From positions 17,869-81,868 of the forward strand of contig NW_026570487.1 in the NCBI RefSeq assembly GCF_019649055.1: a DNA stretch of 64,000 nt, in the 5' to 3' direction. The DNA comes from Paramacrobiotus metropolitanus (taxonomy: Eukaryota > Tardigrada > Eutardigrada > Parachela > Macrobiotidae). The notes under the pieces were generated by a model. That model worked only from the letters and a program-made list of their open reading frames with translations. It was not told the origin of the DNA and searched no databases. Shown here one piece after another: positions 1 to 64,000 of the stretch. The translations under genes were made by a program, and so were the position numbers. The number at the start of each line of letters is the position of its first letter. Positions within the stretch are counted from its first letter, which is position 1.

Positions 1-1406
1 AATGGACCTACTACCTATGTATAGTGTCGTGCATACTTGTCGGTTTTCCTTATCTGCTTATAAATTCGCTTTAATCTGGCATGAAATCGGAATAACATGG
101 TAGATTCGACTGACAACAGCAAGAGAAACTGTTACAGGCGGATTATTATATTCGTAATAATTAAAGTAATACGGTATATTGTATTTTTTTCACTGTCATT
201 TTAAAGATGCAGCGTCAGCTACCCAGATCTAATACATATTATAATTTAAAAAAATTTACTAACCCCAAAGTTTTTTTGAATAAATAAGTGAATTTTACTA
301 AATTTTCGCATTTCTGGACAAAAACAAGAGTTAAATTTCCTAATTATATTCTAATTTCAGAAATTTAGCGAACCCAAAATGTTTCTTTGAATGAATAAGT
401 AACTTTTATTACATTTCCCTCATTTCTGGGCAAAAAAGAATGGCTAATTTCGCGCTTCACTCGAGAGGTCAGTTTGGACTCTAATGTAAGTCAGTATGAA
501 AATTCAAAAAAATCATTAATATCTCCCTCCTAGCGAAGTTAAATGTGCTCACCTATATCTTGAAGATTTTAGGTAGAAGGTTTCCAGATCTTGAAGATTT
601 GCAGATTTTTGGCAGCAAGAGTCCGACTCGATGAGTTAATGATGTACCAGTGAAGGCCTTTAGTCATTGTTTGATTGCGGAGAGACATGCATTATAATTA
701 TTTGCGAAATATTAAATACAATTCAAAATATTTAGTTGGTGGTAAAATAATTTTTAAATCATTAAGACATCAGCACACGGGAAAACGGAGAAACAAATGT
801 TTTTGACATGATAATTTTTGCTGGAATTTTCGGGATGCATAGCAAATTAACTATGCACCCGAAAATTTTGTAGCGCATAGCACTTCCGTTTTTTATTACT
901 GTGCGAATGAACAAGTAACATGATTGTCAGCAAGTTCGGGTGCAAAACATTGAACAAATATGTAAGTGCAGAATTTACTGGCTCAGTTAAACACGGTTTC
1001 CTCATCGTTCAGTCTGCACTTTGCACGTGCCGGCAGTGTGCGACTGGTCATCACTTGAAGATATGGACGTATCGATTTCTACAACGTGCGCGAATCCATA
1101 TGTACGGACCAGTGCGGTCGATATTGCATTCACCATACCATTAAAATAGTGCTATCTAGGACAACCGAGCTCCATTAAATTTATATCTTCGATCGTCGCT
1201 ATATATGTATATTCCACCCGAGCAGAAATCATAGAAATTCTGCGCCTGGACGATTGTCTTTTGCCTCAGCGATTAAAAAGCACGATGTTTAAATGATATC
1301 GCGTAATGTTGAATTCGAAAAACATTTTTACGACGGGGAAGATATTGTTCACCGCCTATTCTAGTAAGAATTAGTAGAGCGATATTTCGATACCAGCTTG
1401 TACACG
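1..1406. other. Intergenic, no gene recognised
   Basis: AT-rich sequence upstream of the first gene. No reading frame here resembles a known family. Two structures are visible: an imperfect tandem duplication at 249-445 and an inverted repeat at 825-867, whose arms AATTTTCGGG(A)TGCATAG and CTATGCA-CCCGAAAATT surround a short loop. Confidence 0.6.
249..445 (+). repeat. Imperfect tandem duplication, unit about 110 bp
   Basis: Two adjacent diverged units each contain, in the same order, an AATTTA-C-AACCC block, a TTTGAATNAATAAGT block, a TTTCGCATTTCTGG-like block and a run of A. The second unit starts near 358. This is a simple local duplication with no coding sense. Confidence 0.6.
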
Positions 1407-3778
1407 ATGAACATGCAGCTATGCTTGTCTCTGCACCATTATCCGGCATATCTCGTGGAAATCTTGCATGATGATGGCATTGTGACCAGAGGTGGTGTTG
1501 TCGATGTTTGCGGTGATAATCTGGTGGTGGACACCTTCTCGGTCCGCACAGGACTACAGACTGTGCCATTGTCCCGATTACAGTTAGCAAGGTCGAGTGG
1601 CGAAGAATTCGTGGTGAACATCAGCGACACCCGTGAAATCGAGGCACTGCTGCAAGCTTCCGACGATGATCCCTGTTTGAGCCGCTGGTACCCGGCAACG
1701 CTACTACGCTTGTGGCCGCAAGCAGGCTGGCTACCATTTTTTGAGTGGCAGTTGGCCACCGTTCGCACACCACACTGGCAGCACAGAAACGGAAGTTATT
1801 GCGTATCGATTGCGGATGGTGTACCGGCGGCTGCTCGCCGGCTGCGCTACAGGAAGCCCTTTACCTGCCTTCCGAAGGATACATTCAAGAAACTGCAACT
1901 ACCCATTCCGCAGCACGATGCGTCATACGAGGCCTTATCGCACATACTGACTCGGTTTAATCGCACGGTATTGATGTTTAGCATCAACTGGTCGAACTAT
2001 ACGCGCAGTCGATTCATAACGGCATCTGACAAATATGTAGTTGTTGTATGCCGACATGAGGATACTGATTTTGCAACGGAGCAGATACAGCATCTACTAA
2101 CAGAATATAAGGGCGATGAAACGTATTTATGCTGTTATCCGTTTTCCCATTATTTAAACGACGCCACTGGAATCGTCCAAGGTCTTCTCCGAGGAATACA
2201 GGATTGCATTGATGCCAGCGACGAGTTTATGCGCACTCCGAACGTTCCAACCATTAGCTCGCTGTCACCGGTGCTCATAATGAATATCTTCTCCAACTTG
2301 GAGGTTTATAATCAGGGTATAGTGCAAAGGTAAAGATTATGTGCAATGTTTGGTGCGCAAACTGCTCTGCAGGTTAGAAAATATGTGCGACAGCGCACCA
2401 AATCGTTTGTAGCGATATTTACCTTGTTGCCTCTTCGACAATAATATTTTAACAAAAATGAAATTAAACGGAGCAACATGCTTACAGAAATAACAAATTT
2501 TTCAATCCAGGGAAAATTTTAGACTAATGCAGATTTTAAGTAGTAAAAACGCACAAATAATACTTGCGAAAATAAACATTAATTATTTTAAAAAAATATT
2601 TAATGATTGTTAATTCAAAGCGCAGCCGATAGCGCACACACTAATATATGAAATACAGTAGAAGCATGTACTCGAATTTTAGAGGCAGTGACTCGCAAAT
2701 CGAGCAACTGATTCGACTTTAACCACCGAGAACGTATTTTAAAAGCAAATATTCTAGTTTTGAAATTTATTGATTCCTGCCTTTTGATAATCTGACGCCG
2801 AAAACAATAATCTTTTTACGCAGGATTTGTTGGCAGTGGCACAATTTGTGCTTATCAGCATTGGTTACGCGGGCTGTTCATTTCGCAGCGGACAACCCGC
2901 TTAAACCAGTGGGCGGAATCCAACCACTTTCGCTCATCCTGGCCGACGGGCTCAGCAAGGCGCTCACTCCCTACACGCAGGTTTTGTACCTAACGGGAAA
3001 CTGGCTTCTGTGCCTGATGGCCGTCACAAAGACGCTGGACTGTATGCAGAAACGGCTGCGCTATCTTGTTGTTCAAGACAATGGTGACCTTTGCCTGGAA
3101 GACTTTCTTGACACCTACCAAACATTTCTACTGCACGGCGAACTGATTCGCAGCGTACAGTGCATGAAAATACGACGCTGCAATATGGAATTAAATTGTG
3201 AGGCTTGGTTCAAAGCAGGATTGGGTAGCCTTCCATATCTTCCTTTTTGGGGACAGGGACAATGTGCCAAAAATCATGATTTCAACTTCCTCGTGCCTTC
3301 CGCATCGTTCAGCGTGGACAGAACTAACGCTTTAACTCTGACCAGGCAGTTCCTGGAATTACTGGAAAGCATTTGTCCGGAAATGGTTGGGGAATCAAAA
3401 GAGCGACTGTATGGCGGTCTCCGAAATTTCCAAGCATTCGATGATAAGCAATACGCTTGCTTGCAAACTCTTTTCAAAAAGTAAGTCCTGCTTCCCATTT
3501 CTGCAGATACACCGCAGCCTGTAAAAAAGCCTGTCTGTAAAAATACCTCGTAAACTGCGACAACCATCTTAAAACTCCTATTAAAGCCATTAGAGACATT
3601 TAGAGTGTCATCTGACATGACGTTGTTGTGGCATGATTTTAGGTACCATTTAGCTGTTCCTCCTGAGAATATTTTGGCAGTTCAGAAGCTTCCCGAACGA
3701 CTCGCCGGTTGTTGCTACCGAAAATTACTGGAACATGCACTACTTGCTTGGCTGGACATGCCTTGTTTGAGGTTTTAG
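1407..3778 (+). CDS. Diverged FMRP-like tandem Agenet/F-box protein, three exons
   Basis: Proposed exons are 1407-2329, 2824-3480 and 3643-3778, giving 571 residues. Splice sites are GTAAAG/ACGCAG and GTAAGT/TTTTAG, both phase 2. The first ATG in frame is at 1407; upstream only TTG is available. Residues 15-60 (LVEILHDDG..VVDV..) match the first Agenet/Tudor barrel of FMRP. Residues about 90-145 match the second, and KDTFKKLQLPIP (157-168) matches the segment that opens the FMRP KH0 region. An F-box spans about 284-325 (LSPVLIMNIFSNLE, then WQWHNLCLS) and is split by intron 1. Exon 3 ends with a hydrophobic helix like the cap of the other copies. It is the most diverged member of the local family, yet open throughout and similar in length to the intact A copies. 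If read through without the last splice, it would stop at 3484. Likely role: substrate adaptor of an SCF ubiquitin ligase (inferred). Confidence 0.7.
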
Positions 3779-5724
3779 TTCCAGTTCAACTGACTCGCCA
3801 TGCTTTGATTTTAAAATTAAAGACCTGTTCTTATCGTTACAAGCAAAATGCAGAAAAATAAGCCACAATCTGCTTTGATCGCATGTTGTTGTAGAATACG
3901 TTTTGAGCCAAAATTGTTTCTCGACACTACTAGGGCTTACAAAGGTCTCGCAAAGGACGTTCCAAAAGTTGTCTCCTCAATTTTGACTGTTACCATTTAA
4001 AGTGACACCCAAACGATATTTTGTCTGTCACTCAACTTACTCTGTACTCACTAAGCTATAGAAGAATATAAAGCGTCATGTCTACGCGCGAGAGTGCTCT
4101 CGCGTTATGGGTTTTGAGTTCGCGCGGGAGCGTTTTGCGGCACTACCAGTAACGAAAACGCGACATTATAATGAGCCTTTGTCTTGTGCAGGCGGGCCTG
4201 CAGTTTTTTTAAGAACTCAAAAAACGTAATTTTTTTAAGTTTCGAGGGCACTTGACGGTTTTTGATTATCGTTGTCCGATCATCTTCATAACTAAATTTT
4301 GCGAGTAGTCGTGCAGCACGAGAAGCTGGGACTTGCCACCGCCAGGACGTTCGCGGCTGCGAGTTGTCCTGGCAGACTTCCGTCGCGGTAAGCCAGCGTC
4401 GTTTCTCCTAGCAGTCTTGTCCCTTGGTTGAAATGTCTTTGGTGATGACAGTGCCGGCTGTACCAGTTGACACAGCGTGTAACAATGACGGTACCGGCAA
4501 TCATTGGCGGTAACACACACGATGGATTAACTGCTCCATGGTGTTGCGCTCCGCATCGAACAACCGTCTCCGTTCAGGAAAGTGTTGTGCTATCGCATCC
4601 GAGTTCTCAGGGTTGTGGCGTTCCAGAACCGGTAGTGAGTGACCTCCATCTTGGCATTCACCAGCTTGAGGCGGACAACCGCTTGGCGTTCCGTTTTCAG
4701 GGCGATGTTGATGCTCTTCTTTGCCGGTATTGAATTCCGCCGATGCAGACGATAACCTCCACCTTTCGGTTTTCCTATATAGAAGCTTTACTGAGCTATA
4801 CGGGAAAATTGTTCTGCAAGGGATGCGATTTAGATGTTTTCGTATTTCCACCGGGGTTGACAAAGACTGAGATGATTGGGGGGGGGGGGAGGAATGATAA
4901 ATCTGCTCGCTGCACTGTTCGATACCTGTAGATAGCCCGCTGTAGTCATCGTTGTAATAATCCCCAGCTGAACTACGTTTCGCGTTTTGCACTTTTTCGC
5001 AATTTTTTGCTTACGCCCAGACAAGGAACGCGCTGTCATCACGAGCGTCAGTGATCGAAGTTGCATGTTGGTGGACGACAGAATGATGGTGGGCGGCTGA
5101 TACAGTATGTTGTGAATCAGTGATCAAACCGGAATTCGTATCCAAACCGTTTGCCTGTGGCGCGTCAAACTTAAGTTGACGATTTACGGCGATGGGCCTA
5201 CGATGGTGGGGTCAAGGTTGGAAAGCGAAAGTAATGTTGGCTAATGGGATAATGGTTTGAAAACCACGTTATAAATGGCTCACGTTCTGACCATCTCACC
5301 ATGAGCGTATCAGTGGCTGAACAAAAACATTCCCGAACGTCTCTGCTATCCATGTTTATTTAGTATATCTGCTTAGGGTAAGAAGGCCGTTCCTTCTGAG
5401 TTTCAATGGTTCTTCTAGTTTCATTCATTCGACAGGTTGCATGACTGCTAATGCTACCGGAAAATCCTGTACTTGAACAACTATTTATGTACAGTACTTC
5501 GCTGCAGCGTACGTGATACGCTCGCACGCAAATTCTACTACAGTTAAATTATAATAAAGTATGCATTAAAAAGTCGGTAAAATATCAGATCAAACGACAC
5601 CTACCAGTGAAAAATATTCAAGTGAATCCAGTAAAAACTATTCAGTGAACTAACTGATCTCGAGAAAACAGCGCTCAGACTCTGACTACGGCTTAACGTA
5701 ACTGAGGGCAATGTCCAGTAGCAA
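3779..5724. other. Mostly unannotated; possible decayed gene on the minus strand
   Basis: Within 4260-5000 the minus strand has short open stretches in shifting frames that look protein-like but match no family I recognise. One reads INIALKTERQAVVRLKLVNA (around 4640-4730). Another reads ERRRLFDAERNTMEQLIHRV (around 4510-4580). A basic stretch ending GGGKSQLLVLHDYSQNL lies around 4290-4330. They may be exons or a decayed copy of an unknown gene. A run of ten G lies at about 4881. Nothing is recognisable in 3779-4260 or 5070-5724. Confidence 0.25.
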
Positions 5725-7656
5725 CTACAGGGATTCGAAATTTTCAGGCCCGAAACAAAATCCACTATCCGTCGCACTCGTCCACTTATGCAATTTAACG
5801 AGCAGATGCCGAGTAATGCGCGACAGCTTCTCCCACTGCAGATCTTCCAGCCCGCCGGCATCCATACTCCACTTCTTCCCGTGGTAATGCGACGACGGAC
5901 GCGGATCAGCCGACTGCGCCGCACAAAGTAACTACTAACTGCAAGAGAACATCACAGGTTAAAGTTTTCCTACATCATAGAAGAGTGAATGGTTCACCTT
6001 GCAGACGGCATTCGTCACTGCGGGGTCCTCGACTCCAGAGATATTCAAGCGCTGCTGGTCACTCGGTAGTTCCGAAAGTGCCGTCTCCAGTGCATCCCAA
6101 AATGCGCAGTCGAATTTATCGCCAACCGGCAGTTGCGCGGTGCCGATGTTTATCAAGACCGCGGTTTGAAATCGAGGTTCCCTCTAAGACCCCACGTATT
6201 CCCTAAATTCACTTCACAGTTCGTCATATGTATGGCACGGCACGGTAGATTGCGGCATGCGGCAATGAACTCCAGATCCCTGTCATCGGGCTGCGAGTCC
6301 GGCGATGGCTCAGGAAAAAACCAGTTTACGCCAATTGAGCCTTTGTCAGTGCGAGCGAGCCAGCGGCTGATCAGATTCCCAATGCCGACGCCGCGCAGAT
6401 GCAGGGTACGCAGTTGGATTCCGGTTTGTTGGGCAGCCACATAACGGATCATGCAGAGAAAATGATCCGATGATGATCGCCATGCAGAGAAAATTATCCG
6501 ATTCCCATATGACGTTGCTGCTGTTCTTTTTGTTGCAGATTACTATTGTGGAATGCTGGCGCATCCAAGATCCGGTTCCACGTGGTGCACACGGCGCGCA
6601 GCTTCGTCTGCGCCACAGTGATCAAGTTTGAAAAGACCTCTTGCCACAATTCCGTCGGTAGCGCCTTCTGCGCCTAGCCTTCATAATTGGGCATACTTGC
6701 TTCATCCTGAGAATGTGTGACCAAGGTGCGTACTTTCGCAATGAACTCGTCACTGACCCACTGAAAAGTGAAAACCGTAGCTGATTGTATCAACACGGTG
6801 TAGAGAACTAATAATCGAAATTTCCGCAGTCGATCCGCAGCTCAAAATGTAACAACTCAAATTAAACTGTATGCAAAAAAAACGCATACAGTGCGCAAAA
6901 ATTGCCAGCTCTGTTTCGAAAGCACAGTCTTGTCTGCGGAATATGAAAATTGAATTGTGCTATGGATCAGCCCATATTCATACCATGATACAGCAAAATT
7001 ATTGCGTTCGGAAAACCAATTACTATCTTACCGGGCGAACGCGTTCATCGGCAATTTGGTGAATGTATTCTAATTTGCCGTCCACCATATCCACCACGAA
7101 AACGGGTGTGAAGAGAGACAGGCGGCCATTGAGTCGCTTGATGAGCGCCTGCACTTCTACGGTGGATAACGAACGAACTTCTCCGCCCAAGTCCACATTG
7201 CGCTTGATAAAGCTGCCTGTAGGGATTTTTTCGTCGTGTAAGACGTTATTGTCGACATCTTGAGCTTGACAAAGTCGATGTATGGGGATAATGTCAGTGT
7301 GCTGTTCACGAGTGTCCGGAAGGTGCCAGTGAACAACGGCCGCGCTGCACAATGGCCTCAGCTTTCCTACCCAGTAGATTTCACCGGGAAGCCAAACTCA
7401 TGGACCGGCTGGCGTCTCCGGCATCAGAACCTGACTCGGGATGGCTGACCGTTGATCGGCATACCCAAAATTGAGAAAGGTCGTAGGACAAGCAAAAAAG
7501 ACGCGGCCGAACGGCGCAAAATTCACGTCGCCCATTCGGAGAGAACAGATCAACGAAGAGGCCATCTTCTGCAATGTCCACTACGCGTCCGTAGCGCATC
7601 CGCTGATCGCTGCACAGGACGTTCACGGTGGTATCAAGCTTGCGGTAAAAATGCAT
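5725..7656 (-). pseudogene. B-subfamily Agenet/F-box gene copy 1, decayed
   Basis: This copy has the family layout: exon 1 about 7656-7032, exon 2 about 6760-5998, exon 3 about 5930-5725. Exon 1 carries the first barrel (VNVLCSDQRMRYGRVVDIAE) and the second-barrel/KH0 region ending near VFVVDMVDG. Exon 2 carries the F-box LPTELWQEVFSNL. Exon 3 carries the cap ADPRPSSHYHGKKWSMD. Lesions seen against the 15.4-kb copy are: a one-base insertion after RREF near 7530; an in-frame TAG just before the F-box near 6675; a 5-bp deletion (CTGCG) near 6560; a deletion of about 105 bp near 6490 removing the middle of exon 2; and a frameshift near 6160. It is therefore a pseudogene. Its 5' flank is conserved with the 15.4-kb copy. 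Confidence 0.85.
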
Positions 7657-7969
7657 GGTAATGAAAAACCTGCGAACGTGCGAAGCGTAGATCAGCAGAG
7701 GACGGCCTCAACGGACTACATTACACCAAAAAACATTCGTACAGACCTGCAATATGCAAGTGAGAAGCGAATTGACTACTTCTGAAAAGCAAAAAGAATT
7801 CTGATTTAAAACAGAGGCATGCTATAAGTGTGTCGTGAGATCTTTCTTCATCGCACATCTGCAACGACGGATCGTCGCCTCACTCGCGCTTTATCTCTTT
7901 TCTCTCGTGACTCATGCAGCCTTTTAACCGGATAGAAAATTGTTTAACAATTATTGCTAGAAAGCCTGC
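7657..7969. promoter_or_regulatory. Conserved 5' flank of B-subfamily genes
   Basis: No gene here. Sequence just upstream of the B ATG is shared with the other B copies (17.32-17.80 kb and, in plus orientation, 39.85-39.94 kb). The shared segments include CATTCGTACAGACCTGCAAT, GAGGCATGCTATA-GTGTGTCGTGA and CATGCAGCC-TTTAACCGGATA. Conservation beside decayed reading frames suggests a former promoter/5' UTR, but recent duplication alone would also explain it. Confidence 0.4.
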
Positions 7970-8555
7970 TTTACTTCAGGTTACTTGTATCTGTAAAAGT
8001 ATCTTTGGCGGTTATTGTTATTGCTGCATCTTGATGTGCTCGGGCTCCGCACCCATGATGGAGGAAACACTGGAATATTTGGTATTTCCTCTCTTTTATA
8101 GCATGAGCGACAGCTCTGGTACGCTATGATTAGCCTGTCGAAGTCAGTGCGCTTTGCTACTAGCGCTTCGTCTGCCAATGGCGAGAATATACCGCCCATT
8201 CCTAAAGTACGTGCGCCATTAGAAGTCGGTTTCGCCCAATAAATCATATCTACATATCCGACATCGCTCGAAGATACTGAGGTAATTATTATTTGCTCAT
8301 GCTAAACAGCGCAAAGCACCATAATGAACACTGACGAAATTGGTTAATCGATTCCGCGAAAAGCAAAGCGGCATAAAACAGGGAGTGGATGTAGTGTGGT
8401 GCGATTGGTGCCTTGTCTACGGTAGTTTGTCATACAGGTTCGAAAGTTCTGGATGCCAACAACATGCCAAGAGGTTTACATACAAACAGGCGCACCAAAC
8501 GTTTCTCTATGGACTGATCTTCTTTAAATTTTGCATAGAACGCACATTACTATAA
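7970..8555 (+). pseudogene. Decayed copy of unknown small gene U (compare 34.05-34.62 kb)
   Basis: Two blocks align to the 34-kb locus on the opposite strand. The first, at about 8010-8130, reads MCSGSAPMMEETLEYL, against MCSGFAPMMEETPEYF at the other locus. The second, at about 8340-8550, reads SKAA*NREWM*CGA..VVCH, against KSAENMEWMYGA..AVCH. The second block has in-frame stops, so this copy is dead. It lies 3' of serpin copy 1, exactly as the 34-kb copy lies 3' of serpin copy 2. Function unknown. Confidence 0.45.
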
Positions 8556-8687
8556 AGACTGTTTTTTACCGACTTCCATCCATTTGTTCAAAGTGTAAAA
8601 TTAATTTCAAAAGTTTTGAATGTCGTAACTACGGAAACGCCAGTAACGCCGACAATGGTTCACATAATGTAGTCATTAACAATTTTA

Positions 8688-10347
8688 TCAATAATGTTTT
8701 GCAGAGGGGTCAACAACATGCCCGATAAACAAAATGGCGCCGGTTTTTTCGTGCCGCAGCAGAAACATAAAGGGTCGATCGGCTGCGAATTCCACTCTTG
8801 TCTGGGGTGGCAGACTGCAATTTATGTATCTTACCATGGTCGCCGCGGACGCGACCGTTCCTCTTTCATTGACATCTGAATAAACATAATATCCAATTAA
8901 TAAGCTCTTGCTTTTTTGGCGTGTTTGATTAGACATATTCCGTCCCCCAGACTTTCTATGTAAAATCTTTCGACGTTTTTCTTCAAGCCAAACGCTTTTT
9001 TTTAGCACTTGCCTTTTTAAAAATTTAATTTAAATCATTTACATTTACGGTGCTGTTAATGACATACAGATGTCGAATTCGGTGATGTCTTCGTTCAGGA
9101 CGACCTTTATAAAAATGACGAGTTCGAACTTACGCAACAGCGCCTATGTGGCGTAGTGTTGCAAGTTTACCGACCAAGCTGGAATCGCTATGATTTTACA
9201 GGACTGGAAAGTTCACGTTTACCGTTTTCTGCTTACCGATATACACCTTCTGCTTAATCTTGTCAATGCAGAGGGAACGCGTCGATATCCCGGAGAAATC
9301 GGCGCTTTCCGAAAAAGCTGACCGCATACCCAGATCCCGCAGCGTGCTATCCAAATCGATGTTGTGTTCAATGGAAAACTTCGGTACCTGTATCGTTCCG
9401 TAAGAAATTGGCTGGAGAGAATCCAGCGCCTTTTGAACCAAAGCGGGCGTCAGGGCTCTCTGCAGGTCCGACAACGCTGAACCAGGTGTCCACGTAGCTG
9501 AGCCGACATTCTTCCCCGGGAGAATGAAACACGCGCTGGAGAGTTCGTCACCGTACCACAACTGCAGAAAGCGCGCTTCTCCCAGTTCCTTACTCTCGTA
9601 ATACCCACACCGCGTCAACACATGCATGGTATCCACCATCACCTGGCCGCCATCGGTCAGGGTGAAAGGTTTCTTCACCGTGTGCTCCTCAAAAAATCGA
9701 TGATCTCATTCCGCTTCAAAGTACACCGAACTAATCAGTATGAATGCGGTATCTTTGTCTATGTCGGAAAGAGCCAGTGTATCGCGAATATTTCCGGATG
9801 TGTGATTCTCCACAAATTCATTGATGCGTTGAACAGCTTCAGAGGGTGCGGTGCGGAAGCGAACAGGTTGGCATACGGTGTTAAATAAAGTGCGGAGAGT
9901 GTCGGTGTAGTCGGCGTTGAGAGGACAGTCTTCTTCAATAAATCCTGCTGTGGCTAGGAACAGCCTGTAGTTTGGAACAGGAGCTGTAAAAGCATGAAAG
10001 ATTCTCAAAATACGAACATTACAGTAAGCGTTTAACAACAAGACATTTCAGCGACTAATAGTTATCAGCAAAATCTGGAAAATACCATTTGGGACCGCTT
10101 AGTTTTGATCCGCATTCCTTTTCATCTCGATTAGCAACGCGCAGAAATCGTCTACAGTGTAGGCTTTGCTGAATCCCAGTAAATCCCCCATTTGTTGGCG
10201 AGTCTCTCCTTTTGCACCAACATAAGCCATGAGAACGGCGAACTCCGCACAGATCGGAGACCACAGCGAATTTCCTCCGCACGATCGCTGCCCACATAAT
10301 CTTTTATAGGGAGTCACACAAAAGTCTAAACGGTACTTAGTATCCAT
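8688..10347 (-). pseudogene. Serpin copy 1 (intracellular, clade-B-like), two in-frame stops
   Basis: Exons read on the minus strand: about 10347-10088 (from ATG at 10347), about 10002-9254, and about 8875-8688. The protein has no signal peptide. The start resembles helix A/B of serpins (NSLWSPICAEFAVLM..GAKGETR.QM). The middle has RINEFVENHTSGNIRDTL and the s3A strand ILISSVYFEAE, followed by TGA where serpins have Trp. The last exon holds the hinge DVNERGTVASAAT and the C-terminal signature ADRPFMFLLRHEKTGAILF..HVVDP. An extra TAA ends exon 1 early (after RNADQN) where copy 2 has CAA. Joining the last two exons in phase 1 gives KVYIDVNERGT, the normal serpin register. The intron between them, near 9110, holds the uninterrupted target site that is split by a 13.2-kb insertion in copy 2. 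Confidence 0.85.
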
Positions 10348-10896
10348 TTCCGTCGTCGTTCTGGATTGAAGCAGTACCGTGAATTTAGGAAAAGATCAGT
10401 TTCAAGAGAGTCTTTAATAATCACGTATTGAAAAAAATTTTCCTGGCTCAAAATGTATTGCAATGCCTTGCTCGCATCCCACATGCACATACGTTCTCAA
10501 CTTCTCGCTCTTGTCGTGTCGCATTATCATGCGGGCAAACCGGCAAAGTATCGTGAATGGATCAGGCTGTCCTCATCGATCGATCGATTCTCTGCGCTTT
10601 GCGCAACCGGCACAACGCGCAAACAACTTTTTCCATGTGGTGAGCAATCCAAGCACTCAACAGTCAACACTCAAGTATGTAAGCTGCGGGATATATGCAT
10701 AAACCGCGGACTATTTTCTCACATTACTTCTTGCCACAGTGTCTGCTTTAAAAAGCCCATGTCAATAAGATAAATAGTATTATCGAAGCTTTCTTAGGTT
10801 CATTTGCACAAGCACTAGAAACTGCAATGTTCGATTGCCAACTACAGTTTGCTACGAATGTCATTTAAAAACACGGAGCTGAGATTATGCTCGGTT
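10348..10896. other. Intergenic, no feature recognised
   Basis: Region 5' of serpin copy 1. Short open frames exist on the plus strand (about 10453-10773), but they have no recognisable motifs. I see no repeat or RNA gene. Confidence 0.5.
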
Positions 10897-11020
10897 AATA
10901 TTATGTGCGGTGTAGTCCGGCGGTCCGCGTTCGTCATTGCATTATCGAAAGAACTGGTGCGTGGACGGCCTGGGAGATTTGTAGTTAGAGAAATTGTCGC
11001 GCATTATCCAACTTAGGCTG
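10897..11020 (+). pseudogene. Isolated exon-3 fragment of a B/C-type F-box gene
   Basis: The plus strand reads LCAV*SGGPRSSLHYR then KNWCVDGLGDL*LEKLSRI. This is clearly the exon-3 cap of the family (compare ADPRPSAHCRRKNWCVDG at 54.6 kb), with two in-frame stops. No F-box or Agenet exon lies next to it. It is a relic of a deleted gene. Confidence 0.7.
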
Positions 11021-11058
11021 GCCGAAAACCCGTTTACTGAACAAGGGGGACGGTAGCC
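11016..11058. repeat. Short hairpin repeat GGCT(GG)CC...GGTAGCC, copy 1
   Basis: A 43-bp segment with near-complementary ends surrounds GTTTACTGAACAA. A second copy lies at 18590-18633 in the same orientation, with better preserved ends (GGCTACC/GGTAGCC). It may be a very small mobile hairpin. Confidence 0.5.
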
Positions 11059-11891
11059 ATTGTCCAGAATCACGATATGCTGATTACGCACCTTCATGTT
11101 GTTAATAAGGGTCCGCAATAATTTTTAATCCACGGTTAAAAAAGGGACGAAAAAATGGTTTTGGTAGCGGTAAAATTCTTAAGAAAGGAAATCTGCCTTG
11201 ATGAATAGGGGAAAAAATTTTGGTTGGTGAAACAAATTGGTGAAACAAATTTTGGTTTGAAAGTGAAACATATTCTTTTGACTAAGGAATGTCCTGCATT
11301 TATTCGTACGTACGAGTGCTAACATGCAATGTTCACCGATCAGCTTCTGCGGTTCCGTGGAGAGTCTGGAGACCATCCCGTTTAATGCTGCATACTGTAC
11401 TGTTGCACATACTGTACCTATTTATTACGTAGTTGTTTGCTTCCGGTACATAACTGAGTACAATTTGAGTGGCTGTACAACCCGGCCAACGGCTGACCAT
11501 GACGGTTAGCGATCACGCTAGCCAGTGGTTAACGACAGTGTACGACTGCGCACCCTGCATTCTGTATTTTTGCTTTTGCATTTTGCTGATTTTTGTCGAT
11601 TTTGAAATTATCCACTATCCAATGTTTAATTCTTATGCGAAAATGATGAAAATTTTTATGACATGCAATGCGAAAAGTAAATCTTAATTTAGCTACTACG
11701 AGGAATGGTGCATACTTTCGGTTTTCAGAACTATGCTAACGGTTTTGAAAGTAGGCACGTTGCGCAGAACATCTGAGCGGATAGTCAACCATGCATTCAT
11801 GATTTTCTTGTAGTGTGGGCGTTTTAGCGCGTCAGACCGAGTTGCATCAGGAACGATTGGCGAAGCACTTGGACATTTTTGGCTGTTGACG
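11059..11891. other. Intergenic 5' flank of the A copy at 11.9 kb
   Basis: No gene recognised. AT-rich stretches carry small open frames on both strands without motifs. The conserved A-subfamily upstream block seen at 48.2, 51.5 and 59.6 kb was not found here. Confidence 0.4.
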
Positions 11892-14295
11892 ATGGCCCCA
11901 CGAGTTTTCCCGTGGAACAGCGTGAACGTGTTGGGCGATGACGGTCTCTTTCGTTATGGACGAGTGGTGGATGTGGCGGAGCAGGGTCTGTATATCGACT
12001 TCCTCTGAGACAATCGCCGACATGAGTTCACGCCGTTTGAGCGGATTTGTCACAATTATGACAACCGATATTTGGACCGAAACGGTATGGCCCGGATGAG
12101 TCCCATACCTAAACTACCCGCAGAAGTCCTAATGCGTGAGAGTGTCTCCGGTGCGTGGACGTGGTTCCCCGCGGAATTGGCCATTCGGGCCAGCGAAATC
12201 AGGGACTCCAGTTACAGTGTGGTCATCATCAACCGCGGGAAACCGGAGGAATATGCGGATGTTATTCCCATGATACGTATTCGCTGGAAGACGTCATCCA
12301 CTGATCGGCGGACTCTGTTTGGATACGAGTATCGCGAACACAGTGTAAATTCGTTCAACCGCGTGGAGAAAGGGACATTCGTCAAGGGAAGTATTACGCT
12401 GTCGGACGGGTATCCCCCGGGATTGGTTACGGCAGCGCTGCAACAACAGAAGCGACAAGTGATTTCCAGTTTCATATTCACTGGGCAAGCTGTAGGCGTG
12501 GAGATTGTGGACGGCTGTGTGGTGTACATTCTTCGCCGATCTGATGCTGGTGCGGAACCCGACAATACTCTGTTGAATTGGGAACTGGTAAGGAAGATAA
12601 GAGACTGTATATTACATGTGTGCATGTGTGCCAGTACTTCGATGTATCTTAAAACCCGAACATCTTGAGTACACTCGTACGGTTTTAACTTCAATCACAG
12701 TCCCTCCTTCAGAATTTTTGTTTAAAGATCCTGCTTCTGTGAAAAATTAGCTCTTCCGACTCACATGGTTGTGTGGCGCAGTCACCAAACAGTCCTGATT
12801 ATGGAAAATTATTATTTGTAGAGTTTTGTGCACTAAATAAATTGGAACTCGTGTGTGATCGGAGTTGTTATCCGTGTACTAACAATGTTCGTTCTTTGAG
12901 CCACACCGAGGAACCTAACGTTGAATGAGATTTTCTTTAGGAAAATCTTCACAGGCTCTACGCTGCGTTGATTGATTCCATTTCACGAATGCGAGAGCAA
13001 TTAGAACAGCTATCAGGACTGAGTGAAGTTGCTGTGTTGCCGCTGGAATTGTGGACGGAAGTCTTCTCGTATCTGGACACTGGGACGCAGACTAAACTGC
13101 GCTCTGTGTGTCCAACATGGAACGCCCTCCTGGATTCAAAGTGTTTGAGAGCGAATCTTGTTCTTGATAGCAGCTCGGCATTTGCCAATTCAGATCATAA
13201 GTGTAGGCCAATGTATCTTCTGATCGCAGCTCTCTTCAAGTTTTCCTGTTCCGCGCACTACATTGCTGTAGTTGATAATCCCCGATGGCCGTGGATAGGT
13301 GACGTGGGTGCCTCGGAAGTGTTCCACGTTATTAACTTCATTGCACGGCGCAGTAGCGCCACTGTACTGACGGCTGTTTTCTTGGTTGGACTGCATTTCT
13401 GTCTGCTGAGAAGCCGGTATAACGAACACCGGACGCTTCATTCGTCTCTTGCTGGTCACGCCGGAAGCACTCTCCGGAAGCGCGGTATGATATGTCGCGG
13501 TCTTCCATGTGACAACGTCCATATTGCAAACTGCACTATCGCTTTGGAATGCCTGGAGTTCAGCAATCGCAATGGACGCGATCGCTTTTCGCTTTCTGCC
13601 AAGATTCTCGTGCATGAGCAACACGTCACTGGCGATTTTGCCAGCGCACTGTGGAGTGCCTTGGAAGCGGGATTGTCAGCCCCACGCCCCATGGAGCTGC
13701 ATCGCTTGGCTAAATGGTTATCACTGCACGCACACGGCGTGCAAACTTTGCATGCTCGAAGATGTGTGACCTTTGTCTGCAAGTTAAGTTTGCACGGACC
13801 AGGCATGTGTACGAACTTATTTTTTTCACTATGCTACTCAGGGTAATCCATTTTCGAGTTACTAATGCCTTATGAAACTCTGAAGCGTTACTTGCTACAC
13901 AAAACGCGTGTAACTCAGGTAACTCTTTAACACACATGTACTGTATGTTACAACGTAGCGTAGCGCGGTATAACTTGAGACTTTGTTTTATCAATACAAG
14001 AACAGCGTAACTCGCCTGCACCCTGTAACGCTTTGCTCCAACGGTGTGTAACTCTCCATATTATAATCTGCTGATGTCTGTAACGGGCACCAAACGCAGT
14101 AACGAAAAGCTTTGCGATATCACGGTATTCTTGTTGCAGACGCTGTGTGCGACGCAGACGGCGGATCCGCGTTCAGCGCTGCATTACCGCGGGAAGGAGT
14201 GGTGTGAGGACGGTTTGAAGGGTTTGAAGGTACAGAAGCTATCGCGTGTGGCGCAGCATTTCCTCATCCAGCTGATGGGTGCCTTGCCAACTTAG
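11892..14295 (+). pseudogene. A-subfamily Agenet/F-box gene at 11.9 kb, one UGA and a damaged donor
   Basis: Exons are 11892-12587 (232 codons), 12941-13783 and 14140-14295 (52 codons). Exon 1 starts MAPRVFPWNSVNVLGDDGLF and continues through both barrels and the KH0-like part. Exon 2 begins ENLHRLYAALIDSI and has the F-box LPLELWTEVFSYLDT. Exon 3 has ADPRSALHYRGKEWCEDG. Two lesions are visible. Codon 12006-12008 is TGA where paralogues have Cys (FLCPNRRREF). The exon-2 donor reads AAG|TTAAGT instead of AAG|GTA. The reading frame is otherwise open over the whole length, so inactivation is recent or, less likely, the UGA is tolerated. It is the only A copy on the plus strand in the left third of the window. 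Confidence 0.8.
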
Positions 14296-15410
14296 CTGTT
14301 CCTGGTCTCGCAGAAGCACGCAGAAGTGCGGTTTGTTTCACGACAAATATTGGACCCCTGCACTAATAGAGTTTGTCCTTTTGCAGCGCTTCTTGACACC
14401 ATTTCCGTTGTTTTGTTTTGTGAAGTGTTTCCATTATTTCTATATAATTTGATGCGGAAGTAGATATTACCCTTTGGTACACATTTTATCGGTTGCTAAT
14501 TTTTTAATAATGCTCTTAAGCTCCGTGTGCAGCCTGTTAGTGTCAGCAGGACTCAAAGACATATAATTAAAGGGATAGTGTTCGCATTAATCCTAGGTTA
14601 GTAAAAAAATTATGAAAAGGAATTGTGAAATCGATGTCGCTTTATATACCTCAATTTCATTCAACACTATACTTTTAACGCTGACACGATCTGTTGCAAG
14701 TGTTGATCGCAGTCCTATGTAGTTGATATAACCGCCAAAATGACTTTGTAAACGCAGTTTTCTTCCATCTAACAGCTAACTTCTGCCCTCCTAGTTTTGA
14801 AATTCCAGATCTACAGCTTATTCTGCGAAAAATTAAATACCAGGTAATTACTCAGTAGCGGTTGGGAATTTTCGAGTTAGTGACAGCACTGTCAGGTACA
14901 GGTTAAAGCATTAAGTAAAGTTTAGGGCGATGATGAAACATACTGCGTTTGTGTCTGTTACACTTTTCTTCGCACGATGCATTATGCTAGCGTGGTCAAA
15001 ATTTAAAGATGGTCAAGCAAGTTTCGTTACTGTTATTCGTTTTGTTTGCAAAATGATTGCATAACCCTAGTATTTCGGTCATAAAGTTGACGCGCGTCGA
15101 TTACCGTGTCAATTTTGCTTTGATGATTTTTATATTACAATTATCGATGAATTTCTTATAAAAGACCACGATGAATTTCTTATAAAAGCTAAGCGTCAGT
15201 TTAAGGGAAAAGACCACTGAATAGCGTCTACATGCAGAAAATAGCAGCGTTCGCAAGGAAAGTCGGCAGTGTAGCATACCGGAAAAGGATTACAATAAAA
15301 GCCATTGAAGTGAATCAAATAAGACAGAAACCAGTAAACTGAACAAATTTAATAAAATCCCCCGAGAGCAGTTCAAAGCGTCGCCAGACAAACTGAGGGA
15401 ACGTGTCGAA
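14296..15410. other. Intergenic, no gene recognised
   Basis: AT-rich. A 23-bp unit (CGATGAATTTCTTATAAAAG plus ACC) is repeated in tandem at about 15144-15188. No reading frame resembles the local families. Confidence 0.5.
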
Positions 15411-17317
15411 CTACAGGGATTCGAAATGTTCAGGCCCCAAACACAATCTGCCATCCGTCTTACTCGTCCACGTATGCAGATTAACGAGCAGATGCCGAGT
15501 AATGCGTGACAGCTTCGCCCACTGCAGATCTTCCAGCCCGCCGCCGTCCACGCTCCACTTCTTCCCGCGGTAATGCGAGGACGGACGCGGATCAGCCGAC
15601 TGCGCCGCACAAAGCATCTGCAGGAGAACTTCCCAGGTCAAAGTTTCCCAAATTCATAAAAGAATGAATGGTGATTAGTACTGATTACTGCTGTTCACCT
15701 TGTAGACGGCCATCGTCGTTATGGGATCTTCAGTTGCAGAGGCTTTCAACCGCTGCTGGTCACTCTGTTGTTCCGGAAGTGCCGCCTCTAGTGCATCCCA
15801 AAATGCGCAGTCGAAACCATCGTCAAGTTGCAGTTGCGCGGTGGCGATGCTGATCTCGACATAAATCTTGAACTGAGCTTTGTTCCCAACATACCACCAC
15901 GTGTTCGCCAGATCAACTTGGCAGTTCGTCAAATGGATGGTGCTGCATGGTAGATCGCGGCATGCCGCAGTGAACTCCAGACTGCTGTCATCGGATCTCG
16001 TGTCCACTGGTGGACCAGGAAGAAACCAGTTGAGGCCAATTTCGTCATCGTCAAACGGCACTAAGCTGCGGCCTATCAGATTACCAAGGGCAACACCGCA
16101 CAAATGAATGGCACGCAATCGGATTCCGGTTTGCTGGGCAGCCAAGAAACGGATCAGGTCGAATACTTCCTTCGCGTAGTGCATGCTCCACCAACCATTA
16201 ACCCCGAGGTATGTTATGACGACGCGTTGCGTGCCGGGGCATAAGAATTTATACACAGTCGCCAAGCAGAGAAAATTATCCGATTCCCATGTGAAGTTGC
16301 TGCTGTTGCTTTCGTTGCAGATCACTATTGTGGAACGCAGTGCTGACGCATCCAGGATCCGGTCCCACGTGACGCACACGGCGCGCAGCTTCGTCTGCGC
16401 CACGGTGTCCAGGTTGGAAAAGACCTCTTGCCACAATTCCGTCGGTAGGGCTAGCTGTCCCAAACCGCCATCGATGGGCGGAACCGCTTTGGCAGGGAAA
16501 CCTTTGGCAATGCTGCGTACTTTCTCAATGAACTCGTCAATGAGCCACTAAAAACCGTAGAATACATGAGAGCGATGTAGGGGAATTGAGGATAAAAGTC
16601 TTTCCATTACGAGTTTACACTGTACCGTAGAAAAAGTCCATACAACTACAAGCAGAATATTTGCCGTGGAAAAACCGACTTCCTTCTTACCGGGCCTCTG
16701 TCTTTATCCCCGATCTGGCAAATATATTCTAAATGGCCATCCACTATGTCCACAACAAAAACTGGTGTAAAGAGAGACAGCTGACCATTCAGCCGCTTGA
16801 TGAGCGCCTGCCTGGGCTTTGCCAGTGGAGAGCGAACAAAATTCTTCGCCCACTTCCACACTGCGCCTGATAAAGCTGCCGGGAGGGATTTCTTTGTTCT
16901 GTACGACGTTGCCGTGGACATCTTCAGCTAGGCGAAAGCGCTGTACGGGGACGATGTCGGTGTGGTGCACACCCATCTCCTGCCAATGAACAATGGCCGC
17001 TCCGCACAGAGGGTTGCGTTTTGCTGCCCAGTGGATTTCCCCCGGCATCCAAATCCATGGACCCACGGGCGTTTCTGGCATCAGAATCTCCCCCGAGATG
17101 ACTATCCGTTCAGCGATATAAAACTGGCCCAGATCGTATAAGGTCGGAGGACGCGGAAAAAGATGGAGCCGAACGGCGTAAGTTCACGTCGCCGATTTGG
17201 ACAGAACAGATCAACAAAGAGGCCATCTTCTGCTATGTCCACTACGCGTCCGTAGCGCATCCGCTGATCAGTGCCCAGAACATTCACAGTGGTATCAAGC
17301 TTTTCGTAGAATCCCAT
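15411..17317 (-). pseudogene. B-subfamily Agenet/F-box gene copy 2, two frameshifts in exon 1
   Basis: Exon 1 is 17317-16691 (627 nt), exon 2 is 16547-15699 (283 codons, acceptor TTTTTAG, donor AAG|GTGAAC) and exon 3 is 15617-15411 (69 codons). Exon 1 starts MGFYEKLDTTVNVLG and has barrel 1 (RMRYGRVVDIAEDGLFVDLF), barrel 2 (VGPWIWMPGEI) and the KH0-like end. Exon 2 has the F-box LPTELWQEVFSNLDTVAQTK with VCVTWDRIL. Exon 3 has ADPRPSSHYRGKKWSVDGGG. Exon 1 has a one-base deletion near 17150 (TTCCGCG for TTCCCGCG) and a compensating one-base insertion near 16820, so the frame is wrong over about 110 codons in between. Exons 2 and 3 are intact. It is the best reference for the B subfamily. Confidence 0.82.
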
Positions 17318-18589
17318 AGTTGACGGGACTATGCAAAAAATGCAAAGCGTAGTTCAGCTGGGGATGGACATAACGGACTACAGTGCACCAAAAAGTATTC
17401 GTACAGACCTGCAATGTAAAGTGACAAGCGAAATGATTATGGAAAGCAAAAAGAAATTCTGATTTAAAAGAGAGGCATGCTATATGTGTGTCGTGAAATC
17501 TTTCTTCATCAGTGCACCAAAAAACAATCGTACAGACCTGCAATAAACAAATGCGAGGCTAAATGACCACTTCGATGGATGCTACTACTATGGAGAAGCT
17601 GAATGACTACTTCAATGCAAAACGAACTCTAATTCAAACAATCGCATGCAGCACGCTGTGAGTTTATCGTGTGTGATCACAATCGTGAATACTTCTTCAT
17701 CGCTAGTCTGTAACGAAAGCTCACGGAACGGTTATCACGTGAGTTATCCTCTCTCTCGTTTCTCTCATCATTCATGCAGCCGTTTAACCGGATATAGTCG
17801 TAAATTCGGCTAATTTGTCAAAGTAATTTTGCTCACTGTTCGTTATTGTTTCCAGTTGCAAAATATGCTCCTTTTCAGTTTATTTAAATTTCTCTGTTCT
17901 GCTTTCATCTACTTGCGAGTGACCTGACTAGTGTACCAGATTGCTGCGGAGATTTCACCGGTTTTGGCAGATTTCAGGGGAAACCCACCGAGGTCTGCAT
18001 TATACCGTACGTACAATTTGTACGTAGCACTGCAATTTGTTCGGTTCTACTGCGCGCACTCGGCGCTATTGTGCACGACTGATGTTTCCTGTTAATGAGT
18101 TTCGTCGCTGCTTCGTAGGGTCCCCGGTTCGTTAAGATGAGTTATATGTAACTGACCTTTGATCGTGTTAAAATTCGAATCTTTCCACATTAGACCTCAG
18201 TCAGAGCTTCAAGCATCAGCTACGTTTTTAAAATTTATTAAAGCAGTATCAAAGCTTTCACCGACCACAGTCCACAGGAAATGCCAACACGATAGTGACG
18301 AAACCTTTCCTTGTAGAATGATTATATACATTTCTGAGTCTCTGGTGATATCATACTAATATGTATTTAGTCCGAACTTCAGAAGGTGTGTCGCCGTCCT
18401 GGAGCTGGTTAATTACTACCGCCAACTTTTGATGCGGATACTAAATCTGCAGTTAATAGGGTATTATTGTTCAGTGATTATAGTAAGAATTGCTGAACCG
18501 CTCTTTACAACTTAAGTACTTACAAGTACAACTGACCACTATTCAGTGCTATCGACTGGTCACGGAACAGAATCGTGTAAAGCCTAATA
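17318..18589. other. Intergenic; B-type 5' flank, partly duplicated
   Basis: The first 480 bp repeat the conserved B 5' flank. ATTCGTACAGACCTGCAAT occurs twice here (about 17396 and 17526) with intervening sequence, a local duplication. The rest has no recognisable feature. Confidence 0.45.
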
Positions 18590-18633
18590 GGCTACCCGAA
18601 AATCCAGTTTACTGAACAAAAGGGACGGTAGCC
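18590..18633. repeat. Short hairpin repeat GGCTACC...GGTAGCC, copy 2
   Basis: This 44-bp segment has perfectly complementary 7-bp ends around CAGTTTACTGAACAAAAGGG. It is a paralogue of 11016-11058. The terminal GGCTACC also begins the right inverted end of the 13.2-kb element (reverse complement of 33460-33466). Confidence 0.55.
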
Positions 18634-18642
18634 ATTAACCAG

Positions 18643-18915
18643 AATGGCCTAGACTCCAATTCTGACTCTGATTCTGACTACTCAAAGTCTGACTGTGACC
18701 GCTCAAAGTCTGACTCTGAAGGTTTCTTAGGTTTCTTAATAGGTTTCTTAGGTTTCTTAGGTTTTTTAGTTTTCTTAGGTTTCTTAGGTTTCTTAAATTA
18801 TTCTTTCGTTAGTCAGTCAGAGTCAGAGTTTAGACAGTCAGAGTCAGACTTTGAGTAGTCAGAGTCAGAGTTTGAGCGGTCAGAGTCTGAGTCAGAGCTT
18901 GAGCGCGGGCCATTT
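18643..18915. mobile_element. Foldback hairpin with GACTCTGA arms and TTTCTTAGG core
   Basis: The left arm is built of TCTGACT units (18659-18718) and the right arm of the complementary AGTCAGA units (18809-18895). Between them is an array of TTTCTTAGG units (18720-18795). The outermost ends read AATGGCC and GGCCATT. The structure is that of a foldback-type or miniature inverted-repeat element; no coding capacity. It sits just upstream of serpin copy 2. Confidence 0.55.
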
Positions 18916-20235
18916 TGAAGCAGTAAAAGTTTTTCGATATGTGATATTAAAGACTCTTGAAACTGATCTTTTGCTTAATTCACGGTACTGCTTCATTCCA
19001 GAACGAGAATCAGGCAAATAGATGGATAATAGGTACCGTTTAGACTTTTGTGTGACTGCCTATAATAGCTTATGTGGGCAGCGATCGTGCGGAGGAAATT
19101 CGCTGTGGTCTCCGATCTGTGCGGAGTTCGCCGTTCTCATGGGTTATGTTGGTGCAAAAGGAGAGACTCGCCCACAAATGGCGGATTTACTGGGATTAGG
19201 CAAAGACTACACTGTGGACGATTTTTGTGCTTTGCTGACCGAGATGAAAAGGAATGCGGATCAAAACCAAGCGCCCCCGAATTGTATTTTTCCAGATTTT
19301 CTTAATGATTTACTTCTATCAATAATTTACTTCTGTTCGTATTTTGAGAACCTTTCATGCTTTTACAGCTCCTGTTCAAAACTGCAGACTACTCCTAACC
19401 ACAGCAGAATTTATTGAAGAAGATTATCCTCCCAACGCCGATTACACCGACACTCTCCGCACATTATTTAACACCGTATGCCAACCTGTTCGCTTCCGCA
19501 CCGCACCCTCTGAAGCTGTTCAACGCATCAATGAATTTGTGGAGAATCACACATCCGGAACTATTCGCGATACACTGGCTCTTTCCGACATAGACAAAGA
19601 TACCGCATTCATACTGATTAGTTCGGTGTACTTTGAAGCGGAATGAGATCATCGATTTTTTGAGGAGCACACGGTGAAGAAACCTTTCACCCTGACCGAT
19701 GGCGGCCAGGTGATGGTGGATACCATGCATGTGTTGACGCGGTGTGGGTATTACGAGAGTAAGGAACTGGGAGGAGCGCGCTTTCTGCAGTTGTGGTACG
19801 GTGACGAACACTCCAGCGCGTGTTTCATTCTCCCGGGAAAGAATGCCTTTTCAGCCACGTGGACACCTGGTTCAGCGCTGTCGGACCTGCAGAGAGCCTT
19901 GACGCCCTCATTGTTGCAAAGAGCTCTGGATTCTCTCCAGCCAATCTCTTACGGAACCATACAATTACCAAAGTTTTGCATTGAACACAACATCGACCTG
20001 GATAGCACACTGCAGAATCTGGGTATGCGGTCAGCTTTTTCGGAAAGAGCGGACTTCTCCGGGATATCGTCGCGTTCCCTCTGCATTGACAAGATTAAAC
20101 AGAAGGTGTATATCGGTAAGCAGAAATCGGCAAACGAGAACTTTCCCCAGCCCTGTAAAATCATTGCGATTCCAGCTTGGTCGGTAAGCTCACAACGCCC
20201 GCCCCAATGGCGCCGTTGCATAAGTTCGAACTCGT

Positions 20236-20244
20236 CATTTTTAT
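20236..20244. repeat. Left 9-bp target-site duplication CATTTTTAT
   Basis: The same nonamer follows the right end of the insertion at 33467-33475. Serpin copy 1 has a single CATTTTTAT (reverse complement near 9110-9118), continuous with GTTCGAACTCGT on one side and AAAG-TCGTCCT on the other. That is the unoccupied site. Confidence 0.88.
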
Positions 20245-20365
20245 CGCGTCCGATCACTTCGGCCGCGCTACATTTCGGCCGCACAGGTTCACTTCGGCCA
20301 GCGTTCATTTCGGCCGTGGCTCACTTCGGCCAACACTCAATTCGGCCAACGCTCATTTCGGCAAC
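20245..20365 (+). repeat. Left terminal array of TTCGGCC units
   Basis: Six exact TTCGGCC cores and at least one degenerate one recur about every 16-20 bp, mostly preceded by TCA or CTCA. They run inverted relative to the array at 33353-33466. Confidence 0.85.
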
Positions 20366-20387
20366 TGGATGTTTCGACCATCACAGG

Positions 20388-20620
20388 TTTTCTTGGGTTT
20401 CCAACGTTTTCTAGGTTTTCCTATGTTTCCTTATGTTTTCTTAGGTTATTTAGGTTTGTTAGGGTTTCTTAGGTTTCTTAGGTTTATTTAGGTTTTTTGA
20501 GTTTCTTTCCTTTAGGTTTTTTGAGTTCTTTCCTTTCTTAGGTTTTCTTAGGTTTCTTAGGTCGTCTTAGGTTTTCTTAGATTTTCTTTTGTTTTCATAG
20601 GTATTCTCAGGTTATCCTTA
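20388..20620 (+). repeat. TTTCTTAGG-type simple repeat
   Basis: This is a degenerate array of 9-11-bp units of the type TTTCTTAGG / TTTTCTTAGG, directly internal to the left terminal array. The same unit occurs at 18720-18795, 37615-37680 and, reversed, at 37730-37950 and 39345-39720. Confidence 0.7.
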
Positions 20621-20639
20621 CTTAGGTGATTCAGGATAC

Positions 20640-23247
20640 GAAGGTTTTTTCTAATTTTTATGTTTACCCAAGTGTCGTACCGTGAAGTTTTCAGTACCCT
20701 CCCGTGACGACAGACTTCGTGAGATTCTGTCATCCGCCTTATAGAGAGTGAGCATGAGTTGGGACAAAACTTAACGTATGTATGGTAATATGAGCAATGG
20801 TGTGCGAAGTTAAGTGGTAATTAACCAGTTTGTGGGCTGTAAGCATTGGGCTTGCAAGCATGGAGGGTAAGTGCGTGTAACTTCATGTGTGTACTTCAGC
20901 TGAAAAACAATAAATAATAATTGGAAATAACTTTCCAATTTTCCTGCTCCAGTTAATGGCTCACTTCTTAATTATCCAATGTCCATTTGGTTAATCAGCT
21001 AACTACAGTAATTAAAAATCTCACCGCGATAAAGCTTTCCGCAATATCATCCAGTCCGTTACTGATCCGACCGAGAAATAATCTCCTTGAAAACTGCAAA
21101 ATCCTTGTACCGGCGGTCCACAATATGCATAAATTAACCATTACAAATGCGTCTAATTTCGGTTCAGAAGTTCTGCGTCCTTTTTCTACTGGCTGAATTT
21201 CTTGTTATGCTCCAACGGAAATCTGTGAGATCAGTGGGATCAGTGGGATCTCGTTACTTTTGTTAGCATTTATAAGTGTTCTCATTTGAACGATTACGAA
21301 ACAGATGCGCTATTTAACGAAATAAGTCCCGTATAATTATAGGAATTCTGATCTCTTGTCAGTTCGGATCGGCAATACGGTATTGCCGATCCGACTGAGA
21401 AAAGATCAATTCCTCGATGACGCCTGATATTGTTCCCATCGCAATCTCATATGGGAGATTCCGGTGGACACTCCGCGTTTGTAGTTTTGTTGCTGTTGAC
21501 TATTTGTTAATTGTTTCCGAACTCAACATTTTCCGCGAAATGATTCACTTGGTCCCCGTCTGCCAAGTTCAGATTAGCAGCTTGCCGGGGTGGCATTCAC
21601 ATAAAACCGCAGAAGCGCCCATAGATCGCCCGCGCGCGCAGGGAATTGGATACCAGATGCGCTCGATCGGCAGTGGTCAAATCGCTGCCTTGCGCGAGCA
21701 AGATCAAAACCTGGGAGTTTTGTTACATAGTTTTGTTACATAGTTTGACATATATTATTTTAAGATTGAGATTGATTCTGATGAAGAAAACAATTCTGCA
21801 TCAAGCAATTAGCAGAACTGCAATTATTAAAGAAAATTCCGCGAATTTTCTCAGACAGTTAAAGAAGAAAATTTGATAAATATGAAACAAACTAAACCAA
21901 CTTTGACAAATACTATAACTTGAATTACCTAATTAAATTCCAAGTACTCTTTACTGCTGGTGTCGAGAACTTTAAAGATGCGTGTCGAGTTTTCGTTTTT
22001 TACAGTGTTTGGTCAACGTATCGTTTTGTGGCTTTAAGACTTTCATGCAAATAGTTAAACTTTAAGTTGTCGAAAAAATTTGCAGAATTATGCCGAATTC
22101 GTTCTTGGTGTTACTACTGACAACCTGTGCATTGTTTGATTCGAGTTTCCTTCTGTAAATCGTATTGCATTTCCAATAAATTAATGAATCTTGCGAATGC
22201 ATAAATGCACAATTTCAACGCATACATGCTAAATCATTTCGTGATTTCTCTGCTTGCGCCATGCATTACGCACAATTTAATTTTGCTTAGATACTTGCGG
22301 TTGCAAACTGCAGTGTATTATCCTGCGACGTCCAATACCTAAAACGAACCAAACATTTGCTTATCAGAAATTTGATTTTGAGATTTCGACGGGTGTAATT
22401 TAGCTTAGCTACAAATAAGGCTTTCTTGATCTACGTAGTGCAGTCAACATAAATACCAAAGGGCAGCAATAACAAAATCTAGTAACGATATGCAAGTTGC
22501 GGGTGTGCGTACAACATATTACCGCGTGTATGCTGAACAGCAATTTTGACTGCAGTCCGTACATCAAGTGCTAGCGCCCTACCAACTCATTCAAGATGCT
22601 CGGTACAAGCAGTGCCGGATTTTATTGATTTCTTGTACATTGTTTGAATAATTTTATATAAGTGTGACAGGAAATCAATATAAAAATCTGAACAGATTTG
22701 AGGTTAGTTCAGAGATGAGTGGAAACTACAGGTTGCGTTTGAAATTAGAGGCAGACCGTTGGATGCTAAGCTGCAGTTGTATGTATGAATATTGTTTCGA
22801 TAATTTCTTGCTTATTAGCTTATTTTATAAATCGTATGCTATTTAACAACGTGATGGTATTACGATTTCTCACACAATCCAGTTTGCGGTTTTCTGCTTG
22901 CGCTTTTCTATATATTTTTGACTTTATTCAGAATATGAAAATTTCCACTGTCATTGCACGTACCTGCCTTATATAACCCATAACTGTGCTAGCAATCTAG
23001 TGCACTACTGCTATTGCATATTGGTTATTATTATAGATATAGATCAGATGTCTATTAGCAGCAGTGACCTTAAAGTTGCAAAAGCTACTGATAATTACGG
23101 AACTTGAAAATTAGGTATTTGAACGAATTATAAAACAAGAAAAAGGCCTGAGAGCAAATTCTCGGAAACTTAGAAAGATTGCTTACATATGTTTTTTTTT
23201 GCAAAAGAAACCACCTAGTTTCGAAAACACTAAATTTTTGGTTGCAC
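20640..23247. other. Non-coding interior of the 13.2-kb element
   Basis: AT-rich with no recognisable gene. A 31-bp hairpin with 15-bp perfect arms lies at 21364-21394 (TCGGATCGGCAATAC and its complement). An open frame at about 21417-21743 has no motif and is not supported. Confidence 0.45.
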
Positions 23248-24933
23248 TTAATCGTTAAAGAGTTTAATTGCCGCAATCCACCCGCAAAGGCGATGAACCT
23301 GTTCATCGCTGGGATCAGAGAGTTTCTCCTTCAAATCGCGCCCAAGGTCACATGGCATTTTGGTTGTCCCTTTATGGATTAGGCCAAGCAATTCAAGCAG
23401 TCGTGGATCAAGAACGAAAGATATCTCGCCGTCCAAAATGGCAGTACATTTATTCCAGTAAATGTCCTTGCACGGCAAAATAGCGCACGCAGATTTTAAA
23501 TCTGCAACACGAATATCTCCTACATTCTCCAAAGGTGGCGTGGAAATCAGATATCCATTTTCGTCGAAAGAAAACCCGCTTTGGTGTATAAAACGGCATT
23601 CCACACCAAAAAAACGGATATTTTTCAGTCTGAGTTCTTCTTCTTGTAACATAGCGCAGCAGCAAACTGCTTCAAACGCTTGCAACAAACTGCTACCAGT
23701 CATCCAACCACCTGGATCCGTAACAATAACTTCTTGGGTTGAGGGTGAAAAGCAGTAGAATAAAGGTGCGAACAGGAAGTAGATACGAAGGGATTCCATC
23801 CTTTCGGCCTCAGCCATTGTGTATAGTTTGATAAACCGTGTTATCAAAGGAGAAGTAAGGATTGTGTTCCATTTGAATCACACTGCACGCAGTTTTGCCT
23901 GGACAATTGTTGGCAAATGCGACAATATCTCTAGAAGCAGATCAGAAGCAATAGTGGATATTCCGTTGGATAAACAGATTGCTCCTGATGATTCTGTTTT
24001 CAGGATCGCTTGTCTTCGAGCGTGATCCAGGAGGTTTTTAGAAAATAAGTTGAAAATTTCCTGGAAATATTTAACACATTCACACATTCATGCAAGAAGG
24101 AGTAAGACACACTCTTTTCAAAATGGAAGAGAAGAAGTTTCGTGAAACGTGTCAACACATTCAAGCGAGCAAGAAAAAAATACTTGTATAATAAATAGCG
24201 TGTATGCAGCTAACTAAACACTGCCTGCAGAAACTGCTGCCGAGCAGCACGTGTTTACCTGTTCAATCCACATATCCTGAAGGTACGAGTTCGTGTTTTT
24301 GAAACTGCGTTGAAGGTAAATCATGCACCCATTCCTAATTTCAATGCCCGCAACGCCCGTGCTAGGTAAAGGATGGATGGTACGGTTGAATGCAGGGATA
24401 GCATCTGTGAAATACGAAGAACAGCCACCAGGCAATAAAGAAGCTCTCTTTTTAAAAGTTCCTTCCTTAACGGGATTTTGCTTCGCAGTTCTCTGGGGGT
24501 TACCGTTGTCGAAAGTAGTAGCATCAAGGTCTTGCTTCCAGCGGACGTGCGTCAAGGGCACAAGTTTCACGTTTTCCTCATTTTCTCCGCAGTATATGGC
24601 TACTAAATTGTAACTGTGGTGTTCGAAGCCGCGAGATAAATTGAACAGCTTGGCGGGACTCCATTTCAACGGGCCAGACATACTGTCGCGCACCAGTATC
24701 TCAACTGGCGGAAGTTCCTCTGATGCCGCGTATCTCATGGCGAGGTCAACTCCATCCAGATATTTTTCGTTCAAAAAAATTCGGTTGAAATGTATAAGTT
24801 CTTGCCGGCGCCCATCACAAAAAAAGTCGATTAACAACCCGTCACGTGCGACATCCACTACGCGGCCATGGAAAACGCGACCGTCAGAATCCAAAACATT
24901 CACACTGTTCCAGTTGTATGATAGAGACTCCAT
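23248..24933 (-). pseudogene. E-type Agenet/F-box gene inside the 13.2-kb element, one UGA
   Basis: Exon 1 is 24933-24259 (225 codons, ATG at 24933, donor CAG|GTAAAC) and exon 2 is 24060-23248 (271 codons with stop, acceptor TTTCCAG). Exon 1 has barrel 1 (WNSVNVLDSDGRVFHGRVVD), barrel 2 (PLKWSPAKLFNL), the KH0-like opening KEGTFKKRASLLPGG and the end GIEIRNGCMIYLQR. Exon 2 has the F-box IASDLLLEILSHLPTIVQAK followed by LRAV-TGA-FKWN. The TGA at 23880-23878 replaces the conserved F-box Cys (VCxxWN). Otherwise exon 2 is open to HRLCGWIAAIKLFND. The exon-3 cap found in all other complete copies is missing, perhaps lost. A splice acceptor just before the ATG suggests a 5' UTR intron. It is more diverged from A, B, C and D than they are from each other. 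Confidence 0.75.
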
Positions 24934-25660
24934 TTCTGTACCTGCATGAAAAACCAAAAAGCGAACCGGAGAGATTTTTCTTGAATAAACTTTATCAAGT
25001 CGCAAAGCGGGTTACAGTAGAAATTTAAATGGGGAAATTAAAATCAAGAACACATGGCGAGCCGTTGCGGTGCAGCAGATCGTATTACTTTGAAATTTTC
25101 ACTTTGAATTTAAGTAAGCCTTTTTACCTTTTTTCTGCAAATTAACGCCAAATATTATTGTTATACCTGCTTTGCAGACGTATTGATAATGTTTTGCAAC
25201 TGACATTCCAACGAAACGCTAATTCTTCTCACGTATTGAAATTTATTTGCAGTTCCAACAACGAATACATTAAGGTCTCTTACTGAATCTTTTTTTTGCA
25301 GGAATCCAAGCGATGCTCCGAAGTTCTTGATCACTTACCACAAAAAAGTATTTTAAAAAACTATATTCAACACTGTTAAATCAACGTGAGAGAAAACAAC
25401 AGAAGTGTGGAATGTTTGCAAATTCCAAACCAATGACAAAATGTTTTACGCCGCTCTGACAGACTGAAGTGTTGCACACGAAACTAAAATGCGTCACGAT
25501 TTCTGAGCAGGCAGTTTTTGTACGGTGTGATATATGAACTGAACTGATTTCACTTTTGCTCGAGTCCTCTAAACAGAAAACGTCGCGCTTCTGATTTCGA
25601 GGCTAACACATTTTTCGTTCTCGAAAAAACGACTCGACGTTGAAACCCCTCACGTTCGAC
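24934..25660. other. 5' flank of the E gene, no gene seen
   Basis: AT-rich. TTTTTCATGCAG|GTACAG just above the E start could be an acceptor of a leader intron. Nothing else recognised. Confidence 0.35.
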
Positions 25661-25666
25661 GTTTAA

Positions 25667-25832
25667 AGCCTCCCAGCCTCCCGGCCTCCCGGCCTCCCGG
25701 CCTCCCGGCCTCCCGGCCTCCCAGCCTCCCGGCCTCCCGGCCTCCCAGCCTCCCGGCCTCCCGGCCTCCCGGCCTCCCAGCCTCCCAGCCTCCCAGCCTC
25801 CCAGACTCCCAGCCTCCCAGTCTCCCGGCCTT
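25667..25832 (+). repeat. GGCCTCCC microsatellite/minisatellite
   Basis: About 20 tandem copies of the 8-bp unit CCTCCCGG, with A and G variants, run without interruption. Reading frames across it encode Gly/Arg-rich repeats and are artefacts. Confidence 0.95.
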
Positions 25833-26269
25833 CGCCCCGATAGCGCGCCGAATTAAGCGAGCGCGCGAGCCTCGCCCGGATGTTAAGTAGGCCTGGAACT
25901 GCTCGTGGGTTAACGAGTCCAGTTCCGACGGGTCCGAGCTAAGACGCTGTTGTCTGAACAAGAACAAATTAGAATTTCATAAACACCAAATTAGAATTTC
26001 ATAAACAGTTTTGCCACACAGTTGTTTACTGTAAAGCTGTACAGGTCATCGGTCACTTCTGGTTAACACAACATAACTATTGTGCTGTATAGTGACTATA
26101 CAGTAAAAACAGACATGCATAAATATAAACGTTCACATAAATATGTGTATATATGTAAATTTATGTAAATAAATAAATGTATATCTATGATGTATCATAA
26201 ATAAATGTACACATAAGTTTTAGTGTACACTCTATATTTATATACGTACACAGATGTACGTTACGTTTA

Positions 26270-26890
26270 AAAATTGTGCGTTAGCCAAGGCAACCTACCG
26301 TAAAAGCGCAGTCCCCCCCGCCCAGGCGCGACCTGGGCGTCCTTTCCGAAGAAGAATTCGGTGTGGGTCATGGAGTCCAGGTCCATGGGGGCGTCGCAAG
26401 TCGCGTACACCTGCTTCTTGGGCATCTTGCTGGGCAGCGGCACAAACACGTGTTCGTTCTGGTGCGTAGCGCGCCCCGTGGGACGTCTACGTAGTGGCAG
26501 CCAGCGATAACCGGCTTACAAGTGTCGGCCGGCTTCGCGGGGAGGCCCTTCAATTTTGCACTAATGGCGGTAAAGAAATGGACTCACTAACACCGAAGAT
26601 TGTTGATAGCACGAGCTGGCGTTAAGAGGCACCGTGGGCAACCTGCGGCCGTTGAGTATTGTCAGAGGGGGGCCTGGCGACGTAATCGGGCGTTGTGGAT
26701 GGTCTTCCCGGCGAAGGGGTCGGAGGAGTTGAAGACGGTGGTGGCCGGCCTGGCGCTGTCGACAGCTTCGCCCTCCGGAAAGGGCATGGAGCGCTACTGC
26801 GCGTCGCTGGTGTTGCCAAATTTGGTCGTGGGCTGAGGAACGGCCGCTGGTGTTACCACGACTTCCCGTCGCATCTCCGTTCAATGCTTA
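26270..26890 (-). pseudogene. Left-arm copy of a GC-rich gene remnant (SAXO-like motifs, tentative)
   Basis: Fragments on the minus strand: MPFPEGEAVDSARPATTVFN, then SSDPFAGKTIHN, then after a +1 shift DYVARPPSDNTQRPQVAHGA. Beyond a probable intron come KPVIAGCHYVDVP and VPLPSKMPKKQVYA, then DLDSMTHTEFFFGKDAQVAP. Repeated T-x-H/Y plus DYV or EFFF spacing recalls SAXO/FAM154 microtubule-binding modules; this is a tentative resemblance. The base composition differs strongly from all neighbouring genes. The frame is broken, so it is a relic. Confidence 0.4.
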
Positions 26891-27214
26891 AAGTCTGCTA
26901 AAAAGCGCAAGCAGATAAATCATAAGGCAGCCAGCCAAGCATAATGTAGCAAATACAAAAACTCAATGGATATTTAGCCGAAGCACGCAATCGCGCAAGA
27001 TAAAATAACAAAATTTATTTGTGCTAGCAGAAGACAGCAGAAAGGGAAAAACTGAAAATAAATGATGAGAGATTTTGTTATTTTGTCTTGCGCGATTGCG
27101 TGCTTTGGCTGAATATTTATTGAGTTTTTGTGTTTGCTAAATTATGTTTGGCTGGCTGCCTTAAGATTAAGTTGCTTGCCCATGCGCTTTGTAGCGGACT
27201 TCAAGCATTGGCCG

Positions 27215-27810
27215 GGGATGCGGCAGGAAGTCGGGGTGACAATCAAGGCCATTTCTCTCTCTGCCCACGGCCAAGTTTGGCAGCCCCATCGATGCGCAGT
27301 CGCGCTTCATGCCCTTCCCGGAGGGCGAAGCGGACGACAGGACGGCCACCGCCGTCTTCCACTCCAACGACCCCTTCGTCGTCGAGACCACCCACAAGAC
27401 CCCGCTACGTCGCCAAGCCCCTCTCCGACAAGACCCAACGGCCGCAGGTCGTTCACGAGCCACACACGGTGCCCCCTGGACGCCAGCTCGTGCTATCAAT
27501 AGAACTACGGTAGCCGGCATCCTCGGTGTCAGTGAGTCCATTCCTTGACCGCCACTACTGCAAAACTGCAGGGCATCCCCGCGAAGCCGGCCGACAGTTG
27601 CAAGCCGGCTATCGCTGGCTGCCGCTACGCAGACGTTCCCACGGGGCGCACTACGCACCAGAACGACTTCGTGATGGTGCCGCTGCCCAGTAAGGAGCCC
27701 AAGAAGGTGCAGGTGTACGCGCCCTTCCGCCCACGCTCGGCCGGCTGGGCGGGGGGAGGGGTGCGCTTCTGCGGTAGGTTGTCTTGGCTAACGCACAGCT
27801 TTTGAACTTA
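27215..27810 (+). pseudogene. Right-arm copy of the same GC-rich gene remnant
   Basis: Mirror copy of the left arm: SRFMPFPEGEADDRTATAVF, HSNDPFVVETTHK, then shifted YVAKPLSDKTQRPQVVHEPH. After an apparent acceptor AAACTGCAG (near 27571) come GIPAKPADSCKPAIAGCRYA and FVMVPLPSKEPKKVQVYAPF. The frameshift before YVA is shared by both arms, so it predates the palindrome. The best-preserved stretch is 27309-27480. Confidence 0.4.
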
Positions 27811-28219
27811 ACGTACATCTGTGTACGTATATAAAATAGGCTATGTAATACAACTTTCTACGCTCATATAATTTTTGTGTACATATAGGATACATATATT
27901 TATGATACATATAATTATATTCTCTTATTTACATATATGTACAAATATTTATGTGCACGTTTATTTAAGCATATCTATTTGTACTGTATAGTGTATAGAC
28001 AGATATACCATATGACTGCGTAAGCATATCTATATATTATATAATTCTCTGTTTTGCTGCACTACTATTTTCTGACCTACATATTACTTATTCACACAAC
28101 CTGCTGGCCGACAGGTAGTTAACCGACAGATCGCTTTTCGATGATTTTGCTGCCCGCCGCTTCGCTGAAACTGTTTTGTGTACCGACAGCTTATTCACCG
28201 GTCTGGCTTGTATTTCTCT

Positions 28220-28385
28220 CCTGTTCCTCCCTGGTGTTCAACCCTGGTGTTCCACCCTCCTGTTCCACCCATCTGTTCTAGCCTAGTGTTCCACCCCTCC
28301 TGATCGCCCCTTCTGTTCCACCCTGCTGTTCCACCCTGTTGTTCCACCCTGTTGTTCCACCCTGCTGTTCCTGCCTAGTGTGCTA
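28220..28385 (+). repeat. TGTTCCACCC tandem repeat
   Basis: About ten degenerate units of roughly 14-18 bp share TGTTCCACCCTG. No coding sense. Confidence 0.85.
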
Positions 28386-29560
28386 AGGGCGGTGCCATCT
28401 GCTAATAAGTTTCCAACCTAATGCGTATTGTTAGAGCTCGCCCGTTAAATATCGAGTATTTCAAAGTTCGATTTACGTTTCGTATTCTGTGTTATGAAGC
28501 TGGTCGATCAGTTGAAACTCCTTCCATTTCAGTTTGCAAAAAAACGTTTTCTTTTGTAAAAAAACATGGGAGAACGGATTCCGCAAAATTCATACAGAAA
28601 AAACGCCATCTGGATGGTTTTTGACTCGCTGACCACTACAAAAATTTTTTACCAAACCCGCCAACGACAAATGTTCACTTTTAATGATTTTTAACAAGCT
28701 ATTTTTATTTTTTAGTCAAGACAAGAAAAATTATAAGAAAAATCAGTTACGGTCACCGATACATCAAAGATCGAGCAGTTTTCTGGAGCGTACTGCTTGC
28801 TGGAGCTACAGTGGGTTCGAAGATATTCTGTAGGCAGTCCGAAGATATTCTATTGTCAGATTTATCACAAAGTACTTGTACGACGATAAAAACTTGTATG
28901 AGTATTCTACACGTTAGATACACCTTTAAAAATCTATGTTTCTGAAAGCCAAACACGTGAAATGAGCACTGATATATATGGGTAAGGCGGTCAGTGTTAC
29001 CGACTTCGCAAAAATTCGAAACGAAGCGGAATCTATCGAACGTGTAGGGAGAACAGAAGAAATGTTACATACCGTCCTAAACCAAATTGGTGATAAAGAT
29101 TTAACGTGTTCGTTGATGTGATCGCTTCCGACGCGGAAAAGTTCACGAAAATCACGATAATTATAGCAGAAAGCCGATGTAAGAGTGGCGGCCGAGCAAG
29201 TTCAAATCAAAATTGACACCAAGTGAAAATAATAACTCCATTTACGGTAAATGTCATCTGATCAGTCGAAAAGAGCCATTAAGAAGTGAAAAGCATAAGT
29301 AAAATTCATGAATTGGTGCAGAACCAAAATAAAAAATATCACGCATTGTTCTAAATAAATTAAAATTATTTTAAAAAAACTTCGTGTCTGTAAAAGCCTA
29401 GAATGGGGTTGCTCTAGTTAATTAATAGCAGAAAATGGAGGCTGTAAGAAACGGGCCATCATGATTTTCTTATAGTTAACTGCCTTCTACTGTTTAATTC
29501 GAAACATGAAACGTAAACGTTACATACGAAAGGGAAATGCGGTGCCGGCTATTTCCAACA
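28386..29560. other. Non-coding interior of the 13.2-kb element
   Basis: AT-rich. Short open frames on both strands show no motif. No repeat of note. Confidence 0.4.
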
Positions 29561-29569
29561 GCAGCTTTC

Positions 29570-29930
29570 TTATGATGTATATACGGTGTAGGTTATGGGA
29601 TATTAATAATCCCGGGATGCAAAGACAGCAGCGGTCCGTGATGATACCTATCTAGCCGCATGAAGGGCATGCGGGGACAGCCGGGGATGATGCAGCGGCA
29701 ACCGATGCAGCAGTTTATCCTTTTTCGGGCTATTTCGATACCCTGGAGTCCATGCAGCCCCTGATGCGCATGATGCCCAATTAGCCGGTCGCTTTTACTT
29801 CCGCTGTGCAGCAAAACCAGCAACATCACCCTTAACCCAGCTGATCAGAATTTCCATCCGTCCCAATCCGCAGTTCCGTCCCACCTGCCCAGTGCCCAGT
29901 TTTGCGGTCAGGGAGTAAGGAAGTATTTTA
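29570..29930 (+). pseudogene. Remnant of a Met/Gln/Pro-rich coding segment
   Basis: The plus strand reads MRGQPGMMQRQPMQQF in one frame, then FDTLESMQPLMRMMPN and AVQQNQQHHP in the next, separated by stops and a frameshift. The Met/Gln/Pro bias resembles low-complexity tails of RNA-binding or secreted matrix proteins, but no family can be named. It is richer in GC than the flanks. Confidence 0.35.
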
Positions 29931-30714
29931 CAGCATTTATTTATTTCGCGAGTGACAAAGCACATGCTTGTACCAGTATAGCTGTCAAACATACTAAATA
30001 TTTCAGAAATTATTATAAAACGCTAAACAAAGAGTAAAGTACATTTAACTATTTGTTATTTATACGAAAATTACTATGGCCAAGTCCTTTCACTCCCGTT
30101 TTTTATAGCCACCCTCTTCTGCTGTTAATTAAATAGAGGAACCTTATTCTGGGTTTTTACAGGCACACAGTTTTCTTAATTTTTGATATTTTTATTTTAT
30201 TTGCGACGACGCGTGATATTTTTTATGTTGACTCTACACAATTTCATGAATTTCACTTATGTTTTCCACTAAATTAATGGGTCTGTTCGACTGCTCAGAC
30301 TGCCGACCGATCATAAACCTTTTACGGGTTTATTACTTTACTTGATGTAAATTTTAAACAGCACTTGCTCGACCGCAACTCTTACATCGACTTTCTGCTG
30401 TAATTTATGTGGCCTTTTAGTTGTTTGGAATAGCCGGCACCGCCTTTTCCCTTCGGCTTTGTACTATACGTTTCGTGTTTCATTTTTCGAATTTTTAGTT
30501 TCTCGTTTCTTATTTTTTAAGTTTCAGTGTTTCAATGTTTCATTGTGCCGAATTTACTGTTTCTGATTTACCATTTTGTAGGTATCCGCTTCGTGCTTCG
30601 CGTTTCGTATTCATGTGTGTTTCAATGATTCAGTTCGTAGTTCGAAGTGCATGTTTCTTGTTTCATGTATGTTTTTGTTTCAGGTTCAGTTGCGTAGTTT
30701 TAGTAATCATGTTT
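29931..30714. other. No gene; degenerate lead-in to the minisatellite
   Basis: From about 30470, GTTTC-rich degenerate units foreshadow the array that follows. No gene seen. Confidence 0.45.
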
Positions 30715-31660
30715 AGTTTCAGACTTTCAGTGTTCGTGTTTCACTGTTTCACTGTTTCAAAGTTATCACGTTAAGTTTCAGACTTTCATTGTTTGGTGTA
30801 CACGTGTACATGTGTTTCACTGTTTCAAAGTTATCAGGTTTAGTTTCAGACTTTCAGTGTTTGTGATTCACTGTTTCACTGTTTCAGAGTTATCATGTGG
30901 TGTACACGTGTTTCACTGTTTCACTGCTTCAAAGTTATCATGTTTAGTTTCAGACTGTCAGTGTTCGGTGTACACGTGTTTCAGTGTTTCACTGTTTCAA
31001 AGTTATCATGTTTAGTTTCAGACTGTCAGTGTTCGGTGTACCCGTGTTTCAGTGTTTCACTGTTTCAAAGTTATCATGTTTAGTTTTAGACTTTCAGTGT
31101 TCAGTGTACACGGGTACACGTGTTTCAGTGTTTCGCTGTTTCAAAGTTATCATGTTTAGTTTCAGACTTTCAGTGTTCAGTGTACACGGGTACACGTGTT
31201 TCACTGTTTCAAAGTTATCACGTTTAGTTTCAGACTTTCAGTGTTCGGTGTACACGGGTAACACGTGTTTCAGTGTTTCACTGTTTCAAAGTTATCATGT
31301 TTAGTTTCAGACTTTCAGTGTTCAGTGTACACGGGTACACGTGTTTCAGTGTTTCACTGTTTCAAAGTTATCATGTTTAGTTTCAGACTTTCAGTGTTCA
31401 GTGTACACGGGTAAAGTGTTTCACTGTTTCAAAGTTATAATGTTTAGTTTCAGACTGTCAGTGTTCGGTGTACACGTGTTTCAGTGTTTCACCGTTTCAA
31501 AGTTATCATGTGTAGTTTCAGATTTTCGGTGTTCGGTGTACACGGGTACACGTGTTTCAGTGTTTCACTGTTCCAAAGTTATCATGTTTAGTTTCAGGCT
31601 TTCAGTGTTCGGTGCACGCGTGTACACGTGTTTCAGTGTTTCACTGTTTCATAATGCTTG
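30715..31660 (+). repeat. Minisatellite, unit about 68-76 bp
   Basis: About 13 tandem units, e.g. starts of TTCGGTG at 30963 and 31031, 68 bp apart. Each contains TGTTTCAAAGTTATCATG, TTTAGTTTCAGACT, TCAGTGTTC and GTGTACACG. Longer units of about 75 bp carry an extra GGGTACACG. Several frames stay open through the array, giving repetitive peptides such as VSLFQSYHV; this follows from the repeat and is not evidence of a protein. Confidence 0.92.
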
Positions 31661-32305
31661 TTTCCTGTTTCCGAGTGTACACGCTTCTTTTCGTATTTTT
31701 CAGCTTTTTATCAGCTTCGTGCTTCGCCTTTCATCTTTCACGTCTCGTGCATTGTTTCAGTGTTCCACTGTTTCAAAGTGCTTGTTTCCTAATTAAAATA
31801 TTCACATTTGATCTTTTCGCATTTCATGCAACACTGCGCGGATTTTAATTTCGTAGGTTTAGTTATCAGAAGGAGCTTCAGAGTGTCGTTGTTTCAGTGT
31901 TTCAATGCACTAGTTTCTGGTTTGCGATGTTTTACCAGGTTTATGCTTCGTTGCGAAACGCAGCACATTAAGATGCTTCGCTGCACTCCGGGTGTTAATT
32001 TATGTCTATTGTTTTATCACCTTATCTTGACTGCGATGTGTGTGTAAAACGACTGGTTGTGTACAACTCTTGCTATAACGCACTAAAAAAAGTTTTGTCC
32101 CAGCTCGGGTAATCTATGGCCTTATAACGTTTGACGAGGTGTTAATCAAAGCAATCGGGAAAGTAGGACATGATGGTGATATTAACTTCAAAAATTGCTC
32201 AAACAAATTGTGCGTGCAAAACCAAATAGAAAGTTAGAAACCGATCAAAATCTTGCGTATAACGAGAACTTGCAAGGTACAGAATAAAAGTTTTGGTAAA
32301 CCTTA
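31661..32305. other. No gene recognised
   Basis: Tail of the GTTTC-rich sequence, then AT-rich DNA up to the retroelement fragment. Confidence 0.4.
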
Positions 32306-33274
32306 TTAGCTCTCCCAGCCTATTTGGCTTCGATTCATTCCGCTTCCGGACTCGTGTCGCTGCTGCTTACCAATCACGCGGCCGTGGACGCCACTAACGC
32401 AAAGGAATTGTGGAAAGCGAAAAGTGGTCAGACAGAACTCCCGGAATCGATCTGCCTGAAGTCGCAGCGCGCATGGGATGTGTCGTTCTGCACCATGTCG
32501 CTGTCGGCACTGCTGAAAGTCTTCCGGGACGATGAAACCAACCGAGCCCGCCTCCTTGCCCAGTCGAAACCGGAAGCAGGTATGCTGCTGATAAATGCTT
32601 TGCCGTCGGCGCATATCGGAAATCTCTTAGATGACGACACCCTCAAGATATCAGTCGGACTCAGGCTGGGCGCAGTCATATGTGAAGCACACGCATGTGC
32701 CAAATTCCGCAAGCCTGTAGATGTATACGGCCACCATGGACTGTCATGCTCGTTTTCGGCCGGGAGGCATGCACGACACGGTGCTTTGAACAGCATCGTG
32801 TGCCGATCATTGGTTTCGGCGGGCATTCCAGCAAAACTCGAACCTCGTGGCACAACCCATACGTCCGAACGTCGCCCAGACGGATGCACGACCTTTGCCT
32901 GGAAACGTGGTATGTGTCTGGCATGGGATGTCACCTGCGTCGACACTGTCGCCTCATCCCATACCAAGTCCACTTCCTTAGTTGCCGGATCCACCGCTGC
33001 CCAAGCCGAAGACAAGAAAGCCAAACTCTATGCGTATCTTGTAGGCAGATACATTTTTGCAGCACTAGCCTTTGAAACGTTCGGGCCCTGGGGAAAATCG
33101 GCATCTGCTTTAATAAAGGAAATCGGCAAGCGGCTACAGCAACACACCGGGGAACCTCGCTCACACGAATTCTTACGTCAACGTCTGTCGATCGAAATAC
33201 AGCGAGGCAACGCGGCTTCCGTGCTGGGGACAATGGAAGGCGCGGATAAATTAGAAGAAATTTTGTTGTTGTAG
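32306..33274 (+). pseudogene. 5'-truncated reverse-transcriptase-element C-terminal region, copy 1
   Basis: One open frame begins abruptly at about 32306 (ALPAYLASIHSA, no ATG) and ends at 33274. It matches the region that follows the polymerase domain in a class of invertebrate RT proteins (family knowledge). The landmarks are VDVYGHHGLSC, SAGRHARHGALN, RRPDGCTTFAW, LAWDVTCVDT, VGRYIFAALAFETFGPWG and RQRLSIEIQRGNAASVLGT. RPDG followed by WDVT could be the catalytic core of a PD-(D/E)XK-like nuclease; this is inferred. The polymerase itself is absent. AATAAA lies at 33319, and the right terminal array of the 13.2-kb element starts 79 bp after the stop. Most likely a truncated retroelement copy trapped inside the element. 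Confidence 0.6.
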
Positions 33275-33352
33275 TTCTCTATTTGTTGCCAATTCATGTA
33301 TTCTAACTGGCTTGTGCTAATAAAGTGCACCCTATTTCCGCTGAAATGTACC

Positions 33353-33466
33353 ATGGCCGAACTGAATGACGGCCGAACTGAATTGCGGCCGAAGTGAGTG
33401 GCGGCCGAAAAACTTTGGCCGAAATGAGCGCGGCCGACATAAAAAAGGCCGAAGTGATCGGTAGCC
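33353..33466 (-). repeat. Right terminal array of GGCCGAA units
   Basis: Six to seven GGCCGAA/GGCCGA cores with flanking CTGAATG, AGTGAGT or AATGAG form the inverted counterpart of 20245-20365, ending GAAGTGATCGGTAGCC. Confidence 0.85.
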
Positions 33467-33475
33467 CATTTTTAT
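33467..33475. repeat. Right 9-bp target-site duplication CATTTTTAT
   Basis: Identical to 20236-20244. It is followed directly by AAAGTTCGTCCTGGACGA, the continuation of the serpin intron (copy 1: AAAGGTCGTCCTGAACGA). Confidence 0.88.
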
Positions 33476-34051
33476 AAAGTTCGTCCTGGACGAAGGCTTA
33501 ACCTAGCTCAACTTCTGTATGTCATTAAGAGCAACTTAAATGCAAATTATTTTTAAAAAAGCAAATGCTGAGAAAAACGCTTGGCTTGAAGTAAAACGTC
33601 GGAAGAATTTACATAGAAAGTCTGTAAGACGGAAAATGTCTAATCAAACACGCCAAAAAACATGAGCTTGTTTATTGAATATTATGTTTATTTCAGATGT
33701 CAATGAAAGAGGAACGGTCGCGTCCGCGGCGACCATGGTAAGATACATAAACTGCAGTCTGCCACCCCAGACAAGAGTGGAATTCGCAGCCGATCGACCC
33801 TTTATGTTTCTGCTGCGGCACGAAAAAACCGGCGCCATTTTGTTTATCGGGCATGTTGTTGACCCCTCTGTAAAAAATTATTGATGAAATTGTTAACGAC
33901 TACATCATGTGAACCATTGTCGGCGTTAATAGTGTTTCAGTAGTTACAACAGACAAAACATTTGAAATTAATTTTACACTTCGAGAAAATTGATAGAAGT
34001 GACTAAAAACAATTTTTATCGTAATGTGCGGTGTTATGCAAAAACTGAAGA

Positions 34052-34620
34052 TCAGTCCATACTCCATAGCGAAGCTTTTGGTACACCTGTTTCTAGATAA
34101 ACCTCTTGGCGTCCTATTTCATCCAGAACTTTGGAATATTTATGACAAACTGCCGTGTCCGTAGCAAAGGCACCATACATCCACTCCATGTTCTCTGCCG
34201 ATTTACATTTCGCGGAAACGATTGTTTCTCCAGTTTCGTCAGTGTGTAATAGGTGTTGCGCTGTTCTGCATAAGCAAATATAATTACAGTATCTCAGTAT
34301 CTCATCCACGAGCGACGTAAGATATATAAATAATTATGACTTAATGGTCAAGTAACTGGGACTTCTAACTGCGCACGTACTTCTAAGGAAATGGGCGGGA
34401 CATGCTTGCTGCCAGCAGCAATATGCAGCGCTAGACTAAAGGCCTAAAGGGATAGGAGTAGCGTACCGGAGCTTTCGTTCTTGACATAAAATAATGTCGT
34501 AGATGGGATTATGGGAACGCTGCAAGAAAGGAAATATTCCGGTGTCTCCTCCATCATGGGTGCGAAGCCCGAGCACATCAAAGATGCAGCAGCAGCACTA
34601 ACCGCCAAAATTACTTACCT
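34052..34620 (-). CDS. Unknown small gene U, two-exon candidate
   Basis: The last exon candidate (about 34271-34052) follows an acceptor TATGCAG and reads TAQHLLHTDETGETIVSAKC.., then NMEWMYGAFATDTAVCHKYS.., ending ASLWSMD. An upstream block on the same strand (about 34600-34450) reads AVSAAAASLMCSGFAPMMEE followed by TPEYFLSCSVP, possibly a signal-peptide-like first exon. Both blocks have homologues in the same order at 8.0-8.55 kb. There the first block keeps its frame while the second has stops. I do not recognise the family. The upstream block abuts the 3' break of a C-type exon-1 fragment. The splice connection between the blocks is not certain. Confidence 0.3.
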
Positions 34621-34866
34621 CCACCGCGACGATGGCATGTTGTCGGTCATGAAAAATCAACATGTCCTTCCGATTTATTGGACGCGGGCAGAAGACGTTG
34701 CCGAAAGGCGCAAATTCACTTTCTCGGTTCGGACAGAGCAGACCGACAAAGAGATCATCGTTCGCCGCGTCCACTACTTCCCGGAACCGCATCCGCTGAT
34801 CGCTGCCCAGAACGTACACAGCGTTCTCGTGTGTACGTTCTGAGCAGCGATCGTACTGCTGAACAT
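34600..34866 (-). pseudogene. C-subfamily exon-1 fragment disrupted by an inverted duplication
   Basis: From ATG at 34866 the frame is interrupted by a 53-bp hairpin (34799-34851). It then continues NAVYVLGSDQRMRFREVVDA, LLCPNRESEFAPFGNVF and RPINRKDMLIFHDRQHAIVA, and breaks off at VAVEV. The second barrel, F-box and cap exons are missing. GGACGAGGAACGAATTCGGG upstream matches the 5' flank of other C copies. Confidence 0.75.
34799..34851. repeat. Hairpin, 21-bp arms (20 of 21 matched), inside a C fragment
   Basis: ATCGCTGCCCAGAACGTACAC, an 11-nt loop, then its inverted copy. Compared with the C copy at 59.8 kb, the outer arm is an extra, inverted copy of the coding sequence next to it. Confidence 0.85.
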
Positions 34867-35233
34867 AGTTGACAATTTCAACCCACAAACTGGAAGCGAG
34901 TTTTGCTACTTAGGACGAGGAACGAATTCGGGTGCACACTGGAGAAAAAACGTCCAGATTTTGTATTTCAAAATCAATACAAGTCTACGAACAATATTTA
35001 ATTGGTAGCAGCAGCGTTGTACAACAAGGTATGCTGCGTTTAAAGTTCAGTTGACTAATTTAAAGCAAGTACATGGCTATAGTCTAAGCTTAAGTACAGT
35101 ACTGTACTGAAGCCGTATATAAAGCAGAACTTCAACAAAATCAAAATCTGCGCGCCGTGGTCGTAATACAGTGCGTCTTGACTCTTTACTGAAAACTGTA
35201 CTGTACTGAAAGCGTGACGAATCTGTTGTTTTT

Positions 35234-36563
35234 CAGGCCCAGCGTCCGGAAAGAGATCTTGCAGTATGTCCGCGAAATTCCGGCATTAGTTACTAAACTT
35301 ATGGCAATGCTGAAGCACCATAAAATCGAAACGAAACACCCGGCATGGTATCCCGCACAAGCTGTGGACGTTGTGGAGGGCAGTGTGGTGTACATTCATT
35401 TCCGATACAACGCTGAAGCGGAATTGGACGAGATTTATTTGAAAAATGAACTGCTAATTATTCTTCACGCATTTTTATCATCACCACGTTTAACGATGCA
35501 GTTTTGCAGGAAAATCTGAACAGGTTCCACAGCGCGTTGATTGGTTTCGTTCTGCGGATACCAGAACCGGTAAATCAGGCTCCAGCAATGAATGACGTTG
35601 CTGTGTTGCCGACGGAATTGTGGACCGAAGTGTTCTCGAATCTGGATACTTTGACGCAAGCCCAACTGCGCCCGGTATGCGCAAAATGGAGCACCGTTTT
35701 GGAATCGGCTTACTTGAAATCAGTCATCATCCTCGACAGCGCCGCATTTACCGAGGCAGACCAGTGCAAGGATTTTGATCCAATGTATTTTATGATTTCT
35801 GCTCTCTTCCAGTATCTTAATTCATCCACGCAATACGTTGTCGTGGCTGACCGCGGAAAGTGGATGAGTGAGAGTGGCGTTGTGAAAGTGCTGGACATTG
35901 TTATGTGGATTGCTCAGCGCAATGGCCGCATCAGACTGAAAGGCATCTTTTTGCTCGGGTTGAAATACTGTCTGCTGCAAGGCTGGAATAGCGACCTTTA
36001 TGGAGTCCAGTGTACAGTCCATCAGCCTTCTTGCAACGTCCTGACAAAATCCATCCTAGCATTTCACTGTCGTTCTTGCGACAATGTCCTTTTGAGCCGA
36101 TGCACTGTCACTTTGGACTGCAAGATATGCACTAGCCCGTATTTTAAGGGAAATCGGCTGAAGCAGGCCGTCGGTATTTACGTGCACCGACATCGCCTTG
36201 CTGGCGATTTCGACGGCGCGCTGTGGAGTGCCATGGAAGCGCAGTTGTTAGTGCCAAATGAAGCGGAAATTCGTGACAGGTCGACATGGTTAGCTGCATT
36301 GCTAGCGCCACCCGAGTTCACCAGCCTGGCGAGAGAGTATGTGGCCACGATCTGCAAGGTAAAACGGCAGCGGCACTGAGGCGGACACGTTTGTGAGTTG
36401 TGGCATGGCTTTTTTGTTGCAGGCGTTGCGTGCGACGCAGACGGCGGATCCGCGTCCATCGCTGCATTACCGCGGGAAGCAATGGTGCGTGGACGGCCCT
36501 CAGGGTTTGCAGGTGGAGAAACTGTCGCGTGTGGCGCTGCATTTTCTCATCCAACTGATATGA
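35234..36563 (+). pseudogene. A-subfamily Agenet/F-box gene at 35.2 kb, 5'-truncated
   Basis: Only the last third of exon 1 remains. It starts near 35234, after a possible acceptor TTTTTCAG, and reads LVTKLMAMLKHHKIE.. and VDVVEGSVVYIHFR.. up to LKNEL. The exon-1 donor is lost (CTGCTAATT instead of CTGGTAA). Exon 2 (35510-36358, 283 codons) is open, with F-box LPTELWTEVFSNLDTLTQAQ and VCAKWSTVL. Exon 3 (36423-36563, 47 codons) is open, with TADPRPSLHYRGKQWCVDG. Both Agenet barrels are missing. The F-box half could still be expressed if joined to another first exon, but none is seen. Confidence 0.78.
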
Positions 36564-37390
36564 GCCCGCCTCACTCACTTCCCAGCCTCAATGTCATCTG
36601 AAGAGTTCCCTGTTCATGTCATAATTATTAGGATTGTATAATTTATTGGCTCCTTTCTAATAATGTTCAGTACAGTGATCATTTGAATGGGCTTACGTTC
36701 TGCCATCCCATTTATCGTCGCATGTGGCGCTAACGGACAACTGGTCACTACGGATGAATGCCGGCGTAGTGATTATTGGTTGGTTTAAGTTTTTTTAATA
36801 ACAAGGCGTTCCCCTTCTCGACCACGGAGATTTCCTTTTTTAAAGTTTTCTACCTTCATTATGACCGAACGCATTTCCTTCTTTTATTTCGCCTTCCCTC
36901 ACTTGGCGAATTTGCCCCGTGGACCGTCAATAGGCTAGGTATGGGTGGCCTTCGCCTTCCGCCTTCTCCTCCGCCTTCGCCTTTCGAGCCGGTACGCATT
37001 AGCCGTACCACTTGATAAACGCCGTACGATGGGTTAAGCGCCTCCCGTGGTGGCTGCCCATTACACAGAGCCTTCGTAGAGATTTAACATTGTGCTATGC
37101 AGAGTTGCGCTGCAGTCTGCAATGGTTTCTCTCTAGTAACACTGCAGTAGTGCAGTTCTTTACTCTTTTGATTTCAATTTTAAATCACTGAAATGGATTT
37201 CAATTACATTAAAATAAATTTCCTAAAAAATAAATAATCCTTCTTTGTTTCGTTTGTTAAGCTGTACAGCGCCTGTGAGTCGCTATGGACTATCGATGTA
37301 CAGTACTGGAGCCTGTTGTCTCTCCGGTCTATCCATGGCGAACTTGTGAGTAGATTTTGCTGACTTTACTTACTGTCTTTACATTCGGAA
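36564..37390. other. Intergenic, no gene recognised
   Basis: No family resemblance in any frame. CCTTCGCCTTCCGCCTTC short repeats at about 36950-36985. Confidence 0.45.
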
Positions 37391-37603
37391 CCCGGAATGC
37401 CAAATCATCCAGCAACAGAACAGCAGATCATCCAGGACAGTAAGTCAACACAGTACTGTGGCTATGTACAGCGCAAAAAGAGCAATCCTACTATGCTACT
37501 CGAGTAGCATTTTGCCCCATTCCAGAAGTTCCCTCTCTTAATAGCTTGGTGTACTGTTCTTGAATGATCTGCTATTCTGTGCTGGATGATTTGGCATTCC
37601 GGG
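37391..37603. mobile_element. Foldback hairpin, about 45-bp arms
   Basis: The left arm CCCGGAATGCCAAATCATCC (continuing to 37437) and right arm ending GATGATTTGGCATTCCGGG (to 37603) are inverted copies with a few mismatches, about 120 bp apart. No coding capacity. It adjoins the TTTCTTAGG repeats of the next element. Confidence 0.6.
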
Positions 37604-37614
37604 TATATGTTGCC

Positions 37615-37950
37615 AGTTTCTTAGGTTTCTTATGTATTTTTAGAATTCTTAGGTAATCTTATGTATTCTTAGGCTTCCTAGCCTTAATATGGTACCTGAC
37701 GTTTCTTTCATTTCTTACTTGAAGCGTAAAAAAACCTAAGAAAGATCATTCTACGAAAACTTTTGAAACATAAAAAACCTGAGAAACCAAAGAACCTTAT
37801 AATGAGAAACCTAAAAAATCTAAAAAACCTGAGAAACCTAAGAAACCTGAGACACCTAAGAAACCTAAGAAATCTAAGAAATCTAAGAAACCTGAAAAAC
37901 CTAAAAAACCTAAGAAACCTAAGAAACTTGAGAACTTTAGAAACCTAATA
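37615..37950. repeat. TTTCTTAGG repeats followed by inverted AACCTAAGA repeats
   Basis: At 37615-37680 the unit is TTCTTAGG on the plus strand; from about 37730 to 37950 it is the complement AACCTAAGAA. Together they form a loose hairpin. The apparent Asn/Leu/Arg repeat peptide here is an artefact. Confidence 0.75.
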
Positions 37951-38100
37951 TTACATTGGACTCAGGATGAATCCAGGACAGTGATCCAGACTGACAGGAC
38001 CTTGTGTAGCGTACTATGCTATACGATACGGAAAAACAAAGGCCATCAATTATTGTTACAAAAAGTGCATTCGCGTAATACTACTTAAAATGATTCAAAT

Positions 38101-39120
38101 TTAAACGTTAAAAAAACAGCCAAAGTCGTTATTGCTATCAAAAATCCTAGGACGCATATTCAAGGTACCCAAAACAGCAGCGGCATTTCCTTTCACTACA
38201 GCTAGACTTAATCTCTGCTTCAAAAACGCAGCAGAACGGGATTCCCCTGTCACGTCGCGAATCTTTCTGCCAGCGAAACGAATGAGCTCCATAAAATCCG
38301 AACCGAAAGTGCCAAAAGTTTCGACTGCCAGGGCGTAAAACAGGTAACCCATCCTTTCCACGTAAGCGTATTTACGGCGTTTAACGTCTTCGGCCATATG
38401 CGCAACACTACCGGATGCACTCGCACTTGCCCGGACATGCGATGCGGCTACCGTGTCCCAGCATGTAGCGTCCCATACCAGCGCCTTACCATCCCGTACC
38501 GGGACGAGAGTCATGCCGTCTGGCCGCGTGTTGTTTATGCCTGACAGTCCGAGTGGCTCGCTTTGACATGGATACCCCGCATGTTCCAAAGCCCGCTTTA
38601 TTTCGGCATTTAGTTCCGTATGTCTAGACCATCTGCCTCTGCTGCTGGTACAAGAAAGACCGTGGTGGCCATTCGTCTCCACATGGCTTCCGCAGTTCAC
38701 GCAATCGTGCTTTTACTACTGGAAGTCCGAAACGAAGTGCCACACCGATTCGTACTTCTTCATCCCGCAAAAACGTACGCAAATTTGGTGCAGGCAACGC
38801 ATTCAGCCATGCGCCCGAGTCACGGTGTTGCGCAGCTAACAATACCGCTCGATTCGTTTCGTCGGTAATGGCGAGCCTCATTGACACCACTGCTTTATCG
38901 ATCCATGGCCGATCCCATGCAAACTGGAATTTCCTTTGCTGTGTAACAGGGGGTTCACAGCCTGTCTCTTCCATCCAGCGTTGCACAATCGGATCGAGCG
39001 ATTCCTCCTAGCAGGGCGATAGATTGTTGAAACCAAAGAGATCACCGAGTACGCCGATGCCAAAAAGGCAGGAAACACTAGCGACTTGGCACTCCGTATA
39101 CGGAAAAATGTCCAACACAC
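38101..39120 (-). pseudogene. Reverse-transcriptase-element C-terminal region, copy 2, frameshifted
   Basis: Minus-strand segments in order: FPAFLASAYSVISL (near 39070); QRWMEETGCEPPVTQQRKFQ and the Trp/Arg-rich stretch to 38650; then after a shift CGSHVETNGHHGLSC, RWSRHTELNAEI, TRPDGMTLVPVRDGKALVWD, YLFYALAVETFGTFG and KQRLSLAVVKGNAAAVLGTL. This is the same region as 32306-33274 but diverged and longer at its 5' side, with a frameshift near 38690 and others upstream. It is flanked on both sides by TTTCTTAGG-family repeats. The polymerase domain is not present. Confidence 0.6.
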
Positions 39121-39344
39121 AGCATCCGACCAGCATGAGCAAACTTTATTGGATGACGATTTACAATTCGAAGAGCCACATTCAGTGTGCTCTCGGCTGC
39201 ATTAAGCGCCACCCACTCGCACATGGCGAGAGCGCCAACAATGAACGGCTTTAGCCGTCAGCCAATCAAAAGAGAGACACGTCACAGACAGCGTAGCGTA
39301 GCCGTAGCCGAACGAAGGTGAACGGTGGTGTAGCCATCGCTTAC

Positions 39345-39720
39345 ACTAAGAAACCTAAGAAACCGAGAAAATGTCAATACAATCTAAGAATACTACCTAG
39401 GAATTTAACCCAAGAAACCTCAGAATAACGTAAAAAAAGCCAATTAGTAGGCTCATGTTTTGGAAGGCGAAGCGAATCCGTACCGCTCAAAAGGCGAAGG
39501 CGAAGGCTACTCATACTTAACACCAACAATACTTTTACAAGTAAACCAATTTTCTGGCTGTATCCGGTTAAACGGCTGCGTCCGTTATGCGAGAAAAAAA
39601 TACGCAATGGTAAGCTGCAATAAAGAAAGAAAATAAGACTGATGTCGACGCAACCTAAGAAACCTAAGAAACCTAAGAACCCTAAGAAACCTGAGACACC
39701 TAAGAAACCTACTAAGGAAG
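39345..39720 (-). repeat. CCTAAGAAA repeats
   Basis: Two clusters of AACCTAAGAA units (39345-39372 and 39653-39712) form the inverted counterpart of the array at 37615, bracketing the RT fragment. Confidence 0.65.
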
Positions 39721-39946
39721 TTAGCTGCCATTGCAGAAACGGGATGTAGAAAACTTTTCACAATACTATATAGCACGTTCGCGTTATAAATTCAAGTTCT
39801 TTAAACCTGAACTCGCTTTTGGTGACCGTAGTCCTTCAGCTAGCTAATTGTGTATGTACTGAAGGTCTGTACGAATGCTTTTTGGTGTGTATGTGTCCAT
39901 TTTCAGCTGAACTTCGTTTCCCATTTTGTGACAAGCATCTCCAACC

Positions 39947-40339
39947 ATGCGTTCAAACGACAAGCTCGATACAAGAGTGAGTGTTTTGGGTAGCGATCAG
40001 CGGATGCGCTTTGGACGTGTAGTGGACATTGCAGAAGATGGCCTCTTCGTTGATATGTTCTGTCCAAATCGGCGACGTGAGTTTGCGCCCTTCGGCTGTG
40101 TCTTCTTCCCGCGTCCTACGACCTTATACGATCTGGGCCAGTTCTTGATCGCTCAACGGACTCTCATCCCGGGAGAAGTTTTTAGTTTTGATTCCGGAGA
40201 CGCCAGTGGGTACTTCCTTCCACAACATTCCGTGATAAAAAGTTTTACGCAAATAAGCACTAAGCCCGTCATGGTAGAAGCGCAAACCGATCAATTGGAT
40301 GCTTTGCCGCCTCCTGTACAGTGTATTCGCGTAAAATAG
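39947..40339 (+). pseudogene. B-subfamily exon-1 fragment at 39.9 kb
   Basis: Begins MRSNDKLDTRVSVLGSDQRM and carries an intact first barrel (FGRVVDIAEDGLFVDMFCPN, REFAPFGCVFFPRPTTLYDL). After LIPGEVF it leaves the family and ends in unrelated sequence. The 100 bp upstream match the B promoter region (GGTCTGTACGAATGCTTTTT). Second barrel, F-box and cap are absent, so this is a truncated copy; an expressed single-barrel peptide is possible but unsupported. Confidence 0.72.
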
Positions 40340-40582
40340 TACTGCAATAAAAGTTGAATGAAAAGTCTGTAAGGTAGCAGATGAAATAGAAGTAGCAGTA
40401 AAAGAGCTGGAATTGACGATGAGTCAAATAAAAACGATATAAAAATATACTGTATATCATAAATATCCCAAAAAAACAGCGCTCAGCACTGTTTGGCCTA
40501 ACCACTGAGAGCACGTGGCATAGAAAGTCCAAGAATTCGCCGGTTCAACTTTTCAGTTCATCAGTTTTGAAAAAATGATATT

Positions 40583-40765
40583 GGACAGGGAATTGCGGCA
40601 TGCGACAATAAATTCCAGATCATTATCCAGTGCCTAGGAATTTCGTGGCTTGCGGTGGCCCAGGAAGAAGTCAGCGAAAGACGATCTCGCCTACGTCAGT
40701 GAGCATTAAACTGCGAATGCCAAGACCGGCGCCGTGTAGATGGATAGTACGCAGTCGGATTCCGC
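40583..40765 (-). pseudogene. B-type exon-2 fragment, decayed
   Basis: Minus strand reads SGIRLRTIHLHGAGLGI, then after shifts LPGPPQAT and CRMPQFPV. These match TGIRLRAIHLCGVALGN, LPGPPVDT and ACRDLPC of the 15.4-kb copy. It has stops and frameshifts and is oriented opposite to the exon-1 fragment 240 bp away, so the locus was rearranged. Confidence 0.65.
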
Positions 40766-41869
40766 TTATCGAGTAGAATTTGGTGACATTGTAAATACAG
40801 GGTAAATAGTATCAAATGCAGCGTAACGGCATTATAATGTCCAACTCCAGGGTGACCTAAGTCCTAAAATATTAGCTTAAGTACCCTAAATGGTGTTATG
40901 ATACTTTATATGAGCATCGATTACAGCGGGCGAGGTCTGCGCGCAATGAACGTCTTGAAGTCAATTTTGTTTTCCCGTCCTAGAGGATAATATACCGGTC
41001 GTTTATTGCCGACATCGACATGTGCAGTAAGTGTGTGCTTTGGAAATCATTAGCAAATTCTTCGAATTAGTACGCACATACTCGCGCTTGCCTTCACCCT
41101 CCTTTTTGCGGCCCGTAACATGACGATCGCGTGGAAAGGACGTTACGTAAAGTCGGGTAAGGGTATAAGCAAAATTAATGTAAAATTGACACTATCAACC
41201 TGCTTAGTTGTGCACGTATGTACGGCAGTGCAGTTTATACAGCAAGTTCTCAAAGGTGAATTGCTTTCCCATGATTTTTTATTATACGTATTACTCGTAT
41301 TTGATTTTCTATTATCATTTCTGTGCAGACGATCACGTTAGAAGCCATGAAATATAATTTATACAAGAAATAATGCTGGAGTACACAATCGTAAACGACT
41401 GCTTATGTTTCGTAATCCGACAGTTAAATTGTTTACAGGACAATTCATGCAATGGCAACTTTTCAGCTACTGCTAGCGGAGTGGATTACAGACTTTACTA
41501 CTGATAACGAACTGCTTCAAAATCGCTCATGTGATTAAACATTAACAAAAGCTTGCCACATCGCCATCGCATACGTACAAAAAACTTTTGATTAAGAACC
41601 TAGAAAGTTCTTAGATAAAAGGTGAACCATTCGTACAACTATACATTCAGATGTTTCCGCTCCAGCTGGCATGCCAATGAAAATGTCATAATCATTACTG
41701 CAACATTGGTGGTCTTATTTGTACGGCTCCACGAAGAATGACATGCCATAAGATGTACTCGTGCTGGTTATTGGCGAAATATGGTACTTAAAATGCACAA
41801 CTAGGACACATACACCAATTCACAGCCGATATTTTACTAGTCCTCCGAATCCGAATCAGACTTCGAGAA
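40766..41869. other. Intergenic, no gene recognised
   Basis: AT-rich; no resemblance to the local families, no clear repeats. Confidence 0.45.
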
Positions 41870-43964
41870 TTACTGGTGTCCTGGCCTGACACGGATATGT
41901 TGGACGACTTCGGAGAGGAAATTGTTCTGCATTGCGGAAATGAAACACAAAGCAACACGCGACAGGTTCTTCAGCTGCATCTCCTTCCAGCCATCAACGC
42001 ACCACCGTTTCTCGCGGTAATGTAAGGAAGGACGCGGATCTGCTGTGTGGCTGACACACAACATCTGCAAACGATTAATACTGGCTTATGGTAGTGGCCT
42101 TTCAACTTTCCAAGCGCTGATGATAATTTATATGCAAATTAGTGAAGGATAAAAACATTGGGAGCTGCGTTTTAACGCAAATAAGTGCCTCTATGATCTG
42201 AAGGTTCGATCGGAGAAGAATAAACAGTTTGTTTTCGCTTCGAACGGAATGTTGGCAATTTATGTGCACTTGATGCGTTCTTCTTATACGCATTTTGTTG
42301 AAAAAATTCTGCATTAAATTCAGAACGTAAGTTACATAATGCTGTACTGGATCTAGCTCAGGCTCACCTTGCACATTTCCCGGTCATAAAAGTCCGTGCC
42401 GAATTTCGCTGCTAGGCCGTTGACTACAGTTAACCACGAAGCAAGCCGGGGGGGTTCGGTGCTTGTCGACACCGGCAAACCAGCTTCCAACGCACTCCAC
42501 ATGGCACACCCGAAATCGCTATCCACCTTCATGCCAGCCGTATGGATGTTGGTTTTGAGGTGCAGATATACTGTTTTATCATCGAAAAAGGTATAATCAA
42601 GATGCACAGAACAGTTCACAAAGTTGATGTAATCACACGCAATTTGGCGGCACGATGTAATGAAGTAGTCGAGCCGGAAAAAGCTGCGGTTACCATCAAC
42701 ATACACCGCCGTCGGCGCTGCTGTCCCAGGCTGATGAATTTCACAGGCATCATACCGCGCTGCACCGATTCGCAGCCGGCAATGAACACCCACCAAATAC
42801 AGTGCTTTCAGTCGAACGCAATTGCTGGTTTCCTGTCCGACATACTGCAACATATCCAGCACTTTAAACACATCGGTGTCCGCTAGTAACCGCCGTCGAT
42901 CGCATACAATGAGGCGCTGTGAGGATGGGCGGAGACATTTGAAAATAGGCGCCGTCAAATAGTAAACGAACCGGTCGGGTTGTTTCGCATCGAATTCGGC
43001 GCTGCTGACGACAATGTTAGCAGTCAACGACGGCGAATCCACAATCAAGTCCCACGTGGCGCAGACCAGACGGAGCCGGTTTTGTGTGCAGGTCCCGAGA
43101 TGGGAAAACGTCTCGCGCCACAATTCCGTCGGCAGGGCGTTTAGTTCCTCATTGACACCACAGTCGACCAACGGTGTCGTCAGCTCGCAAATCATACGCG
43201 GAACGGAATCAAGAAATTCCTTTTGCAATTTCGCCAAAGGCGGATCCTACAAACAGAATTTTTTTATGGATCCCAAACAAGAAAGAAAGGCCAATTTGAA
43301 AGTTAATTACCGCCCAACGCAAGTCTTCGAGTTGTATGTACCACACATATCCGGTGACCACTTCCACAAAGGGCACGGACGTGCTACTATTCAGAATCTT
43401 TAGCAAATGTTCCGCCGGTACAGAGCTTGTAGGCGCTTTAATACAACGTTTGGCGAACGTGCCCTTCAGAACACTCGATGGCCATGTACTTAAATGCCGC
43501 ATAACTTCGTTAGAAAGCGATGCCGGACGACCATGCTGCGCCCACCAACCGCTCCCCACTCTCCACCGCAGCCGCTCAACGGGGACAATATCCATACACT
43601 CCCCGTCCTTTCCCCCTTTAACGATGGCCACACCGTATGCGTTGTGACGTGTACCGCCAGGCAGATTAATGATATCAGCGGGACACCATGTCCACGCACC
43701 GGAGGGAATTTTCCGTTGCAGCACTTCCACGGGAACAGATGAAGATGTTTCGGCATAGGCTGTGGCAAGATGTTCTGCGTCTAAAGGTGGTGTCGTGCTG
43801 CAGCGGAACACGCGGTGGAACGGGATGAATTCGCGGCGTTGGTCACGATGGAGAAAATCGATATGCAGCCCCTTGTCCGTCACATCCACGACGCGTCCAT
43901 AGCGTAACTGGTGGTCGTCAGTGAGAACATCCACGCTGCTGGATGAGCGGATTCCGTTATACAT
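41870..43964 (-). CDS. D-subfamily Agenet/F-box protein, intact
   Basis: Exons: 43964-43311 (218 codons), 43246-42368 (293 codons), 42064-41870 (65 codons); all joints phase 0 with GT-AG sites (GTAATT/TTTGTAG, GTGAGC/TTTGCAG). The product is 575 residues. Barrel 1 is at about 10-50 (SSVDVLTDDHQLRYGRVVDV, FHRDQRREFIPF shape), barrel 2 at about 80-130 (SGAWTWCPADI, DIVPVERLRWR) and a KH0-like part from KGTFAKRCI to about 210. The F-box is near 250-290 (LPTELWRETFSHLGTCTQNR, VCATWDLIV). The cap is TADPRPSLHYREKRWCVDG. The C-terminus extends about 12 residues past the A copies. No signal peptide or membrane segment. Likely an intracellular SCF-type adaptor (inferred). About 800 bp of its 5' flank is shared with the truncated D copy at 61.3 kb. 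Confidence 0.82.
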
Positions 43965-45098
43965 GATCTATTTTGCGGTGAAAAGTCATCTTTTTCAATG
44001 CCGAAGTTAAATGTACAGAATAATCACATGACATATTGTATTAGAGCTAGACGTAGAATGTATTAGATGCCCGCCTCTAAACGATTTAAATGCCTTACAA
44101 TTGTGCTAAATAAGGAGTAGTCCGCAATGGCTCACGCGCAACAGCGCCGATTCCTTCACGTCTAGCAATCGAGATTTATTATACTGATACAAACGACAAT
44201 GGCAACAAACGGCAACATTCCTCGACGTTCCATGACTTTCAACGCTTAAAGGCTGTACCACGGTACCAGCGCACGTGCGGAATGCCCAAAATAAAGTGCC
44301 ACCTCTGCGATGATATCATGCATTTCTTCCGGCTGGTTTCAAAGTGTTCACTGTGCCGAAACGTGTAGTGTTTGCCAGATTATGCCGACACACGTCTGTC
44401 TACTGTATCGATCAATACGGGTGCCTAAATAATGCTTTTCTGTTGCGCGAAATCATGCGCGACGGTTGGAACGGAAAGCACGGATGGAAAAGAATAATTC
44501 ATGAACGTTAAGCGGCGCCAGGACAGTGCGAATGGATCACCGGGATAAAAATTGTTAAGAAATATGGCAAAATTTTGCTAGCGAAATTGCTTGAATGGGA
44601 TGAAAATTTTACGTATCATGTATGCCTTTGCCTACCTAAGTAATGCTAATGTTTTTACGGCAAATTTGGCTAAAATGATTTCTTAATTGCCACTCGTCAG
44701 TGCACGTAAATACGAGTACTTCGCTTTGACCGATATTTCGTACGGTTGCACTGTTCGACTTGCTGTTGCACTGTTGCACGAATATTTCTAACACTCACCA
44801 CACACTTTTGCCCGTGTTGGTCTGCGAGTCTAACACTCGGCATTTCAGTCGGCGCATTTAGTCGGCCTTAACATGCTACACTGCGTCCTACATGCTGCAG
44901 CCTACGTAACGCATAGACATTTCAGTTATCCTGTTCAAGTAGTCGCCGGGTAAAGCGGCTGTTTACTCGGCCGAGTGTTAGAAACATTGATCCATACAGT
45001 GCAAGTGTTCGAAATAATGGTCAAAGCGAAGTACAGATAGAGTGTGTGTATTTTACATGATTATGCAAGTATATATAAATATGTAGAACTGTACATAT
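43965..45098. other. Duplicated spacer between D and A genes
   Basis: No gene. The segment 43983-44780 aligns with 61745-62540 along its length, e.g. GTCCGCAATGGCTCACG and GCGCGAAATCATGCGCGACG. It is the 5' flank of the D genes within the duplicated D-A unit. Confidence 0.6.
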
Positions 45099-45870
45099 AG
45101 GGGGAAATCGATAGCTTACTATACACCTTCCCTGTACTGCTCCAGTCATTCGTATGGATTTCCACGTCATGGCTAAACAGGGGTTTTTAAAAGCGCCACA
45201 TTTATACCTCCACATTGATTGCTGTAAAGTCGCTTTAGCAAGCGTATCTCGAAATGCGCATGAGTGATTACCTTCAAACTGCCCTGTATTCCTGGAAAAT
45301 CTCTTTCCTGTTTTTTACATGAAGATTCACAAAGACCTCAGAGTTAAACGTTAGAAAAACGAATTTTATGGACTTCAGGCGCGTGACGCAGGTGGCACCG
45401 CCCGGAGTGGCACCGTGATTTGGCTCAAATTTTGAAAGTTTTCGAAATCTTCCATCCTTTTGATTTTCGATTTTTGGGCGAAAAAGTGGCTTCTTCTGCG
45501 CAACGTTGGTTGCAAAATGAAGAATAAATGGCGGGAATCAGTTTAAGTGTTAAATGTGCCTTTTTGAACCAGATTTGTACACGTTTCCAGGATTCTGCCT
45601 GCGCGACGCACAGCAAAATGCAAATTATACTGTCACTGCACTGACTGCAGCACTTTGTTGATTATATAGATATAATATATTTATATATTTATATATATAT
45701 ATATATTTATCACTACCGCGGCCCGCCTTACACGGTACATGTACCTGCATCAGTGTGCAGGTATAAATGCAGTGCTTTTAAAAATCCCTGTTCAGCCATA
45801 ACGTGGAAATCCATACGGATGACTGGAGCAGTACAGGGAAGGTGTATAGTATGCTATCGATTTCCCCCTA
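45098..45870. mobile_element. 773-bp non-autonomous DNA transposon, TA target, long inverted ends
   Basis: The terminal inverted repeats are about 115 bp. Left starts TAGGGGGAAATCGATAGC; right ends in its complement GCTATCGATTTCCCCCTA. The arms differ by about 10%. The paralogous spacer at about 62590-62610 (GAACTGTATATGCAG) lacks the element and supplies the empty site, with a TA duplicated at the insertion. The arms stay open in one frame by chance (TWKSIRMTGAVQGRCIV), which I do not count as coding. No transposase inside. Confidence 0.8.
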
Positions 45871-46237
45871 TACAGACACGGAGAAGTTGTTCAGCTTTGA
45901 AAAAGAGAAGTTTAGCATACTGCAAAGGATGCCGTAATCGTGTTCGTATTAAATCATCGTAATGCACACTCAATCAGCGCATTACTGGTTACAGCGCTTT
46001 AATAATTTGGATTTACGTACACGTACATTACATAAAGTATATAACCGGATACGAAATTAACGACCTGATACATAAACGCAAGCATTCTTTCCTGAGACGG
46101 GGATGAAATCAAAAAATTTATTAAAAATTAACAGATAATGTTAGTAATAAGTTCGTAACAAAGTGAACAATGAGTTAACAAAAAAATCCGCAAAAAATTA
46201 AGAAAACAAATCTCGGTTTAGCAAGGATCTGGAACAC
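45871..46237. other. 3' flank of the A copy at 46.2 kb
   Basis: No gene. It aligns with 62610-62940 (3' flank of the truncated-window A copy) and, in its last 120 bp, with the 3' flank of the 57.6-kb copy (TTAAAAATTAACAGATAATG). TTTATT at about 46117 is a reverse-strand AATAAA that could serve as the poly(A) signal. Confidence 0.5.
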
Positions 46238-48041
46238 TTAGAAAGGCCAGTTATTCATTAGTTGGATAAGGAAATGCAGGGCCATACGCGACAGTTTCTC
46301 CACTTTCAAACCCTTCAGACCGTTCACGCACCACTTCTTCCCGCGGTAATGCAGCGGGGGACGCGGATCCGCCGTCTGCGTCACACACAGTATCTGCAAA
46401 AAAGAAACCATGTTGTCGTAAAGCGCATAGCCTTGGAATGTGTCGGCGATTCGCCGCAGTGCTACCTTGCGGATCATCGAATTCCCATTGAACGCTGGAT
46501 CTAATCTTATATATAGGAATTTTAACCAGTTAGATAAGCGACGCAATTCCGTGCCACTGGGCGCTGACAACCCCGCTTCCATGGCGTTCCACAGCGCGTA
46601 GTCTAAACGTCCCGTAATACGCTGTCGACTCTTCGTAAATTTCGTCTCCAGCTTCAATCGACTCGTGTATTCCACAGTGATACGGCAACGTATTAAGTAG
46701 ATATCATCGCACGGAAAATTCCCGTGGGGGAGGCTGGAAAGCGGGCAAGGATTGCTGGCGTTAGCAGAAAGGTGTTGATGATGCTGGCATTGAGTTCCTT
46801 GTTGGTGCTCATACGGGCTGCTCCGCAGATACATCTTCAGTCCGACGAGGAAGATGGCCTTCAACCGGACGCCAGCACTGCGCAGTGTAATAAAGTTCAG
46901 AATTTTGAGCACTTTCATAATGTCTCTATGCGGCAACCACTGTTTTCGATCTGCGATGATAATGTGGCGCGTGGATGGGGAAAGATGCTTGAAGAGAGCT
47001 GCGATCATAAAATAGGCCCGACCAAGTCCGCACAGTTTCGACGAGGTGAGTGCCGCGCTGTCGAGCAAAGTATCTGCCTTCAGTAAAGCCGAATCCAGAA
47101 GAGAATTCCAAGTTGCGCAGACAGGGCGCAGTTTGGTCTGCGCTATCGTGTCCAGGTGTGAGAAGACTTCCGTCCACAATTCCGTCGGCAAAAAAGCGAC
47201 TTCCTTCACTGCTGAAATCTGGACTAACGGTTCCGAGATTTGTGAAACAGTATCAATCAACGCGCTGTGAAACTTGCTCAGATTTTCCTACGAAAATGCA
47301 CGAATAAATGTCGGTGCTGGTAAATATGAATCAATAGGACAGCCTGTCTTTTCTTACCAGTTCCTTAGTCAAATGCACACTGTCGGGCTGCATTTCAACA
47401 GCGCATCGACGCTGAATGTACACCACGCAGCCGTCCGCAATGTCCACACATCCGGCTTGGGCAGCATACCAGTGCTGATAATTCATTCCACTTTTCTGCT
47501 GCTTCAGTGCTGCTGTCAATAAATGTATGGGACAACTTTCCGGTAGCTGTAGAGCGCGCTTGACGAACGTCCCCTTCGCCACGTATTTTGGAAGATTCCC
47601 GACTTCGGCATCAACAAGGGTTTGCAGCGCACTGCCCTCCTTTTTCCAGCGGATACGGGACATTGGGACCAGAACTGCACACTTCTCGGGATTCCCGTGC
47701 TGTATAACAGCCACGGCGTATATGGAATGCGCGATGTCGACTTCTCTCATGACTAGCTGCGCGGGGAACCACGTCCACGCACCCGATGCACAGTCGCGCA
47801 CCAAGACTTCTGCGGGCAGTTCAGGCGGAGGATTGGTGCGGGCCCGGTCTTTCTTGTCCATGTATCGCCCATCATCATTCAGGAATACTCCCTCAAAAGG
47901 GATGAATTCTCGTCGGCGTCCGGGGCAGAAGAAGTCGATAAAGGGCCCGTGGTCCGCCACATCCACCACGCGTCCATAACGAAACAGTCCGTCTTCGCCC
48001 AGCACGTCTACACTGTTCCACGGTCGGGTTCTTGAGATCAT
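46238..48041 (-). CDS. A-subfamily Agenet/F-box protein at 46.2 kb, intact
   Basis: Exons: 48041-47358 (228 codons), 47287-46466 (274 codons), 46393-46238 (52 codons); phase-0 joints with GTAAGA/TTCGTAG and GTAGCA/TTTGCAG. The product is 553 residues. Barrel 1 is at about 8-50 (WNSVDVLGEDGLFRYGRVVD, RRREFIPFEGVFLND), barrel 2 at about 70-125 (SGAWTWFPAQLV, VLVPMSRIRWK) and the KH0-like part from AKGTFVKRALQLP to VYIQRR. The F-box is at 258-300 (LPTELWTEVFSHLDTIAQTK, VCATWNSLL). The cap is TADPRPPLHYRGKKWCVNG. Intron 2 is 72 nt, divisible by 3 and free of stops, so retaining it would add 24 residues. The start is the first ATG in the exon frame (MISRTRPWN). It is head to head with a C-type remnant at 48.6 kb. 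Confidence 0.85.
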
Positions 48042-48228
48042 TGCCACAAATCTACGACGTAACGATACAAATCTTTAACGTTGAAAAAATTAGAAGTGGC
48101 AAGAAAGCAAGTCGCTTCGCTCTGCGTTCTCAAAATATCCAATGTTACCGTAGAAAAATTCTGAGAATTTTGCTGCAGGTGGATTTACAATTTTACAGCG
48201 TTGGCAAAAAACGCAGCGTGCGGCTGGC

Positions 48229-48276
48229 AAGATAACGTGATCGCCAACCGGAATGGGCGATGTGCACTGCGCTACC
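48229..48276 (-). promoter_or_regulatory. Conserved upstream block of A-subfamily genes (46.2-kb copy)
   Basis: GATAACGTGATCGCCAACCG followed by G-ATGGGCG and CACTGCGCTACC, about 190 bp upstream of the ATG. The same block lies at 51477-51524 and 59574-59620, at comparable positions before two other intact A genes. Strong conservation of a non-coding block beside three transcribed copies suggests a promoter element. Confidence 0.5.
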
Positions 48277-48593
48277 GATACAAGTGCGCTGCTGCCAGAA
48301 AGCAACGTGTGTACACTGTACAGACTGTCACACACATACTGTACTACAGTACCATGTTTGTACATGGTAGTACAGGTGTTAGTACACGCAACGCATGCAG
48401 TGGCAGGCACTGGCAGCACATCATTCTTTGTTGTAAAGCGGTTGGTTGTACTGTACCAAATGTTCGTTTGAAATGTGTTTTTTAAATTCTGGACATATTC
48501 TTTTTAAGTGTTGCAGTGTGTATAGTACCCCAACCATTTCCTCGTCCTAAGTAGCAAAACACGCTTCCCATTTGTGGTTTCAATTTGTCAACC

Positions 48594-48650
48594 ATGTTCA
48601 GCACTACGTACACTGCAGGAGTTCCGTTTAATATAAAAATAAATATTGTC
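48594..48650 (+). pseudogene. Start of a C-subfamily gene, remnant
   Basis: TTCCTCGTCCTAAGTAGCAA, then TGTCAACC and ATGTTCAGCACTACGTACAC match the 5' flank and first codons of the C copy at 59.8 kb (MCSTTK..). Similarity ends after about six codons. It keeps the divergent A/C arrangement seen at 59.4-59.8 kb. Confidence 0.6.
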
Positions 48651-49084
48651 CATAAAATGCGCATTAAAATTCACCAGAAATACAATACCATCAGTTCAAC
48701 AACTGGTATCGCGGCATCGATTTCACGGTCAACCTGCCACAACGTTTTTAGCGACCAGACTTTAATGCGAAAAAATAAAAACAATTGATTTTAGCAGCAA
48801 TTGATAAGAAAAAAAGCAATGCAATTTGAAAATGGGCGTAAAAACACAACTGCTTACGTATCCTTCAGACGTTAACAAACTGTGGGCAAAACAAAAACGA
48901 TTACAAAACAATTAGCAACATTAAATAAAATTTATCCAGAGGAGCTATATTAATTTCCGCCACACACCGCATAGATTGATCCCAGAATTTCAGTTTCACA
49001 CATCGGCAACAAAAGAATAAAATGTAGCAATTGTTAACAATTAATTTCATGATGAATCTAACCAAACTGCTACGGGATTCAGCA
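48651..49084. other. 3' flank of the A copy at 49.1 kb, no gene
   Basis: AT-rich; no recognisable reading frame or repeat. Confidence 0.45.
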
Positions 49085-50928
49085 CTATGGAGACAAGAAA
49101 CAGTCAGGCAATACACTCATCAGTTGGGTGAGGAAATCCTGCCCCAAACGCGACAAATTCTCCACTTCCAAACCCTGCAGGCCGTCCACACACCACTCCT
49201 TCCCGCGGTAATGCAGCGATGGACGTGGATCCGCCGTCTGCGTCGCACACAGGGTCTGCAACAAGAACACACAGTTTCCGTTGACGCTTCCACGTTTGCT
49301 GACCTACGCAGTCTTACCTTGCGGACCATGGCCAGATATCGTCTTGCCTGCTTCGTTAACTGAACGCGTGCTTGAAGTCCTGTCAACCACCCAGACAGGC
49401 GATGCATTTGCTCGTCACTCAACTCCGCACGTTCCGCTTCCATGGCGCTCCACAGCGCACCGCGAAAATCGCCGGTAAGACGTTGACGATACACTGAGAA
49501 CGCGGCCGACAGCTTCAACGGATCCGGGCGATGATACCGGGTGGAGATGACGCACTCAAAAGTGGCAGTGCAGTGTACCAGTTGGATATTCTCACACGGC
49601 AGACTACGGCATGCCATGATGGAAGTCGATGCGCCAGAAGTGTCGTCGGAAACGGGAACCTGATGCGGTTTACACTGCGATTTCAGATGGTCGTCATACG
49701 AAGAAACCAACAAACGGAAATTCAACCCGAACAAATGAACGATCTTCAACATGATGCCGGCACTGCGCTGAACAATGAAATTCACGGTGTTGCACACTTC
49801 CACAATGTCCCTTTCTCTCATCCACCGTCCGCGGTCAGCCACCACCACGTGCTGCGTTGAGGAATTCAGGTTCTTGAAGAGCGCAGAGATCAGAAAATAC
49901 ACCGGCTTAATGTCTCCATACACGTCTGCCTCGGTCAATGCCGCGCTGTCGAGGACAAAATTCGCCATCAAAGAAGCCGAATCCAGAATGGCGTTCCATG
50001 TTGCGCACACGCGGCGCATTTTGGCTTGTGTCATAATGTCCTGATGTGAGAAGACTTCCTCCCACACGTCCGTTGACAGTACATCGACTCCAGCGTCTGC
50101 TTCCTCTGATATTGAAATCCGAGCTTGCGGTTGTGGCATCAGTGAAACGGAATTCAGTAGTACGTCATGAAAGCGCTTTACAATTTTCTGCAAATGTAAT
50201 ACCGTAAAAATTACAACTCAACAATTACTGCAGCAAAACTAGTGGTTATTTACCAGCTCTTTTGCCGGATGAATACCGTCGGGTCCCGTTACAGCACAGG
50301 AACGACGTTGAATGTACTCCACACAGCCGTCCACAACCGCCACTCCCACAGTTTTGACAGCAAACCAGTCGAAGTAGTAATTCATTAAGACCGCATTTTT
50401 ACGGTCTTTCACCGCTGCCTTCACTAATTCCGTCGGAGATCCATCCGGCAGTTTAACACTGCGCTTCACAAAGGTCCATTTCCCAACTCGTGGCAAAGCT
50501 GTCGGAGGAGGTCTCCGCCCATCCGTGGGCGCCTTCCAGCGGATACGCGCCATGGGAACAACATCCGCATATTCCCGCGGTTCCCCGCGATAAACGACAG
50601 CCGTGCTGTAGTGGGCGAGCGCGATATCACGGGCCGGAATGAGTAACTCCGCGGGGAACCACGTCCAGGCACCGGACGCCTCGCGCATCAGGACTTGTGT
50701 GGGCAATTCAGGCGTGGGATATTCCTTAACCATATCGCTGCTGTACCAGTATCGGCGGTCGTCCAGAAGGAAAACACGATCAAAAGCGGCGAATTCCCGT
50801 CGGCGATTGGGGCAGAGAAAATCGATGTAAAGACCCTGGTCCGCCACATCCACCACGCGTCCGTAACGAAAGAGACCGTCGTCGCCCAAGACGTTCACGC
50901 TATTCCATGAGAAGGATTCCACAGCCAT
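49085..50928 (-). CDS. A-subfamily Agenet/F-box protein at 49.1 kb, intact
   Basis: Exons: 50928-50254 (225 codons), 50187-49318 (290 codons), 49255-49085 (57 codons); phase-0 joints with GTAAAT/TTTGCAG and GTAAGA/TTTGCAG-type sites. The product is 571 residues. Barrel 1 is about 8-50 (WNSVNVLGDDGLFRYGRVVD, CPNRRREFAAFDRVFLLDD), barrel 2 about 70-120 (SGAWTWFPAELLI, DVVPMARIRWK) and the KH0-like region follows to VEYIQRR. The F-box at about 258-300 reads LSTDVWEEVFSHQDIMTQAK with VCATWNAIL. A longer linker (SISEEADAGVDV) precedes it than in other A copies. The cap is TADPRPSLHYRGKEWCVDG; its end is extended (LPDCFLSP). The start is the first ATG (MAVESFSWN). Expected to act as an SCF-type adaptor in the cytosol or nucleus (inferred). 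Confidence 0.85.
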
Positions 50929-51680
50929 TGTCGACAGCTAGAAATGTTCTAGGGCTTCTTAAGTTGCTCTTCCTTGAATCAAGAACGAAACTGTTTTAAA
51001 TGCATCATAAAAATTAGTCAGTACTCTGCAAGGTCTACACAGCAAGCCAGCGTACAGCTGACTTTCTCTTCAGGAACTCTGATAAAGAAGCTCTTGAAGG
51101 TAACACTACTTTAAAGTAAAGTTTTAGCATCGCGAATCATCCTTGATTTCTAAAGAAATCACGATAATCAAAATATGGAAGTCCCCAACTTCCAACACCT
51201 AAAACGAAACCCTGCTGAATTCAAATCCAGCTGACTACCATCACTCACTTTTTGCACGGGAAAGGCAGGCTGCTCGGACAATTTGTCCAAAACAAATAGC
51301 ACTGTAATGTATTAATCGTAAAATAAACTAGGCGATAAGAATCAAGATAAGAACTCCGTTCTGCTTTCTAATGCTGTAAAGTGTTCGACATTTGAAAGTT
51401 CCTGAGTGCACGCACGCCACGCAGGTAAGTACTTACTGTACTCGTATGATCACAGCGTCGCAGAGTCAGGCTGACGGGATGACGTGATCGCCATCCGACA
51501 TGGGCGGTCTCTACCGCGCTAACGCTAAGTAACAACCGTTAAGTAAGTATCTTATTTTCCATTAATTAGCAACAGTAATTCAACTTTATCTTACCAATAA
51601 ACAGTTTTATCTCTTAGTAGTTTGTCTTCTAATAATTATTTTCTTTTTATGATAATTTATTTCCTTCCTTCCAATAATTA
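50929..51680. other. 5' flank of the 49.1-kb A gene
   Basis: No gene. It contains the conserved A-type block at 51477-51524. Here the block is about 550 bp from the ATG, rather than 190, so about 350 bp of extra sequence lies between. Confidence 0.45.
51477..51524 (-). promoter_or_regulatory. Conserved upstream block of A-subfamily genes (49.1-kb copy)
   Basis: GGATGACGTGATCGCCATCC then GACATGGGCGG and ACCGCGCTAAC; matches the blocks at 48229 and 59574. Confidence 0.45.
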
Positions 51681-52634
51681 CCGGGTGGCTGAACAAAATG
51701 GCAGTTTCCTGTTTTTGTTTGTTTCTCGCAGACCCTTTGTCGCACCGTAAATTCTTTAGGCTTATTCGATAGAGAATTTTATTAGCTACACAATTTTTAA
51801 AATAGTTTTTGAAAAAATTAGGCCGTCTTCGTTTGCGACGATGCCAAATGAAACCGTCTGAAATGTTTCTTGTCCCAGCTCACAAAACATAAAATCTTGT
51901 GCCATTTTTCCGCTTTCGGACTTTTTGAACATTTTCAACTGCTTCATTTAGCAAAACATGTTTTCTCTCAATAAAAAAAAAAGTTGCGGACATGCTGCAT
52001 ATGCTGAACGGGTTATGCAGTGATGACACACTGTGACTTTTCCAAAAAATGTCGATTTTTTGTTAGGCATTTTCGAGCATTTTTGGTTAAAATTTTTGGC
52101 TGCATCGCAGGTTGTACCGAAAAATGCGAATTTAACTTTGACATGTAGCTAACACACTGCCCTTTCAGAAAAGAAATTTAGCCAGGGAAGCTTTTAGAGC
52201 GCTGGTTAGAAATCTGCTCTCAAAAACTTTGTTTGCCGGTTTCACAAGAATTACTCGTGCAGAGTCTGTTATTCAGCGCACTGGCCAAGCACGGTTGCTA
52301 GAATACTGCAGTTTCTTACAGTAAAAAACGAGAAACAACCCCTCTACCAGAAACAGTAAAATAAAGTACATTAATGTCGTTAGTTGAATAGCAAAAATTT
52401 TTAATTTAGAAACGGGTAATTTTAGATTTTTGCTTCTAGGACATCGTCCAAACCCAGCCAGTTTTACAAAACAATTCATAAAAAATTTCAGCCTTATGGT
52501 AATTTTGACTTTACTTAACTTTCTTGTGTTGAAAGCAATGCTCTATTGAATGAAACTCGGACAACGTCAATTAAGTGCAGGACGGATCCAGCGCACCATG
52601 ATAAAACAGACGGTCATTTTGTTCAGACACCCGG
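51681..52634. mobile_element. 954-bp non-autonomous DNA transposon flanked by TA
   Basis: Left end CCGGGTGGCTGAACAAAATG (51681-51700); right end is the inverted CATTTTGTTCAGACACCCGG (52615-52634). The ends differ at one position. Each end is bordered by TA, a Tc1/mariner-type target duplication. The interior is AT-rich with no transposase; a hydrophobic minus-strand frame at about 52273-52479 is not supported as a gene. Confidence 0.7.
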
Positions 52635-53097
52635 TAGGTCCCGTAACACTTCCGTTTGTGTTAATGGGGATAAATCATAATTATTCATTTGATTGAATTT
52701 CCTGGGCGAAGCCTTTTTTGTATCTGTACATACCGCGAAAAAAGGTTTATTTAGAACGCCTAGTATAGTTCTCATCTTCTGTTGGTTAGGCATTACTTTC
52801 GGTAGTTCTAATCTGTACTTATTTACCTTCTCGCTTAAGCTTATCAGGATTTGTTTCTTTCCCTACTCGAGTACTGTATTTACACAAGTTTAAGAGCCAC
52901 CAAAAGGGCGGAAGCCGTAAACAATAGCGCGCGGCTTCTTTGAAGTTCAAAAAAGCCGTCGGATATTCTGCGCGCACCCGGACTTATTTGTGGCTCTTAA
53001 ACTTGCTAAATACAGTACGTATCGAGTATCAAGAAGTTAAAAGGTGCCAAAATCATTTTGCGATTAGCACCGTCCGACATAGGCCATGCACTCGCAC
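52635..53097. other. Intergenic, no gene
   Basis: It contains an inverted pair: GTATTTACACAAGTTTAAGAGCCAC (first 20 bp at about 52876) and GTGGCTCTTAAACTTGC near 52990. The two enclose a GC-richer stretch of about 90 bp, a possible small foldback. Confidence 0.4.
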
Positions 53098-53790
53098 GAC
53101 AATCTCAATACCACCGTGAACGTTTAGGATCGATCAACGCATGCGCTGCAGACGAGTAGTCGTAAATCCGTAATAGCAGAAGATGGTCTCTTTGTCGATC
53201 TGTTCTGTCCGAATCGGCGACGTGAATTTGCACCGCTCGCGTGAATTTGCATTTGCACCCGCGTCCTACGACCTTATACGATCTGGGCCGGTTTCGACTG
53301 CATTCTGGGATGCTTTGGAGTGGCACTACCCGTGTTAAAATTTAGGACTAAAATTTAATGGTCGCGCGCGCTCATATCCACATTCCGTACGCATGCAGTG
53401 AAGCACTGTACTACTAATTGGTACTTTGAAATATCCGGCTGTCGTTTAGTGCACAGCACGCGACGATTTAGTTCTAAATGGTACCAACTGATCAGCAGCG
53501 GTACTGTCGTCTGCAAGGTAAAACAGGCAGTGACCCTTGATTCATCCTATTTATGACTTTTGAAAACTGCGTTCTGAAATCTTCCATTGCAGGTACTTTG
53601 GGAGGCGCATCAGGATGTTCCGCGTCTGTCATCGCATTACCGCGCGAAGAAATAGGAGCGTGGGCGCAAACGGCTTGCAAGATCTGCAATGGAAGAAGCT
53701 GTCGCGGATTACTCGGCATTTGTTCGTTAAACTACAAAACTGGAAGGGAACTGCAACGGATAATGGATTTTGATTCGGGCGTGAACAGTT
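53098..53790 (+). pseudogene. B-type Agenet/F-box relic with internal deletion
   Basis: Exon 1 part (about 53110-53290) reads VIAEDGLFVDLFCPNRRREF, then a disrupted APFG.. and TRVLRPYTIW. An exon-2 end VVCK|GTAAAAC is at about 53508-53525. The exon-3 relic (about 53593-53780) has LSSHYRAKK*ERG and, in another frame, QDLQWKKLSRITRHLFVKLQ. Nearly all of exon 2 including the F-box is gone. It has several stops and frameshifts. Confidence 0.72.
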
Positions 53791-54522
53791 CGAGTCCTAG
53801 CAGTCGCCCTTGCTCAGTATGCCAGGCCGTAGTGAACGCTGTCGCTGTTTTCTCAGGTTTTGTAGTTAAATTACTGTATCGTTTAGATTTGGTTGACTTC
53901 CATCTCTTTTACTGATACTGTAGACGAAATTGCAGTTCTCCCTCTCTGATCTTCGTTTCGTTTCTCTACAAATTTCTGACCCGACACATTGCCGACTTGT
54001 AAATTCGCTATCAGAGGTTATCAAATTGCAGTTTCTGAACGAAACCGTTGCCGAACTTGCCGTTATATTCCGTGCCCTTTTTCTGGAAACTGTTAGTTTC
54101 AGATGGAAAAAGAAACAGAAAACTAATAATCTTATTAATCTCGATAATTACATAATTTATCTTTACGAAAAGTTGATAAATCCATAAGCTAGATTCGCTA
54201 TGTTAAGAAGACGTAGGTAGTGTATCAACTTAAAAAATTTGGGTATTCGCAACATGTTACACAAATTTAAAAGAAACTTGATTTTATAAGGAAAACCCAG
54301 TATAAAGCATATCCTACACCTTCGTACCCAAATAACAGGTCCATTGTGCACAGGGCGATTATTGAATTATCAAAAACACTAGGAGAAAAGTGAATCAGAT
54401 AGGATCTGAGAGAAAAGCAAAACATGTAATTCCAAACAATTTTATACGAGTAAGAAGCAAGCCTGACAAAACACATCCTAGCGCCTATTGCTAAAATTAT
54501 CCAAGAATGCGCATTGTGCATG
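53791..54522. other. No gene recognised
   Basis: AT-rich region 3' of both the B relic and the C copy. No motif in any frame. Confidence 0.4.
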
Positions 54523-56517
54523 TCATCGCACAGTGCAACCTCCCTTCCGAGCCGTCTTCTTCTGAACCTCAACGAGAAAGTGTAGGGTAATGCGAGACAA
54601 TTTCTCCCACTGCAAATCTCCCAGACCATCGACACACCAGTTTTTCCTGCGGCAATGCGCTGACGGACGAGGATCGCACGACTGTACCGCACATAGTATC
54701 TGTAGACCAAAATGTCTGCTGAGTAATTTCTAAGTCGTTGCAGAACGAGTTTTAGTAAATTGCAGCTAGCATTTGTACCTTGCAGACAACTACTATAAGG
54801 TTTTCCTCATCCCTTCCGTGCGGTTGCAACCGCTGCTGCAGCCGCTGGAGCTTCTGCGCACTCGGAATCGGCAGAGCTGACTCCAGCGCATCCCACAACG
54901 TGCTGCCGAAATCACCGCCTATCTGTAATTGCGCGGTGCGCATGTCGATTTTTAATCTCCGCGTCAAACTTATCCGTTGACCACCGATAATCCGATTTCA
55001 TGTGAGAGCTGTACACCAATGAAACCGGACAATCGCGAAGTAGATGCGTCGCACGGAAGACTGCGGCATCCGGCAATGAATTCCTTCATCCAAAGATAGT
55101 AACCCTTGTATTCTAAAATGCACTCTGCACTTGGCTTTGGCCTGCGAATAAAATCGAGATGGCGGCCTGCACCGGCCGTGTACGCACTAGTGACATCGCC
55201 GTAAATCATTAGTTGCAGTTTGACGCAGCGCAAATGAACGCTAGGTAGTCGAATTCGGGTTTGATCAGCAACATACTGCATATTATGTCGCCTACCATCA
55301 TCACGCCATCCGCCGACGTCCAGGTTCGGTCATTGAGGCTCGTTATGGCAACGCGTTCCGTGCCTGGGCGTAAGCGTTTGTGCACAGTCGCCAAGCTGAG
55401 ACAATCATCGTAATCTCTTTGGGTGTAATCGTCATTGCGGATGACCATCGTGGAACGCAGCGCTGCCGCATCCATAATGTGGTTCCATTTCGCACACACA
55501 GTCCGCATCTTCGTCTCCGCCATGGTTGGCAAGTGGGAAAAGACCGTCTGCCACAGTTCCGCCGGCAGTGCTATCCCGTCGCCAGCTACCGGAGCCTGTT
55601 CTTTTAGATATTTGACAATGCCGACCAACTTTTCATGGAAGCGGTCAATATCTCCCTGAAAACCGTTCAAAACCTGCTACAAAAAACGGTTGACGTAACG
55701 GAGCTTCTCTCAGTACCTGCAACTGTGCTGTGTGTCTTTGATCAGAAATCTCTTTAGCACTGAGCTGGTAAACATATTTCAAATTTCAACTTCCCGTCAT
55801 CGAGGTTCACCACGAAAACAGGCGAGTAGAAGTTGAGATCGCAGCTCTTCAATCGTTAACGATTGAAGAGCTGCGATCTCACGTTAAACGTTTAACGAGC
55901 GCTTTGGTTTCTTCCGTGGTCAACGAGCGGAATTCTTTACCTACATCCACATTACGCGTGACAAATGCGCCCGATAAATTCCTCTGCTGGATGCGGGCAT
56001 GAAGCAAAGGATGCACTTCGAGGTCAGCAGCCGAACCCTGCCCGTTGGTGTTTTCCGCATCCAGCGCTTTATGCTGCTCAGTCAGCCGCAGATAAACAGG
56101 CAGATCGCAAGGCTGTCGAATGCGTTTCGTGGGAACGATGTCGGAGCAGTGCAGTCCCGTGTGCGAACTCCGCCAGCGAACAACGGCCCCTCCGCACACT
56201 TCATGAGGCCAGCTTTGTCGTGCATAGCGTAGGTAACCATGCACCCAAATCCAGGGATCCGAAGGCGTCTCCCGCACCAAAACCTCCACCGCGACGAAGG
56301 CTAGGTTGTAGCATGAAAAATCCTCGCTTCTTTCCGATTTACTGGACGGGGGGAGGGAGGGGAGGGGGGAAACGCTGCCGAAAGGCACAAATTCACGTTC
56401 TCGATTCGGACATAGAAAGAGACCATCGTTCGCCACGTCCACTACTTTCCCGTAGCGCATCCGCTGATCGCCGCCCAGAACGTATACAGCGTTATCGTGC
56501 TTCGTAGTGCTCAGCAT
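54523..56517 (-). pseudogene. C-subfamily Agenet/F-box gene at 54.5 kb, broken
   Basis: Exon 1 runs from ATG 56517 to about 55720, exon 2 is 55655-54779 and exon 3 is 54699-54523 (59 codons, intact). Exon 1: NAVYVLGGDQRMRYGKVVDV, then an in-frame loss of three residues (GLFLCPNREREFVPF), then SDPWIWVHGYL and SDIVPTKRIRQ. It has an extra acidic/His-rich stretch of about 30 residues not found in A or B. The frame is ended by a stop created by a perfect 46-bp palindrome at 55835-55880; beyond it SPVFVVNLDDGKL resumes. Exon 2 has F-box LPAELWQTVFSHLPTMAETK and VCAKWNHIM, with frameshifts near 55270 and 54970. The cap is CDPRPSAHCRRKNWCVDGLG. A pseudogene, but recently so, since most of the sequence remains open. 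Confidence 0.8.
55835..55880. repeat. Perfect 46-bp palindrome in the C gene
   Basis: GAGATCGCAGCTCTTCAATC-GTT followed immediately by its exact complement, no loop. One arm is the expected coding sequence (minus strand ATTGAAGAGCTGCGATCTCA); the other is an inverted extra copy, inserted within the codons after VKRL. Confidence 0.92.
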
Positions 56518-57573
56518 AGTTGGCGATTTTAGGCAACAATTTTGAAAGCGTAGTTCTGCTATTGAGGACGAGCACAACGGGCTGCAATGCACACGGATAA
56601 AATCTGTCAAAGTCGAAACGAATAATACGTACAACGGTACAAGGAGGAAATTTGCTGCGTAAATAAGATCTTCACTGTACACCGTATGGTCCGTATCGTA
56701 GAGCAATGATTAATGTAGAGCAACAACAAAGCAGAAGCGGAACGACGTGGTCATTGGTCATAATACAGTACTAGTTTATGACGCTGGCCACTTTTGACCT
56801 GTATTTCATAGCGGCCAATGGGGATAGACCCGCTGAATCGACGCCACCGTAGTACTGCAGATTAAGGAAAACATAAATCATAAAACGGTTTTAGAAAGCG
56901 TGCTACGCTACTGGTATATGCCTATATGGGCACACACAACTGATACAAGTGATCTAAATATTTCGGAGGAATCTATTGCGACGGTTTAGGTGGTTTCTGT
57001 CCGCGCTTGCGGTAAATCTGCAATAATTTCGTTAAAGAAAATACAGCGGGTAGCTCCCGACTTCCTGCCAGTTACGGCGTTGGCATTCCGATAAGCTTTA
57101 CATGCAAGCAAAGATGTACAGTACTGCATATGGAAGAACTGGAAGCGTAGAAATTTTCTTGTTGTACTAATACGTACAAGCCAGTCAGGAAGAGGAATTC
57201 ACGGAAGTCCATATATCCGCGAAATACGTAGTTTAACTGCTAGCTGTGTGGTAGTTATGTTCAGTCAAGAAACGAGCCCACAGCCACGTAAACCGGTTTA
57301 TCAAGACCAAGAACAACCTCACTCAAGTGAGGCAAGGACTTCATAAGTTGGACGAGCAGATTCAGCGTAACATTTCCTGGGACCGTGAATCAAGAAATAA
57401 AATTAAAAAAGTTATTAAAAATTAACAGATAATGTTAGTAACATGTACTTAACAAAGCCAACAAAGATTAAATTTTAACAAAAACATCCGCGAAAAGTTA
57501 AATAGATTAATCTCGGGAGCACGCACTGCTACAAAGCCTGTACATGGTCCGGCACGAGCGCAACCCGAAACAA
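56518..57573. other. 5' flank of the C copy and 3' flank of the 57.6-kb A gene
   Basis: No gene. TTGAGGACGAGCACAACGGG near 56562 corresponds to the GGACGAGG upstream block of C genes. The region 57410-57500 (AAAAATTAACAGATAATGTT) is shared with the 3' flanks of the A genes at 46.2 and 62.9 kb. Confidence 0.5.
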
Positions 57574-59385
57574 TTAACAAGGCAAGGCCTTCATCAATAG
57601 GTTGAGGAAATGGAGTGACAAACGCGACAGCTTCTCAGGATTCAAACACCGCAGACCGTCCACACACCACTTCTTCCCGCGGTAATGCAGCGAAGGACGC
57701 GGATCCGCCGTCTGCGTCGCACACAGTGTCTGCAAAAAACACGCATGCTTCCGTACAGCGTAGTGTTTGATGTATCGGTGACAGTGTTACCTTGCAGATC
57801 ATAGCAGTGTATTTCTTCCAATCATCTGGCATTGAATTTGGACTTTTAACCAGTTCGTGTTTCGTTTTTTCGAATTTTAACCAGTTGAAGAGACGACGTA
57901 ACTCCGTATCACCGGGCGCTGACATTCCCGCATCCATGGCACTCCACAGCGCGTAGTCTAAGCGGCCAGTAACGCACTGTCGACTCTTCATAATTTTCAC
58001 GTCTAGCATCAATCGATCCGTGCATGCCACAGTGATGTTGCATCGGATCAAATGGATATCATCGCACGGAAAATTTCCGCGTGGCACAGTGGAAAGCGGG
58101 CAAGGATTGCTGGCGGAAGCAGAAACATGTTGATGATACCGGCATTTAGATTTTTGTTGGTGATCATACGGGCTTCCCAGCAGAGACATCTTCAGCCCGA
58201 CGAGGAAGATAGCTTTCAGCCGGATGTCGGCATTGCGCAGTGTAATGAATTTCAGAATATTCAGCAATTTCGTAATTTCAGTTCCCGTCAAAAAATCTTC
58301 TCGATCAGCGATGATAATGTGATGCGTGGATGGGGACAGATGCTTGAAGAGAGCTGCGATCATAAAATAGGTCCGTTCAAGATCTTCACAAAGATCCGAC
58401 GAGATGAGTCCGGCGCTGTCGAGAACAATATGCTCCTCTAATCCAGCGGAATCCAGAATACCGTTCCATTTTGCGCAGACAGTGCGCAGTTTGGTCTGCG
58501 TCACCGTGTCAAGGTATGAGAAGACTTCCCTCCACAATTCCGTCGGCAACACAGCGACTTCATCCGATTCTAAAATATGGACTACTGGTTCTGGCATCCG
58601 CAAAACGGAACCAAATAACGCGTCGTGAAAACTGCTGAGATTGCCCTGCAAAACCCCATGACTATTGACAACGCACCGTAGCATAACACGTCCTTCCTTA
58701 CCAATTCCTTAGTAAATTGATCAACAGCGTTTTCCACTGCAACAGAGCATCGACGCTGAATGTACACTGCACAGCCGTCCGCAGTGTTCACTGCCTCAGC
58801 TTGGGCAGCATACCAATGCTGGTAATTGGATCCACTTTTCTGCTCCTTCAGTGCGGCTGTCACTAAATGTATGGGACAACTTTCCGGCAGTCGTAGTGGG
58901 CGCTTGACGAACCTCCCTTTCGCCACGCACTTTGGCAGATTCCCGATTTCGGCCTCGACCGGGGACTGCAGCGCACTGGACTCCTTTTTCCAGCGAATAC
59001 GCGACACAGGAACCACATCTGCGCACTTCTCAGGTTTTCCTTGCTGAATAACAGCCACGGCGTATTTGGAGTGCGCGATGCCGACTTCTCTCACGACTAA
59101 CTGCGCGGGGAACCAGGTAAACGCGCCCGATGCAGTGTCGCGCACCAGAACCTCTGCGGGCATTTCAGGCGGAGGATTGGTGCGGGCCCGGTCGTTTTGG
59201 TCCAGGTATCGGCCGTCATCATTCAGGAACACCCCCTCAAAAGGGATGAATTCCCGGCGGCGTCCGAGACAGAAGAAGTCGATGTAAAGCCCGTGGTTCG
59301 CCACATCCACCACGCGCCCGTAACGAAACAGGCCGTCCTCGCCCAGCACGTCTACAGTGTTCCACGGTCGGTTTCTTCGGATCAT
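57574..59385 (-). CDS. A-subfamily Agenet/F-box protein at 57.6 kb, intact
   Basis: Exons: 59385-58702 (228 codons), 58645-57791 (285 codons), 57729-57574 (52 codons); phase-0 joints with GTAAGG/TTTGCAG and GTAACA/TTTGCAG. The product is 564 residues. Barrel 1: WNTVDVLGEDGLFRYGRVVD and GRRREFIPFEGVFLND. Barrel 2: SGAFTWFPAQLV and DVVPVSRIRWK. KH0-like: AKGRFVKRPLRLPESCP to VYIQRR. F-box at about 262-305: LPTELWREVFSYLDTVTQTK, VCAKWNGIL. The cap is TADPRPSLHYRGKKWCVDG. Closest to the 46.2-kb copy in exon 1. The start is the first ATG (MIRRNRPWN). It is divergent to the C fragment at 59.8 kb, with the 391-bp gap holding conserved blocks of both. Confidence 0.85.
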
Positions 59386-59776
59386 TGCCACAATTCTATG
59401 ATGTGACAATTCAAATCTTCGACGTTTTAAAACAAGCAAAGTGTCAAAGAAGCAATTAGTTTCTGTTTGCGCCCTCAGAAAACTATCAAATTTAATGTTA
59501 CCGTACAAAACAGAAGTCGTACATGCGGATCTACATTTTTGCAGCGCTGGCAAAATGCAGCGTATGACTGGCAGGATAACGTGATCGCCAACCGGCATGG
59601 GCGGTGCGCACTGCGCTACCGGAAAAAATGTGGCTGCCAGAAAGCTTGCAGCTGCAGGCTGGCAACACAGATGTGTGCAGATTTTGGACAGATTTTGTTA
59701 AGTGTGCACCCAAGTTGCTTCCTCGTCCTAAGTGGCAAAACACCATTTCCAGTTTTGTACGTGGAAATTGTCAACC
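59386..59776. promoter_or_regulatory. Divergent A/C intergenic region with conserved blocks
   Basis: The A-type block lies at 59574-59620 (GGATAACGTGATCGCCAACC, GGCATGGGCGG, CACTGCGCTACC). The C-type block TTCCTCGTCCTAAGTGGCAA lies at 59719-59738, about 40 bp before the C ATG. The same pair, in the same order and spacing, lies at 48.04-48.59 kb. Probably a bidirectional promoter. Confidence 0.55.
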
Positions 59777-60260
59777 ATGTGCAGCACTACGAAACGCGAT
59801 AACGCTGTGTACATTCTGGGCAGCGATCAGCGGATGCGCTACGGGAAAGTAGTGGACGTGGCATACGATGGCCTCTTCGTCGATCTGCTCTGTCCGAATC
59901 CTGGTTGTGAATTCGCGCCTTTTGGCAGCATCTTCTCACCCCGTCCAATCAATCGGATGGATATGATGAATTTGTATGACCTACAACAGGCCGTCGTCGC
60001 AGTAGGGATTCTGGTGCGGGAGACGCCAACGGGTCCATGGATAGACGTCAACGGTCCATGGCGGACCCAAATCATTTGAGTGCCTGGTGAAATGTGTCAT
60101 GCGCTATGAAATTGGCCACACGAAGTATGCTGGGGGGCCGTTGTGCACTGGCAGAGTTCGCCGGCACAGAACGCGTTGGCATAACGTGCCTCAGTGATCA
60201 AGCTGGACGTCGGTGGATGGCGCGATGATGGTCGGCGACATGTGCAGTAAGTAGCTGATC
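59777..60260 (+). pseudogene. C-subfamily exon-1 fragment at 59.8 kb
   Basis: Starts MCSTTKRDNAVYILGSDQRM and has an intact first barrel (YGKVVDVAYDGLFVDLLCPN, EFAPFGSIFSPRPINRMDMM) and the start of the second (VRETPTGPWID). A stop follows at 60079, after which decayed homology continues (RYEIGHTKYAGG..). F-box and cap are missing. Confidence 0.78.
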
Positions 60261-61280
60261 CAACCGGAAACACTTGTGCAACGGGACACTGTCCCTCAAG
60301 GCATTTGACATTCCAAAACATAATAAACAACAAAGGTTACACGGAAGATGGTGTATTTGGTAAAGAAGAATCATTAGTACAGTATAATCTATCCACATTA
60401 AGTACGGCTAGACAAACAACAGAAATCGTAAAAAGTAAGCACGCGGCTGGGCAAACACAGAAATCATGAAAAGAAAGTACATACAGTGAGCAGAAGATTA
60501 CGGAAGATCACATCTTGTTGGTTATGTGAGATATTACATATTGGCTTAATGAACTGAGTAAAAAGGAAGGGAAGGGATCGCACTGGTGTCCAGTGTCGAT
60601 CGATTGTGCCCTATGCGATGACATGCACAATTCTGCTCCAAGGAATGCTCCAAGGCTACAGCGTTGGTCGCTAGGATGTGTTGTCAGGCTTTGCTTCTTA
60701 CTTTGTATAGAATTTTGAATCACATATCTTGCTTTCTCTGATCTTGTCCGATTCATTTTTCCTCGTATGTTTTCGTCTGATTCACTAATCGCACCGCCCT
60801 GTGCTCGATGTGCTTGTTATTTGATTTGGAGCAGAGCGATACATTTTGCGCTGTGTTTTCCACTTTTCCTTATAAGAATAAGTTTTTTTTAAATTAAATC
60901 AATTGTTTTGAAAAAATTGCTGTAACACGTTTCGAATGCCCAGACTTTCGAGTTGCTAACTGGCTACAGGCACTACGTTTTGTCAACGTCATGTGATACG
61001 AATTTATGAACTTTAGTAAGATATTATTATTTATTGCGTGTTTTAGCCATTTGAAACTAACAGATTCCGGATGAAGTGCACGTAATATATAAGCAACGGT
61101 TTAGCAATGTGATAAAAGTCTGCAAAGTTTGAAAAAGTTTATTGGTCAAACATTCGTAAAGAAGCGTAACGAAGGCCAGAGAGTTTACGTGCCGACAATA
61201 AAGAACGGTTTCAAAATGGTCGGAAAATGATAAAATGAACTTCGGAGCGCAACAGAATACTGAACCTCCAAAAGTCTATC
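60261..61280. other. Intergenic, no gene recognised
   Basis: AT-rich, no motif in any frame. GATTCATTTTTCCTCG near 60750 and other T-rich stretches only. Confidence 0.4.
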
Positions 61281-61726
61281 TTACTGTAATTCGTCATACT
61301 CAACAACCGGAAGTTGCGGGCACAAATGGTTTGTGAAGCGTAGTGTATACAAAGTAACAAATTTCGCGTTTGCGGAAACAATCAGAAACGGGAAAAACAG
61401 TCCAGCACCGCCCGGCAGACTGACGATATCAGCGGGACACCATGTCCACGCACCGGAAGGGCTGTTCCGCTGCAGTACTCCCACGGGAACCGACGAAGAT
61501 GTTTCGGCATAGGCTTTGGCGAGATGTCCTGCGTCTAAAGGTGGTATCGTGCTGCGGCGGAATACGGTGTCGAACGGGATGAATTCGCGGCGCTGATCGC
61601 GATGGAAGAAATCGATAAAGAGCCCATTGTCCGTTAGTTCCACGACGCGTCCGTTACGTAACTGGTGGTCATCGGAGAGAACAGCAGTGTAAATACACTG
61701 CGGGATGATCGGATTCCGCTGTACAT
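61281..61726 (-). pseudogene. D-subfamily exon-1 fragment at 61.3 kb
   Basis: From ATG 61726 (MYSGIRSS..) the frame is broken at once by the insertion around 61685-61700. It then continues NGLFIDFFHRDQRREFIPFD and SGAWTWCPADIVSLPGG, and after GGAG leaves the family. Compared with the intact D gene at 41.9 kb, the end of exon 1, the F-box and the cap are deleted. The 5' flank (61745-62540) matches that of the intact gene. Confidence 0.8.
61685..61700. repeat. 16-bp hairpin insertion in the D fragment
   Basis: CAGTGTA-AA-TACACTG, perfect 7-bp arms. Relative to the intact D gene it replaces 2 nt by 12, shifting the frame. Confidence 0.7.
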
Positions 61727-62947
61727 GGTCGATTAAGGTGCAAGACAGGTTTGTTTTTGATGCCGAAGTTTAATGTACAGAATAATGACATGACACTGTA
61801 GCTAGACGTACAATGTATTCAATGCCCGTCTCTAAACGAATCAAAGCCTTACAATTGTGATGAATAAGGAGTAGTCCGCAATGGCTCACGTACAACAGCG
61901 CCGACACCTTCGCGTCTAACAATCGAAATTCGTCAAACAAACGACAAAGGCAACATTCCTCGACGTCCCATGACTTTCTACGCTTTACTAGGGCTGTACC
62001 ACAGTACCAGCGCACGTGCGGAATGCACAAACTAAACTGCCACCTCTGCGATGATATCATGCATTACATCCGGCTGTTTCAAAGTGTTCACTATGTCAAA
62101 AGTGTAGCGTTTGCCAGATTATGCCGCCAAACGTCTGTCAAAATCGATTGATATGGGTGCTTAAGCAATGCTTTTCTATTGCGCGAAATCATGCGCGACG
62201 GTTGGAACGGAAAGCACGGATGGAAAAATATCGTTCATGAATGTTAGCGGCGCAAGGACAGTACGAATGGGGCACCGGGATGAAAATTGTTAATATGGCA
62301 AAATTATGCTAGCGAAGTCGCTTGAATGGGACGAAAATAGATTTTATATACCCTGTTTCTAATTTCGATTTTCCTGTTTCGATCGATCAGCTGGAGTTTG
62401 ATTTGCTGTAGTTGTTCTGGCACTGGCAGCGTGCACTTCTGCCCATTGCCAACCTGGTGCTAATGTTTTAAAGGCTATTTGGCTAGGATGATTTCTTAAT
62501 TGCCACTCTTCAGTACACGTACATACGAGTACAACGTATGTTAATCTTGTGTTGAACTGTGTAGTAATGGCCCCCGTAATAATCTTGTGCAGAACTGTAT
62601 ATGCAGAAACGTAGAAGTTGTTTACCTTTGAAAACGATAGGAGTTTTACGTGACAGACAGTAATATTCTGCATACTGAATCATCGTAATGCAGAATTAAT
62701 CAGCATGTTACTGGTATAGCGTTTTAATAATTTGATTTACGTACACACGTTTAATCGAATACAAAATTAACGACCTGGTACAAAAACACCGCATCCTTTC
62801 CTGAAACTTTTCGATAAAATCAAAACATTTATTAAAAATTAAAAGATAATGTTAGTAATAAGTTCGTTACTAAGTGAACAATGGGTCAACAAAAAATCCG
62901 CGAAAAGTTAAATAAATAAGTCTCGGTCTGGAATGAATCTGGAACCA
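61727..62947. other. Duplicated D-A spacer, second copy
   Basis: No gene. Aligns with 43983-44780 and then 45871-46230, lacking the 773-bp element found between them there. About 100 bp of extra sequence (about 62370-62460, GATCAGCTGGAGTTTGATTT) is present only here. Confidence 0.6.
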
Positions 62948-63983
62948 TTAGCGAGACAAGGCGTTCATTAAGTGGATGAGGAAATGCATAGCCAAACGCG
63001 ACAGTTTCTCCACATTTAAACCCTGCAGACCATCCACGCACCACTTCTTCCCGCGGTAATGTAGCGAGGGACGCGGATCCGCCGTCTGCGTCACACACAG
63101 TGTCTGCAAAAAAAGGCACCCATGTTTTCATCGAGCATAACTTTGATGTGTCGGCGACTCGGTGCAGTGCTACCTTGCAGATCATGGCTGTGTATTCCAT
63201 CGAACTCCTCGTAATCCGCCGGTTTGGACTTTAACCAGTTCGATAAGCGACGAAATTCCGTGAGACTTGGCGCTAACAACCCCGCTTCCATGGCACTCCA
63301 CAGCGCGTAGTCTAAGCGGCCATTAATGCGCTGTCGACTCTTCATAATTTTCACGTTCAGCTTCCATCCATCCATGCGCCACAGTGATGTTGCACCGGAT
63401 CAAATGGATTTCATCACACCGAAGATTCCCGCGTGGGAGGCTGGAAAGCGGGCAAGGACTGGCGTATGCAGAAAGATTCTTGTGATAACGGCACTGAGTT
63501 CCTTGTTTGCCCTTATCCTGGCTTCTCAGCAGAGATATCTGCAATCTGAAGAGGAAGATGGCTTTCAGTCGGATGCCGGCATTGCGCAGTGCGATGAAAT
63601 TCAGAATATCCAGCACTTTAAAAATGTCAATATTTGTCAACCACTCTCCTCGATTTGCGATGATAATATGGTGCGTGGATGGGGAAAGACGCTTAAAGAG
63701 AGCTGCGATCGTAAAATAGGTCTGACCAAGTTCGCACAGATCCGAAAAGGAGAGTGCCGCGCCGTCGACAACAATATCCGCCTTCAAAAAATCAGACTCC
63801 AGAAGAGCGTTCCATTTTGCGCACACAGTGCGCAGTTTGCTCTGCGTCACAGTGTCCAGATAGGAGAAGACCTCCGTCCACAATTCCGTCGGCAACACAG
63901 CAACTTCATCCACTGCTGGGGCTAACGGTTCCGATTTGTGAAACAGTATCAATCAACGCCCTGTGAAGCTTGTTAAGATTTTC
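62948..63983 (-). pseudogene. A-subfamily F-box exons at the window edge, frameshifted
   Basis: Exon 3 (63103-62948, 52 codons) is intact with TADPRPSLHYRGKKWCVDG. Exon 2 (63983-63174) begins ENLNKLHRALIDTVSQI and has F-box LPTELWTEVFSYLDTVTQSK with VCAKWNALL. It is broken by a 2-bp deletion near 63930 (CAAATC-GGAACC for CAAATCTCGGAACC) and frameshifts near 63375 and 63195. Exon 1 would lie beyond the window. It pairs with the D fragment at 61.3 kb as the second D-A unit. Confidence 0.8.
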
Positions 63984-64000
63984 CTGCAAAATTGCATGAA

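What the first reader, a model, noticed from the sequence alone, without database searches (positions are those of the whole stretch)
20236..33475. 13.2-kb insertion with arrayed inverted ends and a 9-bp target duplication, with its empty site in the same window
Serpin copy 2 is interrupted in its last intron. Both junctions carry CATTTTTAT once, and serpin copy 1 has the nonamer only once at the same place. The insert ends are inverted arrays of about 16-bp units with a TTCGGCC core, starting GATCACTTCGGCC at both ends. This defines an element to the base, of Foldback/MULE type by its end structure and duplication length. It is very large for that class and carries gene cargo.
Basis: seen in the sequence. 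Interest (0 to 1): 0.85.

Follow-up and report, generated by a model that had tools for sequence, protein, structure and literature searches.

The report
Transposons nested in a serpin intron
A 13.2-kb insertion in an intron of a serpin gene, probably of a tardigrade, is a common cut-and-paste transposon of about 0.8 kb that two other mobile elements later broke up, so it is a clean example of a known kind and not a new giant transposon.

Summary
The insert 20245-33466 is flanked by CATTTTTAT, which occurs once at the matching place of serpin copy 1. Its ends are inverted arrays of ~16-bp TTCGGCC units, each capped outside by a 7-mer, CGCGTCC at one end and GGCTACC at the other.

The genome holds 260 exact end motifs. 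Of 20 short pairs examined (0.43-1.06 kb), 7 have exact 8-9-bp target duplications. One 3.5-kb copy with the same ends holds broken FLYWCH and MULE transposase pieces. The Mutator/Foldback assignment is therefore right; the anatomy matches Tm1 of root-knot nematodes and Muta1 of a mosquito.

'Very large, with gene cargo' is not supported. Short copies match only three pieces of the window copy, about 810 bp. The rest is two insertions with their own duplications: an 11,375-bp element of another family (8-bp GCCTTATA) and a ~1-kb 5'-truncated LINE-like fragment (7 of 8 bp). The one recognised host-type gene, an F-box family copy with an in-frame stop, lies in the 11.4-kb element; how it got there is unresolved.

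This is a new member of a known kind.

The parts
20236..20244 (+). left copy of the 9-bp target duplication CATTTTTAT
33467..33475 (+). right copy of the 9-bp target duplication CATTTTTAT
9109..9117 (-). single nonamer at the empty site in serpin copy 1
20245..33466 (+). outer element (Mutator-like, Foldback-like ends) with two nested insertions
20245..20251 (+). left 7-bp cap CGCGTCC
20258..20379 (+). left array, eight TTCGGCC-like units
33355..33453 (-). right array, seven TTCGGCC-like units
33460..33466 (-). right 7-bp cap GGCTACC
20736..20743 (+). left copy of GCCTTATA, 8-bp duplication of nested element 2
20744..32118 (+). nested element 2, 11,375 bp, caps GAGAGTGAGCAT and CATAGATTACCC outside inverted GAGYTGGGACAAAACTT
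32119..32126 (+). right copy of GCCTTATA
20744..20900 (+). left end of element 2 shared with other copies
31923..32118 (+). right end of element 2 shared with other copies
30702..31651 (+). GTTTCAGTG-type minisatellite, present as a short stretch in element-2 copy L035
20901..30470 (.). interior of element 2 with no counterpart in its other copies; mosaic of repeats and a gene copy; right border approximate
23251..25011 (-). F-box family gene copy (open exons 24217-25011 and 23251-23877) with an in-frame TGA in the F-box part; probable pseudogene
26095..27992 (.). 1.9-kb imperfect palindrome (73%), related pieces elsewhere in the genome
32300..32307 (+). ACCTTATT, left member of the 7-of-8 duplication of the second nested insertion
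   Evidence: read
32308..33328 (+). 5'-truncated LINE-like fragment (homology to other copies spans 32305-33324)
33329..33336 (+). ACCCTATT, right member of that duplication
   Evidence: read

Best explanation
A non-autonomous Mutator-like element of about 0.8 kb, with ends built as inverted arrays of ~16-bp units capped by unlike 7-mers, was inserted by a FLYWCH/MULE transposase into the last intron of serpin copy 2 and duplicated 9 bp. Later an unrelated DNA element (8-bp duplication) inserted into its interior, and a 5'-truncated LINE-like copy inserted beside its right array, swelling it to 13.2 kb. The array units are most likely repeated binding sites of the transposase, which cuts at the border between cap and duplication. 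Shown: the duplications, the caps and arrays, short copies colinear across both breakpoints, and transposase remnants between the same ends. Inferred: that this transposase moved this copy, that the units are its binding sites, and the order of the two nested insertions.
For: Empty site and 9-bp duplication. 125 forward and 135 reverse exact end motifs in the genome against 0 and 2 for the reversed control. Among 20 short pairs: flush 9 of 9 in 5, exact 8 bp in 2 more, 7-8 of 9 in 3, none in 10; of 420 mismatched pairings the best was 6 of 9, once. Both caps present in 17 of 20, with one base changed in 6 of these. None of the 25 loci L001-L025 matches the window inside 20744-32117 or 32308-33328, while L004 and L019 match all three outer pieces. 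Element 2: exact 8-bp duplication in 4 of 6 two-ended copies. LINE-like fragment: 33 of 42 genomic matches end at query position 1033-1038, and 18 of these 33 start inside the query at 36-602. L022 has the caps and arrays at both ends and FLYWCH over Pfam's cut-off.
Against: 10 of 20 short pairs have no target duplication and 3 of 20 lack one cap. The longer loci L021 and L025 have none, and L022's flanks agree at only 6 of 9 bases. L022's transposase is broken, and its MULE pieces score 13.2 and 15.7 bits against a cut-off of 27.6; none of the 39 genome matches to PF10551 lies in L022. The LINE-like fragment's duplication is 7 of 8, read by eye, with 4 bases (33325-33328) outside the homology. 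No Pfam domain was found in that fragment or in two relatives.
Confidence: 0.9

Rival explanations
1. The 13.2-kb copy is the complete, large, cargo-bearing element (giant Foldback or Pack-MULE), and the short copies are internal-deletion derivatives.
For: Non-autonomous copies of DNA transposons often arise by internal deletion, and a gene copy does lie between the ends.
Against: Both missing stretches are bounded by target duplications in the window (8 of 8 and 7 of 8). Both belong to families found elsewhere without TTCGGCC ends. None of L001-L025 shares either stretch.
Confidence: 0.04
2. Assembly artefact: unrelated sequence was joined into the serpin intron.
For: Several junctions lie in repeats, and no reads were examined.
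Against: Flush 9-bp and 8-bp duplications and a 7-of-8 one at nested levels; serpin splice borders match across the insert.
Confidence: 0.03
3. Serpin copy 1 is not an original empty site but an excision product, so the insertion is older than the serpin duplication.
For: Precise excision at ~90% is reported for Muta1 with 8- or 9-bp duplications at the donor site in a yeast assay (PMC5225508, passages).
Against: It needs an extra event; copy 1 shows no remnant of caps or arrays at 9109-9117.
Confidence: 0.03

Closest known systems
Tm1, Mutator/Foldback family of root-knot nematodes (PMC3169594: abstract and other passages, section 5, part 1 of 2 of section 11)
   Same: Unlike 7-bp motifs at the two outer ends, inside 9-bp duplications; tandem units of 13-15 bp; many MITE-like copies; FLYWCH plus MULE transposase in a 2.6-kb element; one copy with another element nested in it; empty paralogous site.
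   Different: Unit sequence and caps differ (Tm1 caps CGGTTAA and CCTACCC); here no purine-rich motif D was sought; the transposase copy found here is broken.
Muta1 of Aedes aegypti (PMC5225508: passages)
   Same: 8- or 9-bp duplications; nine 12-bp subterminal units with 3-4-bp spacers (about 16-bp period); over 300 putative non-autonomous derivatives; called a type 2 Foldback element there.
   Different: Muta1 has a 10-bp palindromic terminal motif and 7 identical copies, and moves in yeast; here the caps are unlike 7-mers and activity is unknown.
Phantom clade of MULEs (PMC6446971: passages)
   Same: 8-10-bp duplications and a FLYWCH finger in part of the clade; host range includes arthropods and other invertebrates.
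   Different: No phylogeny against named Phantom sequences was made; that paper has no occurrence of 'tardigrad' in its main text.
Drosophila Foldback (FB) elements (recalled, not looked up)
   Same: Inverted ends made of tandem repeats; 9-bp duplication (recalled).
   Different: No sequence relation tested; arrays here are short (~100-120 bp).

Membership tests
Mutator-like elements (MULE), Phantom/Muta/Tm1 type | 8-11-bp target duplication | tested here: met
   Window 9 bp with empty site; exact 8-9 bp in 7 of 20 short pairs, none in 10 of 20
Mutator-like elements (MULE), Phantom/Muta/Tm1 type | MULE transposase between the same ends | tested here: met
   L022: pieces 54-62% identical (core, C-terminal) to the over-cut-off MULE locus L049. 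Caveat: broken frames and sub-threshold Pfam scores
Mutator-like elements (MULE), Phantom/Muta/Tm1 type | N-terminal FLYWCH finger | tested here: met
   PF04500 28 bits, cut-off 23.6, in L022
Mutator-like elements (MULE), Phantom/Muta/Tm1 type | place in the Phantom clade of a transposase tree | not tested
   No named reference transposases were used
Foldback-type ends (structural class) | composite inverted ends with tandem repeat units | tested here: met
Pack-MULE | host gene fragment in the MULE's own interior | tested here: not met
   The F-box copy lies inside element 2, which has its own ends and an 8-bp duplication
Element 2 as hAT, P or MULE | 8-bp duplication and a matching transposase | tested here: inconclusive
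   8-bp duplication exact in 4 of 6 two-ended copies; no transposase recognised by eye among ORFs of at least 130 aa in L050-L054; no profile search was run on those ORFs
LINE-like retrotransposon (second nested insertion) | common 3' end with variable 5' truncation | tested here: met
   33 of 42 matches end at 1033-1038; 18 of these start at 36-602
LINE-like retrotransposon (second nested insertion) | reverse transcriptase domain | tested here: inconclusive
   No Pfam family in the fragment or in the L065/L066 ORFs; the copies reach only the C-terminal part

The most novel reading that the evidence does not exclude
Element 2 belongs to a family of small DNA transposons (other two-ended copies 102-1,231 bp). 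In this copy it captured a whole F-box gene with several kilobases of flanking DNA and carried it into a serpin intron: Pack-type gene transport by a non-MULE element inside a cluster where F-box and serpin genes multiply. A second bold point: FLYWCH-MULE subfamilies of this genome keep a ~16-bp spacing of their end units while the unit core changes (TTCGGCC, TTTTGGCC, TTCGGCAT, TTCGCCTA), as if transposase and array co-evolve at a fixed helical spacing.
Probability: 0.25. Interest if true: 0.5.

Novelty: new member of a known kind. Interest (0 to 1): 0.25.

Why it matters
It gives a base-exact stack of three insertions with the empty site kept in a paralogous intron of the same window. It adds a Tm1/Muta-like Foldback-MULE family, with relatives that carry different arrays of the same spacing, to a genome that is probably a tardigrade's. 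It also shows how nested insertions can imitate a giant cargo-bearing transposon.

Tried and rejected
Giant element or Pack-MULE: rejected because the extra DNA has its own ends and duplications.

Transposase at the strongest MULE matches: I fetched 22 of the 39 PF10551 places (12, 10). None has the TTCGGCC array with both caps. In L038-L048 no array was found with the pattern used and no match to L022's transposase pieces. Ten of the 22 (L049, L055, L057-L064) match those pieces. Of these ten, L059, L061 and L063 have ~16-bp arrays at both ends, L060 at one end, L049 at one end with a weak second, and for the other five none was found with that pattern; tandem-repeat finding was run only on L022, L060 and L061.

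Longer loci L021, L023, L024 and L025: no clean cap-to-cap pair with a duplication, so not used as complete elements.

Third nesting level inside 20.9-30.5 kb: no duplication or resumed element-2 sequence found.

Identity of the F-box copy's N-terminal exon: only a sub-threshold BPL_C hit at E 0.044 and no solved relative.
Full report
OBSERVATION. The insert and its duplication are real. CATTTTTAT lies at 20236-20244 and 33467-33475. The left flank aligns with 10455..9109 and the right flank with 9117..7997 on the minus strand, so the two alignments share exactly one nonamer. The left part is a serpin exon by Pfam (PF00079, 94.8 bits). The intron is 361 bp in copy 1 and 13,581 bp in copy 2, with the same splice borders. 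The ends are arrays of eight and seven TTCGGCC-like units, 14-19 bp apart. The element begins 7 bp outside GATCAC, with CGCGTCC on the left and GGCTACC on the right.

GENOME. The window lies in G000, 169.8 Mb in 533 contigs. Total size and longest contig seen (4,484,719) are close to the published Paramacrobiotus sp. TYO assembly (170,483,395 bp, 684 scaffolds, longest 4,484,941; PMC8277472, passages read). The host is therefore probably that tardigrade; this is inferred, not shown.

FAMILY. GATCACTTCGGCC occurs 125 times forward and 135 times reverse; the reversed control gives 0 and 2. From the places that one search listed (contigs C1 to C35 only) I chose 20 head-to-head pairs and fetched them. 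Taken from the outermost motifs they are 434-1,055 bp long. Both caps are exact in 11 of 20; in 6 more one cap differs by one base; 3 of 20 (L008, L010, L018) lack one cap. Flush 9-mers are identical in 5 of 20 (L002, L004, L009, L012, L013). L003 and L019 have an exact flush 8-bp duplication, although they score only 1 and 4 of 9 by the 9-mer measure. L005 has 8 of 9, L017 and L020 have 7 of 9, and 10 of 20 have none. In 420 mismatched pairings (window included) the best 9-mer score was 6, seen once. No such control was run for the 8-bp measure.

WHAT THE 13.2 KB CONSISTS OF. Short copies match the outer pieces of the window copy. The middle piece near 32.1-32.3 kb is matched in 10 of the 20, and L004 and L019 align through all three pieces. 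None of L001-L025 matches the window inside 20744-32117 or 32308-33328 (low-complexity filter on). The three pieces, 20245-20743, 32127-32307 and 33337-33466, add up to 810 bp. At the first breakpoint the window has GCCTTATA at 20736-20743 and 32119-32126. Between them lies an 11,375-bp element with caps GAGAGTGAGCAT and CATAGATTACCC outside an inverted GAGYTGGGACAAAACTT. That pattern occurs 11 times in the genome, two of them in the window, and 0 times reversed. Of six copies with both ends (window, L028, L029, L031, L032, L035), four have exact 8-bp duplications and two (L031, L032) do not; two of the exact ones are only 105 and 102 bp long. Four other fetched loci show one end only. At the second breakpoint lies a ~1-kb fragment between ACCTTATT (32300-32307) and ACCCTATT (33329-33336), read by eye. 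It has 42 listed matches in the genome, itself included, from 475 candidates of which 40 were scored. 33 of 42 end at query position 1033-1038, and 18 of these 33 start inside the query at 36-602. That is the pattern of a 5'-truncated LINE-like retrotransposon. No Pfam family was found in it or in two relatives, so the label rests on the insertion pattern and on recall.

CARGO. Element-2 copies L031 and L035 match the window at 20744-20900 and 31923-32118/9, and L035 also matches the GTTTCAGTG minisatellite. The stretch from 20901 to about 30470 has no counterpart in them. It holds one F-box family gene copy on the minus strand, with open exons 24217-25011 and 23251-23877. An in-frame stop (TGA) stands in the F-box part, where open-frame relatives in this window carry an amino acid. 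The F-box label comes from two relatives in the window that pass Pfam's cut-off; the insert copy was placed by alignment to them, 26-28% in the C-terminal exon. The DNA 23100-25150 gave one match, itself. The N-terminal exon's protein gave 144 scored matches of 923 candidates, itself included, the others at 29-50% identity. The rest is repeats, including a 1.9-kb palindrome and satellite-like pieces. No duplication bounding this stretch was found. Capture by element 2 and stepwise later insertion both remain open.

TRANSPOSASE. PF10551 has 39 matches in the genome, none of them in L022. L022 (C1:571200-575150) has the caps and arrays of this family at both ends. It holds FLYWCH (28 bits, cut-off 23.6), two MULE core pieces below Pfam's cut-off (13.2 and 15.7 against 27.6) and a C-terminal piece. 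Against the over-cut-off MULE locus L049 the pieces are 54-64% identical, except one stretch at 43%. L022's frames are broken and its flanks agree at 6 of 9 bases, so it looks old. Of 22 MULE loci fetched of 39, ten match L022's pieces. Among these ten, L059, L061 and L063 have ~16-bp arrays at both ends with other cores, L060 at one end, and L049 at one end with a weak second; five showed none with the pattern used. In L059 CTTACCGC(G) flanks both sides, 8 or 9 bp depending on where the cap begins, read by eye. Unit spacing is kept while the core changes, which fits repeated transposase binding sites; this is inference.

KNOWN KIND. Tm1 of Meloidogyne has unlike 7-bp caps inside 9-bp duplications, tandem 13-15-bp units, MITE-like copies, a FLYWCH/MULE transposase, and one copy with a second element nested in it (PMC3169594; passages, section 5 and part 1 of section 11). 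Muta1 of Aedes has 8- or 9-bp duplications and nine 12-bp units with 3-4-bp spacers, and is called a type 2 Foldback there (PMC5225508, passages). Phantom is described with FLYWCH in some members and 8-10-bp duplications (PMC6446971, passages). MULEs are already listed for tardigrades (PMC11071193, passages). The searches listed no paper that I recognised as describing this family; they cover open-licence PMC papers only, and most of the listed papers were not opened.

VERDICT. This is a nested stack of mobile elements whose outer member belongs to a known kind.

Noticed in passing
L059, L060, L061, L063, L049: Related FLYWCH-MULE loci carry end arrays of the same ~16-bp spacing but with other cores (TTTTGGCC, TTCGGCAT, TTCGCCTA, TTCGGCYGCC).
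   Followed up: partly
window 1368-63952 and L-less genome places: A very large family of F-box genes with a shared N-terminal domain of no Pfam match (144 scored protein matches in the genome), clustered with serpins in this window.
   Followed up: partly
window 38101-38712, minus strand: A second retrotransposon-like open frame, 46% identical to the fragment at 32308-33328.
   Followed up: no
L028 and L029: Element-2 copies of only 105 and 102 bp with perfect 8-bp duplications.
   Followed up: partly
window 28539-28664: Matches tandem arrays with a ~160-bp period on contigs C177, C48, C7 and C17, satellite-like.
   Followed up: no
L015 and L016: Two copies about 330 kb apart on C5 share the same 40-bp flank at the GGCTACC end but not at the other end, as if a segment was duplicated or recombined at the element.
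   Followed up: no
window 26095-27992: A 1.9-kb imperfect palindrome (73%) with related pieces on C120 and C59.
   Followed up: no
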